Part shown: positions 1 through 64,000 of the stretch, in pieces
How positions within the stretch are numbered: the first letter of the stretch is position 1
How the letters are laid out: each line of letters starts with the position of its first letter
Assembly (NCBI RefSeq): GCF_003752505.1
Contig: NZ_RKHO01000001.1
Coordinates: 992,001 to 1,056,000, forward strand
Origin: Nocardioides aurantiacus
Lineage (GTDB): Bacteria > Actinomycetota > Actinomycetes > Propionibacteriales > Nocardioidaceae
Direction: 5' to 3'
DNA: 64,000 bases
Notes under the pieces: model-generated
Seen by the model: only the letters and a program-made list of their open reading frames with translations
Told to the model about the DNA's origin: nothing
The model's database searches: none
Made by a program: the position numbers and the translations under genes

Positions 1-1673
1 GTGGTGCCGGCGCAGCCCGAGGCGCGCAGCCGGTAGCGGCCCAGGCTGCCGTAGTCGGACCAGCCGACACCCGCCTGGGAGGCCGATCCGTTCCCGACGC
101 CGTCGACCCGCAGGTAGTAGGTGCCGGCGGGCAGGGCGCGGCTGATCGACGCATCCATCCCGGTCACGGTCGACGGCCACGTCACGAGGGTGGCCGTGGG
201 CTGGTCCGAGGTCAGCTGGGTGCTGCCGTCCGCGGCGAGCAGCGCCAGCTGGAGGTCGAGGGACGCCTGGGGGCCGGTGCCCGTCGCCGTCGCGGTGAGC
301 GTCGTCGCGCAGGGGAGGGTCAGCCGGTAGAGGTCCCGGTCGGACCGGTCGCTGACCACCCCTGCCACGTCGTACGACGGGCTCGTGGGGAGGTCGGTCG
401 CGGAGGCCGTCGTGCCGCCGTCCTCGTCGGGCACGCGGGTCAGCTTGGAGCCGATCACCGCGAGGTCGTCCTGGGTGCTGGTGGCGCCGGCGTACTCACC
501 CTTGCTCCACTGGCTGATCCCGCGCGTCATCGAGGAGCCCATGAGCGGGCCCCACAGCGTGGTGCCCTTGTAGTAGTCGCTCCTGACGCCGTTCGTGGTG
601 ATGCCGTCGTGCACGAGGCCGAAGGTGTGGCCCGCCTCGTGGGCGACCGACTGGGCCGCGACGATGGGCGACATCGGCTTGCCGCCCATGGGGGTGGCGA
701 ACACCCAGGCCGGCTGGTAGGAGGCGGAGGGGTCCACCCGGTCGAACACGCCGCTCCAGGCCTGGCCGATGCACGCGGAGGCGCAGATCTGGGCGGGGGG
801 CTCGGTGCTCGTGGTGACCACCACGCGGGCGCCGTAGGTCTCGTCCGCGGTCGTGTCCCGGCGCCACACGCCGTCGTCGCGGCTGTCGGTGGTCACGTCG
901 ACGTCGAAGGCCGCGTAGTACTCCGAGACCTGGCGCCAGACCTCCTGGATCCAGGCGTGCTCGGACAGGCTGTACGTCGAGGCGGTGCCCTCGCTGTTCC
1001 ACCCGGCCCAGGTGCCGTCGCGCAGGGGGGTCTTGATGAGCTTGCCCCAGGCGCTGCCCCGCACGTCCGCACCGTCCATGTCGATGACGATCGAGCGCTT
1101 GGCGCCGGGCCGGCTGTGCAGCGTGAAGGTCTTGGCAGTGTCGACGCTGGTGGTGGTGACCGCACCGGCGACGGGCCCCTCGGCCACGGTGGCCATCGGC
1201 TCCTGGAAGTAGAGCTGTCCCTCCCGCGAGACCCACGCCGTGTCGTCGTCGCGCAGCACCGTGGCCAGGGCCTGCGGGCTGACACCGCTGCGCGAAGCCG
1301 CCTCGCCGACCTGGTCGCCGAGGGCGCGGAGGGCGTCGCGGCCGCGCCGCTCGCGGTCGATGACCGGAGCGACCTGGGCGTCGGGCGCCGCGACCTGGCC
1401 CGACGCGCGGCCCGCGTCGGCGTCGTTCTGGAGGGGGGAGACGGTCCCGGTGGCGCTCGGGTCGTCGGCCGGGGTCGCAGGTCGGGCGGGGGGTGTCGAC
1501 GCCGTCGCCGGACGGGTCGACACCTCGCGCCGCGGAGCGGCAGCGGCCACGTCGGAGGTGGCCTCGGCGTCACCGGGGCCGGGAGGCAGTGCGCCGGGGG
1601 AGCCGACCGCCACCGCCGCGGCGATGGCGGCGGTGGCGCCGAGAGCGACGAGTCGGCGGGCGTGGGGGGGCAC
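1..1673 (-). CDS. Secreted zinc metalloprotease with PPC-like C-terminal region, 3' end outside window
   Basis: Secreted zincin-type protease; its substrate is not evident. The frame starts at a GTG at 1671-1673 and stays open to the left window edge, showing 557 codons without a stop. The N-terminus has a basic stretch and an Ala/Val-rich hydrophobic core, as in a signal peptide. The zinc motif HEAGHTFGLVHD lies at residues 345-356 (ligands H345, H349, H355; general base E346). After it, roughly residues 420-550, is a beta-rich stretch ending in a PAGTYYLRVDG motif typical of bacterial pre-peptidase C-terminal domains. The start is chosen because an in-frame TGA lies a short way upstream and no other start precedes the signal peptide. 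It lies 57 bp downstream of lexA on the same strand. Family assignment is by motif; the missing C-terminus could hold further domains. Confidence 0.85.
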   Translation of the reverse strand, partial: MPPHARRLVALGATAAIAAAVAVGSPGALPPGPGDAEATSDVAAAAPRREVSTRPATASTPPARPATPADDPSATGTVSPLQNDADAGRASGQVAAPDAQVAPVIDRERRGRDALRALGDQVGEAASRSGVSPQALATVLRDDDTAWVSREGQLYFQEPMATVAEGPVAGAVTTTSVDTAKTFTLHSRPGAKRSIVIDMDGADVRGSAWGKLIKTPLRDGTWAGWNSEGTASTYSLSEHAWIQEVWRQVSEYYAAFDVDVTTDSRDDGVWRRDTTADETYGARVVVTTSTEPPAQICASACIGQAWSGVFDRVDPSASYQPAWVFATPMGGKPMSPIVAAQSVAHEAGHTFGLVHDGITTNGVRSDYYKGTTLWGPLMGSSMTRGISQWSKGEYAGATSTQDDLAVIGSKLTRVPDEDGGTTASATDLPTSPSYDVAGVVSDRSDRDLYRLTLPCATTLTATATGTGPQASLDLQLALLAADGSTQLTSDQPTATLVTWPSTVTGMDASISRALPAGTYYLRVDGVGNGSASQAGVGWSDYGSLGRYRLRASGCAGT

Positions 1674-1702
1674 CCCCTCATCGTCACCCCAAATACGGAC
1701 TC

Positions 1703-1720
1703 TTGGGCCGAAATGCCCAA
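1703..1720. other. Short perfect inverted repeat between lexA and the metalloprotease
   Basis: TTGGGC at 1703-1708 and GCCCAA at 1715-1720 are perfect 6-bp arms around a 6-nt centre. It sits in the 57-bp gap after the lexA stop codon. There is no clear T-tract, so it may be a weak terminator for lexA or an operator for the protease gene. Confidence 0.4.
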
Positions 1721-1730
1721 ATCAGACAAA

Positions 1731-2429
1731 CTACATCCGGCGCAGGACTGCGGTCACCTTGCCGAGGATCGTGGCGTAGGTGCCGTCGATGGGGTCGTAG
1801 GCGTCGTTGTGCGGCAGCAGCCAGACCTTGCCGTCCTTCTTCTGCAGCGTCTTGACCGTCGCCTCGCCGTCGAGCATCGCCGCGACGACCTCGCCGTTCT
1901 CGGCGTTGGGCTGCTGGCGGACCACGACGTAGTCGCCGCTGCAGATCGCGGCGTCCACCATCGAGTCGCCGGAGACCTCCAGGAGGAACAACGTCCCGTC
2001 GCCGACGAGCGACTTGGGGAGCGGGAAGATGTCCTCGACGCGCTCCTCAGCCAGGATGGGCCCGCCGGCTGCGATGCGGCCCACCATGGGGACCATCGTC
2101 GCCTCGGGCATGCTGTCGCCGGCGCCCGTCGGGTCGAACGGCGACTCGTCGGCGCTCGCGATCGCGCGGCGCGCCGCCATGAGCTCGGGGATGAAGACCT
2201 CCAGCGCCCGAGGGCGGTTGGGGTCGCGCTTGATAAAGCCCTTCTGCTCCAGCACGCGCAGCTGGTGCGCGACGCTCGACGAGCTCGTGAGGCCGACCAG
2301 CTCGCCGATCTCGCGGATGCTGGGCGGGTAGCCCCGCTTCTCGATCGACTCGCGCAGGACGTTGAGGATGCGCTGCTGGCGTGGCGTGAGCCCGGTGACG
2401 TCCGGGGCCGCGTCGGGCAGCTCGGACAC
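1731..2429 (-). CDS. lexA: LexA repressor, SOS regulon master regulator
   Basis: Represses DNA-damage genes and self-cleaves when stimulated by RecA-ssDNA. The 232-residue form has an N-terminal winged helix (about residues 14-78) and an S24 peptidase domain. The cleavage site is A121-G122, and the catalytic dyad is S156 (in SGDSM) and K193; the 37-residue spacing equals that of E. coli LexA. The start is the GTG at 2427-2429, which has a very good ribosome site (GGGAGG, 4 nt upstream). An ATG at 2486 and a GTG at 2495 are in frame but lack a comparable site; using them gives up to 254 residues. Three SOS boxes lie upstream, so autoregulation is expected. Confidence 0.97.
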
Positions 2430-2520
2430 GGTGCCTCCCTTCGTCGTGGGGGAGGAACCGGGGGTCTGTGCGTCTCGCGTCGCCATGAGCCGCACGGTAG
2501 TCCAGCCGGGTCGGCCACTT

Positions 2521-2534
2521 CAAACACCTGTTCG
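2521..2534. promoter_or_regulatory. SOS box (LexA site), lexA-proximal
   Basis: CAAACACCTGTTCG differs at one position from the actinobacterial/Gram-positive LexA consensus CGAAC-N4-GTTCG. It is the box nearest lexA. Confidence 0.75.
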
Positions 2535-2568
2535 AACCGCGTGTCGCGTCCCGCGTTCGACCGACGTG

Positions 2569-2582
2569 CGAACAGATGTTCG
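2569..2582. promoter_or_regulatory. SOS box (LexA site), central, perfect match
   Basis: CGAACAGATGTTCG is an exact CGAAC-N4-GTTCG palindrome in the middle of the lexA/LysM divergent region. Confidence 0.93.
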
Positions 2583-2620
2583 ACGAAATGCTTGTCTCGA
2601 CGGTTCGTGTGCCCTACCGT

Positions 2621-2634
2621 CGTACAGGTGTTCG
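2621..2634. promoter_or_regulatory. SOS box (LexA site), LysM-gene side
   Basis: CGTACAGGTGTTCG differs at one position from CGAAC-N4-GTTCG. It is nearest the divergent LysM gene and likely makes that gene damage-inducible. The rest of the 339-bp gap between lexA and the LysM gene shows no ORF of note. Confidence 0.78.
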
Positions 2635-2768
2635 ATCGAACGTCTCTTCGAACCCGCGGACGACCTCGGTTGTCGGTGGTCGCGGATAGACATCGTTCCA
2701 GCACCCGGCAGGGGTCGCCGACCGTGCCGGGTCGCCCGACCCGGCACTTCCCCGAAAGAGGTTGATCG

Positions 2769-3287
2769 ATGAGCACGCTGAGCATTGCCCGCGAGACCAC
2801 CCGCACGTCCGCCGCGGCCCGAGTCCGGGTCCCGCGCCCCCGTGCGAGCGCGCCCACGTTCGACTTCACCGCGCCGGTCACGGCCCTCGGCCAGGAGGAC
2901 CCGGCCCTGCAGGTGCTCGAGGTGCCCAGCACCGTCCGCACCGTGGCGCCCCTCGCGGCCCCGGCGCCGCAGCGTCAGTCGCGTGCGGTCCGCCAGGTCC
3001 GGCTGACCCGTCGTGGTCGCCTCACCCTGACCCTGCTGTTCCTCGGCGTCGTGCTGACCGCGATGGTGGCCGTCGGTGGCAGCTGGGCCGTCGCGTCGCT
3101 CGGCGGCGGCGAGCCGGTTCCCGTGCGCGTGGTGGAGGTCCAGCCGGGTGACACGCTCTACGGCATCGCCTCCTCGGTCGCCGAGCCGGGCGAGGTCCGC
3201 GAGATGGTCTACGAGATCCAGGAGCTCAACTCGCTGCCCACGGCGACGATCGCCGAGGGCCAGAAGCTCGCCGTCCCCCGCGGCTGA
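2769..3287 (+). CDS. LysM-domain membrane protein divergent from lexA (SOS division-control candidate)
   Basis: The 172-residue protein has a cytoplasmic basic/Pro-rich N-terminus, one transmembrane helix (about residues 85-112) and an external LysM domain (about 120-170, starting VEVQPGDTLYGIA), which binds peptidoglycan. The ATG at 2769 is preceded by GAAAGAGG. In Mycobacterium and Corynebacterium the gene divergent from lexA (ChiZ/Rv2719c, DivS) is an SOS-induced protein that blocks division. Position, topology and SOS boxes all match, so the same role is inferred here. Sequence similarity to DivS outside the LysM part cannot be judged by eye. Confidence 0.85.
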   Translation: MSTLSIARETTRTSAAARVRVPRPRASAPTFDFTAPVTALGQEDPALQVLEVPSTVRTVAPLAAPAPQRQSRAVRQVRLTRRGRLTLTLLFLGVVLTAMVAVGGSWAVASLGGGEPVPVRVVEVQPGDTLYGIASSVAEPGEVREMVYEIQELNSLPTATIAEGQKLAVPRG

Positions 3288-3292
3288 GTCAT

Positions 3293-3313
3293 CGGCCCGT
3301 CCGCCACGGGCCG
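3293..3313. terminator. Hairpin just after the LysM gene
   Basis: Perfect 8-bp arms CGGCCCGT and ACGGGCCG enclose a 5-nt loop 5 bp after the stop codon. With the larger hairpin downstream it probably ends LysM transcription. Confidence 0.5.
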
Positions 3314-3362
3314 ACATGACGTGCGACGACCTCTTCGACCCGGGTCGACGCACGGGGGAAGC

Positions 3363-3395
3363 GACGGGGCGGGGCCATGGTGGCCCCGCCCCGTC
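3363..3395. terminator. Strong GC hairpin terminator downstream of the LysM gene
   Basis: Perfect 15-bp arms (3363-3377 and 3381-3395) surround a 3-nt loop. There is no T-run, as is common for actinobacterial terminators. Confidence 0.7.
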
Positions 3396-3515
3396 GGCGT
3401 CTCCCGGCGGCCTGGGCGAGGGCGGCCAGGTCCCGCACACCAGCCCGGGGGCGAGCGTGGTGTCGGTACGCTCAGCGCCGGACGGCGGACGCTCGTCGGA
3501 AAGGTCGTGCTGCCG

Positions 3516-4973
3516 ATGTCGTTGCGCTCGGCCGACCTCAGGCTGGTGGCTCCGCACCGCGTCGAGACCGCGGTGGTGATGGGTCCCCTCGCCGAGATGC
3601 GCGAGGGGCTGCGCGCGGCAGGGGTCGAGGTCGACGGGCCATCGCGGCAGGTCGATCTCGTGGTCGGCGAGGTGCGCGATGCCCGGGAGGTGCTGGCCGT
3701 CACGGCGAGGTCGCACGTGGTCCTCGGCCCCGCTGTCGGCCAGGCCGTGCGCCGTCGATCGGGACCGTGGCACCCCCTGCTGCTCCGCGGCGCGACCCAG
3801 CGCCCCACGGCGGTGGTGCCCTTGTGGAGGCGAGAGCCGCTGCAGCAGTACGTGCGGACGACCGCGGTCCGGCCGGGGCGGAGGGGGGAGCTGCGCAACC
3901 AGGCGGCGAGGGCGTCACTGATGTGGGGTCCGTTGGCGGGCGCGGTGCTGCCACGCATCGCGAGCTGCGCTGTCCGGTTCCCGGAGCCGGGGCGGCCGGT
4001 TGCCCCGCGCTTCCTGGAGCAGGCGCGGGACCTCGGACTGCCCGGCGACCCCGGGTGGGTGCTCACCCTCGGGGACGGCGACGACCTCCAGCGAGCGGTG
4101 TTCCACGTGCTGCACGGGGGCACGCCGCGGTGGGTGGTCAAGCTGAGCCGCGTGCCGGCCGCGACGTCGGCCTTCGACCGGGACGAGGCCGGTCTGTCCG
4201 TGGTCGCGCGGGCCGGGGGCGTGGTGGCGCAGCACGCGCCGCGACTCCTGGGCCGCTACGACGTGGACGGGCTGCCGGCATCGGTCGAGACCGCAGGTCC
4301 CGGACCCCAGCTGGTGCACCAGGTCCCGGGTGCGCGGAGCGGGGTGGTCGAGTCGGTGGCGCGCTGGGTGGTCCAGGTCGCGGAGCAGACGGCGCGGGAC
4401 GCCGCCGCCCTGGACGACGAGCTGGACCGGCTCGAGCGTGAGGTGCTGCCGCACTGGCGCGCTGCCGGGGCGCCCGACGACCTGGTCGCGCGACTGCGAG
4501 CCCCGGGGTGCGGCCCGCCCGCCGTCCTCGCCCACCAGGACCTCGGAACGTGGAACGTCGTCGCGGCGGGAGGCGACTTCATGGCCGTCGACTGGGAGTC
4601 CGCGACGGCGGACGGCATGCCCCTGTGGGACCTCGTCTACTTCCTCGGGGACGCGTTGGTCCGCGCCGAGGGCGTCGCGGGGCCCGCCGTGCTCCTGGAA
4701 CGGTGCCTCGAGCTGTTCCGAGGCCGGGCACCCGGCTCCCCGGTGCTCTTCCGGTGGGTGCGTGAGATGGTCGCCGCGCTCGGTGTCGCGCCGGACCAGG
4801 TCGGGGCCCTCGTCACCCTGTGCTGGCTGCACCACGGACTCTCGGCCGAGCGGCGGGAGCGGGCGCTGGCGGGAGCCTCCGCGGCACCGGTCGGGCACCT
4901 GGCGCAGATGGCCGGACCATGGCTGGCCGACCCCGAGCTGGGGCCCGGCTGGTCGACCTGGCGGACGTCGTGA
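3516..4973 (+). CDS. APH-fold phosphotransferase (kinase-like) in the polysaccharide cluster
   Basis: A 485-residue protein whose C-terminal half is an aminoglycoside-phosphotransferase/choline-kinase-like domain. The Brenner motif H340-Q-D342-L-G-T-W-N347 supplies the catalytic Asp and metal-binding Asn, and D359 in VDWES is the DFG-type Asp. WVVKLSR in the middle fits the ATP-binding Lys strand. The N-terminal ~180 residues match nothing I recognise. Start: ATG at 3516 with GGAAAGG upstream; a GTG at 3507 is possible, and a TACGCT -10 lies at 3467-3472. Context suggests phosphorylation of a sugar or lipid intermediate, or a polysaccharide end, rather than antibiotic resistance. It is convergent with the next gene, 8 bp apart. 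Confidence 0.75.
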   Translation: MSLRSADLRLVAPHRVETAVVMGPLAEMREGLRAAGVEVDGPSRQVDLVVGEVRDAREVLAVTARSHVVLGPAVGQAVRRRSGPWHPLLLRGATQRPTAVVPLWRREPLQQYVRTTAVRPGRRGELRNQAARASLMWGPLAGAVLPRIASCAVRFPEPGRPVAPRFLEQARDLGLPGDPGWVLTLGDGDDLQRAVFHVLHGGTPRWVVKLSRVPAATSAFDRDEAGLSVVARAGGVVAQHAPRLLGRYDVDGLPASVETAGPGPQLVHQVPGARSGVVESVARWVVQVAEQTARDAAALDDELDRLEREVLPHWRAAGAPDDLVARLRAPGCGPPAVLAHQDLGTWNVVAAGGDFMAVDWESATADGMPLWDLVYFLGDALVRAEGVAGPAVLLERCLELFRGRAPGSPVLFRWVREMVAALGVAPDQVGALVTLCWLHHGLSAERRERALAGASAAPVGHLAQMAGPWLADPELGPGWSTWRTS

Positions 4974-4981
4974 CGAGATCC

Positions 4982-6205
4982 TCAGCCGGCGTCGGCCACG
5001 GCGCGCTCGAGGGCGGCGGAGATCGTGGGCGCGACCAGGTCGGACCGGTAGCGGGCGTGCCAGAGACGCCGCCCGGCCGCGGCCAGGGCACGACGGAGCG
5101 CCAGGTCGCCGACCAGTCGCGCGCACGACGCTGCCAGGTCCTCGGGGGCGTCGGCCACGAGCAGGTGGGTGCCGGGCTCGACCTCCAGCCCCTCCGCGCC
5201 GACGGTGGTGGACACGACGGGCACGCCGTAGGCGAAGGCCTCGAGGATCTTGATGCGGGTGCCCCCGCCGAAGCGCACCGGCACCACCGAGAGCGTGGCC
5301 GCTCGCAGCTCCTCACCGAGGTCGGGCACCTCGCCGGTCAGCTCGACGCCCTCGAGCCCCCGCAGAGTCGCCACCTGCCACTCGTGGTCGAAGCGACCCA
5401 CCACGCGGAAGACCGCGCCGGGCACGTGGCGACGGAGCAGTGGCAGCACCTCGCGGGCGAAGTACGTCGCGGCGTCCAGGTTGGGCTCGTAGGTCAGCAG
5501 GCCCACCATGAGCACGACGGGAGCCGACCGGTGGTCGGCCGCCTCGGCGGGCTCATCCGGACGCTCGTAGCCGTTCTCCACGACCACCACGTTGGCGCCC
5601 CCCAGGCGTTCGCGGTCGAGGTCGCTGCACACCGCGACCACCTCGACCCGGTCTCGGACGGCCTGCTCGGCGCGCCGCCAGCGACGCTCGTCGAGGGTGT
5701 CCGCCGCCATCCGGGCCGCACGGCGCGCCCGGTCACGGGCTCCCCGGGCCTTGGCGCGTCGCCGCGACTCCCGGCGGTGGCGCAGCACCTCCGACTCGAG
5801 GTTGTCGAGGTCGACGACCGCTGGCAGGTCGACCAGGTCACCCAGTCGGAGGTAGGTCGTGGCGTGGCTCCACCAGACGGCGTCGTAGGACTCGGTGGCC
5901 CACGTCGCCAGCTCGCTGCGGGCGGGCGTCCAGTCGTGCCGGCTCAGGGACCGCGGGTGGTCGCTGAGCCACCACCGCCAGGCCCGACGTGCCGCGGAGC
6001 CGGGATGACCCGGAGCCTGCACGGTGCCGACGCGCCCGAGCGCGAGGTCGTGGGGTGGCGGGGGAGCGGGCCGGCCGTCATGGCGCACCACGAGGACGTC
6101 CACGTCGTGGTGGGAGCCCAGCGTGCCCACGACGCGGGCCAGCCGCTGCCGGTAGCCGCTCGTGGGGGGCCACGGGTGCTCGTCGGCGACCACCAGGACC
6201 CTCAT
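4982..6205 (-). CDS. Glycosyltransferase, GT4-type (GT-B fold)
   Basis: A 407-residue retaining glycosyltransferase of group 1. The N-terminal domain begins MRVLVVADEHPWPPTSGYRQ, the usual first Rossmann strand and Gly loop. The C-terminal donor domain has FGGGTRIKILEAFAYGVPVVST, the Glu-containing nucleotide-sugar motif of GT4 enzymes. It probably adds a sugar to a lipid-linked polysaccharide at the inner membrane face. The start is the ATG at 6203-6205; no ribosome site is seen. The gene is divergent from the next glycosyltransferase across 26 bp that contain a palindrome. Donor and acceptor cannot be told from sequence. Confidence 0.88.
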   Translation of the reverse strand: MRVLVVADEHPWPPTSGYRQRLARVVGTLGSHHDVDVLVVRHDGRPAPPPPHDLALGRVGTVQAPGHPGSAARRAWRWWLSDHPRSLSRHDWTPARSELATWATESYDAVWWSHATTYLRLGDLVDLPAVVDLDNLESEVLRHRRESRRRAKARGARDRARRAARMAADTLDERRWRRAEQAVRDRVEVVAVCSDLDRERLGGANVVVVENGYERPDEPAEAADHRSAPVVLMVGLLTYEPNLDAATYFAREVLPLLRRHVPGAVFRVVGRFDHEWQVATLRGLEGVELTGEVPDLGEELRAATLSVVPVRFGGGTRIKILEAFAYGVPVVSTTVGAEGLEVEPGTHLLVADAPEDLAASCARLVGDLALRRALAAAGRRLWHARYRSDLVAPTISAALERAVADAG

Positions 6206-6207
6206 GG

Positions 6208-6225
6208 CGACGTCCGGGGACGTCG
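6208..6225. promoter_or_regulatory. Perfect palindrome in a 26-bp divergent gap
   Basis: CGACGTCCGGGGACGTCG has perfect 8-bp arms around GG. It fills most of the space between two divergent glycosyltransferase starts and could be an operator controlling both. Confidence 0.5.
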
Positions 6226-6234
6226 GGGGCGGTG

Positions 6235-7332
6235 GTGACGGCGGGGCGCGAGGTGCGCCTGCTCCTGCACGTGGGTGCCACGGAGTGGGGCGGCGCCGAG
6301 GTGATGGTGCGCAACCTCCTCGGAGCGCTGGGCGACCACGTCCGTCCGACGCTGATGGGAGTCGACGACGGGGTCCTCGAGCGGGTGGTCGAGGTGCGCC
6401 CGGGCACCGAGGTGCTGCGCGTGCCGCGCATCGGCGGTTCGCGCGACTGGGCCGCCGTCCGCGAGCACCGTCGGGCGATGCGTGGGGCGCGTCCCGACGT
6501 CGTGCAGCTCAACCTGCCCGTCCCGTTCTCCGAGCCCTGGACCCTCCTGGGTGCGAGCACGCTGCCGGGCGTGCGCGTCATCGCCGTGGAGCACCTGCCG
6601 ATGCCGACGCCCTCGGCCAAGCTGCGGGCGGTCCGACGCGTCCTCGACCCCCGCCTCGCGGCCGAGGTGGCGGTCGGTGGACCGGCTGCCCGGGAGCTGG
6701 AGCGTCTGCGCCACCGACCGGCGGGCTCGATCAGGGTGGTCTGGAACGGCGTGCCCGTGCCCGTGCCGGGAGCCGTCCCCCCGCGACCTCGGGGGGCGAG
6801 GGTGCTGGTGGGTGGCGTCGGTCGGCTCCACGAGCAGAAGGGGTTCGACGTCCTCGTCCGTGCGCTCGCGCTGCTCCCGCCCGACGTGCACGTCGTGCTG
6901 GTGGGCGACGGCCCGGAGGCAGCAGCGTTGCGGGCCCTGGCGCACGACCTGGGTGTCGCCGACCGACTCATGCTGACGGGCTGGGTCGACCGACCCAGCA
7001 GCTGGTACGCCGCCCTCGACGTGCTGGCGATGCCGTCGCGCTTCGAGGGGCTGCCCCTCGTGCTGCTGGAGGCGCTGCACGCCGGGGTCCCGGTCGTCGC
7101 GACGCCCGTCGGCAGCGTCTCCGACGCCGTGCGAGACGGGGAGACGGGTCTCCTGGTCCCCGTCGGCGACGCGGAGGCCCTCGCGGCCGCCGTCGCTCGA
7201 CTCGCCTCCGAGCCCGACCTCGGCGCTCGCGTGGCGGCCGACGGGCGGGCGCTGGCGACGGAGTGGTTCACCGTCGCGGCCATGGCCCGCTCCTACGAGG
7301 CTCTCTACGACGAGGTGCTCGGCCGACGCTGA
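6235..7332 (+). CDS. Glycosyltransferase, GT4-type (GT-B fold)
   Basis: A 365-residue group 1 glycosyltransferase. The N-terminus reads VRLLLHVGATEWGGAEVMVRNLL, the acceptor-side glycine loop. The C-terminal half has GGVGRLHEQKGFDVLV and PSRFEGLPLVLLEALHAGVPVV, the E-x7-E nucleotide-sugar motif. Two adjacent GTG codons (6232 and 6235) can start it; the frame is open further upstream but that part overlaps the divergent gene and does not resemble the family. It is convergent with the Wzt-like ATPase gene across 11 bp. It probably elongates the exported polysaccharide. Confidence 0.88.
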   Translation: MTAGREVRLLLHVGATEWGGAEVMVRNLLGALGDHVRPTLMGVDDGVLERVVEVRPGTEVLRVPRIGGSRDWAAVREHRRAMRGARPDVVQLNLPVPFSEPWTLLGASTLPGVRVIAVEHLPMPTPSAKLRAVRRVLDPRLAAEVAVGGPAARELERLRHRPAGSIRVVWNGVPVPVPGAVPPRPRGARVLVGGVGRLHEQKGFDVLVRALALLPPDVHVVLVGDGPEAAALRALAHDLGVADRLMLTGWVDRPSSWYAALDVLAMPSRFEGLPLVLLEALHAGVPVVATPVGSVSDAVRDGETGLLVPVGDAEALAAAVARLASEPDLGARVAADGRALATEWFTVAAMARSYEALYDEVLGRR

Positions 7333-7343
7333 CGCCGCGCCGT

Positions 7344-8603
7344 TCACAGCGTCGGGACCGTCCACCGGTGGTCCAGCGCCAGGTCACCGACCCCGTCCAT
7401 CGCAACCGGGCGGCCGGACACCAGGCCGGGCTCGACGTCGAAGATGGCTGCGGAGTCGAGGTCGTCCTCGAGCTGGTGGGTGCCGCGCAGCTGCACGTCC
7501 ACCCGGTAGCGGCCGGGCACCAGCGCCAGCGCGTCCACGTCGCACACGAAGGTCGCGGGCTCGTCGGCCGATCGCGCACCCGACGTCGTGTCGGTGGGTC
7601 CGGTGTTCCCGCTGTCGAGTCGGCACACGGGCTGACCGAGGTGGTTCAGCACCGTGAGGGTGCAGGTGCTGCTCGGCTGCAGCCCGGTGACCGACACGGT
7701 GAAGCGGGCGGGCTGACCGGTGGCCGGGCTCCCGCCCTCGCGGTGCTGCACGTCGAGGCCGGAGACCATGATGCGGTGCCAGCCGCGCCGGTCGGTGCGC
7801 TCCAGAAGGTCGGTCTGCATGAGCTGTTCGAGGCTGCGCAGGTAGAGACCCACGGTCTGGTCGACCGGGCCGTCGGCCACCACGCGACCGGTCTGCATGT
7901 AGATCCCGCGCTTGCACAGGGACTGGATGACGGCCATGTTGTGGCTGACGAACAGCACGGTCCGCCCTTCGTCGGCGACCTCGCCCATCCGGCCGATGCA
8001 CTTGCGCTGGAAGGCCGTGTCGCCGACCGCCAGCACCTCGTCCACGATCAGCACCTCGGTCTGCAGGTGGGCCGCCACCGAGAAGGCGAGGCGGACCCGC
8101 ATGCCGCTGGAGTAGCGCTTGACCGGGGTGTCCAGGAACCGCTCGACGTCCGCGAAGGCGACGATCTGATCGAACTGGCGACGGATCTCGGTGCGGCGCA
8201 TCCCGAGGATGGAGCCGTTGAGGAAGACGTTCTCGCGGCCGGTCAGCTCGGGATGGAACCCGGTGCCGACCTCGAGGAGGGAGCCGACGCGGCCGGTGAT
8301 CTCGGCGTAGCCCGACGTGGGCTCGGTGATCTGGGAGAGGACCTTGAGCAGCGTGCTCTTCCCGGCCCCGTTGTTCCCGATGATGCCGACCGTCTCGCCG
8401 GGCGCGATGTCGACGGTGACGTCGTCGAGGGCCTTGAGCACGGCCCCTTCCGGTGGCGGCGTGCCTCGTCCCTGCAGCCGTCGGAGAGGCTCGGTGACGA
8501 GGTGGGAGACGCGTTCGCGCAGGGTGTCGTCGCCGTACCCCCGGACCCCGATGCGGAACTCCTTGCCGAGGGACCGGGTGCGGATGGCCAGCTCAGATGA
8601 CAT
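7344..8603 (-). CDS. Polysaccharide ABC exporter ATPase with C-terminal domain (Wzt/TagH-like)
   Basis: A 419-residue ATPase that powers export of a lipid-linked polysaccharide with the neighbouring permease. Walker A GNNGAGKST is at 76-84, signature YSSGM at 164-168, Walker B LIVDEV at 185-190 and the switch His at 221. Residues from about 275 to the end form a separate beta-rich region (FTVSVTG, YRVDVQLRGTHQ) like the Wzt C-terminal domain that recognises the modified chain end in E. coli O8/O9a; that equivalence is inferred from position and composition. The ATG at 8603 overlaps the permease stop by 11 bp, so the two are translationally coupled. Two Cys in the C-domain are unusual for a cytoplasmic protein. 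Confidence 0.92.
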   Translation of the reverse strand: MSSELAIRTRSLGKEFRIGVRGYGDDTLRERVSHLVTEPLRRLQGRGTPPPEGAVLKALDDVTVDIAPGETVGIIGNNGAGKSTLLKVLSQITEPTSGYAEITGRVGSLLEVGTGFHPELTGRENVFLNGSILGMRRTEIRRQFDQIVAFADVERFLDTPVKRYSSGMRVRLAFSVAAHLQTEVLIVDEVLAVGDTAFQRKCIGRMGEVADEGRTVLFVSHNMAVIQSLCKRGIYMQTGRVVADGPVDQTVGLYLRSLEQLMQTDLLERTDRRGWHRIMVSGLDVQHREGGSPATGQPARFTVSVTGLQPSSTCTLTVLNHLGQPVCRLDSGNTGPTDTTSGARSADEPATFVCDVDALALVPGRYRVDVQLRGTHQLEDDLDSAAIFDVEPGLVSGRPVAMDGVGDLALDHRWTVPTL

Positions 8604-9453
8604 CGGCGAGGGTCCGTTCGACGCGGCGGAAGAAGATCGTGCCCGACGCCAGCAGGGCTGCGGCGACCCCGACGGAGATGAGCAGGGCCGCCCAGGGGTC
8701 GGTGGCGGTGCCCAGCATGGCCCAGCGGAACCCCTCGACCACCCCGACCATCGGGTTGAGGGAGTAGAGCCACTGCCAGGACCCGCTGAGCAGGGTCGCG
8801 GGGTAGGCGACGGGCGTGGCGAAGAGCCCGAACTGCACGAGGAACGGCACGAGGTGCCGCACGTCGCGGTAGAGGGCCATCGCCGCCGAGAGCCAGAGCG
8901 AGGCACCGAGGGCCACGGTGAACGCCAGCAGCGCGACCGGGATCGCCAGGAACATCCGCCACCCGCCGCCGACGCCGAAGAAGGCCATCGCCACCAGGAG
9001 CACGCCGGTCGCGATCAGGAAGTCCACGAAGCTGGCGATCATCGAGGCGATCGGGACCGAGAGGCGGGGGAAGTAGACCTTGCTGACCAGGTCGGTGTTG
9101 GACACCAGGCTGGCGGAGGCGGTGCTGACCGAGGTGGAGAAGAAGTTCCAGACCACGAGGCCCGCCAGGGCGAACACGGCGTACGGCACGCCGTCCGAGG
9201 GGACCTTGACCAGCCGTCCGAAGACGAGGGTGAAGACGACGGCCGTGGCGACCGGCTGCAGGACGGCCCACGTCGCGCCCAGGACGGTCTGCTTGTAGCG
9301 GACCTTGATGTCTCGCTGGGCGAGGAAGCCCAGCAGCTCGCGGTACTCCCACAGCTGCCCGAGGCGCAGCGCCGTCCAGCCGCGCGTCGGCTCGATCCTG
9401 ATGGTGCGTGGCGCCTCGTCCGGCGCTGGCGGGCTGGACGGGGGGCTCGGCAC
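8593..9453 (-). CDS. Polysaccharide ABC exporter permease (Wzm/TagG-like, ABC-2 type)
   Basis: A membrane subunit with six hydrophobic segments and the ABC-2 motif region QRDIKVRYKQTVLGATWAVLQP near the N-terminus, where the amphipathic coupling helix lies. With the downstream ATPase it exports polysaccharide across the membrane. The GTG at 9451-9453 is preferred: a -10-like TACCCT (minus strand, 9461-9466) ends 7 nt before it, implying a leaderless mRNA, and gives 286 residues. A longer frame starting at 9516 gives 307 residues, but those extra codons cover the promoter and a palindrome. The next gene is divergent. Confidence 0.9.
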   Translation of the reverse strand: MPSPPSSPPAPDEAPRTIRIEPTRGWTALRLGQLWEYRELLGFLAQRDIKVRYKQTVLGATWAVLQPVATAVVFTLVFGRLVKVPSDGVPYAVFALAGLVVWNFFSTSVSTASASLVSNTDLVSKVYFPRLSVPIASMIASFVDFLIATGVLLVAMAFFGVGGGWRMFLAIPVALLAFTVALGASLWLSAAMALYRDVRHLVPFLVQFGLFATPVAYPATLLSGSWQWLYSLNPMVGVVEGFRWAMLGTATDPWAALLISVGVAAALLASGTIFFRRVERTLADVI

Positions 9454-9458
9454 GAGCG

Positions 9459-9467
9459 TTAGGGTAA
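9459..9467. promoter_or_regulatory. Bidirectional -10 element between permease and GT2 genes
   Basis: The sequence GTTAGGGTAAC around these positions reads TAGGGT on the plus strand (9460-9465) and TACCCT on the minus strand (9461-9466). Both fit the TANNNT -10 consensus, so one symmetric element may serve both directions. Confidence 0.55.
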
Positions 9468-9496
9468 CGTCCGCGCAGGTGGGGGACCTACCGAAC

Positions 9497-9516
9497 GTGC
9501 GGTCCGCAGACCGCAC
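9497..9516. promoter_or_regulatory. Perfect palindrome at the start of the GT2 gene
   Basis: GTGCGGTCCGCAGACCGCAC has perfect 8-bp arms and a 4-nt centre. It could be an operator, or a hairpin at the 5' end of the GT2 mRNA that affects initiation. It also overlaps the first candidate GTG of that gene. Confidence 0.5.
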
Positions 9517-10534
9517 CTGGCCGGTGCTGGCTCCCGAGCCGGAGGTCCAGCCCGAGCCGCTGCGGATCGCCCCGTCGATGTCGGTGGTCGTCGCCGCCTA
9601 CCAGGCGGAGCGCACGCTCGCCGCCGCCCTCGACTCGGCCCTGGCGCAGACCCTCCCGCCCCTCGAGGTCGTCGTCTGCGACGACGGCTCCACCGACGAC
9701 ACGGCCGCGGTGCTGGAGCGGTACGCCGGCCGGGTGCTCGTCGTGCGGCAGGACAACGGGGGCGAGGCGGCGGCGAAGAACGCGGCGGTGGAGGCGGCGT
9801 CAGGCGACTTCGTGGTGGTCCTGGACGCCGACGACGTCTTCGAGGCCGAGCGGCTCGAGGCGCTCACCTGGTTGGCCGTACGACGACCCGACCTCGACGT
9901 CCTCACGACGGACGCGGTCGTCGAGGCCGACGGTCGGGAGGTGCGGCGGGCGTACCACCCGGGATGGACCTTCCCGGTGGAGGACCAGCGGGCCGAGATC
10001 CTCTCGCGCAACTTCGTGCTGGGTCTGGCGGCGGTGCGCCGGGAGCGCTGGCTCGAGGTCGGCGGGTTCGACCGGTCGCTGAGCCGTGCCACCGACTGGG
10101 ACTTCTGGCTGCGGCTCGTGCTCGGCGGTTCCCGGGTGGGGCTGGTGGACGCGCCGCTCGCCCGCTACCAGCTCGCGACCGGGACCCTCAGCTCGGACCG
10201 GATCGGCGTCGTCCGCGCCCGCGTCGTCGTGCTCGAGCGGGCGGACGCCCGTGACGACCTGGCACCGCACGAGCGTGCCGTGGTGGGGGCGGCCCTGCGG
10301 CGCGAGCGCCTCGACCTCACCGTGCGCTCGGCCGTCGCGTCGCTCTCGGGTTCCCCTGCCGCCGCGCGCCGCGCCCACCTCCGACTGGCCGTCCACCCCG
10401 GACTGAGCCCCGGGGGCCGCGTCCGGGCAGTGGTCGGCGTGGTGGCTCCGGCGCGGCTGGCCGCCCGTCGTCGGCGGCGTGGCGACGGCCGGGTCGAGAT
10501 CGGCTCGGGGCTGTGGGTTCAGCCGCTCGACTGA
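9497..10534 (+). CDS. Family 2 glycosyltransferase (GT-A fold)
   Basis: A 345-residue GT2 enzyme. The Rossmann part starts SVVVAAYQAERTLAAALDSAL, then VVCDDGSTDDT, NNG-type and FVVVLDADDVF (the DXD metal/nucleotide motif). It is probably an inverting transferase acting on the exported glycan. The start is uncertain: GTG 9497 has GGGGGA upstream, GTG 9479 is nearer the -10 at 9460, and ATG 9578 begins exactly at the fold (318 residues). It is closely related in layout to the GT2 gene at 12.6-13.6 kb, suggesting duplication. The 3' end overlaps the convergent deacetylase gene by 16 bp. Confidence 0.88.
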   Translation: MRSADRTWPVLAPEPEVQPEPLRIAPSMSVVVAAYQAERTLAAALDSALAQTLPPLEVVVCDDGSTDDTAAVLERYAGRVLVVRQDNGGEAAAKNAAVEAASGDFVVVLDADDVFEAERLEALTWLAVRRPDLDVLTTDAVVEADGREVRRAYHPGWTFPVEDQRAEILSRNFVLGLAAVRRERWLEVGGFDRSLSRATDWDFWLRLVLGGSRVGLVDAPLARYQLATGTLSSDRIGVVRARVVVLERADARDDLAPHERAVVGAALRRERLDLTVRSAVASLSGSPAAARRAHLRLAVHPGLSPGGRVRAVVGVVAPARLAARRRRRGDGRVEIGSGLWVQPLD

Positions 10535-11805
10535 GCGCGGCGCCGCTCCCACGTCGCCCGTAGCCGTCGCTCCCAGCGGGAAGGCGGTGACTGGGCCGTG
10601 AGCATCTTCCAGGTCAGGCTCGCGGCGTCGTCCCACAGCTTGGGTTCGACGCGGCGCAGGCACCACCGGTCGGTCCCGGCGCCGTTGCGGCCCTGGCGGG
10701 TGGTGTAGGCCAGGTCGTAGCCCGCGTCGCGCGCCGCGTCCCGCACCGCCCGGTCGTGGCCGCCGTGGGGATAGGCGAGCGCGCCGGGGACGACGCCGAG
10801 GTGTGCGGCGATCTCGTCCCGGGAGCCCTGCAGCTCCTCGCGCACCGTGGCGTGGTCCTGCTCGTCGAGCCTGACGTGGTGGCGGGCGTGGCTGCCCACC
10901 TGCGCGCCGCCGGCCACGGCCGCCGCCACGTCCGGCCAGTCGGCGACCGGTTCGTCGCCCATCCAGTACGACGTGCCGCCCGCGGCCGCGGTGACGACGA
11001 ACAGCTGCGGGTGGTGCCGCCCGTGGCGCTGCAGCTCGGTCACCGCCTCGGCGAACCCGTCGTCGGCGGTCACGACGTAGCAGCGGCGCGGGAGCACCGC
11101 GTCGGGATCGGTGTGGAACCGCACGAGGTCGTCGTGGCTCAGGGCGTGCCACCTCAGCAGGCGCAGCACCCGCAGGTGGCGGCGCAGTGCGCGGGGCTCG
11201 ACGTCCATCCGCTCCTGGCCGGGCGAGCCCAGCCCGGTGAGACGGTGGTAGCACAGGACGACGTACGAGCTCGAGGTGAGTCGTCTCCACTCGCGGCCCG
11301 TGGCCGAGCGTCGTACGCCGGACCAGAAGGCGACGTCCGCAGCGAGCCCCACCGGCATGAGCGACGCGAGCCGCGACCACGGGAGCGCGGCCCGCCGAGC
11401 CCACCGGGCGCGCCACCCCGCGGCGTACCAGGACCCGATCTGCAGGTGGGGGAGCAGCTCCGGCTCGGCCCGGACGACCGCCACCGAGCCCTCACCCCGA
11501 CGTCGGGACAGGGCGACGAGCTCGCGCCTGGTGCGGACGACGTCGGAGCGTCGGTGCTCCTCCGGAGCCCGTCCCGCGGCGAGCTGACGAGCCACGGCGG
11601 CCTCGGCCTCGGCCAGCTCCTCCGGGGCGGCCGCGCGACCGTCGAGCCCGACGACGACGTGGTGCCACGGGCCGACCACGGAGCGCAGCTGGCCGAGCAG
11701 GTGGTCGTCACCGGCGAGCCACTGCGCGACGCGGCTCCCGCCCGATCCGTCCACGACCTCGGCCACCGGCGTCGGTGGGGGAGCTGGTGCTGGGCTCCCG
11801 GGCAT
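10519..11805 (-). CDS. Polysaccharide deacetylase family protein with long N-terminal extension
   Basis: A 428-residue protein. The C-terminal ~190 residues form a NodB/CE4-type domain: SYVVLCYHR begins it, TADDGF supplies the catalytic and metal Asp (D248, D249), and H306-A-R-H-H310 matches the HxxxH metal motif. AYPHGGHD is the usual later motif. Such enzymes remove N-acetyl or related groups from amino sugars. The N-terminal ~190 residues are unfamiliar, Trp/Arg-rich and end just before the catalytic barrel. No signal peptide is evident, so it may act on cytoplasmic intermediates. ATG 11805 follows a TACACT -10 (minus strand) by 8 nt. The gene is divergent from the methyltransferase, 55 bp away. 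Confidence 0.85.
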   Translation of the reverse strand: MPGSPAPAPPPTPVAEVVDGSGGSRVAQWLAGDDHLLGQLRSVVGPWHHVVVGLDGRAAAPEELAEAEAAVARQLAAGRAPEEHRRSDVVRTRRELVALSRRRGEGSVAVVRAEPELLPHLQIGSWYAAGWRARWARRAALPWSRLASLMPVGLAADVAFWSGVRRSATGREWRRLTSSSYVVLCYHRLTGLGSPGQERMDVEPRALRRHLRVLRLLRWHALSHDDLVRFHTDPDAVLPRRCYVVTADDGFAEAVTELQRHGRHHPQLFVVTAAAGGTSYWMGDEPVADWPDVAAAVAGGAQVGSHARHHVRLDEQDHATVREELQGSRDEIAAHLGVVPGALAYPHGGHDRAVRDAARDAGYDLAYTTRQGRNGAGTDRWCLRRVEPKLWDDAASLTWKMLTAQSPPSRWERRLRATWERRRAQSSG

Positions 11806-11832
11806 GGTCGGGGAGTGTAACCAGCACCCGAG

Positions 11833-11851
11833 CCTGCCGGGATGCGGCAGG
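11833..11851. promoter_or_regulatory. Perfect palindrome between deacetylase and methyltransferase genes
   Basis: CCTGCCGGGATGCGGCAGG has 7-bp arms and a 5-nt centre, and overlaps the proposed CAGGAT -10 of the methyltransferase gene. A repressor bound here could block that gene and the divergent deacetylase gene. Confidence 0.5.
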
Positions 11852-11860
11852 ATGCGTCGT

Positions 11861-12619
11861 GTGCCACGGCCCCCACTCTCCGAGCTGAGGGTCCGTCTGT
11901 CCCGCCAGCTGCGCAACCTGCCGCCCGGCCGCCGTCTCCGCCTGCGGCTGGCCGTCGACGTGGTCGAGGAGCTCGTCGGCGACCGTGACGACGTCCGGCT
12001 GCTCGACGCGGGCAGCGAGGAGGGCCTGCTGTGCCTGGAGCTGGCCCGGCGCCATCCCCGGTGGACCCTGGTGGGCGTGGACATCAGCCACCGGCCGCTG
12101 GTCCGGGGCAGCGCGTGGTCGAGGGAGGAGCACCTGGGCGTCAGCTACGTGCAGGCAGACCTCCAGCGTCCCCTCGGCGAGGAGCTGTACGACGTGGTGG
12201 CGAGCCTCGAGTCGCTCGTCGAGGTGCCCGACGACCGCGAGGCCATGCGGTCCATCGTCGCCGCCCTGAAGGTCGGAGGCCTCGTGGTGGCGCAGGTCCC
12301 GACCCACGACTGGACGCCGGTGCTGTCGGGCGCCGAGCGCACGTGGCGGCGGGAGGCGCGCCACGGCTACGACCGGGCCGACCTGGTGAGCATGTTCGAG
12401 GGCCTGGGCCTGGACGTGCTCGAGGTCCGACCCACGTTCCGGCGCACCACCGCCCTGGCCCAGGACGTCCGCGACCGGCTCAAGCACCGCGGTCGCGTGG
12501 TCCGGCTCGGCCTGCTGCCGCTCTCCGCCGCCGCGGTCGGGCTCGAACGCCACGGGCTCGCGTGGGGCCCGCCGCGGGCCCTGTTCGTGGTGGCGGTCAA
12601 GCGACCGAGCGGTCGGTAG
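11861..12619 (+). CDS. Class I SAM-dependent methyltransferase
   Basis: A 252-residue Rossmann methyltransferase. Motif I is VRLLDAGSEEGLLCLELA (acidic D49; the usual GxGxG is degenerate, G-S-E-E-G), followed by WTLVGVDIS for the ribose-binding Asp and LYDVVASLESLVEVPDD for motif IV. It probably methylates a sugar or chain end of the glycan made by the surrounding genes. The GTG at 11861 is chosen because CAGGAT (11848-11853) ends 7 nt before it; ATG 11852 would put the start inside that -10. It is convergent with the GT2 gene, overlapping by 23 bp. A role in O-methylation is inferred from context. Confidence 0.82.
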   Translation: MPRPPLSELRVRLSRQLRNLPPGRRLRLRLAVDVVEELVGDRDDVRLLDAGSEEGLLCLELARRHPRWTLVGVDISHRPLVRGSAWSREEHLGVSYVQADLQRPLGEELYDVVASLESLVEVPDDREAMRSIVAALKVGGLVVAQVPTHDWTPVLSGAERTWRREARHGYDRADLVSMFEGLGLDVLEVRPTFRRTTALAQDVRDRLKHRGRVVRLGLLPLSAAAVGLERHGLAWGPPRALFVVAVKRPSGR

Positions 12620-13622
12620 CCGCCCGGCCCCGTCGCTCGGCCTTGCGGCGTACGCGACGCCCCACGACCCCCGGCGCCAGGACCGCTGCCGCGGCGAGCG
12701 CCCGCCGCCGACGGCCCGCCCCGCTCGCGATGGCGAGCTCCAGGTTGGCCCGGCGCCGGCCGCGCCCGCCCTCGATCAGGAGCTTCTCGGCCCGCGCGTC
12801 GAGGCCGCGCACGCGGTAGAGCCGGCGGGCGTCGTGCAGCGCCGCGGTCTGCCGCTCCGACAGCCGGTGGGTCCGCTCGGCACGGTCCAGCAGCTCGACC
12901 CGGGCCGTCATGGACTCCCACCGGTCGGCCGAGAGGCTGCTGTCGTGGACGGCGTAGTCGGCCAGCGGCTCGAGCACGCAACCGGCCCGGACACCCGAGA
13001 GCAGCAGCCGCAGCTGCAGGTCCCAGTCGTAGCCACGGGCGAGGTCCTCGGCGAAGCCGCCTGCTCGCTCCCACGCCGAGCGGCGTACCGCCACGTGGGC
13101 GAAGAAGTAGGTGCGGCGCAGGATCTCGACGTCCTGCTCCACCGTCGCGAAGTCGTTGGCCGCGTAGAACGTCCCCCGTCTCGCTCCGTCCACCACGAAC
13201 CACGCGTCGGTGGTGAGGAGGTCCAGGTCGGGTCGTGCCTGGGCCAGGTCGCCGAGGCGCTCGAGTCGGCGCGGGTCCCAGGTGTCGTCGGCGTCGAGGA
13301 TCACCAGGAAGTCCCCCCGGGCCTCGCGGGCGACGTCGTTGCTGGCGCTCGCGGCACCCCGGTGCGGCAACCTGGACAGGCGCACCCGGTCGCCGAAGGG
13401 GGCCAGTGCGCCTGCGATGTCGTCCGACGACCCGTCGTCGCCGACCAGGATCTCCAGCGGCGGCTCGGTCTGGGCGAGCGCCGACCCCACCGCGGCGCCG
13501 ATCTCGTGCGCCGCGTCGTACGCCGCCACGACCACGGAGAAGGTCGGCCGCGGCCCGGGCGCCATCGACGGGGGTGACTCGGGCGCCGCGAAGGCGGGGT
13601 CGGGACGCGGCGGTGAGGTCAC
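12597..13622 (-). CDS. Family 2 glycosyltransferase (GT-A fold)
   Basis: A 341-residue GT2 enzyme. SVVVAAYDAAHEIGAAVGSALAQT is followed by LVGDDGSSDD and FLVILDADDTWDP (DXD), then GGFAEDLARGYDWDLQLRLL, the acceptor-side ED-like region. It resembles the GT2 at 9.5-10.5 kb over its whole length, so the two are probable paralogues. The GTG at 13620-13622 is chosen because CAGAAT on the minus strand (13630-13635) ends 7 nt before it. The frame is open much further upstream but that region overlaps the divergent gene. The very basic C-terminus may associate with the membrane. Confidence 0.87.
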   Translation of the reverse strand: MTSPPRPDPAFAAPESPPSMAPGPRPTFSVVVAAYDAAHEIGAAVGSALAQTEPPLEILVGDDGSSDDIAGALAPFGDRVRLSRLPHRGAASASNDVAREARGDFLVILDADDTWDPRRLERLGDLAQARPDLDLLTTDAWFVVDGARRGTFYAANDFATVEQDVEILRRTYFFAHVAVRRSAWERAGGFAEDLARGYDWDLQLRLLLSGVRAGCVLEPLADYAVHDSSLSADRWESMTARVELLDRAERTHRLSERQTAALHDARRLYRVRGLDARAEKLLIEGGRGRRRANLELAIASGAGRRRRALAAAAVLAPGVVGRRVRRKAERRGRAATDRSVA

Positions 13623-13660
13623 CGTCGGGATTCTGGCACCGGCGGGCGTCCACCGCCCAC

Positions 13661-13666
13661 TAGTCT
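13661..13666 (+). promoter_or_regulatory. -10 element of the GT2-deacetylase fusion gene
   Basis: TAGTCT ends 7 nt before the GTG start, placing the transcription start on or next to the start codon. Confidence 0.6.
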
Positions 13667-13673
13667 GCGCAAG

Positions 13674-15452
13674 GTGAGCGACGGCGAGCCTGCACACGCG
13701 GTGGTCATCCCGACGTTCCAGCGACGCGAGAGCGTCGTGGCCGCGGTGCAGGCCCTGGCGTCGCAGACCGTCGCGCCGCACGAGGTCGTGGTGGTGGTCG
13801 ACGGGTCGGACGACGGCACCGCCGAGGCGTTGCGCGGGCTCGACACGCCCTTCCCCCTGCAGGTGGTCGAGCAGACCAACGCCGGTGCGTCCCGTGCCCG
13901 CAACCACGGTGCCGAGGTCTCCTCGGCGCCGCTGCTGCTGTTCCTCGACGACGACATGCTGGCCGCCCCCGATCTCCTCGAGGTGCTGCGACGACGGCAC
14001 GCTGCCGGGGCTGACGCCGTCCTCGGGCACATCCCGGTAGCGCCGGCGTCACCGCCCGGGTTCCTGCTGACCGGGCTCGACGAGTGGGCGCAGCGTCGAC
14101 GCGACCGGCTGGCAGCGGAGGGGGCTCGGCTGACGGCCGCCGACCTCCTCACGGGTCAGCTGTCGGTCAGGCGCGCGGTGTTCGAGGAGCTGGGGGGATT
14201 CGACGAGACCTTCACCGCGGGCGGCACCTTCGGCAACGAGGACACCGACTTCGGCCGGCGCCTGTTCGCCGGGCGGCACCGCATCGTCTTCGACGCCGAC
14301 GCGGTGAGCCACCAGCTCTACACCGTGACGCCGCGCGCCTACCTGCGTCAGTGGCACCAGTGTGGCGCCGCCGACGTGGCCTACGTGCGCAAGCACCCGG
14401 ACGACCTGGAGGAGATCTTCGGTGCCAAGCGTCCGGGCACGCGGAGCAACCGCTACGTGATGCGGCCGCTGGCGCGCGTGCCGGTGGTGCGCGACCTCGC
14501 TGCCGCGGGGCTGCGCTCCGTGGCCCTGGCGCTGGCGGCGCGACAGCCCGAGGGGGAGCTGGCCCGCACCGTGTTCTTCAAGGCCCGCAACCTGGAGTAC
14601 TGGCGCGGCGTGGCCGAGGGAGGCGGGATGCCGGTCGCGCGCGGTCTCCGGGTCCTCTGCTACCACGCCGTGGCCGACCTCCGTGCCGCTCCGCCGCTCA
14701 GGCAGTACGGCGTGCCGCCGGCGCTGCTGCGGTCGCAGCTGCGGGTGCTGCGGCGTACCGGACACCGCTTCGTCACCCCGGACGAGGCCGTCCGCGCGCT
14801 CACCGGGGGTGGCGGACTACCGCGCCGCGCGGTGCTGGTGACGTTCGACGACTGCTTCAGCGACCTCGTCTCCGCGGGTCTGCCCGTCCTGCAGGAGGAG
14901 CGCGTGCGGGCCGTGGCCTTCGCGGTCGCGGACCGCGTGGGCGACAGCAACCGCTGGGACCAGGAGATCGGCGCCCCGCCCCTCGCCCTGCTCGACGCTG
15001 GAGGCCTGGCTCGGCTGCAGCACGCAGGCACCGAGATCGGCGCCCACGCCAGCACGCACCGACCCCTCACGAGCGTGTCCCACGACCCGGCCGACCTGCG
15101 GCGCGAGGTCGCGGGCAGCGTCGAGACCCTCGAGCAGCTCGGGCTGCGGCGTCCTCGGATGTTCGCCTACCCCCACGGCGAGAACGACGCCCCGACCCGG
15201 GAGGCCGTGGCCGCGGCGGGGCTGGAGCTCGCGTTCACGGTCACGCCCGGCATCGCCGTGCCTTCGGACGAGCTCACCGCCGTGCCGCGCATCGAGGTGC
15301 TGCGGCGCGATGGTGCCGGGCTCCTGTTCCTGGCCAAGGTCGGGTCCGGCGGACGGTTGCGCATGGACGAGCTGCCAGCGCACGCGCGCAGGGTGCGCCG
15401 GAGGCTGAGCCGGGTGCGGCACCGCCTGCGTCAGGGAGCCCAGACGCGGTAG
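13674..15452 (+). CDS. Fusion: family 2 glycosyltransferase plus polysaccharide deacetylase
   Basis: A 592-residue two-domain protein. Residues ~8-300 are a GT2 domain (VVIPTFQRRESV, VVVDGSDDGT, FLDDDM with D92-D94, and GGTFGNEDTDFGRRL). Residues ~318-560 are a NodB/CE4 deacetylase (RGLRVLCYH, VTFDD with D392-D393, H458-ASTH462, AYPHGEND). The fusion suggests transfer of an N-acetylated sugar and its deacetylation as coupled steps. There is no signal peptide, so the deacetylase half is likely cytoplasmic, unusual for CE4 enzymes. The GTG at 13674 follows TAGTCT (13661-13666) by 7 nt, so the mRNA is probably leaderless. The 3' end overlaps the convergent GT2 gene by 22 bp. Confidence 0.9.
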   Translation: MSDGEPAHAVVIPTFQRRESVVAAVQALASQTVAPHEVVVVVDGSDDGTAEALRGLDTPFPLQVVEQTNAGASRARNHGAEVSSAPLLLFLDDDMLAAPDLLEVLRRRHAAGADAVLGHIPVAPASPPGFLLTGLDEWAQRRRDRLAAEGARLTAADLLTGQLSVRRAVFEELGGFDETFTAGGTFGNEDTDFGRRLFAGRHRIVFDADAVSHQLYTVTPRAYLRQWHQCGAADVAYVRKHPDDLEEIFGAKRPGTRSNRYVMRPLARVPVVRDLAAAGLRSVALALAARQPEGELARTVFFKARNLEYWRGVAEGGGMPVARGLRVLCYHAVADLRAAPPLRQYGVPPALLRSQLRVLRRTGHRFVTPDEAVRALTGGGGLPRRAVLVTFDDCFSDLVSAGLPVLQEERVRAVAFAVADRVGDSNRWDQEIGAPPLALLDAGGLARLQHAGTEIGAHASTHRPLTSVSHDPADLRREVAGSVETLEQLGLRRPRMFAYPHGENDAPTREAVAAAGLELAFTVTPGIAVPSDELTAVPRIEVLRRDGAGLLFLAKVGSGGRLRMDELPAHARRVRRRLSRVRHRLRQGAQTR

Positions 15453-16324
15453 CGCCACGACCCCTGGGCCCGTCCGACGCGCCACCCGAGCCGGGCTGCC
15501 CACTTCATGCGCTCCTGGGAGGACCGCAGCGACGGGAGCAGCGCGAGCAGCGTCATCCCCCATCCCAGCAGGGCCCGCCCGGCCGGCGGCTTGGCCAGTC
15601 CGTGGGTGCGGTAGCGCTGGTACATGTGGACGCTGCCGATCGCGTAGTTGCGCCACTGGCGGAAGCAGCCCGTCCACGTCGTGCGGTGGCGGTAGTGCAC
15701 GAGGGCGTCGGGCACGAGGACGAGCTCCTCGCCCGCCAGCTGGGCGCGGTAGCAGTAGTCGCGGTCCTCGCAGGCGATCTCGACGAAGGGGTCGAACCCG
15801 CCGAGCTCGTGGTGGAGTCCGCGCTGGACGCCCATGGAGGTTCCGAACGTGTAGGGCAGGAACGCAGGATTGGTCTCCAGCAGCCCCGACCGGGGGGTGT
15901 GGATGTCCAGCGACCACGGCTGGTTCAGCTTGCGGTGGTCCAACCGGGCGGCGACGAGGCGGTGCGCGGCCAGTGCTTCGGCCATGGCGCCGAGCGTGCC
16001 GGGCGCCAGCTCGTCGTCGGCGTCGCAGAACACCAGCCGCGAGCCGCGCGCTGCGTCGACACCGGCGTTGCGTACTGCCCCGGGGCCACGTCGGGCCGAG
16101 GCGTCCACGATCGTCAGCGCCGGCAGCTTGTCACGGTAGCCCTCGGCGATCTCGACGCTGCGATCGGTGGACCCGTTGTCCGCGATGACCACTTCCCACG
16201 GCACCCGGCACGTCTGTGCGGCGATCGAGTCCAGCTGGTGGCCCAGGTATGGCTCGACGTCGCGCATGGCGATGACGACGCTGAGGACGACGTCCCCTTC
16301 GTGCAGAATCCGGTCGCCATGCAC
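15431..16324 (-). CDS. Family 2 glycosyltransferase
   Basis: A 297-residue GT2 enzyme. It has SVVIAMRDVEPYLGHQLDSI, VVIADNGSTDRSV, RRGPGAVRNAG and LVFCDADDELA (DXD), then EIACEDRDYCYRA, the catalytic-base region. It ends the polysaccharide cluster. The GTG at 16322-16324 follows TAGGGT on the minus strand (16331-16336) by 6 nt and has no ribosome site, so leaderless translation is likely. Its last 22 bases overlap the convergent fusion gene. Donor and linkage are unknown. Confidence 0.9.
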   Translation of the reverse strand: MHGDRILHEGDVVLSVVIAMRDVEPYLGHQLDSIAAQTCRVPWEVVIADNGSTDRSVEIAEGYRDKLPALTIVDASARRGPGAVRNAGVDAARGSRLVFCDADDELAPGTLGAMAEALAAHRLVAARLDHRKLNQPWSLDIHTPRSGLLETNPAFLPYTFGTSMGVQRGLHHELGGFDPFVEIACEDRDYCYRAQLAGEELVLVPDALVHYRHRTTWTGCFRQWRNYAIGSVHMYQRYRTHGLAKPPAGRALLGWGMTLLALLPSLRSSQERMKWAARLGWRVGRAQGSWRYRVWAP

Positions 16325-16379
16325 GCGGTGACCCTACTCGGCGGGCAGGCGGCCCGTCCCCGTCTTGACCACCCGTCGG

Positions 16380-17237
16380 TCAGTGCCCCTGCCCGGAGAG
16401 CGACGGGCTGGCCTCGGCCACGCGGAGCGGTGTCGTCGGGCCGGTGGTGGTGACGGTGCCGTCGACGGGTTGCAGCGGGCCGCCGTCGAGCGACCACTGC
16501 GCGGTCCAGGTCACCACGACGCGGTGCTCGACCGTGACGTGGGCGTCGGCGTAGCGGTGCACGATCTCCTTGGCCGGGTAGGGCGCCCCCGCCGTGCTCG
16601 TCGTCGTGCTCGTGCCGTCGCCGTGCTGCCAGGTGAAGGTGCTCGGCTCGATCTGCAGCCGCACGTCCTGCCCCAGGATGGTCACGTCCCGGGTCAGCGG
16701 CTCGGCTTCGGTGAAGAAGATCGTGTCGAAGTTGACCAGCGTCTTGTCACCTGGCTGGCTCTGCGACCGCAGCTCCGGCACCGGCACCCGCCGGAACGCC
16801 GCCAGCACCATCGCCTCGGTGACCTGCGGGGGAGCGGGTGCGGCGGCCGTCACCGCAGGTGGAGGGCCATCGCCCGAGCACACGAACCCCAGCGGTGTCT
16901 CGCCCCCGAACCCGATCTGCCACTGGCGGTACTGCACGCTGCCGGGCGGACACGGACTGGCGGGACAGACGCCCGCGCCCGTGTTCGGGCTGCCGACTCC
17001 GGTGTCACACGGCGAGCGGTACTCGTAGCGGAACTGCGGAGGCTTGGTTGGTGCTGAGGAGATCTGCTCGGGTGGGGTTGTATCACTGCCCTTAATCGCC
17101 GCACCGCCTTCAGACCCCTTCAATAGGACGTCGAAAGCGTCGTCACCGGGCGACACAGGGGGGTCCGCTGCCGCAGTCCAGTCCGGGATGAGTGCCAGTA
17201 TCAGTGCGGTTAACGCCGCGGCCATCCCGCGGTTCAT
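16380..17237 (-). CDS. Secreted protein with PKD-like segment
   Basis: A 285-residue exported protein. The N-terminus MNRGMAAALTALILALIPDWTAAA is a signal peptide. A Pro/Cys-rich middle (four or more Cys, VCPASPCPPGSVQYRQWQIGF) is followed by a segment with TFTWQHGDGTSTTT and a closing HRYADAHVTV, the look of a PKD-type beta-sandwich. The ATG at 17237 overlaps the stop of the upstream lipoprotein gene by 4 bp (ATGA), so the two are coupled. The function is unknown; a cell-surface role with the lipoprotein is inferred. Confidence 0.8.
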   Translation of the reverse strand: MNRGMAAALTALILALIPDWTAAADPPVSPGDDAFDVLLKGSEGGAAIKGSDTTPPEQISSAPTKPPQFRYEYRSPCDTGVGSPNTGAGVCPASPCPPGSVQYRQWQIGFGGETPLGFVCSGDGPPPAVTAAAPAPPQVTEAMVLAAFRRVPVPELRSQSQPGDKTLVNFDTIFFTEAEPLTRDVTILGQDVRLQIEPSTFTWQHGDGTSTTTSTAGAPYPAKEIVHRYADAHVTVEHRVVVTWTAQWSLDGGPLQPVDGTVTTTGPTTPLRVAEASPSLSGQGH

Positions 17238-17800
17238 GCGGTTGGATCCAGCTCTGCGACGAGCCAGCCGCTCTCAACCGGCCGAAGAACAAAGGCACGC
17301 AGTCGTTTTGCCACCCCAGGGAACGCGGTGGGTGTCGCGCCGCTCGACTGAGTTAGCGATTGCTCGTCGGACTTAATGGTTGCGTCAACGAAGTATCGGT
17401 TCCGGGTGGGCCCAAACTGCTTCGTCTCAAGAACCGTCCAACCGCCGCCTTCGATCCTCCCGCCGCCAGCGTAAATGTTGTCGATCCCATTCCAGAGAGC
17501 AGCACACTTGATGCAGTCATTTGTGGATAGCCGACGCAGCGCCTTGGTGTCTCCAGTGGCTCCCGCGTAGTTCAGTACCGCAACCCAGTGCCGAACGAAA
17601 GCGGCCGCGCCAGCCTTACTGGGCCGCCTAGCCGGTTTAGGGATTGGTGGGATCGTCGGTTCCACAGAAGAGGATGAGGCACTCGACGGTGCGGGTGAAG
17701 GTGCGGCCGACGGGGCGGGGTTGTCGCCGCCGCACGCGGCTGACACTCCGATCGCCATCACGGCCGTCACAGTGGCCACCACACGGCTCAGCCGACGCAT
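17234..17800 (-). CDS. DUF6318-like lipoprotein
   Basis: A 188-residue lipoprotein. The signal peptide ends in SAAC (lipid-modified C23), followed by a Ser/Pro/Ala-rich linker to about residue 55 and a globular domain beginning AGAAAFVRHWVAVLNYAGATGDTKALRRL, then STNDCIKCAAL. This is the arrangement I associate with DUF6318 actinobacterial lipoproteins; the family call is from memory. The ATG at 17800 has GGAGGG 7 nt upstream. GC content is very low for this genome (31 and 32 GC in the 60-base blocks at 17341 and 17461, against 45 at 16441), suggesting foreign origin of this stretch. Confidence 0.82.
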   Translation of the reverse strand: MRRLSRVVATVTAVMAIGVSAACGGDNPAPSAAPSPAPSSASSSSVEPTIPPIPKPARRPSKAGAAAFVRHWVAVLNYAGATGDTKALRRLSTNDCIKCAALWNGIDNIYAGGGRIEGGGWTVLETKQFGPTRNRYFVDATIKSDEQSLTQSSGATPTAFPGVAKRLRAFVLRPVESGWLVAELDPTA

Positions 17801-17879
17801 ACGTCACCCTCCAGGGTCCGGTCCCGAGAACGTCGAGACGGTATCTACCCAGGTCAGAAGCGCGCTACACGCCGTTCCC

Positions 17880-17895
17880 GGGTTGTGGACAACCC
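17880..17895. other. Palindrome containing a DnaA-box-like sequence
   Basis: GGGTTGTGGACAACCC has perfect 7-bp arms and contains TGTGGACAA, the complement of TTGTCCACA, the high-GC actinobacterial DnaA box. The rest of the gap 17801-18067 shows no credible gene. Confidence 0.4.
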
Positions 17896-18067
17896 GTGCT
17901 CCGCCTGGCGACCATCGCGAAGCCGGTCGCGCGCGAACACCGAACACTCCGCACGCGACAGGCCGTGCACGGGGTCCGCACGTTCGGCGATCGCCCGAGT
18001 CAGGCAGCGACGACGCTTCCCGGTCGACGAGCTGAGCCGCAGGGGCGGCGGAGCTGGGAAGGACGGA

Positions 18068-18373
18068 TCAGCGACCCGCGACGCGGCGGCCCGGCGTACG
18101 AGGTGGGTGGGGGTCCTCCCGGAGCAGTGCGGTCAGCCGGACCCCGAGGAGCAGGGCGAGCAGGAGGCACGCCGCAGCCCCCACCGTCGCGGCGACCAGC
18201 GCGACCCAGGCGCCGGCCCCGGCCTCGAGCTGTCGCCCCGCGCCGACGGCGAGCACGACGAGCAGCCCCCACACCACGACGCACCCGGTCACGGCCAGTG
18301 CCAGCAGGGCGAGCCGACCGCGCGGCAGCTGGCGAGGAGCCGGGGCGGCGCGGTGCTGGTGGGGCGAGGTCAC
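18068..18373 (-). CDS. Small membrane protein, two transmembrane helices
   Basis: A ~101-residue protein with two long hydrophobic segments (RLALLALAVTGCVVVWGLLVV and AWVALVAATVGAAACLLLAL) and short basic ends. GTG codons at 18373 and 18379 can both start it. No family is recognised. Topology with both ends inside is expected from the charged termini. It stands alone between the lipoprotein gene and the nrdR promoter region. Confidence 0.6.
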   Translation of the reverse strand: MTSPHQHRAAPAPRQLPRGRLALLALAVTGCVVVWGLLVVLAVGAGRQLEAGAGAWVALVAATVGAAACLLLALLLGVRLTALLREDPHPPRTPGRRVAGR

Positions 18374-18379
18374 GAGCAC

Positions 18380-18618
18380 ATCATGCCGACCCGACGGCGT
18401 CGCGGAGGCAGGATCGGGACCAGGTCGGTCCTCCCCAGGGGCCCCGACGGCCGGTGTCCGACCGGTCCGCGCTGGTCGACACGCACCTCGACACTGGGCC
18501 GCCCACCGATTTCCGGACGCGTCCGCGTCGCTGACCTGCGAGAACGGGACGAGCGATCCTGGCCCGCCGGATCCGTCGGCGCGCGCGGTTGCACCTCGCC
18601 GTGGCCGGGTCTACGGTT
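18380..18618. other. Intergenic region upstream of the nrdR regulatory boxes
   Basis: I see no credible coding region here. Reading frames in the stretch are short and of shadow type. A possible -10, TACGGT, lies at 18612-18617. Confidence 0.4.
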
Positions 18619-18665
18619 CCCCTACATCTAGTAGTTACACGGATGTAGTTATCCACATCTAGTCC
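18619..18665 (+). promoter_or_regulatory. Tandem NrdR-like boxes upstream of nrdR-nrdJ
   Basis: Two copies of ACATCTAGT occur at 18624-18632 and 18655-18663, 31 bp apart (three helical turns), each in a partly palindromic A/T-rich setting (CTACATCTAGTAG for the first). NrdR is known to bind pairs of such boxes spaced by whole helical turns near ribonucleotide reductase genes, so NrdR autoregulation is likely. Confidence 0.75.
18649..18657 (+). promoter_or_regulatory. DnaA box overlapping the second NrdR-like box
   Basis: TTATCCACA is an exact match to the classical DnaA box. It shares bases with the downstream NrdR-like box, so DnaA and NrdR might compete. Confidence 0.5.
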
Positions 18666-18760
18666 CACAGGACAGACGGGGTTACGCACAGCGAACCCCC
18701 GTCGTCCACACGGAATCCACAGCCGAGCACACAGGTTGAACACCTGGAGGGAGGTCCGCC

Positions 18761-19276
18761 GTGCACTGCCCCTTCTGTCGCAGCACCGACACGCGGGTCC
18801 TCGACTCCCGGGTCGCCGAGGACGGTTCGTCCGTACGCCGCCGCCGCACCTGCCCCACCTGCGAGCGCAGGTTCTCCACCGTGGAGCTGATGCAGCTGAT
18901 GGTCGCCAAGCGCAGCGGCGCCACCGAGCCGTTCACCCGCGAGAAGGCCGTGGCCGGCGTCCGCAAGGCCTGCAAGGGCCGCCCGGTGTCCGAGGACGAC
19001 CTGGCCCGCCTGGGCCAGCTGGTGGAGAACGACCTGCGCGCCGAGGGCTGGGCCGAGGTGCCCGCCCACGAGGTGGGGCTGGCCATCCTGGCGCCCCTCA
19101 AGGCGCTCGACGCGGTGGCCTACCTCCGCTTCGCGAGCGTCTACAAGGCCTTCACCTGCGCCGACGACTTCGAGAGCGAGATCGCGCTGCTGCGCGCCGC
19201 CTCGGTTGTCGGTGGTGACGGCTTGACTGGGTCCGACCCCGACGCACGGGCCGCGACCCCCCAGCCCACGGGCTGA
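18761..19276 (+). CDS. nrdR: Transcriptional repressor NrdR
   Basis: A 171-residue regulator of ribonucleotide reductase genes that senses ATP/dATP. The N-terminal zinc ribbon has C3-x2-C6 and C31-x2-C34 with RRRRTC between; an ATP-cone domain covers about residues 46-136 ([19 protein letters not shown]). The GTG at 18761 has GGAGGGAGG just upstream. The tail after about residue 150 is Ala/Asp/Pro-rich and longer than usual. It lies 58 bp before nrdJ and is probably cotranscribed with it. Confidence 0.97.
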
Positions 19277-19334
19277 CCCCGATCAGCCCCGTGCGCTGTG
19301 GGGAAGCAGCGCGCGGGGCCACCACGTAAGACAG

Positions 19335-22298
19335 ATGAGCACCACCAACCAGGGAGCACGGGACATGACCGAAACGGTGAGCAGCACCGGCACAGCACGG
19401 GGACGTCGCAAGGGCGGCCTGAAGATCGAGCAGACCTTCTCGACGCCCGGGGTCCACCCCTACGACGAGCTCACCTGGGAGCGACGCGACGTCGTCCAGA
19501 CCAACTGGAAGACCGGCGCCACCGTCTTCGAGCAGCGCGGCGTGGAGTACCCCACGACCTGGAGCGTCAACGCCTCCACGATCGTGACGACGAAGTACTT
19601 CCGCGGCGCCGTCGGCACCGACGCCCGCGAGTGGAGTCTCAAGCAGCTCGTTGACCGCGTGGTCACGACCTACACCGCCGCCGGACGCGAGCACGGCTAC
19701 TTCGCGAGCGAGAAGGACGCCGAGGTCTTCGAGCACGAGCTGACCTGGCTGCTCGTGCACCAGTACTTCTCCTTCAACTCGCCGGTCTGGTTCAACGTCG
19801 GCACCCCCAGCCCGCAGCAGGTCTCGGCGTGCTTCATCCTCTCCGTCGACGACTCGATGGACTCGATCCTCAACTGGTACAAGGAGGAGGGGTTCATCTT
19901 CAAGGGCGGCTCCGGCGCCGGCCTCAACCTCTCCCGCATCCGCTCCTCCAAGGAGCTGCTCTCCTCCGGCGGCACCGCTTCGGGCCCCGTCTCCTTCATG
20001 CGTGGCGCCGACGCCTCCGCGGGCACCATCAAGTCCGGCGGCGCGACGCGTCGTGCGGCCAAGATGGTCGTCCTCGACGTCGACCACCCCGACATCGTGG
20101 AGTTCGTCGAGACCAAGATGAAGGAGGAGGACAAGATCCGGGCGCTGCGCGACGCCGGGTTCGACATGGACCTCGGCGGCGCCGACATCACCTCGGTCCA
20201 GTACCAGAACGCCAACAACTCGGTCCGCGTCAGCGACGAGTTCATGCGTGCGGTCGAGGACGGCACCACCTTCGGCCTGCGTGCCCGCGACACCGGCGAG
20301 GTCATCGAGAGCGTCGACGCCCGTGAGCTGTTCACCAAGATCAGCGAGGCCGCGTGGGCCTGTGCCGACCCGGGCCTGCAGTACGACGACACGATCAACG
20401 ACTGGCACACCAACCCCGAGACGGGCCGGATCACCGCGTCCAACCCCTGCTCGGAGTACATGTCGCTCGACAACTCCTCGTGCAACCTCGCCTCGCTCAA
20501 CCTGCTGAAGTTCCTCAAGGACGACGACACCTTCGACGCCCCGCTGTTCGCCAAAGCCGTCGAGCTGATCATCACCGCGATGGACATCTCGATCTGCTTC
20601 GCCGACTTCCCGACGGAGCCGATCGGCGAGACCACCCGCAACTACCGCCAGCTCGGCATCGGCTACGCCAACCTCGGCGCCCTGCTGATGGCGATGGGCC
20701 TGGGCTACGACTCCGACGGCGGGCGCGCGATGGCCGCGACCATCACCTCGCTGATGACGGGTCAGTCCTACAAGCGCTCGGCCGAGCTCGCCGCGGTCGT
20801 CGGTCCCTACGCCGGATACGCCCGCAACGCCGACGCCCACAAGCGCGTCATGCGCAAGCACCAGGCCGCCAACGACGTCGTGCGCACCCTCGGGGTCCAC
20901 GACGCCGGCGTCCACAAGCTGGCCACCAAGGTCTGGGACGACGTCCAGAAGCTCGGCGAGAAGAACGGCTTCCGCAACGCGCAGGCCTCCGTGCTCGCGC
21001 CGACCGGCACCATCGGCTTCATGATGGACTGCGACACGACCGGCATCGAGCCGGACTTCTCGCTGGTCAAGTTCAAGAAGCTCGTCGGCGGCGGCTCGAT
21101 GCAGATCGTCAACCAGACGATCCCGCGGGCGCTGAAGAAGATGGGCTACCAGACCGAGTCGATCGAGGCCATCGTCGAGTTCATCGCCGAGAACGGCCAC
21201 GTCATCGACGCGCCCGGCCTCAAGACCGAGCACTACGAGGTCTTCGACACCGCCATGGGCGCGCGTGCGCTCAAGCCCATGGGCCACGTGCGGATGATGG
21301 CGGCCTGCCAGCCGTTCCTGTCCGGCGCCATCTCCAAGACGGTCAACCTCCCCGAGTCGGCCACGGTCGAGGAGATCGAGGACGTCTACCTGCAGAGCTG
21401 GAAGCTGGGCCTGAAGGCGACCGCGATCTACCGCGACAACTGCAAGGTCGGCCAGCCGCTGTCCGACGGCAAGTCCGAGTCCTCCAAGAAGGACCAGGGC
21501 CTGTCCACGGCCACCGTCGCCCCCGAGGTCGTCGAGAAGGTCGTCGAGGTCCACAAGCCGTTCCGCAAGCGCCTGCCCAAGAGCCGGGCGTCGCGGACCA
21601 CCAGCTTCACGGTGGGTGGCGCCGAGGGCTACATGACCTCCGGTGCCCACGACGACGGCGAGCTCGGCGAGGTCTTCCTCAAGCTCGGCAAGCAGGGCTC
21701 CACCCTGGCCGGCGTGATGGACGCCTTCTCGATCGCGGTCTCGATCGGCCTGCAGTACGGCGTCCCGCTGGAGACCTACGTCTCGAAGTTCACCAACCTG
21801 CGCTTCGAGCCCTCGGGCCTCACCGACGACCCCGACATCCGCATGTCGCAGTCGCTGATGGACTACGTCTTCCGCCGGCTGGCGCTGGACTACCTGTCCT
21901 TCGAGGACCGCTCGATGCTCGGCATCTACTCCGCCGAGGAGCGGCAGCGTCACCTCGAGACCGGCTCCTACGAGCCGCTCGAGGAGACCGGCGGGTCCGG
22001 CGAGCTGCTGGCCGAGACCACCGTGGGCGTCGTCGAGGCCAAGGCCACCCAGCCGACCGGTCGCGACCACGACGACCGCGGGGACGACCTCGAGACCAAG
22101 GACACCCACGGTGCCGAGGCTCGTCAGGTCCCCGCGCAGGTGACGAAGCAGGAGGCCCGCACCTCGGCCGAGCTGCTGGAGAAGATCACCGGCACGGCCG
22201 TCGACTCCCCGCTGTGCATGACCTGCGGCACCAAGATGCGACCCGCCGGCTCCTGCTACGTGTGCGAGGGCTGCGGCTCCACCAGCGGCTGCAGCTGA
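19335..22298 (+). CDS. nrdJ: Vitamin B12-dependent ribonucleoside-diphosphate reductase, class II
   Basis: A 987-residue enzyme that makes deoxynucleotides without oxygen, using adenosylcobalamin. Visible motifs are SACFILSVDDS (substrate-site Cys), NPCSEY and SSCNLASLNL (active-site region), and GSGAGLNLSRIRSSKE. The C-terminus ends in a Cys-rich tail, CMTCG then CYVCEGCGSTSGCS, which holds the redox Cys pair and a zinc ribbon. ATG 19335 gives the full frame; ATG 19365 (MTETVSS) has AGGGAG upstream and may be the true start. A hairpin terminator follows. No intein or frameshift is seen, and no cobalamin riboswitch was recognised upstream. Confidence 0.97.
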   Translation: MSTTNQGARDMTETVSSTGTARGRRKGGLKIEQTFSTPGVHPYDELTWERRDVVQTNWKTGATVFEQRGVEYPTTWSVNASTIVTTKYFRGAVGTDAREWSLKQLVDRVVTTYTAAGREHGYFASEKDAEVFEHELTWLLVHQYFSFNSPVWFNVGTPSPQQVSACFILSVDDSMDSILNWYKEEGFIFKGGSGAGLNLSRIRSSKELLSSGGTASGPVSFMRGADASAGTIKSGGATRRAAKMVVLDVDHPDIVEFVETKMKEEDKIRALRDAGFDMDLGGADITSVQYQNANNSVRVSDEFMRAVEDGTTFGLRARDTGEVIESVDARELFTKISEAAWACADPGLQYDDTINDWHTNPETGRITASNPCSEYMSLDNSSCNLASLNLLKFLKDDDTFDAPLFAKAVELIITAMDISICFADFPTEPIGETTRNYRQLGIGYANLGALLMAMGLGYDSDGGRAMAATITSLMTGQSYKRSAELAAVVGPYAGYARNADAHKRVMRKHQAANDVVRTLGVHDAGVHKLATKVWDDVQKLGEKNGFRNAQASVLAPTGTIGFMMDCDTTGIEPDFSLVKFKKLVGGGSMQIVNQTIPRALKKMGYQTESIEAIVEFIAENGHVIDAPGLKTEHYEVFDTAMGARALKPMGHVRMMAACQPFLSGAISKTVNLPESATVEEIEDVYLQSWKLGLKATAIYRDNCKVGQPLSDGKSESSKKDQGLSTATVAPEVVEKVVEVHKPFRKRLPKSRASRTTSFTVGGAEGYMTSGAHDDGELGEVFLKLGKQGSTLAGVMDAFSIAVSIGLQYGVPLETYVSKFTNLRFEPSGLTDDPDIRMSQSLMDYVFRRLALDYLSFEDRSMLGIYSAEERQRHLETGSYEPLEETGGSGELLAETTVGVVEAKATQPTGRDHDDRGDDLETKDTHGAEARQVPAQVTKQEARTSAELLEKITGTAVDSPLCMTCGTKMRPAGSCYVCEGCGSTSGCS

Positions 22299-22416
22299 TG
22301 AGGCCGCACCTCGCGAGAACGGCGCCGAACCGCGCGGGTTCGTTCACCGCGTCTCACGAGGTGTGGCACCGGTGATCCTCGTCGGGTCGGTGCGCTGACC
22401 GTGAGGTGAAACGCGT

Positions 22417-22466
22417 GACGACGAAGGGCCGGTCGCTCCTCACGGAGCGACCGGCCCTTCGTCGTC
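22417..22466. terminator. Very strong bidirectional terminator after nrdJ
   Basis: A perfect 23-bp stem (22417-22439 with 22444-22466) closes a TCAC loop. It lies between nrdJ and the convergent CPCC-type gene and can end transcription from both sides. Confidence 0.9.
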
Positions 22467-22495
22467 CAGCTTGCCCCAGCACGGTGGCGTGTGGG

Positions 22496-23134
22496 TCAGC
22501 CAGCGAGGGTGATGCGACCTGTTCGCAGCATCGCCCAGTGTTGCTGGACCGTGCCGGGGCGTGCGAAGCGGAGCATCCACCAGGCCGCGTGCAACGGGTG
22601 GTGTCGGTAGAAGTTCTCGTCGCTGATGAGCCGCGAATGCAGGTCGACGAAGGACGCCGGGAGTCCGGGGCCGTGCTCACGGTTCAGGTCGGTCAACTCC
22701 TGCTTGACCTGCCGATGCGTCATGGATGGAGCGTCGGCCGCGATGCGCCGCACCCCGGCGTTGTACTCCCTGAACGGACCTTCGGGGTCGTCAACGACTG
22801 CCTGGTCGTAACGGCGGTCCTCTTCCTCCCGGCGGAGTCGTTCGTCCGACGATGCCTGGCGCACCCGCGCCCTCAACTCGTCCGTCAGCTCTATGGGTGA
22901 CCACTCCGGGTCGCGCGCTTCTCGCCGCCTCGGTGCTCGGACCTTCCCCGGACGGCGAGGGTAGGGGAGTGTCTCCGAGAGGAAGTCCTGCTGAGCCTCG
23001 ACCAGTGTCTGACCGTTCGGTCCGCTGAACTCCCAGGGTTCGACGCTCTCGTCCTCCCACCAACAGACGGGACAGAGGTCGTAGTCGCCTCTGCCCGGCA
23101 GCGTCCTGTAACCACAGCAAGGACACGCGTACAT
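22496..23134 (-). CDS. CPCC-family cysteine-rich protein
   Basis: A 212-residue protein starting MYACPCCGYRTLPGRGDYDL and then CPVCWWEDE, the CPCC zinc-ribbon-like signature. Zinc binding by the four Cys (C4, C6/C7 and the CPVC pair) is likely. The middle is charged and helical; the C-terminus (HHPLHAAWWMLRFARPGTVQQHW) is Trp-rich. The ATG directly before the Cys motif is chosen although no ribosome site is clear; the frame is open upstream to 23290. GC is somewhat low (40 of 60 in the block at 23041). Family function is unknown; relatives often sit near toxin immunity or accessory genes. Confidence 0.75.
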   Translation of the reverse strand: MYACPCCGYRTLPGRGDYDLCPVCWWEDESVEPWEFSGPNGQTLVEAQQDFLSETLPYPRRPGKVRAPRRREARDPEWSPIELTDELRARVRQASSDERLRREEEDRRYDQAVVDDPEGPFREYNAGVRRIAADAPSMTHRQVKQELTDLNREHGPGLPASFVDLHSRLISDENFYRHHPLHAAWWMLRFARPGTVQQHWAMLRTGRITLAG

Positions 23135-23320
23135 GCGAGCACGTGTGTCTGCTCGCAACCTCGGCCACACGAAACTGGGAGAACGGCCGGGTCGACCGCG
23201 ACACAGAGTGTCCTTCGGCAGCGACCCGCGTGGTTCGCCGTGCTGCAACTCAGCCACCGGTCCGCTGGAACGCCCACCCCCTCGCCGCACTGGCGGCGAT
23301 CGGTCCCTGAGGCGGAGCGC

Positions 23321-24019
23321 TCAGCCGCGCCGCAGCCAGGGCGTCCAGCCGAGGTCCGCGTCGCTGCTGAGGCGGCCGCCGTCGCGGAAGGGGTTGTCGT
23401 AGGACTGCTCGACGCGCAGCGAGGTGTCGGTCTCGCGGAACGCCAGCCGGAAGCTGGCGCCGCTGAGCTTGATGCGTCGGGGGCTGCCGGCGCACCAGCG
23501 AGGGAAGCTGACCCGCACCGTGTTGGCGCGGTAGTCGATGCGACGGGTGATGTTGCCGCGGCAGATCGCACGCTCGTCGGACATGCGCTCGATGCTCGCG
23601 ACCCCACCGGGCCGCCGTGCGGTGGCGGCGACCGCCACCTGGCGGCGCTGTCCGTTGGCGCCGCGGGTCAGGGCGACCCACGTCAGCTCCTGACCCGCGC
23701 GAGGGCGACGGATGTCGAGGTACTGGCTGGTGATGCTGATCGAGCTCCGGTGGTGCGCGAAGGTGGTCGCGACGAGGTCGCCGACCCGGGTGGTGTCCCG
23801 CCGGAACTCAGGGTCGAACGGGTCGCCGTCCACCTCGGGCTCGCACTCGTCGGCCTCGAAGTCGCAGCCCTCGTCGACGGTCAGCGTCAGGACCGAGCGC
23901 ATCACGTCGCCGGACGGGTCGGCCACCCCGACGGACCGGGCGCCGGCCGGGGCTGCACCCAGCAGGGTCAGGCCGAGGGTGAGGGCGGTCGCCAGGCACA
24001 GGGCGATGCTGCGGCGCAT
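23321..24019 (-). CDS. Secreted protein of unknown function
   Basis: A 232-residue exported protein with signal peptide MRRSIALCLATALTLGLTLL and a likely cut after GARS-type Ala residues. The mature part begins VADPSGDVMRSVLTLTVDEGCDF and contains four Cys, one pair early (acidic loop) and one pair late (CRGNITRRI, WCAGSPRRI), which may form disulfides. It is beta-rich by pattern. ATG 24019 has GGAG five bases upstream. I do not recognise the family. Confidence 0.75.
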   Translation of the reverse strand: MRRSIALCLATALTLGLTLLGAAPAGARSVGVADPSGDVMRSVLTLTVDEGCDFEADECEPEVDGDPFDPEFRRDTTRVGDLVATTFAHHRSSISITSQYLDIRRPRAGQELTWVALTRGANGQRRQVAVAATARRPGGVASIERMSDERAICRGNITRRIDYRANTVRVSFPRWCAGSPRRIKLSGASFRLAFRETDTSLRVEQSYDNPFRDGGRLSSDADLGWTPWLRRG

Positions 24020-24246
24020 GCGGACTCCGAGGGTGAGCGGGGACCGAGCGCCCCGGTGGGCGGATCCCACCACGAGGTGGGGATGCGACGTCGTTGGAAC
24101 GGCGAAGGGGGGCCGACTGGTCTAGCCGGGGTGGCCCTGTCACGTACGTCGGGCCGCGACCTGCTCGTGCGGTTGGTGCGCGCCGGCCGAGCGGGCGCGC
24201 TCGCTACGGTGGGCCGGCCCGATCCAGCCGCTTCCCCGGAGGACCC

Positions 24247-25464
24247 GTGCCCTACTCCTCGCTGTCCCACCTCGAGTGCTCCGCCACCGGCGAGCGCTAC
24301 GACGCCGACCAGGTGCAGGGGGTCAGCGCGGCCGGCAAGCCGCTGCTCGCGCGCTACGACCTCGAGCAGGTGCGGGCGGGGCTGACCAAGGAGGAGGTCG
24401 CGTCGCGGCCGCACGACCTGTGGCGCTACCACGAGGTGCTGCCGGTGCGGGACCCCGCGCACGTCACCACGCTGGGCGAGGGCATGACGCCGATGCTGCC
24501 GCTGCCGGCGTACGGCGCCTCGATCGGGCTGCCCGGCCTGATGATGAAGGACGAGGGCCTGGTCCCGACCGGGTCGTTCAAGGCCCGTGGCGCGGCCGTC
24601 GGCGTCTCCCGGGCCCGCGAGCTCGGCGTACGGGCCGTCGCGATGCCGACCAACGGCAACGCCGGCGCCGCCTGGTCGGTGTACGCCGCCCGCGCGGGCA
24701 TCGGCTCGCTCATCGTGATGCCCGTCGACGCCCCGGAGATCACCCGCCGCGAGTGCGTCGTCGCCGGCGCCGAGCTCTACCTCGTCGACGGGCTGATCAA
24801 CCACGCGGGAGCGCTGGTCAAGGCGGCGGTCGAGCAGCGGCCGGGCTACCAGGAGGTCTCGACCCTCAAGGAGCCCTACCGGATCGAGGGCAAGAAGACG
24901 ATGGGCTACGAGATCGCCGAGCAGCTGGGCTGGGAGGTGCCCGACGTCATCCTCTACCCGGCCGGCGGCGGGGTCGGGCTGATCGGGATCCACAAGGCGA
25001 TGCAGGAGCTCCAGGCGCTGGGCTGGATCGGGGAGAAGCTGCCCCGGCTGGTGTGCGTGCAGTCCACCGGCTGCGCCCCGATCGTGGACGCCTTCCACGC
25101 GGGCCTCACCGAGAGCACCCTCGTCGAGGGCACCCACACGCTGGCCTTCGGCATCAACGTGCCCAAGGCGCTCGGCGACTTCCTCGTGCTCGAGGCCGTC
25201 CGCGAGTCGGGCGGCACGGCGATCGCGGTCAGCGACGAGACCATCCTGGCCGAGACGACGGCGCTGGCCCACGCCGAGGGGAGCTGGGTCTGCCCCGAGG
25301 GCGCGGCCTGCATGGCGGCGGCCCGCGAGCTGCGGGAGAGCGGCTGGATCGGCGAGCAGGAGCGCGTCGTGGTGCTCAACACCGGCACCGGCCTGAAGTA
25401 CCCCGACACCGTCAGCGTCGACGTGCCGACCCTGGCCCGCGACGGAGTCGTCCCGCGGCGGTGA
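24247..25464 (+). CDS. thrC: Threonine synthase
   Basis: A 405-residue PLP enzyme converting O-phosphohomoserine to threonine. The PLP Lys is K112 in TGSFKARGA; the PLP phosphate loop is YPAGGGVGLIG, and MPTNGNAGAAWS is the Asn/Gly-rich substrate loop. It opens with LSHLECSATGERYDADQVQG, a Cys-containing N-terminus usual in archaeal-type threonine synthases. GTG 24247 has GGAGGACCC upstream. A threonine/serine exporter lies 14 kb away and is not part of an operon with it. Confidence 0.93.
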   Translation: MPYSSLSHLECSATGERYDADQVQGVSAAGKPLLARYDLEQVRAGLTKEEVASRPHDLWRYHEVLPVRDPAHVTTLGEGMTPMLPLPAYGASIGLPGLMMKDEGLVPTGSFKARGAAVGVSRARELGVRAVAMPTNGNAGAAWSVYAARAGIGSLIVMPVDAPEITRRECVVAGAELYLVDGLINHAGALVKAAVEQRPGYQEVSTLKEPYRIEGKKTMGYEIAEQLGWEVPDVILYPAGGGVGLIGIHKAMQELQALGWIGEKLPRLVCVQSTGCAPIVDAFHAGLTESTLVEGTHTLAFGINVPKALGDFLVLEAVRESGGTAIAVSDETILAETTALAHAEGSWVCPEGAACMAAARELRESGWIGEQERVVVLNTGTGLKYPDTVSVDVPTLARDGVVPRR

Positions 25465-25552
25465 TCCGCCGGGGCGGGCGCGGGGGAACGCCGACGCCGG
25501 GGACGGCCGCTCCCTAGGCTGGTGTCCAGCACGCAGTCGATCGGGGGGCCAG

Positions 25553-26323
25553 ATGCCGCAGGGACCACCGCCACCGCCGTGGCCGTCCGGACAGGCCCCA
25601 CCGGGTGCGGTGCCACCACCCCCGCAACGCCGGGGCGCCTCGACCGGGCTCAAGATCTTCGTCGGGGTCCTGGCCCTCGCGCTCGTGGTCGGCGCCCTCG
25701 GCGTGGTGCTGCTGGTGACCCGCGTCCTCGGTGACGAGGAGCTGCCCCTGGCCGGCGACGGTCCCTCCGGCGGACCGTCGTCCGCGCCGCAGGGTGAGGC
25801 CGCGGATCCGCCGCCGGGCGAGGTCGCGCTGCTGGGGAAGACGTGGGGGAGTGGCGAGGACACCTACACCTTCGAGCTCGACGGTCTGCAGCCGTTCCGC
25901 GGCCCCGACTACTGGGGCTGCATGCAGATGGAGTCCTCGGCCGAGTCGGCGCGCTGGGCCTGCACCGACGACGGCGGCACCTTCCCGACGGAGCCGCGCC
26001 ACGAGCCGCCGTCCGTCGGCCGCATCGAGAGCATCGCCTGCCCCGCGCCGTGCGACGTCAGCGACCGCGGCACCCTGGCCGAGCACGCCGGCTCGTTCGC
26101 GGGGCTGGTGCCGCGGATGCGCGCGCTGGACGAGCGGACCTGGTGGATCGACGTCCCGGCCGAGGGCGAGGACGGACCGACCCCGATGGCGATGGCCCGC
26201 AGCTACGACAGCGACGGTGACGACGAGCCCGACCACGTGCTGATGGTGTTCCTCTCCGCCCATCCCGAGGACGTCGAGGTGGCCGGGAAGACGATGCGCG
26301 ACCTCTACGACCGCCAGCGCTGA
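25553..26323 (+). CDS. Membrane-anchored protein with extracytoplasmic domain
   Basis: A 256-residue protein with a Pro-rich cytoplasmic N-terminus, one transmembrane helix (about 33-58, LKIFVGVLALALVVGALGVVLLVT), a Gly/Ser/Pro linker and an outer domain with four Cys (YWGCMQME, WACTDD, ACPAPCDV) that probably pair. The ATG at 25553 is preceded by GGGGGGCCAG; a TAGGCT -10 lies about 40 bp upstream. No domain is recognised. The architecture is common among Nocardioides surface proteins. Confidence 0.72.
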   Translation: MPQGPPPPPWPSGQAPPGAVPPPPQRRGASTGLKIFVGVLALALVVGALGVVLLVTRVLGDEELPLAGDGPSGGPSSAPQGEAADPPPGEVALLGKTWGSGEDTYTFELDGLQPFRGPDYWGCMQMESSAESARWACTDDGGTFPTEPRHEPPSVGRIESIACPAPCDVSDRGTLAEHAGSFAGLVPRMRALDERTWWIDVPAEGEDGPTPMAMARSYDSDGDDEPDHVLMVFLSAHPEDVEVAGKTMRDLYDRQR

Positions 26324-26412
26324 GGCCGCGCCGCGCCCCACGCGCGGGCGACGAGACCCGGGTCGTCGGTGCGGCCCCCTAGATTGAGCCCGACGGCAGA
26401 GGGGGTGGGCAG

Positions 26413-27294
26413 GTGAGCCCGAGCTTCGACGACGTGGTCGAGCGGTCCTGGCAGCGGTTCGAGCGCGACCTCGCCGCGCGCCTGGTCCACCTCGAGGGCG
26501 AGCTGGCGGTGGTCTGTCCTGCCGGGCTCGGCGAGGACACCGGCACCCGCCTGGTGCTGACCCGGCTGGGGGAGCTGGTCATGGCCGAGGTGCGTGGGCC
26601 GGGGGAGCCCGGGCCGGCCACCCGCGTCCCCCGGGCCGTCGAGCCGGCGCTGGTCGCGCTCGGCTGGGAGGCGCCCGACCACCTCGCCCACCCGGCCTGG
26701 TGGTGCGGGGCCCTCGTCGACGACCTGCCGGCGCTGTGCGCCGTGCTGGCCGACACGCTGCGGATGGCGCTGGGCGTGGTGCACCCCGACTTCCTCCACG
26801 AGGCGGGCTCGGGTCCCGGCGATCCCGGGTGGCTGGGCGAGGTGGCCCGTGAGGCCGGGTCCCGTGGTGAGCTGCTCGACATGGTCGCGCAGGCCCTCGC
26901 CCCGTCGTACGGCCCCGAGGTCAAGCGCGACGACGAGGGCGACTTCCCCGTCTTCACCGGCGTCGTGCCGATCTGGATCCGCGTGCTCGAGGACCGGCCG
27001 ACGCTGCGCTTCTTCAGCCACGTGGTGTGCGAGGTCTCCGACGCCCGGCGGGCCCGGATCGAGGTCGAGATCCTCAACCGGCGCACGCCGCTGCTGAAGT
27101 TCCAGCTCGCGGGCGACACCGTGCTGGCCTCCTACGAGCTGCCCGCCGACCCGTTCGTGGCCCACCAGGTGCTCGGCGTCCTGGAGTCGCTGTCGGACTC
27201 GCTCAACGAGCTGGCCGTCGACCTCGCCGACCGCGTGGGCGGCTCGCTGTTCTTCGACGCCCTCGAGGAGAGCACCGACGACGACCTCGGCTGA
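26413..27294 (+). CDS. YbjN/type III chaperone-like domain protein (tentative)
   Basis: A 293-residue soluble acidic protein. The C-terminal half has the pattern RIEVEILNRRTPLLKFQLAG, then TVLASYELPADPF and a final helix, like YbjN-type chaperone-fold domains. The N-terminal half (about 1-140) is separate and unfamiliar; it may be a degenerate repeat of the same fold. The GTG at 26413 follows GGGTGGGCAG. There is no signal peptide or membrane helix. The function is unknown. Confidence 0.65.
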   Translation: MSPSFDDVVERSWQRFERDLAARLVHLEGELAVVCPAGLGEDTGTRLVLTRLGELVMAEVRGPGEPGPATRVPRAVEPALVALGWEAPDHLAHPAWWCGALVDDLPALCAVLADTLRMALGVVHPDFLHEAGSGPGDPGWLGEVAREAGSRGELLDMVAQALAPSYGPEVKRDDEGDFPVFTGVVPIWIRVLEDRPTLRFFSHVVCEVSDARRARIEVEILNRRTPLLKFQLAGDTVLASYELPADPFVAHQVLGVLESLSDSLNELAVDLADRVGGSLFFDALEESTDDDLG

Positions 27295-27352
27295 CCCGGG
27301 TCCGCCGGGCGACCGACCGGGGCGTCCCGTCGATCGCCGACGATGGGGCAGG

Positions 27353-28825
27353 ATGACCGACGTGGTGGACGAGCACGGCCTGGTGTTCCCGGCCGACGAC
27401 GAGGGCAGGCGCAGCACGTCACGCACGGGCCGGGGGGTGGTGGCCGACGCGTTGCGCGCGGTCGACCCCACGGGCGCCCGCGCGGCGGAGCAGGAGACCG
27501 CGTGGCGCACCGGCTACCTCCCGCACTTCCGGCGCGCCGTCGAGGCCGGGCTCGAGGGCCCCGACGCCGCGGTGACCGTGGCCCGCGACGGCCTCGACTC
27601 GCTGCACGAGCGGATGCGTGTCGTCGGTCCCGACGGGCACGACCACCGGCTCACCGACTGGCCCGACGACGGCGCGACGGTGCGCTCGGTCGAGGTCGCC
27701 GGTGAGGGCGAGGCGGTCCGCGAGCTGGTGCTGCCCTACCACGGCGAGCGCTTGCGCGGCCCCGGCATCCGGCGCCGCCTGGGCGGCTGGGTGGAGCGCG
27801 GCGTCGTCGAGCCGAGCGTGGCCGAGGCCGTCGACCGCGTGCTCGACAACCCCGACTGGCTCCGCCTCGAGGGACACACCGTCGCCGTCCTCGGCGCCGG
27901 CGCCGAGATGGGCCCGCTGCCCTCCCTGGTGCGGTGGGGCGCCCGGGTCGCCGCCGTCGACCTGCCCCGACCCGACATCTGGCAGCGCGTCCTGACCCTG
28001 GCCCGCAACGGGTCCGGCACCGTCGTGGTCCCGACCCTGCACGACGACGACGGTCGCGCCCTCGACGACGTGGCCGGTCTCGACCTGCTGGCGCAGGTGC
28101 CGGCGATCGAGCGGTGGCTGGCCGAGCAGCCGGGCACGCTCGTGGTCGGCAACTACGTCTACGCCGACGGCGCGACCAACACCCGGGTGAGCACCGCCGT
28201 GGACGACCTCAGCCGGCGGCTGCTGGCCGACCGCGGCGACACGGCCCTGGGCTTCCTGGCCACCCCGACCGACGTGTTCGTGGTGCCGAAGGAGGCCGTG
28301 GAACAGTCGACGGCGTCCTACGAGAGCCGGTCGGGCCGCTCCAAGACGCTGGGCCGGCCGCTGCGGACCCTGTCGGGCGGGCGGCTGCTCCGGCGGCAGT
28401 ACGTCGCCGGCTCCGACCCGGGCGTCAACGACTCGCTGGTCCCGCAGCAGGGGCCCAACTACGCCCTCGCCAAGCGCGTGCAGCGCTGGCGCGCCACGGT
28501 CGCGCGCCACGACGGGGTCACGGTGTCGATGAACGTGGCGCCCCCGACCCGCACCCGCTCGGTGGTCAAGAACCGGGCCCTCGCGGCGGCGTACGCCGGG
28601 GCGCACCGCTTCGGCGTGGAGGTCTTCGAGCCGGCGACCTCCAACGTGCTGATGGCCGCGCTGCTGGTGCACGACCTGCACACGCAGGGCGGCCCGCGCC
28701 ACGAGCAGCCCTGGCAGGACGAGGCGTACGCCGCGTGCCACGGCGGGTTGTGGCGCACGGCCTACGCCCCGCGCAGCGCGCTCGGGCTGGCCGCGCTGCT
28801 GGGGTACGGCGCCGCCCGCGGCTGA
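27353..28825 (+). CDS. Conserved protein with Rossmann-like segment
   Basis: A 490-residue soluble protein of unknown function. Around residues 178-210 it has GHTVAVLGAGAEMGPLPSLVRWGARVAAVDLPRP, a nucleotide-binding beta-alpha-beta with GxGxxxG-like spacing and an acidic end of strand 2. Later segments include LVVGNYVYADGATNTRVS and SDPGVNDSLVPQQGPNYALAKR. This is consistent with a dehydrogenase or methyltransferase fold, but I see no diagnostic catalytic motif. ATG 27353 follows GACGAT by 8 nt. Confidence 0.65.
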   Translation: MTDVVDEHGLVFPADDEGRRSTSRTGRGVVADALRAVDPTGARAAEQETAWRTGYLPHFRRAVEAGLEGPDAAVTVARDGLDSLHERMRVVGPDGHDHRLTDWPDDGATVRSVEVAGEGEAVRELVLPYHGERLRGPGIRRRLGGWVERGVVEPSVAEAVDRVLDNPDWLRLEGHTVAVLGAGAEMGPLPSLVRWGARVAAVDLPRPDIWQRVLTLARNGSGTVVVPTLHDDDGRALDDVAGLDLLAQVPAIERWLAEQPGTLVVGNYVYADGATNTRVSTAVDDLSRRLLADRGDTALGFLATPTDVFVVPKEAVEQSTASYESRSGRSKTLGRPLRTLSGGRLLRRQYVAGSDPGVNDSLVPQQGPNYALAKRVQRWRATVARHDGVTVSMNVAPPTRTRSVVKNRALAAAYAGAHRFGVEVFEPATSNVLMAALLVHDLHTQGGPRHEQPWQDEAYAACHGGLWRTAYAPRSALGLAALLGYGAARG

Positions 28826-28863
28826 GGCCCGCCCGGACGGACGGGCCTCACCGGCAGGTCAGG

Positions 28864-29193
28864 TCAGCGGACGCCGATGGCGCGCGAGCAGTGGGGCCAC
28901 GCGCCCCAGCCCTGGTTGCGCTTGATCCGCTCGGCCACGCGGATCTGCTCGACCTTGGTGGCGCGGTGGGGCAGCCGGGCGAACTTCTTGCCGCCGAAGG
29001 CACGCCAGGTGCGGGGGCTGATCTGCAGACCGCCGTAGTAGCCGTTGCCGGTGTTGACGTGCCACCGGCTGGTCGACTCGCAGTGGGCCATCCGGTTCCA
29101 GGTGCGCGCGGTCGCGGCCTCGGCGGCGGGACCGGTGAGCACCGGGAGCGCCAGGACGAAGGCAGCGAGCAGCGACAGGACGAGCTTGCGCAT
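28864..29193 (-). CDS. Resuscitation-promoting-factor-like transglycosylase
   Basis: A 109-residue secreted muralytic protein. The signal peptide is MRKLVLSLLAAFVLALPVLT up to AEAA; the rest is one Rpf domain: WNRMAHCESTSRWHVNTGNG with catalytic E39, YYGGLQISPRTW, then AERI and WGAWPHC. C38 and C102 form the conserved disulfide. It lacks the LysM or G5 domains of larger Rpf proteins, so it is a minimal form. ATG 29193 has GGAGG. A c-di-AMP riboswitch precedes it, typical for actinobacterial rpf genes. Confidence 0.95.
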   Translation of the reverse strand: MRKLVLSLLAAFVLALPVLTGPAAEAATARTWNRMAHCESTSRWHVNTGNGYYGGLQISPRTWRAFGGKKFARLPHRATKVEQIRVAERIKRNQGWGAWPHCSRAIGVR

Positions 29194-29204
29194 GAGGGTT
29201 CCTC

Positions 29205-29345
29205 CACGCGCCTGCGAGGTTAGCTGTCGGGTTCGGGCCGGGGAGCCCGGTCACTGTCGTGACTTCACCCCGAGGACCGCGGTGCGGTCCGGGAAACCTG
29301 GGTTCCCCGCTCCTGTCCGAAAGGTTCGTGTGACACCCCCGCGCG
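29205..29345 (-). ncRNA. ydaO/yuaA cyclic di-AMP riboswitch upstream of the Rpf gene
   Basis: Read on the minus strand, the leader contains CGGACAGGAGCGGGGAACCC, then CTCGGGGTGAAGTC, and near its 3' end CGAACCCGACAGCTAACCTC followed by GCAGGCG. These are the conserved blocks of the ydaO-yuaA motif in actinobacterial rpf leaders. Ligand binding is expected to lower expression. The 3' end is about 15 nt from the start codon. A TAGGGT -10 (minus strand, 29395-29400) lies upstream. Exact limits are approximate; the rest of the 306-bp gap shows nothing else. Confidence 0.9.
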
Positions 29346-29499
29346 GACAGGACTCGGCGGTCACGGGGGGACGCCCCGCGACGCGGGACAACGCACCCTA
29401 ACCCCGGGTGAACGGGGTTGTCGCTGACCCGGGCGGGTGGTTCGGCACGGCACCGACCTACTAGTCCGGTGCCGTGCCGAGCCTGCCCGGGGACGCGCG

Positions 29500-31815
29500 T
29501 CAGGGCGTGGGGGCCAGGTCGCGCTCGGGGGCGGCCTCGCGGCTCGTCGCGGTCGGCCGCTGCAGCCGCTCGCCCTCCACGTCGACCTCGGGGAGCACCC
29601 GCGCGATCCAGCGGGGGAGCCACCAGGCCTTGTCGCCGAGGAGGTACATCACGGCCGGGATCAGCGCCATCCGCACCACGAAGGCGTCGAAGAACACCGC
29701 GGCGGCGAGGGCGAACCCGATGGACTGGATCAGCGGGTCGTCCTGCAGCACGAAGGCGGCGAAGACCGAGATCATGATCGTGGCCGCCGCGGCGACGACA
29801 CGGGCGCTGTTGCGGAACCCGTCGACGACCGCCTCCCGGGCCGACATCCCGTGCACGAACGCCTCGCGCATCCGGGTCACCAGGAACACCTGGTAGTCCA
29901 TCGCCAGCCCGAACACGATGCCGATGACGATGATCGGCATGAAGCTGACCAGCGGCTGGCCCTCGACCAGACCGAGCGCGCCCTCCTGGAAGACCAGGAC
30001 GGTGGCGCCGAGCGTGGCGAGCACCGAGAGCAGGAAGCCCAGGGTCGCGGTCAGCGGCACCAGGAGCGACCGGAAGACGAGCATCAGCAGCAGGAACGCC
30101 AGGCCGACCACGACGGCGAGGTAGATCGGCAGTGCCTCGGTGAGCCGCTCGGAGACGTCGGTCTGGATGGCGGTGATGCCGGTGACGCCCAGCCGGGTGC
30201 CGGTCTCGGCCTCGATGTCGGACTGGTCGCTGCGCAACCGGTCGAGCAGGTCGAGCGTGCCCTGGTCCGACGGGCCGCCCTGGGGGGTGACGAGCACCTG
30301 CGCACCGACCCCGTCGCCGCTGGTGGCGACGACCTGGGCGTTGGCGACGCCGTCCTGCCCGGCGGCCCAGGCGACGACGTCGCCGAAGGCCTGCTGCGCC
30401 GACTGCTGGCCGGGGGTGCGGCGGGCGTCGACGACCAGCAGCAGCGGTGCTTCACGACCGGGGCCGAAGGCCTCGCTGACCAGGTCGGAGGCCTTGCGCT
30501 GGGTGGTGTCGACGGCGGAGGTGGAGTCGGTCGGCAGCGAGAGCTGGAGGCTCTGCAGGGGCACGGCGAGCGCGCCGAGGCCGACCACGACCAGCAGCAC
30601 CACGACGACCGGGGCACGCCCGACGAGCCGGGCCCAGCGGACGCCGTTGTTGACGGCGAGGCCGTGGGCGTCGCGCTTGTCCTCGCGGCGTCGCACCCGC
30701 CCCGCGAAGGCCTTGCCGCCCAACATGCCGAGCAGGGCCGGCAGCAGGGTGAGGGCGACCAGCACGGCGAGGAACACCGTGCCGGCGGCCGCGAGACCCA
30801 TCGAGGTCAGGAACGGGATCCCCACGATGCTCAGCGCGCCGAGCGCGATCAGCACGGTCAGGCCGGCGAACACCACGGCCGAGCCCGCGGTGCCGACCGC
30901 GATGCCGACGGCGGCCCGCCGGTCGTCGGTACGCCGCAGCTCCGTGCGGTAGCGGGCCAGGATGAACAGCGTGTAGTCGATGCCGACCGCCAGGCCGATC
31001 ATCGTGGCCAGGATCGGGGTGGTGGTGCCGATGGTGGTCAGTGCCGTGGCGATGCTGATGCCGAGGATGCCCAGGGCGACGCCGATCAGCGCGGTCAGGA
31101 TGGGCAGGCCGGCCGCGACCAGCGAGCCGAAGGTGATGATCAGGACCACAGCCGCGACGGCGATGCCGACCAGCTCGCTGGTGCCGCCGACCTCGGGGAT
31201 GGCCTGCAGCCCCGAGCCGTTGACCTCGGCGGTCAGGCCGGCGTCGCGGGCGTCCGCGAGCGCGTCCAGCAGGGCCTCGCGGGTCGCGGGCTCGACGTCG
31301 GCGGGGGAGGCGACGTCGAAGTCCCAGGTGATGACGCCGATCCGGTCGTCCTGGCCCAGCGGGAGGAGGGCCCGGGCGTTCTCCTCGGCGACGCGCTGCG
31401 GCGTACCCGCCTCGACGGCACCCGAGACGGCCCGCTCGAACTGCGCGTCCGAGGCGGTGACCGGGTCGGCCAGCTTCGGCTCGTCGGGCATCTGGGGAAG
31501 GTCCTGGAGCGCGGCGACGAGGTCCTCCACCTCGCCGGAGTACGGCTGCTCGCGCAGCGACTCTCCCTCGGGAGCGGCGACCACGACGTTGACCGTGGCG
31601 AGGTCCTGGGCGTCCTCGGCCTCGGGGAAGAGGTACTGCTGCAGCTCCTGCGCCTGCAGCGCGGGGATGCCCGGGATGGTGAAGGTGTCCTCCATCGGCT
31701 TGCTGACGGTGGCGGCCAGGGTGCCGGCGCCGATGACGACGAGCAGCCAGGCAGCGACGACGACGGGCCAGCGGCGGAACGCGAAGGTGCCGAGGCGGTG
31801 GAGCAGGGTGGCCAT
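29500..31815 (-). CDS. MMPL-family RND transporter
   Basis: A 771-residue inner-membrane transporter with the MMPL layout: one N-terminal helix, an external loop domain (~45-215), five to six helices (~216-385), a second external domain (~430-560) and a final helix block. GLAVGIDYTLFILARYR and FGLAMDYQVFLVTRMRE are the paired Asp/Tyr motifs of the proton relay. It probably exports a lipid or hydrophobic compound. ATG 31815 has GAGAGGAGA. It lies 72 bp downstream of the tetR gene on the same strand and is likely controlled by it. Confidence 0.95.
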   Translation of the reverse strand: MATLLHRLGTFAFRRWPVVVAAWLLVVIGAGTLAATVSKPMEDTFTIPGIPALQAQELQQYLFPEAEDAQDLATVNVVVAAPEGESLREQPYSGEVEDLVAALQDLPQMPDEPKLADPVTASDAQFERAVSGAVEAGTPQRVAEENARALLPLGQDDRIGVITWDFDVASPADVEPATREALLDALADARDAGLTAEVNGSGLQAIPEVGGTSELVGIAVAAVVLIITFGSLVAAGLPILTALIGVALGILGISIATALTTIGTTTPILATMIGLAVGIDYTLFILARYRTELRRTDDRRAAVGIAVGTAGSAVVFAGLTVLIALGALSIVGIPFLTSMGLAAAGTVFLAVLVALTLLPALLGMLGGKAFAGRVRRREDKRDAHGLAVNNGVRWARLVGRAPVVVVLLVVVGLGALAVPLQSLQLSLPTDSTSAVDTTQRKASDLVSEAFGPGREAPLLLVVDARRTPGQQSAQQAFGDVVAWAAGQDGVANAQVVATSGDGVGAQVLVTPQGGPSDQGTLDLLDRLRSDQSDIEAETGTRLGVTGITAIQTDVSERLTEALPIYLAVVVGLAFLLLMLVFRSLLVPLTATLGFLLSVLATLGATVLVFQEGALGLVEGQPLVSFMPIIVIGIVFGLAMDYQVFLVTRMREAFVHGMSAREAVVDGFRNSARVVAAAATIMISVFAAFVLQDDPLIQSIGFALAAAVFFDAFVVRMALIPAVMYLLGDKAWWLPRWIARVLPEVDVEGERLQRPTATSREAAPERDLAPTP

Positions 31816-31887
31816 GTCTCTCCTCGAGAGGCGGGGGTGATCGGGGCGATCGGGTCGGGCGGGCTGGGGCGGGTGCGGTGGGGTGGG

Positions 31888-32508
31888 TCAGGCGAGCAGG
31901 TCGCGCGCCGTGTGCAGGGTGGCGAGGAACAGCGGCGCCAGGTCGGTGCCGTGGTCGCCGGTCAGGAAGCGATCCATCGCGAGGTGCAGGCAGGCGACGA
32001 CGAGGGTGAGCGCGACGTCGAACCGCTGCCGGTCGTACGCCGCCCCCTCGCGCTGCTCGACGTAGCCCAGGCAGGACTCGACCAGCTCCTGCAGCCGGTC
32101 GAGCGCGTGGGCGATCAACCGTGGGTTGGCCTGCATGGCGGCACGCCCCAGCGCCACCTCCTCGGGGCTCTCGGGGCGCTCGCGGAGGACCTGGACCACG
32201 ATCTCGGCGAGGTCCTCGACCAGGCTGCCGTGCGGCCCGCCCGCCACGAAGGTGGTGAAGACCTCGGCGGCGATCACCGGGGGAGCGCCGATGACGGCGT
32301 CGTCCTTGCCGGGGACGTAGTTGAACAGCGTGCGGCGCGAGACCCCGGCAGCGCCGGCGAGGTCGTCCATGGTGAACCCGTCGATGCCGTGCTCGACGGC
32401 CAGCCGGCGGGCGGCGGTGACGATGTCGTGCAGCGTCTGCTCACGCTTCGCCGCCCGGCCGGTGCCGACAGGCGGGGCAGAGGTTGCACTCTCGGTCACG
32501 GAGTGCAT
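31888..32508 (-). CDS. TetR-family transcriptional regulator
   Basis: A 206-residue repressor. The helix-turn-helix is at about residues 25-70 (DIVTAARRLAVEHGIDGFTM, then VSRRTLFNYVPGKDDAV, the family recognition helix with the typical T/L-FNYF-like end). The C-terminal helices would bind a ligand. ATG 32506-32508 is chosen; a start at 32538 is in frame but would lie across the operator-like region. It probably represses the mmpL gene downstream and its own promoter; palindromes lie upstream. Confidence 0.92.
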   Translation of the reverse strand: MHSVTESATSAPPVGTGRAAKREQTLHDIVTAARRLAVEHGIDGFTMDDLAGAAGVSRRTLFNYVPGKDDAVIGAPPVIAAEVFTTFVAGGPHGSLVEDLAEIVVQVLRERPESPEEVALGRAAMQANPRLIAHALDRLQELVESCLGYVEQREGAAYDRQRFDVALTLVVACLHLAMDRFLTGDHGTDLAPLFLATLHTARDLLA

Positions 32509-32517
32509 TTTTGCACT
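32502..32517. promoter_or_regulatory. Palindrome at the tetR start
   Basis: AGTGCATTTTTGCACT has 6-bp arms and a 4-nt T centre and overlaps the tetR start codon; more TGCAC/GTGCA half-sites are near (about 32485 and 32531). A candidate TetR autoregulatory site. Confidence 0.5.
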
Positions 32518-32556
32518 GCCATCCACACGGGTGCACATGGGGGTGAGGGAGGCCCT

Positions 32557-32589
32557 CTCTTAACAAGAGTGTCTTAGTAGAGTTACTGT
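32557..32589 (+). promoter_or_regulatory. Promoter with operator-like palindrome, divergent from tetR
   Basis: TTAACA (32560-32565), an 18-bp spacer and TACTGT (32584-32589) form a -35/-10 pair reading to the right. CTCTTAACAAGAG (32557-32569) is a palindrome covering the -35, so the TetR protein may also repress the gene at 32616. Confidence 0.55.
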
Positions 32590-32615
32590 GGGAATCCGCC
32601 ACCCAGGAGGCCCCC

Positions 32616-32933
32616 GTGACGCACGCCGCTCTGCTCGACAGCCCGGCCGCCCCGACCACCCTGACCGCTGCCCCTGCGCTGCGGCAGGCGCTCGGCGGGC
32701 TGGTGGCGTGGCAGGAGTCCTGGCACCTCCACTGTGCGGGACGGCTGGGCGTGCGGGTCGACGAGGTCGCGGTCGCCCCGGTGCAGGGGAGCGACGGCGA
32801 GGTCCGGTTCGACGTGCAGCTGCGCGGGCCCGAGCCCGCCGCGAGGTACGACGCGGTGCTGGCCGCCGCCCGCGAGCACGCCCCCGTGCTCGACCTCGTC
32901 ACCGGCGGCCCGGCGGGCACGCGCGGCCACTAG
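32616..32933 (+). CDS. Small protein, OsmC-like C-terminus (tentative)
   Basis: A 105-residue soluble protein. The GTG start has AGGAGG upstream, and a good promoter precedes it, so it is probably real. The last third (FDVQLRGPEPAARYDAVLAA, then REHAPVLDLVTG) resembles the end of OsmC-type peroxidase proteins, where a Cys usually replaces the Ala of HAPV; that catalytic Cys is absent, so activity is doubtful. It is divergent from tetR and may be in its regulon. Confidence 0.6.
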   Translation: MTHAALLDSPAAPTTLTAAPALRQALGGLVAWQESWHLHCAGRLGVRVDEVAVAPVQGSDGEVRFDVQLRGPEPAARYDAVLAAAREHAPVLDLVTGGPAGTRGH

Positions 32934-32981
32934 GCTCGACGCGCACGCGGCCGCCGGGGTCGCGCCGTCCCCGGGAGAGCC

Positions 32982-34403
32982 ATGTCCGACGCCCAGGAGC
33001 TGCGCGAGGCGGCCCCCTCCCCGCTCGGCACCCGCCGTGCCGGCGTGCTGCTGCACGTCACCTCGCTGCCCGGTGGCGACCTGGGCGGCTCGGCGTACGC
33101 CTTCGTCGACTGGCTCGCCGACGCGGGCGCGACGGTGTGGCAGCTGCTGCCGCTCGTGCCGGTGCACGAGGACGAGGCCTCGCCGTACAACTCCCTCTCG
33201 GCGATGGCCGGCAACCCCCTGCTGATCAGCGACGACCTGCGCCGCGAGCACGGGCTCGGCACGCTCGCCGAGCTCTCGCCCGAGCAGCGCACCCAGCACG
33301 ACGCGTGGTGCGAGCAGCACGCGGTCTGGCTGGAGCCGTACGCCGAGTTCACCGTGCTGCGCGAGCTCCACGACCGCGCCCCCTGGACCACCTGGGAGCC
33401 CGGGCTCCGCGACCGGGTGCCCGCCGAGGTCGCCGCCGCACTGGCCCCGCACGCCGACCGCCTCGACGCGGTCCGGCTCGAGCAGTGGGTCTTCGACGAG
33501 CAGTGGCGCGCGCTGACGACGTACGCCGCGGAGCGCGGGGTGCTCACCTTCGGCGACCTCCCGATCTTCGTGGCGCCCGACAGCGCCGACGTGTGGGCCG
33601 ACCGGGCGATGTTCCGGCTCGACGCCGAGGGCCGCCCGACCACCGTGACGGGCGTGCCGCCGGACTACTTCGCCGCCGACGGCCAGCGGTGGAACAACCC
33701 CCACTACGACTGGGTGGCGATGGCCGCCGACGACTTCGGCTGGTGGCGTCGCCGGATCGCCCGGCAGCGCGAGCTGTTCGACCTGGTGCGCATCGACCAC
33801 TTCCGGGGCTTCGAGGCCGCCTGGCACGTGCCTGTCGAGGCGCCGACCGCCCGCGACGGAGCCTGGGTCGAGGGGCCGGGCCACGAGGTGCTGGCCGCGC
33901 TCGTCGAGACCGCGGGTGAGGGCACCCTGGTCGCCGAGGACCTCGGTGTGATCACGCCGGCCGTCGACGAGCTGCGGACCGCCGCCGGGCTGCCGGGGAT
34001 GAAGGTGCTGCAGTTCGCCTTCGACGGCGGCCGCGACAACCCCTACCTGCCGCGGTTCCACGGCGAGGACTCCGTCGTCTACACCGGCACCCACGACAAC
34101 GACACCACGCTCGGCTGGTGGTCCGAGCTGGACCGCAATGCCCGCCGCCGGGTGCGCCGCCACCTCCCGGCCGGTGAGCCGATGCCCTGGGCCCTGGTGC
34201 ACCTGGCCCTGACCTCGACGGCCCGCCTGGCCGTCGTACCCGCCCAGGACCTGCTGGCCCTCGGTTCCGAGGCCCGGATGAACACCCCCGGCACCGCCAC
34301 CGGCAACTGGGGCTGGCAGAGCGCGCCCGGCGCGTTCACCCCCGACCTCGCCACCCGCCTCCGTGCGCTGGTGGAGGAGACGGACCGGCTCCCGGCCGAC
34401 TGA
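32982..34403 (+). CDS. malQ: 4-alpha-glucanotransferase
   Basis: A 473-residue GH77 enzyme (amylomaltase) that disproportionates maltodextrins. It has SPYNSLSAMAGNPLLIS, the nucleophile D272 in RIDHFRGF, acid/base E319 in VAEDLGV and the third Asp in GTHDNDT. It is short and of the Thermus type, without an N-terminal extension. The ATG at 32982 has GGGAGAG two bases upstream, and a TAGGCT -10 overlaps the preceding stop codon. Confidence 0.95.
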   Translation: MSDAQELREAAPSPLGTRRAGVLLHVTSLPGGDLGGSAYAFVDWLADAGATVWQLLPLVPVHEDEASPYNSLSAMAGNPLLISDDLRREHGLGTLAELSPEQRTQHDAWCEQHAVWLEPYAEFTVLRELHDRAPWTTWEPGLRDRVPAEVAAALAPHADRLDAVRLEQWVFDEQWRALTTYAAERGVLTFGDLPIFVAPDSADVWADRAMFRLDAEGRPTTVTGVPPDYFAADGQRWNNPHYDWVAMAADDFGWWRRRIARQRELFDLVRIDHFRGFEAAWHVPVEAPTARDGAWVEGPGHEVLAALVETAGEGTLVAEDLGVITPAVDELRTAAGLPGMKVLQFAFDGGRDNPYLPRFHGEDSVVYTGTHDNDTTLGWWSELDRNARRRVRRHLPAGEPMPWALVHLALTSTARLAVVPAQDLLALGSEARMNTPGTATGNWGWQSAPGAFTPDLATRLRALVEETDRLPAD

Positions 34404-34422
34404 CCCGTCGGCGGACCAGCGC

Positions 34423-34872
34423 TCAGGCCGCCAGGTCGTCAGGCGTGACCGGCAGCAGCCGGAGGTCGTCGGCGACGTGGACGGGGTGGCAGACGATCCC
34501 GGCCTCGCGCGCCGCGGTGAGCAGCGACCGGGCGAGCCGGCGGTCGTCCTCGACGAGCCCGGCCCGGCCGGGTCGCACCACGAGGAACGCGACCCCGAGG
34601 CCGTCGAGGCCCTCGCCCAGCACGTGCGTGAGGAGCTCGAACAACCCCTGCACCCCCTCGTCGGCGGCCTCGTCGGGGAGCTCGCCGACCTCCAGGAGCT
34701 GGGGGAGCGGACGGCCGTCGGGATCGAGGAAGGTGACCCACAGCGAGCGCGCGGAGAACCCGAGCGGCGCCATCAGCAGCTCCCAGAGCCGCTGCAGGTC
34801 CTGCTGCCCGCGGACGACCATGCGGTCGAGCTCGGCGCGGAGGTGGTCAGGGTCGGGTGGTCGCGGTGTCAT
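34423..34872 (-). CDS. Conserved hypothetical protein
   Basis: A 149-residue soluble protein. It starts MTPRPPDPDHLRAELDRMVV, and the middle WVTFLDPDGRPLPQLLEVGELPD suggests a beta-sheet core; the rest, VAFLVVRPGRAGLVEDDRRLARSLL, reads like an enzyme-fold strand-helix. I recognise no family or active site. It is convergent with malQ and divergent from the small membrane protein gene, with no operon partners. Confidence 0.65.
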   Translation of the reverse strand: MTPRPPDPDHLRAELDRMVVRGQQDLQRLWELLMAPLGFSARSLWVTFLDPDGRPLPQLLEVGELPDEAADEGVQGLFELLTHVLGEGLDGLGVAFLVVRPGRAGLVEDDRRLARSLLTAAREAGIVCHPVHVADDLRLLPVTPDDLAA

Positions 34873-34935
34873 GGGCCCAGGCTGCCCCGCGGGACGGGCC
34901 CGTGGGGCGTCGTCCACAGGCCAGTTCCGCCTCGG

Positions 34936-34941
34936 TACGGT
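34936..34941 (+). promoter_or_regulatory. -10 element of the small membrane protein gene
   Basis: TACGGT ends 7 nt before the GTG at 34949, implying a leaderless mRNA. Confidence 0.6.
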
Positions 34942-34948
34942 GCCGCCC

Positions 34949-35305
34949 GTGGAGATCCTGCGACTCGTCCTGCTCTTCGTGCACGTCCTCGGCTTCGTCG
35001 CCCTCGTCGGCGGTCTCCTGGCCCAGCTCCGCGAGCCCGAGCGCCGCATCACCTGGCTGGTCCGCGACGGTGCGGGCACCGCGTTCGTCGCCGGACTGCT
35101 CCTGGTCGGGGTGCTCGAGGCAGGCGACGAGCCGGTCGACCACGCCAAGATCGGCGTCAAGCTGGTGGTGGGCCTGGTGGTGCTCGGGCTGGCGATGGCC
35201 CACGTGCGCCGGCCGCGCATCAGCACGGGCGTGTACGCCGCGCTCCTGGGGCTGAGCGTCCTCGACGTCGCGGTCGCCCTGTTCTGGGCGCCGGCGCACA
35301 CCTGA
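34949..35305 (+). CDS. Small integral membrane protein, four helices
   Basis: A 118-residue protein with hydrophobic segments at about 3-25, 40-60, 70-90 and 97-115. It opens VEILRLVLLFVHVLGFVALVGG; the early His in a helix is like some CopD/DUF2269-type haem membrane proteins, but this is only a resemblance. GTG 34949 is set by the -10 at 34936. No conserved partner lies nearby. Confidence 0.72.
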   Translation: MEILRLVLLFVHVLGFVALVGGLLAQLREPERRITWLVRDGAGTAFVAGLLLVGVLEAGDEPVDHAKIGVKLVVGLVVLGLAMAHVRRPRISTGVYAALLGLSVLDVAVALFWAPAHT

Positions 35306-35370
35306 GTGCTGGTCGCCGGGCCGCAGCGTCCGGTCGTCCCACCCGCCGACGGCGCCACGGCCGTCCCGGC

Positions 35371-35384
35371 ATGACAGATGTCAT
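35371..35384. promoter_or_regulatory. Palindrome upstream of the ABC transporter/two-component operon
   Basis: ATGACAGATGTCAT has perfect 6-bp arms and a GA centre, 80 bp before the ATPase gene. It is a likely site for the operon's own LuxR-type response regulator. Confidence 0.6.
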
Positions 35385-35463
35385 CGCCCGCCCGTGAGCG
35401 ACCGCGGTCGACCGGTGACGCCTGGCACTACTGGGCGGGCGCCGTTGCGAGCAGGGTGGTGCC

Positions 35464-36453
35464 ATGACCACGACAGCAGCACAGCCCGCCGTCTCGATCC
35501 GGGGACTGCGACGCCGCTACGGCAGCGGCACCGACTCCTTCGAGGCGGTCCGCGGCGTCGACCTCGACGTCGCCCCGGGCACCATCCACACCCTGCTCGG
35601 CGTCAACGGTGCCGGCAAGACCTCCACGCTGGAGGTCGTCGAGGGACTGGCGCCCGCCAGCGAGGGGGAGGTGCGGGTGCTCGGGCTCGACCCGGTGGCC
35701 GACCGTCCCGCCGTACGTCGCCGCACCGGCGTGCTGCTCCAGCGCAGCGGCTTCGTCGGCGACCTCACGGTGCGCGAGACCCTGCAGATGTGGGCCGCGA
35801 CGGTGACCTCGCCACGACCGGTCGAGGAGTCGCTCGCGCTGCTCGACCTCACCGACCGGGCCGACGTCCGCATGCGCGGGCTCTCGGGCGGCGAGCACCG
35901 CCGCGTCGACATCGCCTGCGCACTGATGGGCCGGCCCGAGGTGGTCATGCTCGACGAGCCCACCACCGGCCTGGACCCCGAGAGCCGCCGCTCGGTCTGG
36001 GAGCTGGTGCGCGACCTGCGCCAGCAGGGCGCCACGGTGCTGCTGACCACGCACTACCTCGACGAGGTCGAGGCGCTGGCCGACTGCGTCTCGATCATGC
36101 GGGCCGGCGAGATCGTCCGTGAGGGCACCGTCGCGCAGATCGTGGCCGACCACCCCTCCCACATCTCCTTCCGTACGCCGGACCGCGCACTGCCGCTCCC
36201 GGACGGCGACCACGACCGGGACGGCGAGCTCACCGTGCTCCGGGTCACCGACCTGCAGCCGGCGCTGACCGAGCTGCTGGTGAGCGCCCGCGACCACGGC
36301 GTCGTCCTCGAGCGGCTCAGCGCCCGCACCGCCAGCCTCGAGTCGGTCTTCCTCGACGTCGCCGCCGAGCGCGACGGCGCACCCGCCCCGGACCCCGAGC
36401 ACCGCTCCGCCCCCCACCCCGAGACCGACGCCGTCCTGGAGGACGTCCGATGA
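35464..36453 (+). CDS. ABC transporter ATP-binding protein (drug/lipid exporter type)
   Basis: A 329-residue ATPase with Walker A GVNGAGKTST, signature LSGGEHRRV, Walker B VVMLDEPTTGLD and a switch His in TTHYLDE. The C-terminal part (about 230 on) has the small beta domain typical of DrrA/CcmA exporters. ATG 35464 lies after GGGTGGTGCC. It overlaps the permease start by 4 bp, and a kinase and response regulator follow, so this is a sensing-and-export operon. The substrate is unknown, possibly a cell-envelope-active antibiotic. Confidence 0.93.
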   Translation: MTTTAAQPAVSIRGLRRRYGSGTDSFEAVRGVDLDVAPGTIHTLLGVNGAGKTSTLEVVEGLAPASEGEVRVLGLDPVADRPAVRRRTGVLLQRSGFVGDLTVRETLQMWAATVTSPRPVEESLALLDLTDRADVRMRGLSGGEHRRVDIACALMGRPEVVMLDEPTTGLDPESRRSVWELVRDLRQQGATVLLTTHYLDEVEALADCVSIMRAGEIVREGTVAQIVADHPSHISFRTPDRALPLPDGDHDRDGELTVLRVTDLQPALTELLVSARDHGVVLERLSARTASLESVFLDVAAERDGAPAPDPEHRSAPHPETDAVLEDVR

Positions 36454-37256
36454 CCACCTCGACCGCCCCCGCTCCTGCCCCCGCCTCCCGCCACGCCGGG
36501 CTGCGCCGGACGCTCAGCCTGGGTCGCAGCAACTGGACGCTCATGGTGCGCAACCGCACCACGATGCTCTACGCCTTCGCGCTGCCGCTGTTCCCGCTGG
36601 TGCTGCTGTTCACCGCCGAGCGCAGCGGCGGCGACGTCAACGCCGGGGTGGCCGCCATCGGGACCACGCTGGTGATGGCGCTGACCTTCCCCGGCTACTA
36701 CAACCTGCTCTCGATGTTCGTCACCCGCCGCGACGAGCTGGTGCTCAAGCGGCTGCGCACCGGCGAGGTCCGCGACCGCGAGCTGCTCACCTCGATGGCG
36801 CTGCCCGGTGCGGCGATCGTGCTGGCCGTCGCGGTGGTCTGCGTACCGGTCGCGCTCGCCGGCGGGCTGGACCTGCCGCTGAACCCGGTGCTGCTCCTGC
36901 TCGGCGTGCTGCTGTCGATCGTCACCTTCGCGGCCTTCGCGCTGTGGACCGCGGCCTGGACCCGCAACGCCGAGGCCGCCCAGCTCACCAGCGGGCCGGT
37001 CATCCTGCTCGCGTTCCTCGGCTTCATGCTGCCGGTCTTCCCCGAGGACCTGCACCGGTGGATCGAGCTGCTCCCCGGCGCGGCCGTCAACGAGCTGCTG
37101 CGCGTCGCGTGGTTCGGGCAGGAGTCCGGTGGCGGGTCGCTGTCGTTCCTGGAGACGTGGGGCGCCTCGGCGCAGCCCGTGCTCGTCCTGGTCGCCTGGA
37201 CCGCGTTCGCCGTGGTGCTGGCCCGACGCTCGCTGCGCTGGGAGCCCCGCTCCTGA
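36450..37256 (+). CDS. ABC-2 type transporter permease
   Basis: A 268-residue membrane subunit with six hydrophobic segments and the cytosolic N-terminus SLGRSNWTLMVRNRTTMLYAF. LKRLRTGEVRDRELL is the loop that couples to the ATPase. The ATG overlaps the ATPase stop (ATGA), so they are coupled. A two-component system follows 49 bp later. Confidence 0.9.
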   Translation: MTTSTAPAPAPASRHAGLRRTLSLGRSNWTLMVRNRTTMLYAFALPLFPLVLLFTAERSGGDVNAGVAAIGTTLVMALTFPGYYNLLSMFVTRRDELVLKRLRTGEVRDRELLTSMALPGAAIVLAVAVVCVPVALAGGLDLPLNPVLLLLGVLLSIVTFAAFALWTAAWTRNAEAAQLTSGPVILLAFLGFMLPVFPEDLHRWIELLPGAAVNELLRVAWFGQESGGGSLSFLETWGASAQPVLVLVAWTAFAVVLARRSLRWEPRS

Positions 37257-37305
37257 CGCTCGTCAGGACCCCCGGCGACATCGCCCCACCTGAGAGGATC
37301 GCCCG

Positions 37306-38544
37306 GTGAGCCGCACCCTGCCGTTGCACGTCCCCGGCTGGTCCGGGCGCTCGGACGTGGCGCGCGTCGACCTCTACACCCGCGGCTCGCTGTACGCCGT
37401 CGCCTGGTTCCTGCTGGCGATGGGCCTGCTCGCCGCCGGTGCCCGCCTCGGCGACACGTCCCGCGCCGCGGTGGCCGGGCTGGCCTGCCTGGTCCTCGGG
37501 GTGCTCGCCACGCTCGTGCTGCGCCACGGTCTCGACGTCCGTCACGTGGGCCACCACCGCGGCGCCCCGGACGTGCCGTGGCGCCTCCTGCTCCCGATGG
37601 TGGCCGTGTCGTCGGGGCTGTGGGCCTGGGCGCTGGCGCTGCCCGGTGCCGAGTCGGGGCCGCTCGTGGTGATCGCCTTCGGCAGCCTCGCGTTCGCCGT
37701 GGGCGCGCTGGCGACCCCGCGGCTGCACGCGGGCGTGCTCGGAGCGGCCGCCGTCGCGGCGTACGTCGCCTCGGGCAGCCTGGGCGTCGCGGTCTACGCC
37801 CTGGGCATCAGTGCGTTCTTCCTCTTCACCGTGCAGAGCTCGCTGTGGCTGCTCGGCGTGGTCACCGAGCTGGACCGTGGCCGGCGCCACCAGGCAGCGC
37901 TGGCCGTCGCCGAGGAGCGGCTGCGCTTCTCCCGCGACGTGCACGACGTCCTGGGCCGACGGCTCTCGACCATCGCCGTGCAGGCCGAGCTGGCGGCCAC
38001 CCTGGCCCGCCGCGGCGACGAGCGTGCGGCCGGCAGGATCCTCGAGGTGCGCGCCACCGCGCACGACGCCCTGCGGGAGGCGCGCGAGCTGGCCCGGGGC
38101 TACCGCCCGCTCGACCTGCGCCAGGAGCTCGACGGCGCGGTCTCGCTGCTGCGCTCCGCCGGCATCGCCTGCGACGCCGACCTCGCCGATCTGCCCGACG
38201 CCTGGCACGAGCCCGCCGCGCGGGTCGTCCGCGAGGCCGTCACCAACGTGCTGCGTCACTCCACCGCCACCCACGTCCGGATCCGCTGCGACGCAACCGG
38301 CGTCGAGGTGAGCGACGACGGCGGTCCCGCCGCCGCGGCGCCCGGCGACGGCAGCGGCCTGCGGACCCTGGCGGTCGACCTCGCCCCGCTCGGGGCCCGG
38401 CTGGAGTCCGGGTCCACCGGGGCGGGCTTCACGGTGCGGCTGCTGCTGCAGGACGACTCCCCGCAGGACGATGCCCCGCGAGGCGAGACCCCCGCCTCGA
38501 CCGCCGCGAGCCGGACGACCGCGACCACCGGGGAGGTCCGGTGA
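37306..38544 (+). CDS. Sensor histidine kinase (DesK/NarL-partner type)
   Basis: A 412-residue kinase. The N-terminal ~190 residues hold five to six transmembrane helices without a large external loop, so it probably senses within the membrane. HisKA_3 dimerisation has the phosphoacceptor H213 in SRDVHDVLGRRLSTIAVQ. The ATPase domain shows the N-box REAVTNVLRHS and VSDDGG; a G2-type glycine loop is short. The C-terminus is Asp/Thr-rich. The stop overlaps the regulator start by 4 bp. It resembles the DesK group that governs ABC exporters. Confidence 0.93.
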   Translation: MSRTLPLHVPGWSGRSDVARVDLYTRGSLYAVAWFLLAMGLLAAGARLGDTSRAAVAGLACLVLGVLATLVLRHGLDVRHVGHHRGAPDVPWRLLLPMVAVSSGLWAWALALPGAESGPLVVIAFGSLAFAVGALATPRLHAGVLGAAAVAAYVASGSLGVAVYALGISAFFLFTVQSSLWLLGVVTELDRGRRHQAALAVAEERLRFSRDVHDVLGRRLSTIAVQAELAATLARRGDERAAGRILEVRATAHDALREARELARGYRPLDLRQELDGAVSLLRSAGIACDADLADLPDAWHEPAARVVREAVTNVLRHSTATHVRIRCDATGVEVSDDGGPAAAAPGDGSGLRTLAVDLAPLGARLESGSTGAGFTVRLLLQDDSPQDDAPRGETPASTAASRTTATTGEVR

Positions 38545-39149
38545 TCCGGGTGCTGCTGGCCGACGACGAGCACCTCATCCGGGGCGCGCTGGCCCAGATG
38601 CTCGAGCTGGAGGACGACCTGACGGTGGTGGCCCAGGCCGCCACCGGGGACGACGCGCTGGCCGCCTGCCGCCTCGACGCCCCCGACGTCGCGGTCCTCG
38701 ACCTGCAGATGCCCGGGCTCGACGGCCTCGAGGTCGCGGAGCGGATCCACCGGGAGCAGCCCGGGGTCGCCTGCATGATCGTGACCAGCCACGGACGCCC
38801 GGGCCACCTCAAGCGGGCGCTCGCGGTCGGGGTGCGTGGCTTCCTGCCCAAGACGACGTCGGCGGTGACCCTGGCCGAGGTGGTCCGCACCGTCCACGCC
38901 GGTGGTCGCCACGTCGACCCCGAGCTGGCGGCGGAGGCGATCGCGGCCGGCGACTCGCCGCTGACCCCGCGCGAGGCCGACGTCCTCGAGGCCGCGGCCG
39001 ACGGCGCGCCGGTCGACCGGGTCGCCGGCCGGGTCCACCTCTCGCCCGGGACGGTCCGCAACTACCTCTCCACGGCCGCCGCCAAGCTCGGCGCGGCCAA
39101 CCGTCACGAGGCGGTCGCGACGGCCCGGCGGATGGGCTGGATCAGCTGA
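38541..39149 (+). CDS. LuxR/NarL-type response regulator
   Basis: A 202-residue regulator. The receiver domain has DDE near the start, phosphoacceptor D54 in AVLDLQMPG and K in LPKTTS. The C-terminal helix-turn-helix (about 140-200) reads [15 protein letters not shown], then RVHLSPGTVRNYLSTAAAKL. GTG 38541 overlaps the kinase stop. The likely target is the palindrome at 35371. Confidence 0.95.
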   Translation: MIRVLLADDEHLIRGALAQMLELEDDLTVVAQAATGDDALAACRLDAPDVAVLDLQMPGLDGLEVAERIHREQPGVACMIVTSHGRPGHLKRALAVGVRGFLPKTTSAVTLAEVVRTVHAGGRHVDPELAAEAIAAGDSPLTPREADVLEAAADGAPVDRVAGRVHLSPGTVRNYLSTAAAKLGAANRHEAVATARRMGWIS

Positions 39150-39217
39150 GCCCCGCCCCCGTGTGAGACCCCTCACGGGCGCCACGACGACGTCTCGCAC
39201 TGCGGCTCCGCGGCCCC

Positions 39218-39223
39218 CACAAT
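39218..39223 (+). promoter_or_regulatory. -10 element of the ThrE-type exporter gene
   Basis: CACAAT ends 7 nt before the GTG at 39231; the ATG at 39222 lies inside it, which argues against that start. Confidence 0.5.
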
Positions 39224-39230
39224 GGCGGGC

Positions 39231-40574
39231 GTGAGTGATGCGCGCGAGACCTACAGGGTCCTCGACCTGGCGCTCCGGGTCGGGGAGATCCTGCTGTCCT
39301 CCGGCGCCGGGGCGGCCGACGTCACGGCGACCATGCTGGGCCTGACGCGGCACTGCGGGCTGCCCAACGCCGACATCGACGTGACGTTCACGCTGCTGCG
39401 GATGAGCTACCAGGCCGACCCCGAGGAGCCGCCCGTCCTGCTCACCCGCAACGTGGCGCAGCGCGACATCGACTACGACGACCTGACCCGGGTGCAGGGT
39501 CTGGTCAACGACGTGATGCGCGACCGCGTCGACGTCGCCGAGGCCCGTCGCCGGGTGGCCTGGATCAACTCCACCGACCACTACCTGCCGGTGTGGTCGG
39601 CGGTCGTCGGCAGCGGCGTCGTGGGGGCCGGCATCGCGCTGCTCCTCGACGGCGACGCCCTGGTCACCTCGGTGGCGTTCCTGGCGGGCGTGGCGATCAC
39701 GGTGCTGATGCGCACCCTCAACCGCCAGCGCTGGCCGATGTTCTACCAGCAGGCGGCCGGCGGCCTGGTCGCCACCGTCCTGGCCCTGGTGGCCGCGGTG
39801 GTGGCCGAGCGCGCCGGCCTCGCCGTCGACGTCTCGCTGGTCATCACGGCCAACATCGTGATGCTGCTCTCCGGCATCGGGTTCATGGGCGCGATCCAGG
39901 ACGCCCTGAGCGGCTTCTACCTGACCTCCGGCGCGCGGATCATCGAGGCGCTGCTCGCCACGGCGGGCCTTATCGCGGGCGTCTCCGCCGGCCTGGCCCT
40001 CGCTCCGGGCCTCGGGGTCAGCACCATCGGGCTGCGGCCCGGCCGGATCGAGCTGGCCGCGCCGCCGCTGGTGCTGGTCGGCGCGGTGGTCGCGGCGTGC
40101 GCCTTCGCGTTCACCAGCTACGCCCCGCTGCGCTCGCTGCCCGCCATCGCGATGAGCACCGTCGCGGGCCACCTCGGCTACCTCGCCGTGCTCGACCCCC
40201 GTGACGCCCGTCCGTGGGCGGCCGCCGTCGCGGCGGTGATCATCGGCCTGCTCAGCTACGCGGTGGCCGGACGGGTCCGGGTGCCGCCGCTGGTGGTCGT
40301 GGTGCCCGCGCTGGTGCCGATGCTGCCGGGCCTGACGATCTACCGCGGGCTGAGCTACATGTCCGACGGCGACACCCTCGGCATCCTGCAGCTCTCGGCG
40401 GCGGCGGCCACCACGATCGCGCTGGCCGCCGGCGTGATCCTGGGGGAGTACGTCGCCCAGCCGCTGCGCCGCAACGCGCGCCGCATCGAGGACCGGCTCT
40501 CCGGCCCGCGCATGGTGGGCGTGATGCACAGCCACCTGGCGCGTCGTACGCGCGGCACCAGCGCCGGCGCCTGA
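39231..40574 (+). CDS. Threonine/serine exporter family protein (ThrE-like)
   Basis: A 447-residue membrane protein joining both ThrE halves. The N-terminal DUF1212-like domain (LRVGEILLSSGAGAADVTATM, RNVAQRDIDYDDLTRVQGLV) is followed by five helices, and the second half (DUF3815-like) by five more, with LPGLTIYRGLSYM between. It probably exports threonine and serine. The start GTG 39231 is picked by its -10 at 39218. It is a single-gene unit, separated from the response regulator by 81 bp. Confidence 0.92.
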   Translation: MSDARETYRVLDLALRVGEILLSSGAGAADVTATMLGLTRHCGLPNADIDVTFTLLRMSYQADPEEPPVLLTRNVAQRDIDYDDLTRVQGLVNDVMRDRVDVAEARRRVAWINSTDHYLPVWSAVVGSGVVGAGIALLLDGDALVTSVAFLAGVAITVLMRTLNRQRWPMFYQQAAGGLVATVLALVAAVVAERAGLAVDVSLVITANIVMLLSGIGFMGAIQDALSGFYLTSGARIIEALLATAGLIAGVSAGLALAPGLGVSTIGLRPGRIELAAPPLVLVGAVVAACAFAFTSYAPLRSLPAIAMSTVAGHLGYLAVLDPRDARPWAAAVAAVIIGLLSYAVAGRVRVPPLVVVVPALVPMLPGLTIYRGLSYMSDGDTLGILQLSAAAATTIALAAGVILGEYVAQPLRRNARRIEDRLSGPRMVGVMHSHLARRTRGTSAGA

Positions 40575-40596
40575 CCCGCGAGCGGTCCCCGGCGAC

Positions 40597-41409
40597 CTAG
40601 GTGCAGCGGCCCCGGCCGAGGGCCTGCAGCCCGCGCAGGTCGCCGGGGCCGAGGTCGCGTTGGGTCGTGGTCGTGGCGTGCATCAGCTCGCGGGGGTCCT
40701 CGACGTGGTCGAGGCCGACGAGGTGACCGAACTCGTGGAGCGTGATCGCGGCGGCCACGGCGTCGCCGTCGGGCCGGTCCTGCAGCTCCGCGAGGGCCTC
40801 GCGGTCCAGCGTCACCTGGCCGGTGAGGTAGCGCCGCCAGCCGCCGCGCTCGACGACCACGCTGCCACCGAGCCCGGCCACCCGCCCCTCCAGCGCGGGC
40901 ACCTCGTCGGCGTCGGAGAAGGTCACCAGGACGGGGTCGGGGTCGCCGAGGTCGCCCGGCCCCAGCTCGACCCGGCCCTGGTCCCAACGAGGTCGTGCCG
41001 AGGAGCGGCCGGCGTACTCCAGGCGCAGGCCGGTGGCCTCGTTGATCCGGGACATGGCCCGGCGCACGTGGTCCAGGCCGGTGCGCGGGTCCGGGGCCCC
41101 GTCGAGGTTGACCTCGACGCGCACCGGGTCGCAGCTGCTCCAGGTCACCGGCACCCGGGGCCGGCCCCGCTGGGTGGCGGCGAAGGCGAAGCTGCCCGGC
41201 CCGGCAGCCGCCGTCCCGGCCGTGCCGGGGTCCTCGCCGCCGACGAGCGGCCGCAGCACCGCGGGCAGCAGCGTCGGCACCGCGACGGCGAGACCGCCGA
41301 CCAGCACCACCGTCAGCAGCGTCACGAACAGGTTGCGCAGCCCGCCGGAGCCGGCCTCGTCGCGCGGGCGGGACACCGTGCGGAGCGGCGTACGACGCGG
41401 GGCAGGCAC
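40597..41409 (-). CDS. Matrixin-like zinc metallopeptidase, membrane-anchored
   Basis: A 270-residue protein with an N-terminal transmembrane segment (NLFVTLLTVVLVGGLAVAVP) acting as anchor or signal. The external domain contains the metzincin motif H225-E226-FG-H229-LVGLD-H235, with the Met-turn in ELMHATTT. VRVEVNLDGAPD and VTFSD are matrixin-type sheet strands. It probably degrades protein outside the cell. GTG 41407-41409 is chosen. It is divergent from pcrA, about 108 bp away, sharing the promoter region. Confidence 0.88.
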   Translation of the reverse strand: MPAPRRTPLRTVSRPRDEAGSGGLRNLFVTLLTVVLVGGLAVAVPTLLPAVLRPLVGGEDPGTAGTAAAGPGSFAFAATQRGRPRVPVTWSSCDPVRVEVNLDGAPDPRTGLDHVRRAMSRINEATGLRLEYAGRSSARPRWDQGRVELGPGDLGDPDPVLVTFSDADEVPALEGRVAGLGGSVVVERGGWRRYLTGQVTLDREALAELQDRPDGDAVAAAITLHEFGHLVGLDHVEDPRELMHATTTTQRDLGPGDLRGLQALGRGRCT

Positions 41410-41517
41410 CCCCCGATCGTCCCAGACCGGGCCAGACGGCACCGGTGGGCGCGACGTCCCGGGGCCGTCGAGGCGGCACGCGACGCTGTCGGAGCGCGGA
41501 CGTAGTGTGGTCCGGAC

Positions 41518-43959
41518 ATGAGCGCGCAGTTCCCCCTCCCCGGCCTGGCCCCCGCCCCCGAGACCGAGCCCCCGCGCGGCCGACGCGGGCGGCCCACCCG
41601 CGAGCAGCTGCTCGACGGCCTCAACGACCCGCAGCGCGAGGCGGTCGTCCACGAGGGGTCACCGCTGCTGGTCGTCGCCGGTGCCGGCTCGGGCAAGACC
41701 CGCGTGCTCACCCGCCGGATCGCCTGGCTGATCTCCGAGCGCGGCGCCCACCCCGGCTCGATCCTCGCCATCACCTTCACCAACAAGGCCGCCGCCGAGA
41801 TGCGCGAGCGCGTGGAGGAGCTGGTCGGGGGCCGCGCCCGCATCATGTGGGTCTCGACGTTCCACTCCGCCTGCGTGCGCATCCTGCGCAAGGAGATCGA
41901 CAAGTTCGGCTTCAAGTCCAACTTCACGATCTACGACGCCGCGGACTCCAAGCGCCTGATGACGCTGGTCTGCAAGGACCTCGACCTCGACGCCAAGCGG
42001 TTCCCCCCGCGCGCGATCCTCAACTGGGTCAGCAACGCCAAGAACGAGCTGCAGGACCACGAGGACGCCGCCAAGGCGGCCGAGAACACCCAGGAGGAGG
42101 TCTACGCCTCGGCCTACGCGGAGTACCAACGCCGTCTCACCCAGGCCAACGCGCTCGACTTCGACGACCTGCTGATGCTCACCGTCCACCTGTTCCGGGC
42201 CTTCCCGGCGGTGCGCGAGGGCTGGCGGCGGCGGTTCCGGCACGTGCTCGTCGACGAGTACCAGGACACCAACCACGCGCAGTACGCCCTGATCCACGAG
42301 CTCTGCGCGCAGCGCCTGGAGGAGCCCACGACCGGGCCCACGCCGGGCGGCGAGGAGGTGCCGGCCGCGGAGCTGATGGTGGTCGGCGACGCCGACCAGT
42401 CGATCTATGCCTTCCGCGGGGCCAACATCCGCAACATCATGGACTTCGGGCAGGACTTCGTCGACGCGCGCACGATCCTGCTCGAGCAGAACTACCGCTC
42501 CACCCAGACCATCCTCACCGCGGCCAACGCGGTGATCAGCCGCAACGAGAGCCGCAAGCCCAAGCAGCTGTGGACCGACGCGGGCCAGGGCAGCGGCATC
42601 GTGGGCTACGTCGGCGACGACGAGCACGACGAGGCCCGGTTCGTGGCCGAGGAGATCGACAGGCTGACCGACGACGGTCAGGCCCGGGCCGGCGACGTGG
42701 CGGTGTTCTACCGCACCAACGCCCAGTCGCGGGTGTTCGAGGAGGTCTTCATCCGGGTCGGCCTGCCCTACAAGGTCGTCGGCGGCGTGCGGTTCTACGA
42801 GCGCCGCGAGGTGCGCGACGCCCTGGCCTACCTCCGCGTCCTGGCCAACCCGGCCGACTCGGTCTCGCTGCGCCGCATCCTCAACACCCCCAAGCGCGGC
42901 ATCGGCGACCGCGCGGAGGCCTGCGTCGAGGCGCTGGCCCAGCGCGACCGACTCACCTTCTGGGAGGCGCTGCAGCGGGCGAAGGACGCGCCGGGCATCG
43001 CCACCCGTTCGCTCAAGGCGATCCAGGGCTTCGTCGACGTCGTCGAGCAGCTCCAGCAGATGGTGGCCGCGGGGGAGCGCGTCGACGTGGTGCTGGAGCA
43101 GGCGCTCACCCGCAGCGGCTACCTCAAGGAGCTCGAGGAGTCCGAGGACCCGCAGGACGAGACCCGGGTCGAGAACCTGGCCGAGCTGGTGGCGGTCGCC
43201 CGCGAGTTCTCCGAGGACCCGGTCGTCGGCCCGTCCGCCGACCCGGCCGAGGTCGAGGCGGGCGAGGCCGACCCGCCGGGGCTGACCGACTTCCTGGAGC
43301 GGGTGGCCCTGGTGGCCGACTCCGACCAGATCCCCGACAACCCGCCCGACGGCGAGGGTGACGACGCCCCGACGCCCGGCGTGGTGACCCTGATGACCCT
43401 GCACACCGCCAAGGGCCTGGAGTTCCCGGTCGTGTTCCTCACCGGGCTCGAGGACGGCGTCTTCCCCCACCTGCGCTCGCTGGGCGACAAGGTGGAGCTC
43501 GAGGAGGAGCGGCGGCTGGCCTACGTCGGCCTGACCCGCGCCCGCGAGCGGCTCTACGTCTCCCGTGCGGTCGTCCGCTCGGCGTGGGGCGCCCCCCAGC
43601 ACAACCCGGCCTCGCGGTTCGTCGACGAGCTCCCGGTCGACCTGGTCGACTGGCGCCGCACCGAGGCCGCGATGACGTCGTGGAACCGCCCGCAGCTCGG
43701 CTTCGGATCACGTCGCGCCGCGCCTCCGCAGCGTCAGTTCGGCACCGTGACGGCCAAGCGCGACGCCGCGCAGAAGGCCAAGGCGAGCCGTCCGGTGCCC
43801 TCGCTCGACCCCGGCGACCGGGTGCAGCACGACAGCTTCGGCCTGGGCACCGTGATCGCGCTCGAGGGCGCCGGCGACAACGCGGTGGCCTCGGTCGACT
43901 TCGGCACCGAGGGCGTCAAGCGGCTGCTGCTGCGCTACGCGCCCGTCGAGAAGCTCTAG
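41518..43959 (+). CDS. pcrA: ATP-dependent DNA helicase PcrA/UvrD
   Basis: An 813-residue superfamily 1 3'-5' helicase for repair and replication restart. Motif I is VAGAGSGKTRVL, Ia TFTNKAAAEM, II VDEYQDTN, III GDADQSIYAFRGA, IV LEQNYRST, V TLMTLHTAKGLEFP and VI YVGLTRARERL. The C-terminal ~65 residues form a Tudor-like module (GDRVQHDSFGLGTVIALEG) that binds RNA polymerase in PcrA. ATG 41518 follows TAGTGT by 9 nt. No SOS box was seen upstream. Confidence 0.97.
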   Translation: MSAQFPLPGLAPAPETEPPRGRRGRPTREQLLDGLNDPQREAVVHEGSPLLVVAGAGSGKTRVLTRRIAWLISERGAHPGSILAITFTNKAAAEMRERVEELVGGRARIMWVSTFHSACVRILRKEIDKFGFKSNFTIYDAADSKRLMTLVCKDLDLDAKRFPPRAILNWVSNAKNELQDHEDAAKAAENTQEEVYASAYAEYQRRLTQANALDFDDLLMLTVHLFRAFPAVREGWRRRFRHVLVDEYQDTNHAQYALIHELCAQRLEEPTTGPTPGGEEVPAAELMVVGDADQSIYAFRGANIRNIMDFGQDFVDARTILLEQNYRSTQTILTAANAVISRNESRKPKQLWTDAGQGSGIVGYVGDDEHDEARFVAEEIDRLTDDGQARAGDVAVFYRTNAQSRVFEEVFIRVGLPYKVVGGVRFYERREVRDALAYLRVLANPADSVSLRRILNTPKRGIGDRAEACVEALAQRDRLTFWEALQRAKDAPGIATRSLKAIQGFVDVVEQLQQMVAAGERVDVVLEQALTRSGYLKELEESEDPQDETRVENLAELVAVAREFSEDPVVGPSADPAEVEAGEADPPGLTDFLERVALVADSDQIPDNPPDGEGDDAPTPGVVTLMTLHTAKGLEFPVVFLTGLEDGVFPHLRSLGDKVELEEERRLAYVGLTRARERLYVSRAVVRSAWGAPQHNPASRFVDELPVDLVDWRRTEAAMTSWNRPQLGFGSRRAAPPQRQFGTVTAKRDAAQKAKASRPVPSLDPGDRVQHDSFGLGTVIALEGAGDNAVASVDFGTEGVKRLLLRYAPVEKL

Positions 43960-43997
43960 CGCCTCGCGGCGACTCCGCTCGCTCAGCGCGGCGGGGG

Positions 43998-44969
43998 CTA
44001 CGGCTTGAGGCCGTGGAAGGTCAGCGCCTGGTAGGGGTCGACCGGGTCGCCGCCACCGGGACGCACCTCGAGGTGCAGGTGGGGGCCGGTGCTGTTGCCG
44101 GTGCTGCCGACGGTGCCGATCTGCTGGCCCGCGATCACCTTGTCGCCGGGGGAGACGCCGATGGACGTCTGGTGGCAGTAGTAGACCTCGGTGCCGTCGG
44201 CCAGCGTCATGATGGTGCGGTTGCCGTAGGCGCCGGCGTAGCCGGTCTCCTTGATCGTGCCGCTCGCGACGGCCACGATCGGCGTGCCCGCGGGGGCCGC
44301 GAAGTCGAGGCCGGTGTGGTCGGAGGACCAGAGCCCACCGGCCATGCCGAACCGCGCGGTCAGGCGGTAGCCGGTGGTCGGCAGGACCCAGGCGTTCTCG
44401 GCCTTCTCGGCGATCTCGCCGGCGCGCGCCTCGGCAGCACGGCCGAGCTGCTTGAGCTCGGCGTTGCGCTCGGCGGCCTGCTCCTCGGCGGCGCGCTGGA
44501 GACGGACCTCGGCGGCGTCCTGGAGGGCCTGGCGCTCGGAGTCACGGCTGATCGCTGCCTCGCGGTCGTCGACCTGCGTGCTGCGGACGGCGCCCTGGCC
44601 GTCGGTGCCGGCGGAGATGGCCCGGGCCTGGGCGGCCGCGGTGACGGCGCGGGGGCCGGGGAGCTCCTCGCCTGCGGCGACCGCGCCGGTGCCGGCGGCC
44701 ACCAGGGCCACGACGCCGAGGGCGCTGGGCAGCACGGCGAGGCGGTGGCGCCAGCGGGGGCCGGCGGCGGTGCCGACCGAGGTGGCCAGGGAGGACAGCG
44801 ACGGGACGACGCCACGGGCGCCGGTCCGGACGGAGGAGGAGGCCCGCGCCAGCAGCGACGGCGGGGTCTCGGCACGACGGCGACCCACGACCGGGGTCGC
44901 GGCACGGGCGTCGCCGACGCGGCGGTCACCGCGGTGCGTCGCCCGGTGCTGTCCCCGGTGCTGTGCCAT
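43998..44969 (-). CDS. M23-family peptidoglycan endopeptidase (LytM-like)
   Basis: A 323-residue cell-envelope protein. A long basic N-terminus precedes one hydrophobic segment (about residues 73-100). A coiled-coil of Ala/Glu/Arg-rich sequence (about 115-185, RQALQDAAEVRLQRAAEEQ) leads to the M23 domain, with zinc ligands H218, D222 (HTGLD) and H299 in HLHLEV with H297. It would cleave peptide cross-links or, as in divisome partners, act as an activator. ATG 44969 has AGGAGAG. Confidence 0.93.
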   Translation of the reverse strand: MAQHRGQHRATHRGDRRVGDARAATPVVGRRRAETPPSLLARASSSVRTGARGVVPSLSSLATSVGTAAGPRWRHRLAVLPSALGVVALVAAGTGAVAAGEELPGPRAVTAAAQARAISAGTDGQGAVRSTQVDDREAAISRDSERQALQDAAEVRLQRAAEEQAAERNAELKQLGRAAEARAGEIAEKAENAWVLPTTGYRLTARFGMAGGLWSSDHTGLDFAAPAGTPIVAVASGTIKETGYAGAYGNRTIMTLADGTEVYYCHQTSIGVSPGDKVIAGQQIGTVGSTGNSTGPHLHLEVRPGGGDPVDPYQALTFHGLKP

Positions 44970-45167
44970 GTGTCGGCCTCTCCTGCGTGTCGTCGAGGAA
45001 GGAGTGGGTACTCCACCCGGTTGGTAGAAGGTCAAACGACCCGCCACGATAGCCAGGAGTCGGCCCGAGACGAAATCGAGGGCGTGGTCAGTGTGGATCA
45101 ACGACGCCTCGCCCGCAGGGGAACGGCCCCCTGCTGTGGGGCTGCTCACAGGACCCCCCGCCTCGGC

Positions 45168-45173
45168 TAGCCT
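45168..45173 (+). promoter_or_regulatory. -10 element of the B12-binding protein gene
   Basis: TAGCCT ends 7 nt before ATG 45181, so the mRNA is probably leaderless. Confidence 0.6.
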
Positions 45174-45180
45174 GCCTGGC

Positions 45181-45585
45181 ATGTTGCGCATCGTGGTGGC
45201 CAAGCCGGGACTCGACGGGCACGACCGGGGCGCCAAGGTGGTCGCGCGGGCGCTGCGCGACGCGGGCCACGAGGTCGTCTACACGGGTCTGCACCAGACC
45301 CCCGAGCAGATCGTCGAGACCGCCCTGCAGGAGGACGCCGACCTGATCGGCCTGTCCGTGCTCTCCGGCGCCCACATGACGCTGTTCCGGCGCATCATCG
45401 AGCTGCTGGGGGAGCGGGACGCCCGCGACATCGTCGTCTTCGGCGGGGGCATCGTCCCCGAGGAGGACGTCGCCCCGCTCCAGGAGCTCGGCGTGGCCAA
45501 GATCTTCACCCCGGGCGCGACCACCGGCGAGATCACCGGCTGGGTCACCGAGCACTTCGCGGACTCCCCGGAGACGCCTGCCTGA
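45181..45585 (+). CDS. Stand-alone cobalamin-binding domain protein (methylmalonyl-CoA mutase small-domain type)
   Basis: A 134-residue protein equal to the C-terminal B12 domain of methylmalonyl-CoA mutase. The motif D12-G-H14-D-R-G17 (DxHxxG, H14 as lower axial ligand), SVLSGAH and [10 protein letters not shown] match. Free-standing copies pair with a separate catalytic subunit in isobutyryl-CoA or ethylmalonyl-CoA mutases; none lies in the window. nrdJ, another B12 user, is encoded 25 kb away. Confidence 0.92.
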
Positions 45586-45588
45586 GAC

Positions 45589-46470
45589 TCAGCCGCCGTG
45601 TGCGCGGACGTGCTCGGTGACGAGCCCGGCCAGCCGCTCGGGCTCCGAGCGCGGCACCCAGTGGCCGGTCTCCAGCCGCACCCGCACCACGTCGCTGCAG
45701 CGCGCGCCGAGCCCGTCGAGGCTGACGGGGTGGATGAAGGTGTCGTGCCGGCCCAGCACGACGAGCACCGGCACGTCGGTGCGCCACGCAGCCGGACGGC
45801 GGCGCAGGTTCTGCCGGTAGAGCGAGAGCCCCGGCAGCGCCGCTCGACCCAGGTCGGGTCCCCACGCCAGCGTGTGGGAGGTGGGGTCGAGCCGCTCCCC
45901 GAGCCGCCGCAGCGTGCGTTGTCCCCGACCCCACAACCACTCCGGGACCCGAGGCAGGCAGAAGACGTAGGCGTACCAGCTGTGCAGCAGCTGGGGCAGC
46001 AGCGCCCACCGGCGCGGGCCGTCGGCGAGCCGGGCGTAGAGGTGGTCGAGCGGGAAGCCGCTGACGGAGGTGAAGGAGACCAGCCGGCCGCGCAGCCGTG
46101 GGTCGCGGGTGGCGGCGGCCACGACGTCCCAGCCGATGATCGCGCCCCAGTCGTGGCCCACGAGGTGGAACGGCTCGCCGTCGGGGACGGTCGCCCGAAC
46201 GACGGCCACCACGTCCTCGACGAGCAGCGCCACGTCGTACGCCGCCCGCTCGGTCGGCGCCTCCGAGCGCCCGGCGCCCCGCATGTCGGGCACCACCAGG
46301 TGCCAGTCGGCGGGCAGCCGGGGGACGACGTCGTCCCACAGCGTGCGGTCGTCGGGGTAGCCGTGCAGCAGCACCACGTGGGTGCGCGCGGTGGGGTCGC
46401 CGTGCTCGGTGAGGCGGAGCGTCACGGCGGGGACCGTGGCTGCTGTGACCTCGGTCTCGGTGGGCTGCAC
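45589..46470 (-). CDS. Alpha/beta hydrolase, epoxide hydrolase-like
   Basis: A 293-residue enzyme. The oxyanion motif is HGYPDD, and the nucleophile elbow GHDWGAIIGW has D107, as in epoxide hydrolases and haloalkane dehalogenases rather than a Ser. The later acid is in LGRHDTF and the general-base His in ETGHWVPRSEP. It may open epoxides or C-halogen bonds. GTG 46470 follows TAGGGT (minus strand, 46477-46482) by 6 nt, so it is probably leaderless. It is divergent from sucC and convergent with the B12-binding gene. Confidence 0.88.
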   Translation of the reverse strand: MQPTETEVTAATVPAVTLRLTEHGDPTARTHVVLLHGYPDDRTLWDDVVPRLPADWHLVVPDMRGAGRSEAPTERAAYDVALLVEDVVAVVRATVPDGEPFHLVGHDWGAIIGWDVVAAATRDPRLRGRLVSFTSVSGFPLDHLYARLADGPRRWALLPQLLHSWYAYVFCLPRVPEWLWGRGQRTLRRLGERLDPTSHTLAWGPDLGRAALPGLSLYRQNLRRRPAAWRTDVPVLVVLGRHDTFIHPVSLDGLGARCSDVVRVRLETGHWVPRSEPERLAGLVTEHVRAHGG

Positions 46471-46589
46471 GAGGCGACCCTACGGTGCCACGAGGGCCCG
46501 AACCGGTCTAAGGTCGCTCGGAGGTGGCCGTCGGCTCCGTCCTGCGCGCGCCGCCACAACCGACGAGAACTCGAAGGAGCGGTCGACCC

Positions 46590-47762
46590 GTGGACCTGAT
46601 GGAGTACCAAGCGAAGGAACTCTTCGCCAAGCATGGTGTGAAGGCGACGCTCGGCACGGTCGTCACGACCGCCGAGGAGGCCAAGGCCGCCGCCGAGGAG
46701 ATCGGTGGCGTCACCGTGATCAAGGCGCAGGTCAAGGCCGGAGGCCGCGGCAAGGCCGGCGGCGTCAAGATCGCCAAGACCCCGGACGAGGCGCAGCAGC
46801 ACGCCGAGGCGATCCTCGCGCTGACCATCAAGGACCTGCCGGTCAACCGGGTGCTGGTCACGCCGGCGACCCCGCCGGTGGAGGAGTACTACTTCTCCTT
46901 CCTGCTGGACCGCTCCAACCGCTCCTACCTGTGCATCGCCTCGGTCGAGGGCGGTGTGGAGATCGAGGAGGTCGCCAAGACCAACCCCGACGCGGTGAAG
47001 AAGATCGCGATCGACGCCGGCACCGGCGTCGACGAGGCCAAGGCCACCGCGATCGTCGAGGAGGTCGGCTTCCCGGCCGAGTTGCGCGACCAGGCGATCA
47101 GCATGGTCCAGCAGCTCTGGACGGTCTTCGTCGAGGAGGACGCCACGCTGGTCGAGGTCAACCCGCTCGCCCGGCTCGAGGGCGACGTCCTCGAGGCGCT
47201 CGACGGCAAGGTCTCGCTCGACGAGAACGCCGACTTCCGCCACGAGGACCACGCGCAGTTCGAGGACAAGGACGCGGCCGACCCGCTCGAGGCCAAGGCC
47301 AAGGCCAAGGGCCTGAACTACGTCAAGCTCGACGGCTCGGTCGGCATCATCGGCAACGGCGCCGGGCTGGTCATGTCCACCCTCGACGTCGTGGCGTACG
47401 CCGGTGAGGCCCACGGCGGCCAGAAGCCGGCCAACTTCCTCGACATCGGCGGCGGCGCGTCGGCGCAGGTGATGGCCGACGGCCTCGACGTCATCCTCAA
47501 CGACGAGCAGGTCAAGAGCGTGTTCGTCAACGTCTTCGGTGGCATCACCTCCTGCGACGCGGTCGCCAACGGCATCGTCAGCGCGCTCGACATCCTGGGC
47601 GACGAGGCCAACAAGCCGCTCGTCGTACGCCTCGACGGCAACAACGTCGAGGAGGGCCGCCGCATCCTCGCGGAGGCCGACCACCCGCTGGTGGTCATCG
47701 AGCAGACCATGGACGGCGCGGCCGACAAGGCCGCCGAGCTCGCTGCGAAGGCTGGTGCGTGA
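46590..47762 (+). CDS. sucC: Succinyl-CoA synthetase beta subunit
   Basis: A 390-residue ATP-grasp subunit of the TCA-cycle ligase. It starts [17 protein letters not shown], has [17 protein letters not shown] for the ATP-grasp loop, and [11 protein letters not shown] and [10 protein letters not shown]. The GTG at 46590 follows GAAGGAGC; a TAAGGT -10 lies at 46509-46514. sucD follows 3 bp later. Confidence 0.97.
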
Positions 47763-47765
47763 GAG

Positions 47766-48662
<897 letters not shown>

Positions 48663-48673
48663 CCCACCTCGAC

Positions 48674-48709
48674 GCGAGCCCCCCTCCGCCCCGGCGGACG
48701 GGGGCTCGC
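48674..48709. terminator. Terminator after sucD
   Basis: GCGAGCCCCC (48674-48683) pairs with GGGGGCTCGC (48700-48709); further pairs extend it inward (CCGCC with GGCGG) with one mismatch. It starts 11 bp after the sucD stop. Confidence 0.85.
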
Positions 48710-48720
48710 TCGCGTCCGGG

Positions 48721-48865
48721 GCCGGTTTCCCAGGTGATGAACCCGAACTGCCTCCTCACACACCGCACACCGTGTGTGAGGAGGCGGGTTGCCGTGCGAG
48801 GAGGGCGACCGCCGCCGGCTTCCTGTGCACAGAGGCGACATGGGTTCATCACCTGGGAAACCGGC
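48721..48865. repeat. Nested inverted-repeat element (24-bp ends, 13-bp inner hairpin)
   Basis: The ends 48721-48744 and 48842-48865 are perfect 24-bp inverted repeats. Inside, CCTCCTCACACAC at 48751-48763 and GTGTGTGAGGAGG at 48772-48784 form a second perfect repeat. The element is 145 bp, has no credible gene and lies between convergent sucD and kynU. It could be a MITE-like mobile remnant or a structured bidirectional terminator. Outside the ends, CGCGTCC (48711) and GGACGCG (48872) are also complementary. Confidence 0.75.
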
Positions 48866-48897
48866 AGCGGGGGACGCGCCGGGACGGGCAGCCGCGG

Positions 48898-50079
48898 TCA
48901 GGTGACGGCGTTGCGGGCGGCGTACGCCGGGTCGAGGTGCTCCTCGTGCTCCAGGACCAGCACCAGCCGCTCGACGGCCGTCTCGACGTCGGCGAGGGTG
49001 TTGTAGAGCGGGGCGAACCCGAACCGGGCGATGTCGGGGTCGCGGAAGTCGCCGATGACGTCGCGGGCGACCAGCGCCTGCACCACGCCGTACGCCGCGG
49101 GGTGGCGCAGCGAGACCTGGCTGCCGCGCCGCCCCTGCTCGCGCGGGGTGACCACCTCGACGGCGTCCCCGACGTGCTCGTCGACCAGCTCGATGAACCG
49201 CTCGGTCAGGGCCAGCGACCGCTCCCGCAGCTCGGTGACCGTGACGCCGTCGAAGGCCTCCAGCGACGCCTCGAGCGCGCTCAGCGCCAGCACCGGCGGG
49301 GTGCCCGAGGCGAACGAGCCGACGCCCTCGCGCGGCTCGAAGTCGCGGGCCATGGCGAACGGCGTGGCGTGGCCCATCCAGCCACTGATCGGCTGGCGGG
49401 CGGCGGCCTGGTGGCGGGGCGCGACCCAGAGCCAGGCGGGGGAGCCGGGTCCGCCGTTGAGGTACTTGTAGGTGCAGCCGACCGCGAGGTCGGCGCCGGC
49501 CGCCGTCAGGTCGACGGGCACCGCGCCGGCCGAGTGGCACAGGTCCCACAGCACCAGCGCGCCGCGCTCCTGGGCGCGGGCGGTGATGCCGGGCAGGTCG
49601 AACAGCGCGCCGGTGCGGAAGTCGACGTGGGTGAGCGAGAGCAGCGCGGTGTCCTCGTCGACCGAGGCCAGCGGGTCGGCGGGGTCGCACCAGCGCAGCT
49701 CGAGCCCGAGCAGCTCGGCGACGGCCGCGGTCACGTAGCCGTCGGTGGGGAAGGTCGTCGGCTCCAGGACCAGCACGCGGCGGCCAGGGCGCAGCCGGGC
49801 GGCGGCGACGGTGGTCTTGAACAGGCTGACCGTGGTGCTGTCGCCCAGGTGGAGGTCGGCGGGGTCCACGCCGACCAGCGGGGCGAGGCGGGCGGCGACG
49901 CGTCCGACGAGCTGCATCCAGCCGGCGTCGTTCCACGACCGGATCAGCCCGCGGCCCCACTCCTCGCGCACCACCTGGGAGAGCCGGTCGGCGACGCCGG
50001 TGGGCAGCGCGCCGAGGGAGTTGCCGTCGAGGTAGACCAGCCCCTCGGGCAGCTCGAAGCGACCGGGTCCGGGGATCAT
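48898..50079 (-). CDS. kynU: Kynureninase
   Basis: A 393-residue PLP enzyme that makes anthranilate from kynurenine. It has YLDGNSLGALP near the start, the substrate loop SWNDAGW, DLCHSAGAVPVDL with the PLP Asp, and K205 in CTYKYLNGGPGSPAWLWV. The start is the ATG at 50077-50079, which overlaps the stop of the upstream membrane-protein gene (ATGA). No other tryptophan-degradation gene is nearby. It is probably for tryptophan catabolism; a biosynthetic role for a secondary metabolite is not supported by the surroundings. Confidence 0.95.
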   Translation of the reverse strand: MIPGPGRFELPEGLVYLDGNSLGALPTGVADRLSQVVREEWGRGLIRSWNDAGWMQLVGRVAARLAPLVGVDPADLHLGDSTTVSLFKTTVAAARLRPGRRVLVLEPTTFPTDGYVTAAVAELLGLELRWCDPADPLASVDEDTALLSLTHVDFRTGALFDLPGITARAQERGALVLWDLCHSAGAVPVDLTAAGADLAVGCTYKYLNGGPGSPAWLWVAPRHQAAARQPISGWMGHATPFAMARDFEPREGVGSFASGTPPVLALSALEASLEAFDGVTVTELRERSLALTERFIELVDEHVGDAVEVVTPREQGRRGSQVSLRHPAAYGVVQALVARDVIGDFRDPDIARFGFAPLYNTLADVETAVERLVLVLEHEEHLDPAYAARNAVT

Positions 50080-51440
50080 CGGCGGGGCCCGGTCAGCCCG
50101 AAGAGGCGGTCACGGGCGCGCACGACCAGCGCCTCGAAGGTGGCGGAGTCGACGTCGGCGCCCTCGACCGGCGTCAGCAGCACCTGCGTCACCCAGCGAC
50201 CCACGCGGGCCACCCCCATCCAGTAGCCGACGGTCTCGTCCTCGCGGACCTCGCTGTCCAGCCGCCACGAGGACGACACCGAGCCGCGGGGGCCGGGCCG
50301 GTCGACCTGCGCCGCGCTGACCTCGGCGGAGAGGTCGTCCTTCTCGCACCGCGCCATCGCGGCCTCGATCCGGTCGACGAGGCGCTGGGCGCGCGCCACG
50401 GTCGGGAACCGGCCGTAGGTCTGGCTCACCCCGAACCGCTCGTCGACCCGCGCCCCGGGGACGAGGAAGGTGCGGGTGCGGGCCCGCGGGGCGCCGGCCC
50501 GGACGAAGTCGGCCCGGTCGCAGGTGGTGGAGGAGGGGTTGGGACGGGCGGGGACGGGACGGGTGCCGACCCAGGGCCGGTTGATCCTCCCCACCACCGG
50601 CAGGTCGGCCGCGGCGAGGGTGCCCAGCGCCTCGCCGGACCGGGGCGGCAGCACCGGCGTCGCCCGGACCTCTCCGGGGCACTCCCCGGCGGGGTCGGTC
50701 TCGCACAGCCCGGTGACCGCGCTGGTGAGCACCCGTGCGGCCGCGGCGTTGCGCACCGAGTCGCCGCCGCGGGTGACGGCCACGGTCGAGACCGTCAGCG
50801 CACCCGTGCGGACCACGCCGACCACGAGGCTGCGGGTCTGCGCCGGTCGGCGCGCGTCGGGGAGCCGGAGCCGCAGCAGCTGCGCCTCGTCGCCCAGGCC
50901 GTCGAGGCGGTAGGTGCCCTGCAGCTGCAGCCGGGCCTCGCGGCAGCCGGCGAACCACCCCAGCGTCGTGTCGTACGCCGCTCCGGCGGCCTTCTCGCTC
51001 GCGGAGATCTCCACGGTCTGCAGCAGCGTCCGCCGCGGGGCGTTGGTGGTGGCGAAGCTGCGGACGAAGGTGCCCTCGCCCTCGGGGTCGGCGAAGCGGC
51101 TCTGCTGGCACACGGTGTTGATGCCGGTGCCGCGGGTGTTGTCGGTGGTGCCGACCAGGCGCCAGCGCTGGCGCGGCGCCACCTCCTGGGCGTCGGTCAC
51201 CCCGAGCAGCGTGGCCACCGTGACCGGGCGCGGCGCGGGGGAGGCGCTGGGCGACCCGCCCTCCACGGCCTCGACGGCCCCGGACAGGCCGCCGTCGCGG
51301 CGTACGAGCAGGGTGACGACCACCGCGAGCACGACCAGCACGACCAGGAGCGCGATCCAGGTGCGGCGCCCGCCGGGCAGGCGACGACCGCGGGACGTGC
51401 CCGCGGGGTCCTCGCCAGGGGCCTGCGAAGTGGTGCGCAC
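50076..51440 (-). CDS. Membrane-anchored extracytoplasmic protein, operon partner of kynU
   Basis: A 454-residue protein with a basic N-terminus, one transmembrane helix (about 28-48, WIALLVVLVVLAVVVTLLV) and a long external part with several Cys. It seems to contain two similar halves: each has an R-Q/T-F-L-type entry and an acidic-aromatic region (ASEKAAGAAYDTTLGWFAGC and TVARAQRLVDRIEAAMARC), suggesting a duplicated PknH-sensor-like fold; this is a by-eye view. GTG 51440 follows TAGCCT on the minus strand by 8 nt. It is coupled to kynU by a 4-bp overlap, though functional linkage is unclear. Confidence 0.75.
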   Translation of the reverse strand: MRTTSQAPGEDPAGTSRGRRLPGGRRTWIALLVVLVVLAVVVTLLVRRDGGLSGAVEAVEGGSPSASPAPRPVTVATLLGVTDAQEVAPRQRWRLVGTTDNTRGTGINTVCQQSRFADPEGEGTFVRSFATTNAPRRTLLQTVEISASEKAAGAAYDTTLGWFAGCREARLQLQGTYRLDGLGDEAQLLRLRLPDARRPAQTRSLVVGVVRTGALTVSTVAVTRGGDSVRNAAAARVLTSAVTGLCETDPAGECPGEVRATPVLPPRSGEALGTLAAADLPVVGRINRPWVGTRPVPARPNPSSTTCDRADFVRAGAPRARTRTFLVPGARVDERFGVSQTYGRFPTVARAQRLVDRIEAAMARCEKDDLSAEVSAAQVDRPGPRGSVSSSWRLDSEVREDETVGYWMGVARVGRWVTQVLLTPVEGADVDSATFEALVVRARDRLFGLTGPRR

Positions 51441-51503
51441 GAGGGAGGAGGCTACCCGCGTGGCGGGACCACCTCGCGTCCGCTTCGGTTCAAGATGGTG
51501 GCG

Positions 51504-52790
51504 ATGACCGACCTGCTGAGCCGCCCGCCCCACCTCGACCCCGACGACCCGCGTCGTCGGGGCGGTCGGCGTGGCGGCGGCGCGGCGTCCCGGCTCGTGG
51601 CCTCGGTCGTGGCCGGACTGCGCGGCGAGCAGGAGCGCACGCTGGCCGGGGCCGCCGCCCTGGCCGCGGGCGGTGCCGTCGCCGCGGGGCTGCTCGGGCT
51701 GATGGCCGTGGCCCTGGTCGGCTGGTACCTCGCGGACGGCGGCGCCCACGGCTCGACCCGCGACGCGCTCCGCGCCGGCGCCGACCTGTGGCTGGTCGGC
51801 CACGGCTCCGGCGTCAGCCTCGGTGGCGTCCCGGTCGGGCTGGTCCCGCTCGCGCTCCCCGTGGCGCTGGGGTGGTTGGCCCACCGGCTGGCCGTCCGGG
51901 CCGGTCGCACCGCCCGGCCCACCGACGACGACCGCACGGTCGTGCAGGCGGCCGTCACCTTCACCGGCGTCTACCTCGTGCTCGCCGTGCTGACCTGCGT
52001 CCTGGCGGGCACCGACGACGTCAGCCCCGGCCTGGGGCGCACCGTCCTCGGCGCGCTGCTGCTGCCCGGCCTGCTCGGCACGCTCGGGCTGGTCCGGGGG
52101 ACCGGCCGGCTGGGCGCCTGGCGCGACCTCGTGCCGGGCTGGGTGCGCGCGGTGGTCCACGGCGCCACCACGGCCGTCGTGCTGCTGCTCGGTGCCGCCG
52201 CCGCGCTCGCCCTGGTCGCCGTGCTGCTCGGCACCAACGACGCGATGGCGGTCCTGGCCGGGCTGCGGCTCTCCGGCGGCGACTACGCGGCGTACGCCGT
52301 GGCGACGGCGCTGCTGCTGCCCAACGCGGTGCTCTGGGCGGCCGCCTACCTCGTCGGCCCCGGCTTCTCCGTCGGCGTCGGCACCACCGTCTCCCCGGGC
52401 GTGGTCAGCCTCGGCCCCGTGCCCGCCTTCCCGCTGCTCAGCGCGCTGCCCGACGCCGGCCCGACCCCGGCGTGGTCGATGGGCCTCCTGGTCGTCCCCG
52501 TCGTCGTCGCGGCGGTCGGGGCCCGCCGGGCGCAGCTGGCCTACGGCGTCACGGCGTACGACTCCTCGGCGCTGCGCGGCTTCGGCTCCGGGGTGCTGGC
52601 GGGCGTCCTGACGGCGCTGCTGACCGGCCTCGCCGGAGGCTCGCTCGGCACCGGCCGGCTCGCCCACGTCGGGCCCTCGGTCCTCGAGGTCGGGGCGGCC
52701 GCGGTGGCCTCGATGGGGCTGGCCGGGCTGCTCGCCGGGCTGGCCACCGCCTGGTGGCAGCGCCGCTCGTCGGAGCCGGTCGAGCACTGA
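51504..52790 (+). CDS. PerM-like multi-pass membrane protein (DUF6350)
   Basis: A 428-residue protein with about nine to ten transmembrane helices and a cytosolic Arg/Gly-rich N-terminus. It sits directly before purN and purH, as does the mycobacterial cell-division protein PerM (Rv0955), and shares the layout of DUF6350 proteins. ATG 51504 is chosen because CAAGAT (51491-51496) ends 7 nt before it; the ATG at 51495 lies inside that element. A role in division or envelope stability is inferred from synteny. Confidence 0.83.
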   Translation: MTDLLSRPPHLDPDDPRRRGGRRGGGAASRLVASVVAGLRGEQERTLAGAAALAAGGAVAAGLLGLMAVALVGWYLADGGAHGSTRDALRAGADLWLVGHGSGVSLGGVPVGLVPLALPVALGWLAHRLAVRAGRTARPTDDDRTVVQAAVTFTGVYLVLAVLTCVLAGTDDVSPGLGRTVLGALLLPGLLGTLGLVRGTGRLGAWRDLVPGWVRAVVHGATTAVVLLLGAAAALALVAVLLGTNDAMAVLAGLRLSGGDYAAYAVATALLLPNAVLWAAAYLVGPGFSVGVGTTVSPGVVSLGPVPAFPLLSALPDAGPTPAWSMGLLVVPVVVAAVGARRAQLAYGVTAYDSSALRGFGSGVLAGVLTALLTGLAGGSLGTGRLAHVGPSVLEVGAAAVASMGLAGLLAGLATAWWQRRSSEPVEH

Positions 52791-52791
52791 G

Positions 52792-52797
52792 TAGCCT
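52792..52797 (+). promoter_or_regulatory. -10 element of the purN operon
   Basis: TAGCCT begins 1 bp after the perM-like stop codon and ends 6 nt before the GTG at 52804, so purN may be transcribed independently as a leaderless mRNA. Confidence 0.55.
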
Positions 52798-52803
52798 GTG
52801 GCG

Positions 52804-53424
52804 GTGCTGCCCGCCGCCGAACGCCGACTCGTCGTGCTCGTCTCCGGCAGCGGCACCAACCTCCAGGCCCTGATCGACGCGAGCACCGACCCGTCGTACG
52901 GCGCGCGCGTGGTCGCCGTCGGCGCCGACCGCGACGGCATCGAGGGCCTGGCTCGCGCCGAGCGCCACGGCCTCCCGGCCTTCGCGCACCGGCTGCGCGA
53001 CGCGCCCACCCGCGAGGCCTGGGACGCCGGTCTCGCCGACGCCGTCGCCGCCCACGAGCCCGACCTGGTCGTGCTGGCCGGCTTCATGAAGCTCGTCGGC
53101 CCGGCCTTCCTCGCCCGGTTCCCGGGCGCGGTGGTCAACACCCACCCGGCGCTGTGCCCCAGCTTTCCCGGCACCACCGGACCGGCCGACGCCCTGGCGT
53201 ACGGCGTCAAGGTCACCGGCGCGACGCTCTTCGTCGTCGACGACGGGGTCGACACCGGCCCGATCGTCGCGCAGGCCGTGGTCCCGGTCGAGGACGACGA
53301 CGACGTCGCGTCCCTCCACGAACGCATCAAGGTCGCCGAGCGGGCCATGCTCGTCGACGCCGTGGGCCGCCTGGCCCGCGAGGGCTACACCATCACCGAC
53401 AGGAAGGTGCGGATCGGCGCATGA
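52804..53424 (+). CDS. purN: Phosphoribosylglycinamide formyltransferase
   Basis: A 206-residue purine enzyme using 10-formyl-THF. It has [14 protein letters not shown] for phosphate binding, the catalytic Asn and His in VVNTHPAL and the Asp in [10 protein letters not shown]. The loop after SFPG reads TTGPADAL rather than the common AHGVRDAL, a mild departure. GTG 52804 is preferred from the -10 at 52792; GTG 52798 is also in frame. It overlaps purH by 4 bp. Confidence 0.95.
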
Positions 53425-54995
53425 CCGAGAGCACGCTGCCCCAGGACCGGATCGCGCTGAAGCGCGCGCTGGTCTCCGTCTACGACAAGTCCGGCCTCGA
53501 GGACCTCGTCCGCGGCCTGCACGACGCCGGCGTCGAGCTCGTCTCGACCGGCGGGTCGGCGCGGCTGATCTCCGAGCTGGGCCTGCCCGTGACCAGGGTG
53601 GAGGACCTCACCGGCTTCCCGGAGTGCCTCGACGGGCGCGTCAAGACGCTGCACCCCAAGGTCCACGCCGGCATCCTGGCCGACCGGCGGCTGCCCGCCC
53701 ACGTCACCCAGCTCGAGGAGCTGGGTGTGGAGCCGTTCGACCTCGTCGTCTCCAACCTCTACCCGTTCACCGCGACCGTCGCCTCGGGGGCCTCTCCCGA
53801 CGAGTGCGTCGAGCAGATCGACATCGGGGGGCCCTCGATGGTGCGCGCCGCCGCGAAGAATCACCCCTCGGTGGCGATCGTGACCTCCCCCGAGCGCTAC
53901 GCCGACGTGCTGGAGGCGGCGGCCGCCGGCGGCTTCACCTACGAGCAGCGCAAGCGGCTCGCCGCCGCGGCGTTCGTGCACACCGCGTCCTACGACGTGG
54001 CGGTGGCGAGCTGGATGGGCTCGGTGCTCACCGACACCTCCGACGGCGCCGGCTTCCCCGCGTGGGTCGGCGGCACCTGGGAGCGCGAGGCGGTGCTGCG
54101 GTACGGCGAGAACCCCCACCAGGGCGCGGCGATCTACCGCCACGAGCTCGCCCCCGGGCTGGCGCAGGCCGAGCAGCTGCACGGCAAGGAGATGTCCTAC
54201 AACAACTACGTCGACGCCGACGCGGCCCGCCGGGCGGCGTACGACTTCGACGAGCCGGCCGTGGCGATCATCAAGCACGCCAACCCCTGCGGCATCGCCG
54301 TCGGCGCCGACGTCGCCGAGGCCCACCGCCGCGCCCACGAGTGCGACCCGGTCTCCGCCTTCGGCGGCGTGATCGCCGTCAACCGGCCGGTCTCGGTCGC
54401 GATGGCCGAGCAGGTGGCCGAGGTCTTCACCGAGGTCGTCGTGGCGCCGGGCTACGACGACGGGGCCGTCGAGGTGCTGACCCGCAAGAAGAACGTCCGG
54501 CTGCTCGTCGCCGAGCCCGCCGAGCGCGGTGGCGTCGAGATGCGGCCGATCTCCGGCGGCGTGCTGCTGCAGCAGCGCGACGCGGTCGACGCCGAGGGCG
54601 ACGACCCCGCCTCGTGGACGCTCGCCACCGGCGGAGCCGCCTCCGAGGCCGTGCTGGCCGACCTCGCCTTCGCCTGGAAGGCGTGCCGCGCCGCCAAGTC
54701 CAACGCCATCCTGCTCGCCAAGGACGGTGCCTCGGTCGGCATCGGCATGGGCCAGGTCAACCGCGTCGACTCGTGCCGGCTGGCCGTGGACCGTGCGGGG
54801 GACCGGGCCGCGGGCTCGGTCGCCGCGTCCGACGCGTTCTTCCCCTTCGAGGACGGCCCGCAGATCCTGATCGACGCGGGCGTCACCGCGATCGTGCAGC
54901 CCGGCGGGTCGGTCCGCGACGAGCTGACGATCGAGGCGGCGAAGGCGGCCGGCGTGACGATGTACTTCACCGGCACGCGTCACTTCGCCCACTGA
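53421..54995 (+). CDS. purH: Bifunctional AICAR formyltransferase/IMP cyclohydrolase
   Basis: A 524-residue enzyme for the last two steps of IMP synthesis. The N-terminal MGS-like cyclohydrolase domain has [25 protein letters not shown] and [15 protein letters not shown]. The C-terminal transformylase has [23 protein letters not shown] (catalytic Lys/His) and AAKSNAI. ATG 53421 overlaps the purN stop. Both enzymes use folate cofactor supplied by FolD next door. Confidence 0.97.
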
Positions 54996-55051
54996 GGCGA
55001 GAGCCACCGCGACCACCGCTCCACCGCCGACCCGATGAGAGGATGCGGCAC

Positions 55052-55909
55052 GTGACTGCACAGAAGCTCGACGGCACCGCGACGGCCCGGGCCATCAAGT
55101 CCGAGCTCACGGAGCGCGTCGCCGCGCTGCGTGAGCGGGGTGTCGTGCCCGGGTTGGGCACGGTGCTGGTGGGCGACGACCCCGGGTCGCGGTGGTACGT
55201 CAACGGCAAGCACAAGGACTGCGCCGAGGTCGGCATCGCCTCGCTGCGCGAGGACCTCCCGGCCACGGCGACCCAGGAGGAGGTGCTGGCCGCCGTACGA
55301 CGCCTCAACGAGGACCCCGCGTGCACCGGCTACATCGTGCAGCTGCCGCTGCCCAAGGGCATCGACGAGAACCTCGTGCTCGGTGCCATCGACCCCGCCA
55401 AGGACGCCGACGGCCTGCACCCGACCAGCCTCGGCTGGCTGGTGCTCGGCGAGAAGGCGCCGCTGCCGTGCACGCCGTACGGCATCGTGGAGCTGCTGCG
55501 GCGCCACGGCGTCGAGATCGCCGGGGCCGAGGTCGTCGTGGTGGGTCGCGGCGTCACCGTCGGCCGACCCCTCGGCCTGCTGCTGACCCGTCGCTCGGAG
55601 AACGCCACCGTCACGCTGTGCCACACCGGCACCCGCGACCTCGCCGCGCACACCCGCCACGCCGACGTCGTCGTCGCCGCGGCCGGGGTGCCCGGCATCA
55701 TCACCGCCGACATGGTCCGCGAGGGCGCCGCCGTGCTCGACGTCGGCGTCTCGCGCGTCGACGGCAAGCTCGCCGGCGACGTGGCCGAGGACGTCTGGGA
55801 CGTCGCCGGCTGGGTCTCGCCCAACCCCGGGGGAGTGGGCCCGATGACGCGGGCGATGCTGCTGTCCAACGTGGTGGGTCTCGCCGAGCAGGCCGCGACC
55901 CCGGCCTGA
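55052..55909 (+). CDS. folD: Methylenetetrahydrofolate dehydrogenase/cyclohydrolase
   Basis: A 285-residue bifunctional enzyme producing 10-formyl-THF for PurN and PurH. It has [17 protein letters not shown] with the catalytic Lys (YxxxK), [25 protein letters not shown] and [17 protein letters not shown] 55052 is preferred because GAGGAT (55039-55044) ends 7 nt before it; ATG 55043 adds three residues. It follows purH by 56 bp. Confidence 0.96.
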
Positions 55910-55911
55910 CC

Positions 55912-56226
55912 GTGACCCCGCCGACCCCGCCGCCGCTGCCCGCCCCCGGTCGGCGTCCCTCGACCCTGGGTGGGCTGGTCTACCTGCTGGTGGTCGCGGC
56001 AGCGGGGGTGGGCCTGCTCGTGGTGGCGCTCGGGCCGTGGCGCCGCGGCGTGATGCTGATCGGCATCGCGCTCCTCGTGGGTGCGGTGATGCGCACGCTG
56101 CTGCCGGAGAACGAGGCCGGGATGCTGCGCGTGCGCCGCAGCCGCTGGATCGACCTGGTGATGCTGGCCGGGGTCGGGGCCGCGCTGATCGTGCTCGCCG
56201 TGGTGATCCCGGACCAACCGGGCTGA
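55912..56226 (+). CDS. DUF3017-like membrane protein
   Basis: A 104-residue protein with a Pro-rich N-terminus and three hydrophobic helices (about 20-40, 46-62, 80-100). It starts 2 bp after folD, the usual place of DUF3017 genes in actinobacteria. VMRTLLPENEAGMLRVRRSRWID between helices 2 and 3 is the most conserved-looking part. The function is unknown. Confidence 0.85.
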   Translation: MTPPTPPPLPAPGRRPSTLGGLVYLLVVAAAGVGLLVVALGPWRRGVMLIGIALLVGAVMRTLLPENEAGMLRVRRSRWIDLVMLAGVGAALIVLAVVIPDQPG

Positions 56227-56236
56227 GCCGGCTCGC

Positions 56237-57544
56237 TCACGGCGGGGAGGTCCCTGCCGGGTGCTCGAGGAGGGCCGGGCTGCCGCGGCGCCACCCGCTC
56301 CTGATGGCGTCGACGACCCGCCAGCACTCGCCCACCTCGTCGTCGGTGACCGCGTGCCGTGACCTGCCCAGGACGACGTCACGGAGCATGCGCGCCGTCG
56401 GAGGCAGGTGGTCGGCCGGCACCGAGCCGTCCCACGGGACACCGTCGAGCAGCACCCGGTCGGGCATGACGTCGACCACCGCCGGCGCGCCGGGCACGGT
56501 GGGAGCGAGTCGGAGGCGGATGCGGCGTACGTCGGTCTGCATGGCCTTGCCGGCGCGCAGCACGACGGGCACCCCGCGCCACCGTGCGCTCCGCAGCGTC
56601 GTGGCCACCTCGACGAAGGTCTCGGTCTCGCGGGTCGGCCGGACCCCGGGCTCCTCGGTGTAGCCGCGCGCGGCGCCGGGGCCCGTGCCGGCGGCGTAGC
56701 GACCACGGCGCGTCCCTCCGGCGACCTCGGCGGGGCCGGGGGTCGGCAGGACCCGCAGCGCCTCGAGCCGGGCCGCGCGCCAGGAGGCGTCGTCCGTGGC
56801 GGCCGGGAGCTCCATCGTGACCAGCGCCAGCAGCAGCAGGAGGTGGCCCTGGACCATGTCGCGCAGCGCGCCGACGGTGTCGTAGGACGCGGCACGGGCG
56901 CCCACGAGGCCGGTCTCGTCCCACGTGATCTCGATGCTCTCGACGTGGTGGCGGTCCCAGACGGGTTCGAGGGCCACCGGCCCGTGGCGGAGGCCGACGA
57001 GCCGGTCGCTGATCGGGTGGTGGAGGAAGTGGTCGACACGGTAGAGCGCCCGCTCGGGGACGACCCGGGTGGCGGCGCCCGTCAGCCGTGCCGCTGACGG
57101 CCCGTCGTGACCGAACGGCTTCTCGAACACGATCCGGCTGCCCGGGGGCGGACCGACCGCGCCGACGGCCGCGAGCGCCGCGAGGTGCAGCGAGGGCGGC
57201 AGCGCCACGTAGAAGACGGTGGCGCGACCGCCGAGGAGGGGGGCGAGGAGGGACGCGACGTCGCCCGGGCGGGTGATGTCGGCGGACACCATGTCCAGGC
57301 GTCCGACGACCTCGTCGACCACCAGCGGCGAGGGCCGCGGCGACGCCCGCTGGAGGACGTCGCGGGCGCGCAGGCGGTACTGCTGCGTGGTCCAGGGCGC
57401 CACGTCGACGCCGACCACGCGCAGCCGGAGCGGCGCTACCGGGTGCTCGGCGAGGCGGGCGACCGCCGGGACCAGGTGCCGGACGGCGAGGTCGCCCGCC
57501 GCTCCCAGCACGACGACCTGGGCGTCCACCGGGGCGTCGGTCAC
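56237..57544 (-). CDS. Glucose-6-phosphate dehydrogenase-like protein, divergent active site
   Basis: A 435-residue homologue of Zwf. The NADP motif is GAAGDLAVRHLVPA (usual GASGDLTKRKLLPA), and IVFEKPFG is normal. The substrate motif is R169-V-D-H172-F-L-H-H176-P where the family has RIDHYLGKE, so the phosphate-binding Lys is replaced by His and its flanks differ. The catalytic His in this motif is present. It is also shorter than typical Zwf (~490-510). It may act on a different sugar or be inactive. It is divergent from the IspD-like gene, so a linked role is possible. Confidence 0.85.
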   Translation of the reverse strand: MTDAPVDAQVVVLGAAGDLAVRHLVPAVARLAEHPVAPLRLRVVGVDVAPWTTQQYRLRARDVLQRASPRPSPLVVDEVVGRLDMVSADITRPGDVASLLAPLLGGRATVFYVALPPSLHLAALAAVGAVGPPPGSRIVFEKPFGHDGPSAARLTGAATRVVPERALYRVDHFLHHPISDRLVGLRHGPVALEPVWDRHHVESIEITWDETGLVGARAASYDTVGALRDMVQGHLLLLLALVTMELPAATDDASWRAARLEALRVLPTPGPAEVAGGTRRGRYAAGTGPGAARGYTEEPGVRPTRETETFVEVATTLRSARWRGVPVVLRAGKAMQTDVRRIRLRLAPTVPGAPAVVDVMPDRVLLDGVPWDGSVPADHLPPTARMLRDVVLGRSRHAVTDDEVGECWRVVDAIRSGWRRGSPALLEHPAGTSPP

Positions 57545-57645
57545 GGTCGTCCTCCTCGGTCGGGTCGCACGCGTGCTGAGGCCGCTGCGGAACCCATCGA
57601 ATCGTGGGAAGGTGTCGCTCCCGCGTCCGACACCAGGAGGACACC

Positions 57646-58350
57646 GTGGCCGCTCCCGAGGCCTTCGCCGACGCCATCGTCCTCGCCGCGGGTCTCAGTG
57701 CACGCATGCAGGGCCAGGACAAGCTGATGATCTCCGTGGAGGGTCGGCCGCTCGTCGCCTGGACGCTCGCCGCCGTCCGCCGGGCCACCACGGTGCGCAG
57801 GATCGTGCTGGTCGCCCACCCGGACAGGGTGGCGGAGACCCGGTCGTGGGACTGGGTGCGCGAGGCGGGGTGCGAGGTCGTCGCCGGCGGTGCCCGTCGA
57901 CAGGACTCGGTCGCGGCCGGCTTCGACGCCACCGACGCGGAGGTCGTGCTCATCCACGACGGCGCCCGGCCCCTGGTCTCGCCGCAGCTCGTGGACCGCG
58001 TGGCCCTCGCCGCCCGCGAGCACGGTGCAGCGGTGCCGCTCGTCGAGGTCCCGGAGAGCATGCGTCGTCTGGTCGACGGCCGGGTGTCCGGGATCCTGGA
58101 CCGGACGGGGCTCTACCGGTCCCAGACGCCTCACGGAGCCAGGCGCGAGGTCTTCGCTCGTGCCTACGAACGGGTCGACCCGCGTGGTCCGTCGACGTTC
58201 GTCGACGAGACCACCCTGGTGCAGGCGGCCGGCATCCCGGTGTGGACCGTGCCGGGCGAGCCGGAGAACCTCAAGGTGACCCTGCGCGGGGACGAACGGC
58301 TCGCCGTGGCCCTGCTCGAGGCCAGGGCACGCGAGCTCAGGTCGTCGTGA
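57646..58350 (+). CDS. ispD: IspD-like cytidylyltransferase
   Basis: A 234-residue GT-A-fold nucleotidyltransferase. LAAGLSARMQGQDKLM is the CTP loop, GGARRQDSV binds the base and IHDGARPLV is the IspD signature. VDETTLVQAAGIPV, GEPENLKVTL and QTPHGARREVF follow in the usual order. The usual DTIK stretch is replaced (PESMRRL), so substrate could be methylerythritol 4-phosphate or another polyol phosphate. GTG 57646 has AGGAGG. No ispF is adjacent. The 3' end overlaps the nucleoside hydrolase gene by 14 bp. Confidence 0.85.
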   Translation: MAAPEAFADAIVLAAGLSARMQGQDKLMISVEGRPLVAWTLAAVRRATTVRRIVLVAHPDRVAETRSWDWVREAGCEVVAGGARRQDSVAAGFDATDAEVVLIHDGARPLVSPQLVDRVALAAREHGAAVPLVEVPESMRRLVDGRVSGILDRTGLYRSQTPHGARREVFARAYERVDPRGPSTFVDETTLVQAAGIPVWTVPGEPENLKVTLRGDERLAVALLEARARELRSS

Positions 58351-59386
58351 CACCGCGGGAGAGCGGTGGTGCGACCCGGGCGCGCAGGTCCTCGCCCGCC
58401 CGGTCGTCGGGTCGACCGCGGACCGTCTCGCGCCAGAGCCGCGCGTAGCGCTCGCCGTCCACGCCGAGCGCGACGTCGATGCTCGCCGGTGCCTGCCCGT
58501 GCGGGTCGTGGGCGAGGTCACCGGACCAGTCGCGCCGGTCGACGATGGTGCGGCCGCGCGACCACGTGCCGGCGAGCTCCACCCGGATCGGGAGCCGGCG
58601 GCTGCGGAGCCCGTCGGGGTCGACGACGGCACACACCGCGCCCGCGTCGCCGATCGTGGCCGACGGGCGCTCGAACCGGTCGCACTGGAAGACGACCAGC
58701 TCGCCGGCCAGGCCGGCGGGCCCGCCGAGGGCCGCCAGCTCCTGGCCCTCCTCGCGGGTCACCTGGGGGCCGTAGAACACGTCGAGGCCGTACATCGCCA
58801 CCTCGATGCCCAGGTCGGTGGCGGCGTCGAGCACGACGGCGGCGGCCTCGGGGTCGTGGAAGACGTTGAACTCCGCCGACGCGGTCGCGTTGCCCACCTC
58901 GGCGGCCCCGCCCATGAACACGATCCGCTCGAGCCCCGCCGCGACGGCCGGGTAGGTGCGCAGCAGCAGCGCCACGTTGGTCAGCGGCGCCAGCGGCACG
59001 AGCGTGACCCGCTCCCCACGCTCCACGGCGTCGAGCAGCACGTCGCGCAGCAGCTCGACCGCGTGCCGGGGGTCCGGCCGCCGGGTGGAGCGGGCGCGCC
59101 CGAGGTCGCCCATCCCGTCCTGGCCGTGCACGTGGCGCGCGTCGCCCGGCGGCTCGAGCAGCGGCAGCGCCGCCCCGGCGGCGACCGGCACGTCCTGGCG
59201 CTCGCACACGTCGAGCACGGTCAGGGTGTTGGCCACGACGTCGGCCAGCGGGGCGTTGCCGCCCACGCAGGTCACGGCCCGGAGGTCCAGCGCCGGGTGC
59301 AGCGCCGCCAGCAGCAGCGCGCACGCGTCGTCGACCCCGGTGTCCACGTCGAGGACGACCGGCGTGCGGCGTACGGGCTGGGTCAC
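58337..59386 (-). CDS. Nucleoside hydrolase (IU-type)
   Basis: A 349-residue enzyme splitting ribonucleosides to base and ribose. The calcium-binding cluster D13-V-D15-TGVD-D20-A opens the protein; MGGAAEVGNATASAEFNVFHDPEAA carries the Asn/Glu/Asp active-site motif. HGQDGMGDLG is the flexible loop. GTG 59386 has GAGAGGGAGACC. It suits purine/pyrimidine salvage. Base preference cannot be read from sequence. Confidence 0.93.
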   Translation of the reverse strand: MTQPVRRTPVVLDVDTGVDDACALLLAALHPALDLRAVTCVGGNAPLADVVANTLTVLDVCERQDVPVAAGAALPLLEPPGDARHVHGQDGMGDLGRARSTRRPDPRHAVELLRDVLLDAVERGERVTLVPLAPLTNVALLLRTYPAVAAGLERIVFMGGAAEVGNATASAEFNVFHDPEAAAVVLDAATDLGIEVAMYGLDVFYGPQVTREEGQELAALGGPAGLAGELVVFQCDRFERPSATIGDAGAVCAVVDPDGLRSRRLPIRVELAGTWSRGRTIVDRRDWSGDLAHDPHGQAPASIDVALGVDGERYARLWRETVRGRPDDRAGEDLRARVAPPLSRGVTTT

Positions 59387-59443
59387 GGTCTCCCTCTCGT
59401 CCCGGGGGATCTGGTGCTGTGCCGGGGTCGTGGCTCCGGCGGG

Positions 59444-59479
59444 GCGGCGGTCTCCCGGGCGAACCCGGGAAACCGCCGC
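59444..59479 (-). terminator. Terminator of mdh with UUCG loop
   Basis: Read on the minus strand, a 16-bp stem (one G-T pair) closes a TTCG tetraloop. It lies about 20 bp beyond the mdh stop, a very stable structure. Confidence 0.88.
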
Positions 59480-59498
59480 CGCCGGACGACCGGCCCCC

Positions 59499-60482
59499 TC
59501 AGATCAGCCCGAGGCCCTTGACGGCGTCGCGCTCCTCGGCGAGCTCGGCGGTGGAGGCGTCGATGCGGCCGCGGGAGAAGTCGTCGATCTCCAGGCCCTG
59601 GACGATCTTCCAGTCGCCGTCCTTGGTGGTGACGGGGAAGGAGGAGATCAGGCCCTCGGGGACGCCGTAGGAGCCGTCGGAGACGACCGCCATGGAGACC
59701 CAGTCGTCCTGGGCGGAGCCGTGGAGCCAGTCGCGGGCGGCGTCGACGGTGGCGGACGCGGCGGACGCGGCCGAGGAGGAGCCCCGGGCGTCGATGATCG
59801 CGGCGCCGCGCTTGGCGACGGTCGGGATGAAGGTGTTCTCCAGCCAGTCCTGGTCGCCGACGGCCTCAGCGGCGTTCTGGCCGCGGACCTCGGCGTGGAA
59901 CAGGTCGGGGTACTGCGTGGCGGAGTGGTTGCCCCAGATCGTCATCTTCTTGATCTCGGTCACCGACGCGCCGGTCTTGGCGGCCAGCTGCGAGATCGCC
60001 CGGTTGTGGTCCAGGCGGGTCAGCGCCGAGAACCGCGAGGGGTCGATGTCGGGGGCGTTGGTCATCGCGATCAGGGCGTTGGTGTTGGCCGGGTTGCCGG
60101 TGACACCGATGCGGACGTCGTCGGCGGCGACGGCGTTGAGCGCCTTGCCCTGGGCGGTGAAGATCGCGCCGTTGGCCTCGAGCAGGTCGCCGCGCTCCAT
60201 GCCGGGGCCGCGGGGACGCGCGCCGACGAGCAGGGCGAGGTTGACGCCCTCGAAGACCTTCTCCGCCTCGTGCCCGATCTCGATCCCGGCGAGACCGGGG
60301 AACGCGCAGTCGTCGAGCTCCATGACCACGCCCTCGAGGGTCTTGAGCGCGGGCTCGATCTCCAGCAGGCGCAGCTCGATCGGCCGGTCGCCGAGCGCTC
60401 CGCTCGCGAGACGGAAGAGCAGGCTGTAGCCGATCTGGCCGGCGGCACCGGTGACGGCGACCTTCAACGGAGTGGGGCTCAC
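59499..60482 (-). CDS. mdh: Malate dehydrogenase
   Basis: A 327-residue NAD-dependent TCA-cycle enzyme. The dinucleotide fold is [35 protein letters not shown] contains the substrate-binding Arg residues; LDHNRA and [11 protein letters not shown] provide the catalytic Asp/His pair. GTG 60482 has AGGAGAAACC, and TAGCGT upstream on the minus strand is a possible -10. Confidence 0.97.
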
Positions 60483-60555
60483 GGTTTCTCCTGGTACGAC
60501 GGGGGCGCGGACCCGTCCGACGCTAGCAGCGCCCCGCCGGCCTGCGCCCCCGGCC

Positions 60556-61410
60556 TCACTCCTTGACCGCCCCGGTCGTGGTGTTGACGATGCGCTTCTG
60601 GAACACGAAGAACACCAGGGCCACGGGCAGCGTCATCAGCAGTGCGGCGGCCAGCTTGAGGGGGTACTGCGTGCCCTGGCTCAGCGCCCCCGAGGCGAGC
60701 TGTGCGACGCCCTTGGTGAGGTTGAACAGGTCGGGGTCCTGGCTGGCCACGATGAAGTGGTTGAGCTCGTTCCACGACGCCTGGAAGGACAGGATGATCA
60801 CCGTCATCACCGCCGGCCGCGCCATCGGCAGCACCACCGACCAGAAGATCCGGAAGGTGCCGGCGCCGTCGATGCGGGCCGCCTCCTCCACGCTGGCCGG
60901 GACCGACTCGAAGAAGCCCTTCATGATGAAGACGGCGGACGCGTCGGCCAGCAGCGGGATGATGAGGCCGGCGTAGGAGTCGTAGATCGCGAGCTGGTTG
61001 ATCACCAGGAACTTCGGGATCAGCAGCACCACGTTGGGCACCGCCATGATCGCCACCAGCACCGCGAAGGCCAGCGCCCGGCCGCGGAACGGCACCCGCG
61101 CGAGCGCGTAGCCCGCCATCGAGCAGAACAGCACCCGTCCCGTGGTGACGAAGAGCGTCACGATCACCGAGTTGGCGAACCACGTCGGCAGCGGCGAGTC
61201 GACGAACAGGGTGCGGTAGGCCTCGGCGGTCGCCGTCGTGGGGACCAGCGAGAGCGGGTTGGCCGCGGCGTCGGCCTCGGTCTTGAACGACGTCGCCACC
61301 TGGATCAGGAACGGCATCACGTAGACGACCGCGAGCAGCACCAGCACGGCGTACGTCACGTAGGTGCCCGTGGCGCGCGCCCGGGGCGCGGTCGGCGTCC
61401 CGGCGCTCAC
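60556..61410 (-). CDS. Carbohydrate ABC transporter permease (MalG-type)
   Basis: A 284-residue permease with six helices. The EAA loop reads [22 protein letters not shown]. It starts at GTG 61410, overlapping the upstream permease stop by 4 bp, and is the last gene of the importer operon. No ATPase gene is present, so a shared MsiK-type ATPase encoded elsewhere probably energises it. Confidence 0.95.
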
Positions 61411-62516
61411 GCCGCACCCCCGGTGACGCCGCCACCCTGCCGGCGGGCGGTGGCGCCCGCGCGGACGGCGGCGGCCCGGGCGCGCTCGCCCCTGGACCCA
61501 CGGTCCTCCGAGAGCGCCCACCGCTGCACCAGGGTGAGCACGACGATGATCGCGAACAGCACGAACGCGATCGCCGCGCCCTGGCCCCACCGCTGATTGA
61601 CGAAGGCCGACTGGAAGGAGAGGTACGCCGGGGTGAGGGTCGTCTTGGCGGGACCACCCTGGGTGCCGGTGTAGATCTGGTCGAACACCTGCCAGGTGCC
61701 GATGAGGCCCAGCGTGAGCACCGTGAACAGGGTGGGTCGCAGCATCGGCAAGGTGACGTGGCGGAACCGCTGCCAGGCGTTGGCGCCGTCGATGAGACCC
61801 GCCTCCTCGATCTCGTCGCCGATGTTGTTCAGGGCCGCGATGAACAGCAGCATGAAGGTGCCCGAGGTGGTGAAGACCGCCATCAGCACGAACGCGCTCA
61901 TCGCCACCGAGGGACCGGCCACCCAGTCCCACCAGGTGATGCCGAGGAAGCCGTGCTCGCCCAGCGCCGCCGGGGCCCGGTCGACCCCCACCGCACCGAG
62001 CAGCAGGTGGAGCACCCCGCGCGGGTCCTGGAACCAGGCCGGGCCGTTGAGCCCGACCCAGCCGAGGATCTTGTTGACCACACCGGAGGTGCTGAACAGG
62101 AACAGCCACAGCACCGTGATTGCCACCGAGCTGGTGACCGAGGGGAAGTAGAACGCGGTGCGGAAGAAGCCCCGCCCCCGCAGCGAACGACGCGTCACCA
62201 GCACGGCCAGGAGCAGCGCGAGCACGGTCTGCAGCGGCACCACCAGGACGACGTAGAACAGGTTGTTGCGCAGCGAGGTGCCGAAGTCGCGCTCCGCCAG
62301 CCCACCGCCGGCGAGGATCTGGCGGTAGTTCTCCAGCCCGACGAAGCCGACGTCACCGCCGAACGGGCTGCCGTTGCCGCGCCAGTCCGAGACCGAGACC
62401 CACAGCGCCATCAGCACCGGTGCGACGAGGAACAGCCCCAGCAGGACGACGACGGGCAGCATCAGGACCCAGCCGTCGCGGGTCTGCCCGCCGCGACGGC
62501 TGCGTGGACGCGCCAT
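61407..62516 (-). CDS. Carbohydrate ABC transporter permease (MalF-type)
   Basis: A 369-residue permease with six helices and the EAA loop EEAGLIDGANAWQRFRHVTLPM. A ~60-residue stretch between helices 3 and 4 (GLNGPAWFQDPRGVLHLLLG on) is a larger periplasmic insert than in most members. The C-terminus is Arg/Ala-rich. It follows the binding-protein gene. Confidence 0.95.
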   Translation of the reverse strand: MARPRSRRGGQTRDGWVLMLPVVVLLGLFLVAPVLMALWVSVSDWRGNGSPFGGDVGFVGLENYRQILAGGGLAERDFGTSLRNNLFYVVLVVPLQTVLALLLAVLVTRRSLRGRGFFRTAFYFPSVTSSVAITVLWLFLFSTSGVVNKILGWVGLNGPAWFQDPRGVLHLLLGAVGVDRAPAALGEHGFLGITWWDWVAGPSVAMSAFVLMAVFTTSGTFMLLFIAALNNIGDEIEEAGLIDGANAWQRFRHVTLPMLRPTLFTVLTLGLIGTWQVFDQIYTGTQGGPAKTTLTPAYLSFQSAFVNQRWGQGAAIAFVLFAIIVVLTLVQRWALSEDRGSRGERARAAAVRAGATARRQGGGVTGGAA

Positions 62517-62520
62517 CGGG

Positions 62521-62712
62521 CTACTGCCCCACGGTCGCCTGCAGCGACTGCTGCACCGACTCCAGGATGGCGGCGGGGTCGCCGTCGGCGAGACCCTCGA
62601 GCTGGGAGTTGAAGTCGGTGATGACGTCCGCGGCCCCCACGGTCGAGGGCGGGTTCTGGGCGTAGTCGGCGCCGTCGATGAACGGCGCGACCTCCGGCGA
62701 CTCCTTCTTTTA
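62521..62712 (-). pseudogene. In-frame continuation of the binding-protein gene beyond a TAA
   Basis: After the TAA, 62 codons remain in frame to TAG 62521-62523 with no other stop. A Tyr codon (TAC or TAT) would fit where TAA stands, as AAAAYKKESPE is typical of this family. It ends 4 bp before the permease start, the expected operon spacing. Confidence 0.8.
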
Positions 62713-63771
62713 CGCCGCGGCGGCGGACTCGACCGACGGGATCACCCCGAAGGCCTGGGCGAACGCCGCCTGGTCCTCGGCCGAGGTCAGCTTCTCGACG
62801 AGGTCGACGGCCTGCTCCTGCTCGGGGCTGGACTCGGCGATGCCCCAGCAGTTGGTGAACGCCAGGGTGCCCTTGCCCTGGGGTCCCGCGGGCAGCTCGG
62901 CGACGGTGTAGTCGACGTCGGGGAAGTCGTTCTGCATCGCCCCGACCAGCCAGTTGCCCTCGATCGTCATCGGGGCGAGCTCCTTGCCGAAGGCCTCGCC
63001 GCCCCAGCCGGCGCCCAGGGTGGAGGAGTACTGCGCCGACCCGTCCTCGAGCAGCCGCTGCACGTAGTCCAGCGCCTCCTCGTTCTCCGGGGTGTCGACG
63101 GTCGCCTCGGTCTGCTGCTCGTTGGTCATCGCGCCGCCCGCCTGGGGGAAGAACGCCCCGACCCGCTGGTACTCCGGGCTGAAGGCCAGGCCCGGCTGCT
63201 TGCCCTGCTTCAGGGTCGCCGCGACGTCGGCCAGCTCCTCCCACGTGGTCGGGACGTCGGCGTCGGTGAGGCCGGCGGCCTCCCACTTCTCGGTGTTGAT
63301 CCACAGCGCGAGCGTCGAGAAGTCCTTGGGCGCGCAGTAGAACTCGTCGTCGACGGTGAAGGCCTGGCGCAGGTTGGGGTAGAAGTCGTCGGCGTTCGAG
63401 AGCTGGTCGCCGTACGCCAGGAGCGAGCCGTTCTCGACGTAGCCACCGAGCTGGTCGGTGCTCATGTAGAAGACGTCGGGCGGGTTGCTGGACGCGAAGC
63501 CCTGGCTCAGCTGCTGGTTGAGGTCGGAGGCGACGGTGACCTCGGCGTCGGTGCCGCTCTCCTGCGACCAGTCGGCGACGGCCTTCTCGACGGCCTCGGT
63601 CTCGGCGTCGCCCGAGGACCCGATCAGCACGGTGATCTTGCCGTCGCCACCGCCCTCGCCGGAGGACCCGCCGTCGTCGAAGCCGGACCCGCCGCCACAG
63701 GCGGACAGGGTGAGCAGGCCGGCGCAGGCGGCAGCGGCGACCGAGGCGAGGGAGGTGCGGTTGCGGGACAT
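62710..63771 (-). CDS. Carbohydrate ABC transporter solute-binding lipoprotein, prematurely ended
   Basis: A 353-residue lipoprotein that captures an extracellular sugar. The signal peptide ends in LSAC with C25 lipidated; IPSVESAAAA are the last residues before a TAA at 62710-62712. The same frame continues for 62 more codons to a TAG at 62521, reading like the normal end of this family (KKESPEVAPFIDGADYAQNP, later ADVITDFNSQLEGLADG). The intact form would be about 416 residues, the usual size. A nonsense mutation or sequencing error is likely; the missing part normally packs in the C-lobe. ATG 63771 has AGGAGATCC. The operon is lacI, this gene, two permeases. Confidence 0.9.
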   Translation of the reverse strand: MSRNRTSLASVAAAACAGLLTLSACGGGSGFDDGGSSGEGGGDGKITVLIGSSGDAETEAVEKAVADWSQESGTDAEVTVASDLNQQLSQGFASSNPPDVFYMSTDQLGGYVENGSLLAYGDQLSNADDFYPNLRQAFTVDDEFYCAPKDFSTLALWINTEKWEAAGLTDADVPTTWEELADVAATLKQGKQPGLAFSPEYQRVGAFFPQAGGAMTNEQQTEATVDTPENEEALDYVQRLLEDGSAQYSSTLGAGWGGEAFGKELAPMTIEGNWLVGAMQNDFPDVDYTVAELPAGPQGKGTLAFTNCWGIAESSPEQEQAVDLVEKLTSAEDQAAFAQAFGVIPSVESAAAA

Positions 63772-63806
63772 CGGATCTCCTGGTGGGTGGGTGAGGAGGG
63801 GGACGG

Positions 63807-64000
63807 TCAGCGGGCCAGGCTGGAGTCGCGGACGACCAGCCGGGGTGGGAGCAGGGCGTGGGTGGCCGAGGGGCGTACGCCGCTCAGCTCGGCGTCGACC
63901 AGGCGCATCAGGGCCGCCGCTACGTCGGCGAGCGGCTGGTCGACGCTGGTCAGGCCGGGGGTCGTGAGGGCGGCCGACGGCGAGTTGTCGAAGCCGGTGA
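63807..64000 (-). CDS. LacI-family transcriptional regulator, C-terminal end only
   Basis: The last 64 codons of a regulator whose start is beyond the right edge. TGFDNSPSA, TSVDQPLADVAAALMRLVD and the final LLPPRLVVRDSSLA are the standard end of LacI/GalR ligand-binding domains. It is upstream of the importer operon on the same strand and probably represses it until the sugar is present. Confidence 0.9.
   Translation of the reverse strand, partial: TGFDNSPSAALTTPGLTSVDQPLADVAAALMRLVDAELSGVRPSATHALLPPRLVVRDSSLAR

What the first reader, a model, noticed from the sequence alone, without database searches (positions are those of the whole stretch)
48721..48865. 145-bp element with 24-bp perfect terminal inverted repeats and an inner hairpin
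Perfect 24-bp ends plus a nested 13-bp repeat in a non-coding gap look like a MITE or structured repeat rather than a simple terminator, especially as sucD already has a terminator at 48674. Partial complementarity continues beyond the ends.
Basis: seen in the sequence. Interest (0 to 1): 0.65.

Follow-up and report, generated by a model that had tools for sequence, protein, structure and literature searches.

The report
Mobile palindromic repeat paired with nuclease gene
The 145-bp hairpin is one copy of a dispersed repeat family that in this bacterium also brackets a DNA-binding/nuclease gene, and the same gene-plus-private-repeat arrangement recurs in many actinobacterial genomes, which suggests an undescribed kind of miniature mobile DNA run by an 'AbiEi-like' nuclease instead of a known transposase.

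Summary
In detail: 24-bp perfect inverted ends (48721-48744/48842-48865) and an inner 14-bp hairpin. It is not single-copy. The complete genome holds 10 places with this repeat; a close relative (G009 = Marmoricola sp. Leaf446) holds about 17. The window copy is absent from the relative's sucD-kynU gap, and nine G009 copies have no counterpart in the window genome, so the family is mobile on a recent time scale. Ends are (C)CGGTTTCCC...GGGAAACCG(G), with no visible target duplication.

No IS carries these ends. The only gene bracketed by them, as ~90-bp inverted copies, encodes a 315-aa AbiEi_4 winged-helix protein with a C-terminal E-x32-D-x10-E-x-D-G-x2-K motif (PD-(D/E)XK/Vsr-like). Of 34 full-length homologues in the genus, 32 are bracketed by long inverted repeats scoring above every random-interval control. 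Genomes carry dispersed copies of their own gene's repeat: about 150 listed matches, all in the genome of the cognate gene. The pattern extends across Actinomycetota.

So it works like a REP/REPIN-RAYT system, but the HUH transposase is absent from this genome; the partner is an unrelated wHTH-nuclease. The association is shown; that the protein moves the repeats is inferred. I found no description in the held literature.

The parts
48721..48744 (+). left terminal arm GCCGGTTTCCCAGGTGATGAACCC (end of element at the CCGG)
   Evidence: 20 aligned copies share (C)CGGTTTCCCAGGTGATGAA with few differences
48842..48865 (-). right terminal arm, perfect reverse complement of the left arm
48750..48785 (.). 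inner hairpin GCCTCCTCACACAC...GTGTGTGAGGAGGC, present in the other copies of the family
48786..48841 (.). extra interior of this copy: third arm copy (GTGCGAGGAGG) and a further related half-hairpin (TTCCTGTGCACAGAGGC); absent from the standard 88-bp copies
   Evidence: comparison of copies; a similar tail (GTGCGAGGAG) is in the gene-bracketing copies
48674..48709 (+). separate hairpin downstream of sucD (probable terminator), not part of the element; retained in G009, which lacks the element

Best explanation
The element is a non-autonomous copy of a palindromic repeat family whose partner is a single gene elsewhere on the chromosome (G000:C1:1303140-1304084, between lpd and sucB). That gene encodes an AbiEi_4 winged-helix DNA-binding domain fused to a PD-(D/E)XK-like nuclease domain and is bracketed by inverted ~90-bp copies of the repeat. 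Proposed mechanism: the winged-helix domain binds the hairpin arms (related AbiEi proteins are known to bind inverted repeats); the nuclease cuts or nicks at the terminal palindrome; the hairpin-forming unit, or the whole gene-bearing unit, is copied or moved into intergenic DNA without a visible target duplication. Shown here: repeat family, presence/absence polymorphism, gene bracketing, genome-specific pairing of gene and repeat, conserved nuclease-type residues, absence of a Y1/RAYT gene and of any IS with these ends. Inferred: that this protein binds, cuts and moves the repeats. It is therefore REP/RAYT-like in architecture, with an unrelated enzyme.
For: (1) Ten places in the complete 4.06-Mb genome; all terminal-motif matches with at most 3 mismatches are accounted for. 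(2) Relative G009: 7 shared places; window copy and the 3050361 copy absent; nine G009-only copies, most with a clean empty gap between conserved flanks in the window genome. (3) The only bracketed gene is AbiEi_4 (Pfam E 7e-9) with inverted copies at both ends in G000 and G009. (4) 32 of 34 full-length homologues in the genus and 8 of 8 inspected distant ones are bracketed by 60-115-bp inverted repeats above 41 bits; 187 random or ORF-anchored intervals of the window reach at most 41. (5) End sequences of 13 such genes searched in 24 genomes: every listed match (E <= 3e-11) lies in the genome of the cognate gene, with roughly 8-22 dispersed copies in several. (6) Same in other families of the phylum: 14 of 29 gene loci above 41 bits, dispersed cognate copies in most of 16 genomes, off-diagonal hits only between two genera of one family. 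(7) Dispersed units in G022 have sharp ends and unrelated flanks. (8) Invariant E205, D238, E249, D251, K255, R276 in 35 homologues. (9) No Y1_Tnp in 12 of 14 of these genomes, including the window's. (10) Gene-bearing units are themselves polymorphic between G000 and G009 at two sites.
Against: No excision or transposition was observed; no target-site duplication or excision product pins down a mechanism. The C-terminal nuclease assignment rests on residue pattern and sub-threshold profile matches (DUF559 E 0.004 in a distant homologue, AbaSI E 0.42); structure prediction was not run. G018 has four diverged copies of the window family but no close gene homologue (draft assembly, 92% complete). 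2 of 34 genus homologues and about half of the more distant ones show no strong bracketing repeats.
Confidence: 0.62

Rival explanations
1. Classical MITE: an internally deleted derivative of a DDE insertion sequence with the same terminal inverted repeats, mobilised in trans by that IS, now lost or elsewhere.
For: Short, terminal inverted repeats, dispersed, non-coding, polymorphic. Window-family copies look like the two ends of the gene-bearing unit joined with the interior removed.
Against: In the complete genome no other terminal-motif pair brackets any gene; no target duplication; in G022 the dispersed units are single double-hairpin ends, not two-ended elements; pairing with AbiEi_4 genes recurs with unrelated sequences in many genomes, which a lost IS would not explain.
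Confidence: 0.1
2. True REP/REPIN elements mobilised by a RAYT (TnpA-REP, Y1 HUH transposase).
For: Architecture is the same: palindromic, hairpin-forming, intergenic, genome-specific, gene bracketed by cognate repeats (compare PMC3116915, PMC3733652).
Against: No Y1_Tnp gene in the window genome, in G009 or in 10 of 12 other genomes that carry such repeats, while control genomes are detected. No GTAG tag at the ends.
Confidence: 0.03
3. The repeats are chromosomal binding sites (operators or self-markers) of the AbiEi-like protein, spread by ordinary recombination or selected for regulation; the gene is a regulator, orphan antitoxin or defence nuclease, not a mobility enzyme.
For: AbiEi and Rv2827c bind inverted repeats in their own promoters (PMC7319586); PADLOC models call the protein AbiEi.
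Against: Autoregulation does not explain an inverted copy downstream of the gene, sharp-ended ~80-145-bp units scattered at unrelated places, nor presence/absence polymorphism with intact flanks. Lone gene, no AbiEii partner between lpd and sucB. Invariant nuclease-type residues are unexpected for a pure regulator.
Confidence: 0.2
4. A bidirectional terminator or structured RNA between the convergent genes sucD and kynU.
For: Strong hairpin, convergent genes; by-product termination is possible.
Against: No T-tract terminator called at the element, no Rfam match, sucD has its own hairpin which the relative retains without the element, dispersed multi-copy family.
Confidence: 0.05

Closest known systems
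REP/REPIN elements with RAYT genes (REPtrons; Bertels and Rainey 2011, PMC3116915; TIRtrons, Di Nocera 2013, PMC3733652)
   Same: Short palindromic intergenic repeats, genome-specific families, inverted doublets forming hairpins, a single gene bracketed by inverted cognate repeats
   Different: Partner protein is AbiEi_4 winged helix plus PD-(D/E)XK-like domain, not a Y1 HUH transposase; no GTAG tag; units are longer (~80-145 bp, double hairpin); found here across Actinomycetota
MITEs of DDE insertion sequences
   Same: Small, non-coding, terminal inverted repeats, dispersed, polymorphic
   Different: No IS with matching ends in the complete genome, no target duplication seen, some families consist of single-ended units
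AbiE type IV toxin-antitoxin (AbiEi antitoxin; Rv2827c of M. tuberculosis, PMC7319586)
   Same: N-terminal winged-helix AbiEi_4 domain; AbiEi proteins bind inverted repeats next to their own gene
   Different: No AbiEii nucleotidyltransferase neighbour at the G000 locus; C-terminal domain carries conserved nuclease-type residues; repeats occur on both sides of the gene and genome-wide
Vsr/DUF559/AbaSI-type PD-(D/E)XK nucleases
   Same: Order and spacing of invariant E, D, E-x-D-G-x2-K residues; weak profile matches to DUF559, REase_MTES_1575 and AbaSI
   Different: Fused to AbiEi_4 and encoded between cognate palindromic repeats

Membership tests
REP/REPIN-RAYT system | Partner gene encodes a Y1 (HUH) tyrosine transposase | tested here: not met
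   PF01797 absent from the window genome and from 11 of 13 others with such repeats; partner is AbiEi_4
REP/REPIN-RAYT system | Gene bracketed by inverted cognate repeats; repeats genome-specific and dispersed | tested here: met
REP/REPIN-RAYT system | GTAG tetranucleotide tag at one end | tested here: not met
   aligned ends are (C)CGGTTTCCC / GGAAACCGG
MITE (DDE transposon derivative) | Terminal inverted repeats on a short non-coding dispersed element | tested here: met
MITE (DDE transposon derivative) | Target-site duplication at insertion | tested here: not met
   no common flanking duplication in 20 copies nor in filled/empty comparisons; fast-diverging gaps limit the test
MITE (DDE transposon derivative) | Autonomous transposon with the same ends and a DDE transposase | tested here: not met
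   all copies of the end motif (<=3 mismatches) in the complete genome inspected; the only bracketed gene is AbiEi_4
AbiE type IV toxin-antitoxin | AbiEi antitoxin domain | tested here: met
   PF13338 E 7e-9; PADLOC AbiEi 4e-20
AbiE type IV toxin-antitoxin | Adjacent AbiEii nucleotidyltransferase toxin gene | tested here: not met
   single gene between lpd and sucB; only the G000 locus was inspected in detail
PD-(D/E)XK (Vsr/DUF559-like) nuclease | Conserved catalytic E/D...D...ExK-type residues | tested here: met
   E205, D238, E249, D251, K255 invariant in 35 sequences
PD-(D/E)XK (Vsr/DUF559-like) nuclease | Significant profile or fold match | tested here: inconclusive
   only sub-threshold matches: DUF559 E 0.0036, MTES_1575 E 0.03, AbaSI E 0.42; fold not predicted
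Intrinsic transcription terminator | GC-rich hairpin followed by a T-tract | tested here: not met
   no terminator-like site called at the element

The most novel reading that the evidence does not exclude
AbiEi_4-PD-(D/E)XK proteins are a new class of DNA-mobilising enzyme, convergent with RAYTs: each recognises its own palindromic repeat, moves its own gene-bearing unit, and spreads miniature copies through actinobacterial genomes. Many genes now annotated 'type IV toxin-antitoxin system AbiEi family antitoxin' would then be mobile-element genes.
Probability: 0.5. Interest if true: 0.9.

Novelty: new variant of a known kind. Interest (0 to 1): 0.78.

Why it matters
REP/REPIN populations are the textbook case of short palindromic repeats persisting in bacteria through a dedicated HUH enzyme. 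Here the same arrangement occurs widely in a phylum, in genomes without that enzyme, with a winged-helix/nuclease protein in its place. If the protein moves the repeats, it is a new way of mobilising DNA and re-annotates a large, multi-copy 'orphan antitoxin' family (up to 12 copies per genome). It also gives a directly testable gene-repeat pairing in a named isolate, Marmoricola sp. Leaf446.

Tried and rejected
Single-copy terminator: rejected by copy number and empty sites. RAYT: PF01797 absent. IS-derived MITE: no IS with these ends. Known RNA: no Rfam match. Viral collection: no relatives of the protein found. The exact 16-mer scan of genome contigs gave mostly what look like chance matches; only the Leaf446 loci were useful (their contig lengths identify G009). 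PDB search with one sequence gave nothing relevant. A seeming inversion of the gene between G000 and G009 (L271/L272, L291/L292) is only opposite contig orientation. L276 site: not empty in the window genome but occupied by an unrelated segment. Structure prediction was not submitted, because the stated rule admits only window proteins or loci from certain tools, and the gene lies outside the window. Empty-site comparison for L219 stayed unresolved.

Full report
OBSERVATION. The reported element is real. Arms 48721-48744 and 48842-48865 are perfect 24-bp reverse complements, and an inner hairpin has 14-bp arms at 48750-48763/48772-48785. Both strands fold far below shuffled sequence (z -12.8 and -10.5). 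It lies between convergent sucD and kynU. sucD has its own hairpin at 48674-48709.

COPY NUMBER. The window is G000:C1:992001-1056000 of a complete 4,060,008-bp genome. A DNA search finds the repeat at 10 places, and a motif search for GGTTTCCCAGGTGATGAACC with up to 3 mismatches finds the same places and no others. Most copies are exactly 88 bp: (C)CGGTTTCCCAGGTGATGAACCC, an inner hairpin around CTCACACAC...GTGTGCGAGG, then the inverted end. The window copy is a longer variant with an additional half-hairpin. One copy (2120947) has one end only.

MOBILITY. Of 24 genomes of the genus, G009 (contig lengths equal those of Marmoricola sp. Leaf446) has about 17 copies. Seven places are shared at 88-95% flanking identity. 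The window copy and the 3050361 copy are absent from G009, and nine G009 copies have no counterpart in the window genome. Orthologous flanks were found for all eleven. Nine are filled/empty comparisons with both flanks recognisable, one (L217) is occupied in G000 by a gene-bearing unit of another subfamily, one (L219) stayed unresolved. At the L206 site the window genome keeps GGTTTCCCAGG, which may be a remnant of a deleted copy. No target duplication is seen. At the window site G009 has another short inverted repeat instead.

PARTNER GENE. Two one-ended copies, inverted to each other at 1302954 and 1304206, bracket a 315-aa gene between lpd and sucB (sucB is named from its sequence by eye). 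The protein matches AbiEi_4 (PF13338, E 7e-9) and PADLOC AbiEi models. Thirty-five homologues share invariant E205, D238, E249, D251, G252, K255 and R276, the pattern of PD-(D/E)XK (Vsr/DUF559-like) nucleases. Profile matches to DUF559, REase_MTES_1575 and AbaSI are only sub-threshold.

GENERALITY. Homologues occur in all 24 genus genomes, often several per genome. Comparing the 5' flank with the reverse complement of the 3' flank, 32 of 34 full-length homologues score above 41 bits and eight of eight inspected distant ones above 64. Of 187 control intervals in the window none exceeds 41, and mismatched flank pairs reach at most about 50 apart from paralogues or close relatives. Repeats share a plan (terminal palindrome, inner hairpin, often a third arm copy) but differ in sequence from subfamily to subfamily.

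COGNATE PAIRING. The end sequences of 13 genes were searched in all 24 genomes: all ~150 listed matches (E <= 3e-11) fall in the genome of the gene they came from, with about 8-22 dispersed copies in each of seven genomes. In G022 the dispersed units are ~80 bp, about 86-95% identical to the gene's repeat, with sharp ends and unrelated flanks. The same holds beyond the genus: 36 of 149 genomes drawn across the phylum have homologues at E <= 1e-20, 14 of 29 of these loci have bracketing repeats above the control maximum, and many of their repeats are dispersed in the cognate genomes, with cross-matches only between two genera of one family.

RIVALS. A Y1/RAYT gene is absent from the window genome and 11 of 13 others, so these are not RAYT-driven REPs. 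No IS carries the ends, so a classical MITE is unlikely. A terminator or RNA does not explain dispersal, and no T-tract or Rfam match was found. The strongest rival is that the protein is only a regulator or defence nuclease whose binding sites these are; AbiEi-family proteins do bind inverted repeats in their promoters (PMC7319586). Against this stand the downstream inverted copy, the sharp-ended dispersal, the polymorphism of repeats and of gene-bearing units, and the nuclease-type residues.

MECHANISM. Most likely, the winged helix binds the hairpin arms and the nuclease acts at the terminal palindrome, moving or copying the unit into intergenic DNA without target duplication. The association and polymorphism are shown; binding, cutting and causation are inferred.

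NOVELTY. Architecturally this matches REPtrons/TIRtrons (PMC3116915; PMC3733652) but with an unrelated enzyme. Ten literature searches of the held library gave no description; the library is partial, so an unseen report is possible.

Noticed in passing
L348:1388-2629 (G000:C1:366687-367928): At the site where G009 carries a gene-bearing AbiEi unit (L276), the window genome has an unrelated ~1.27-kb segment with two membrane-protein-like ORFs (130 aa and ~150-200 aa) flanked by another palindrome family (GGTTTCCCGAGGTCGCTCGGGAAACC).
   Followed up: partly
L232 (G009:C1:955300-956700), gap between sucD and kynU: The relative lacks the window element but has a different inverted repeat there (GGACACAAGT...ACTTGTGTCC), so the gap may be a repeated target.
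   Followed up: no
L236 (G000:C1:503800-505200): Tandem repeats (unit about GCCGAGCGGGCAGTTCTGCTGAGGGTGGGT) lie where G009 has a one-ended copy (L221).
   Followed up: no
L241 (G000:C1:26200-27600): The site empty of the L206 copy retains GGTTTCCCAGG, possibly the footprint of an imprecise loss.
   Followed up: no
G018:C74:11106, C36:38405, C27:71, C104:20431: Diverged copies of the window family in a genome with no close AbiEi_4 homologue found: possible orphan relics, or the gene is missing from the draft assembly.
   Followed up: no
G000:C1:1302954-1304206 and window 48662-48898: The gene-bearing unit and the window copy both sit between convergent genes of central metabolism (lpd/sucB; sucD/kynU); an insertion preference for gene 3' ends was not tested statistically.
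   Followed up: no
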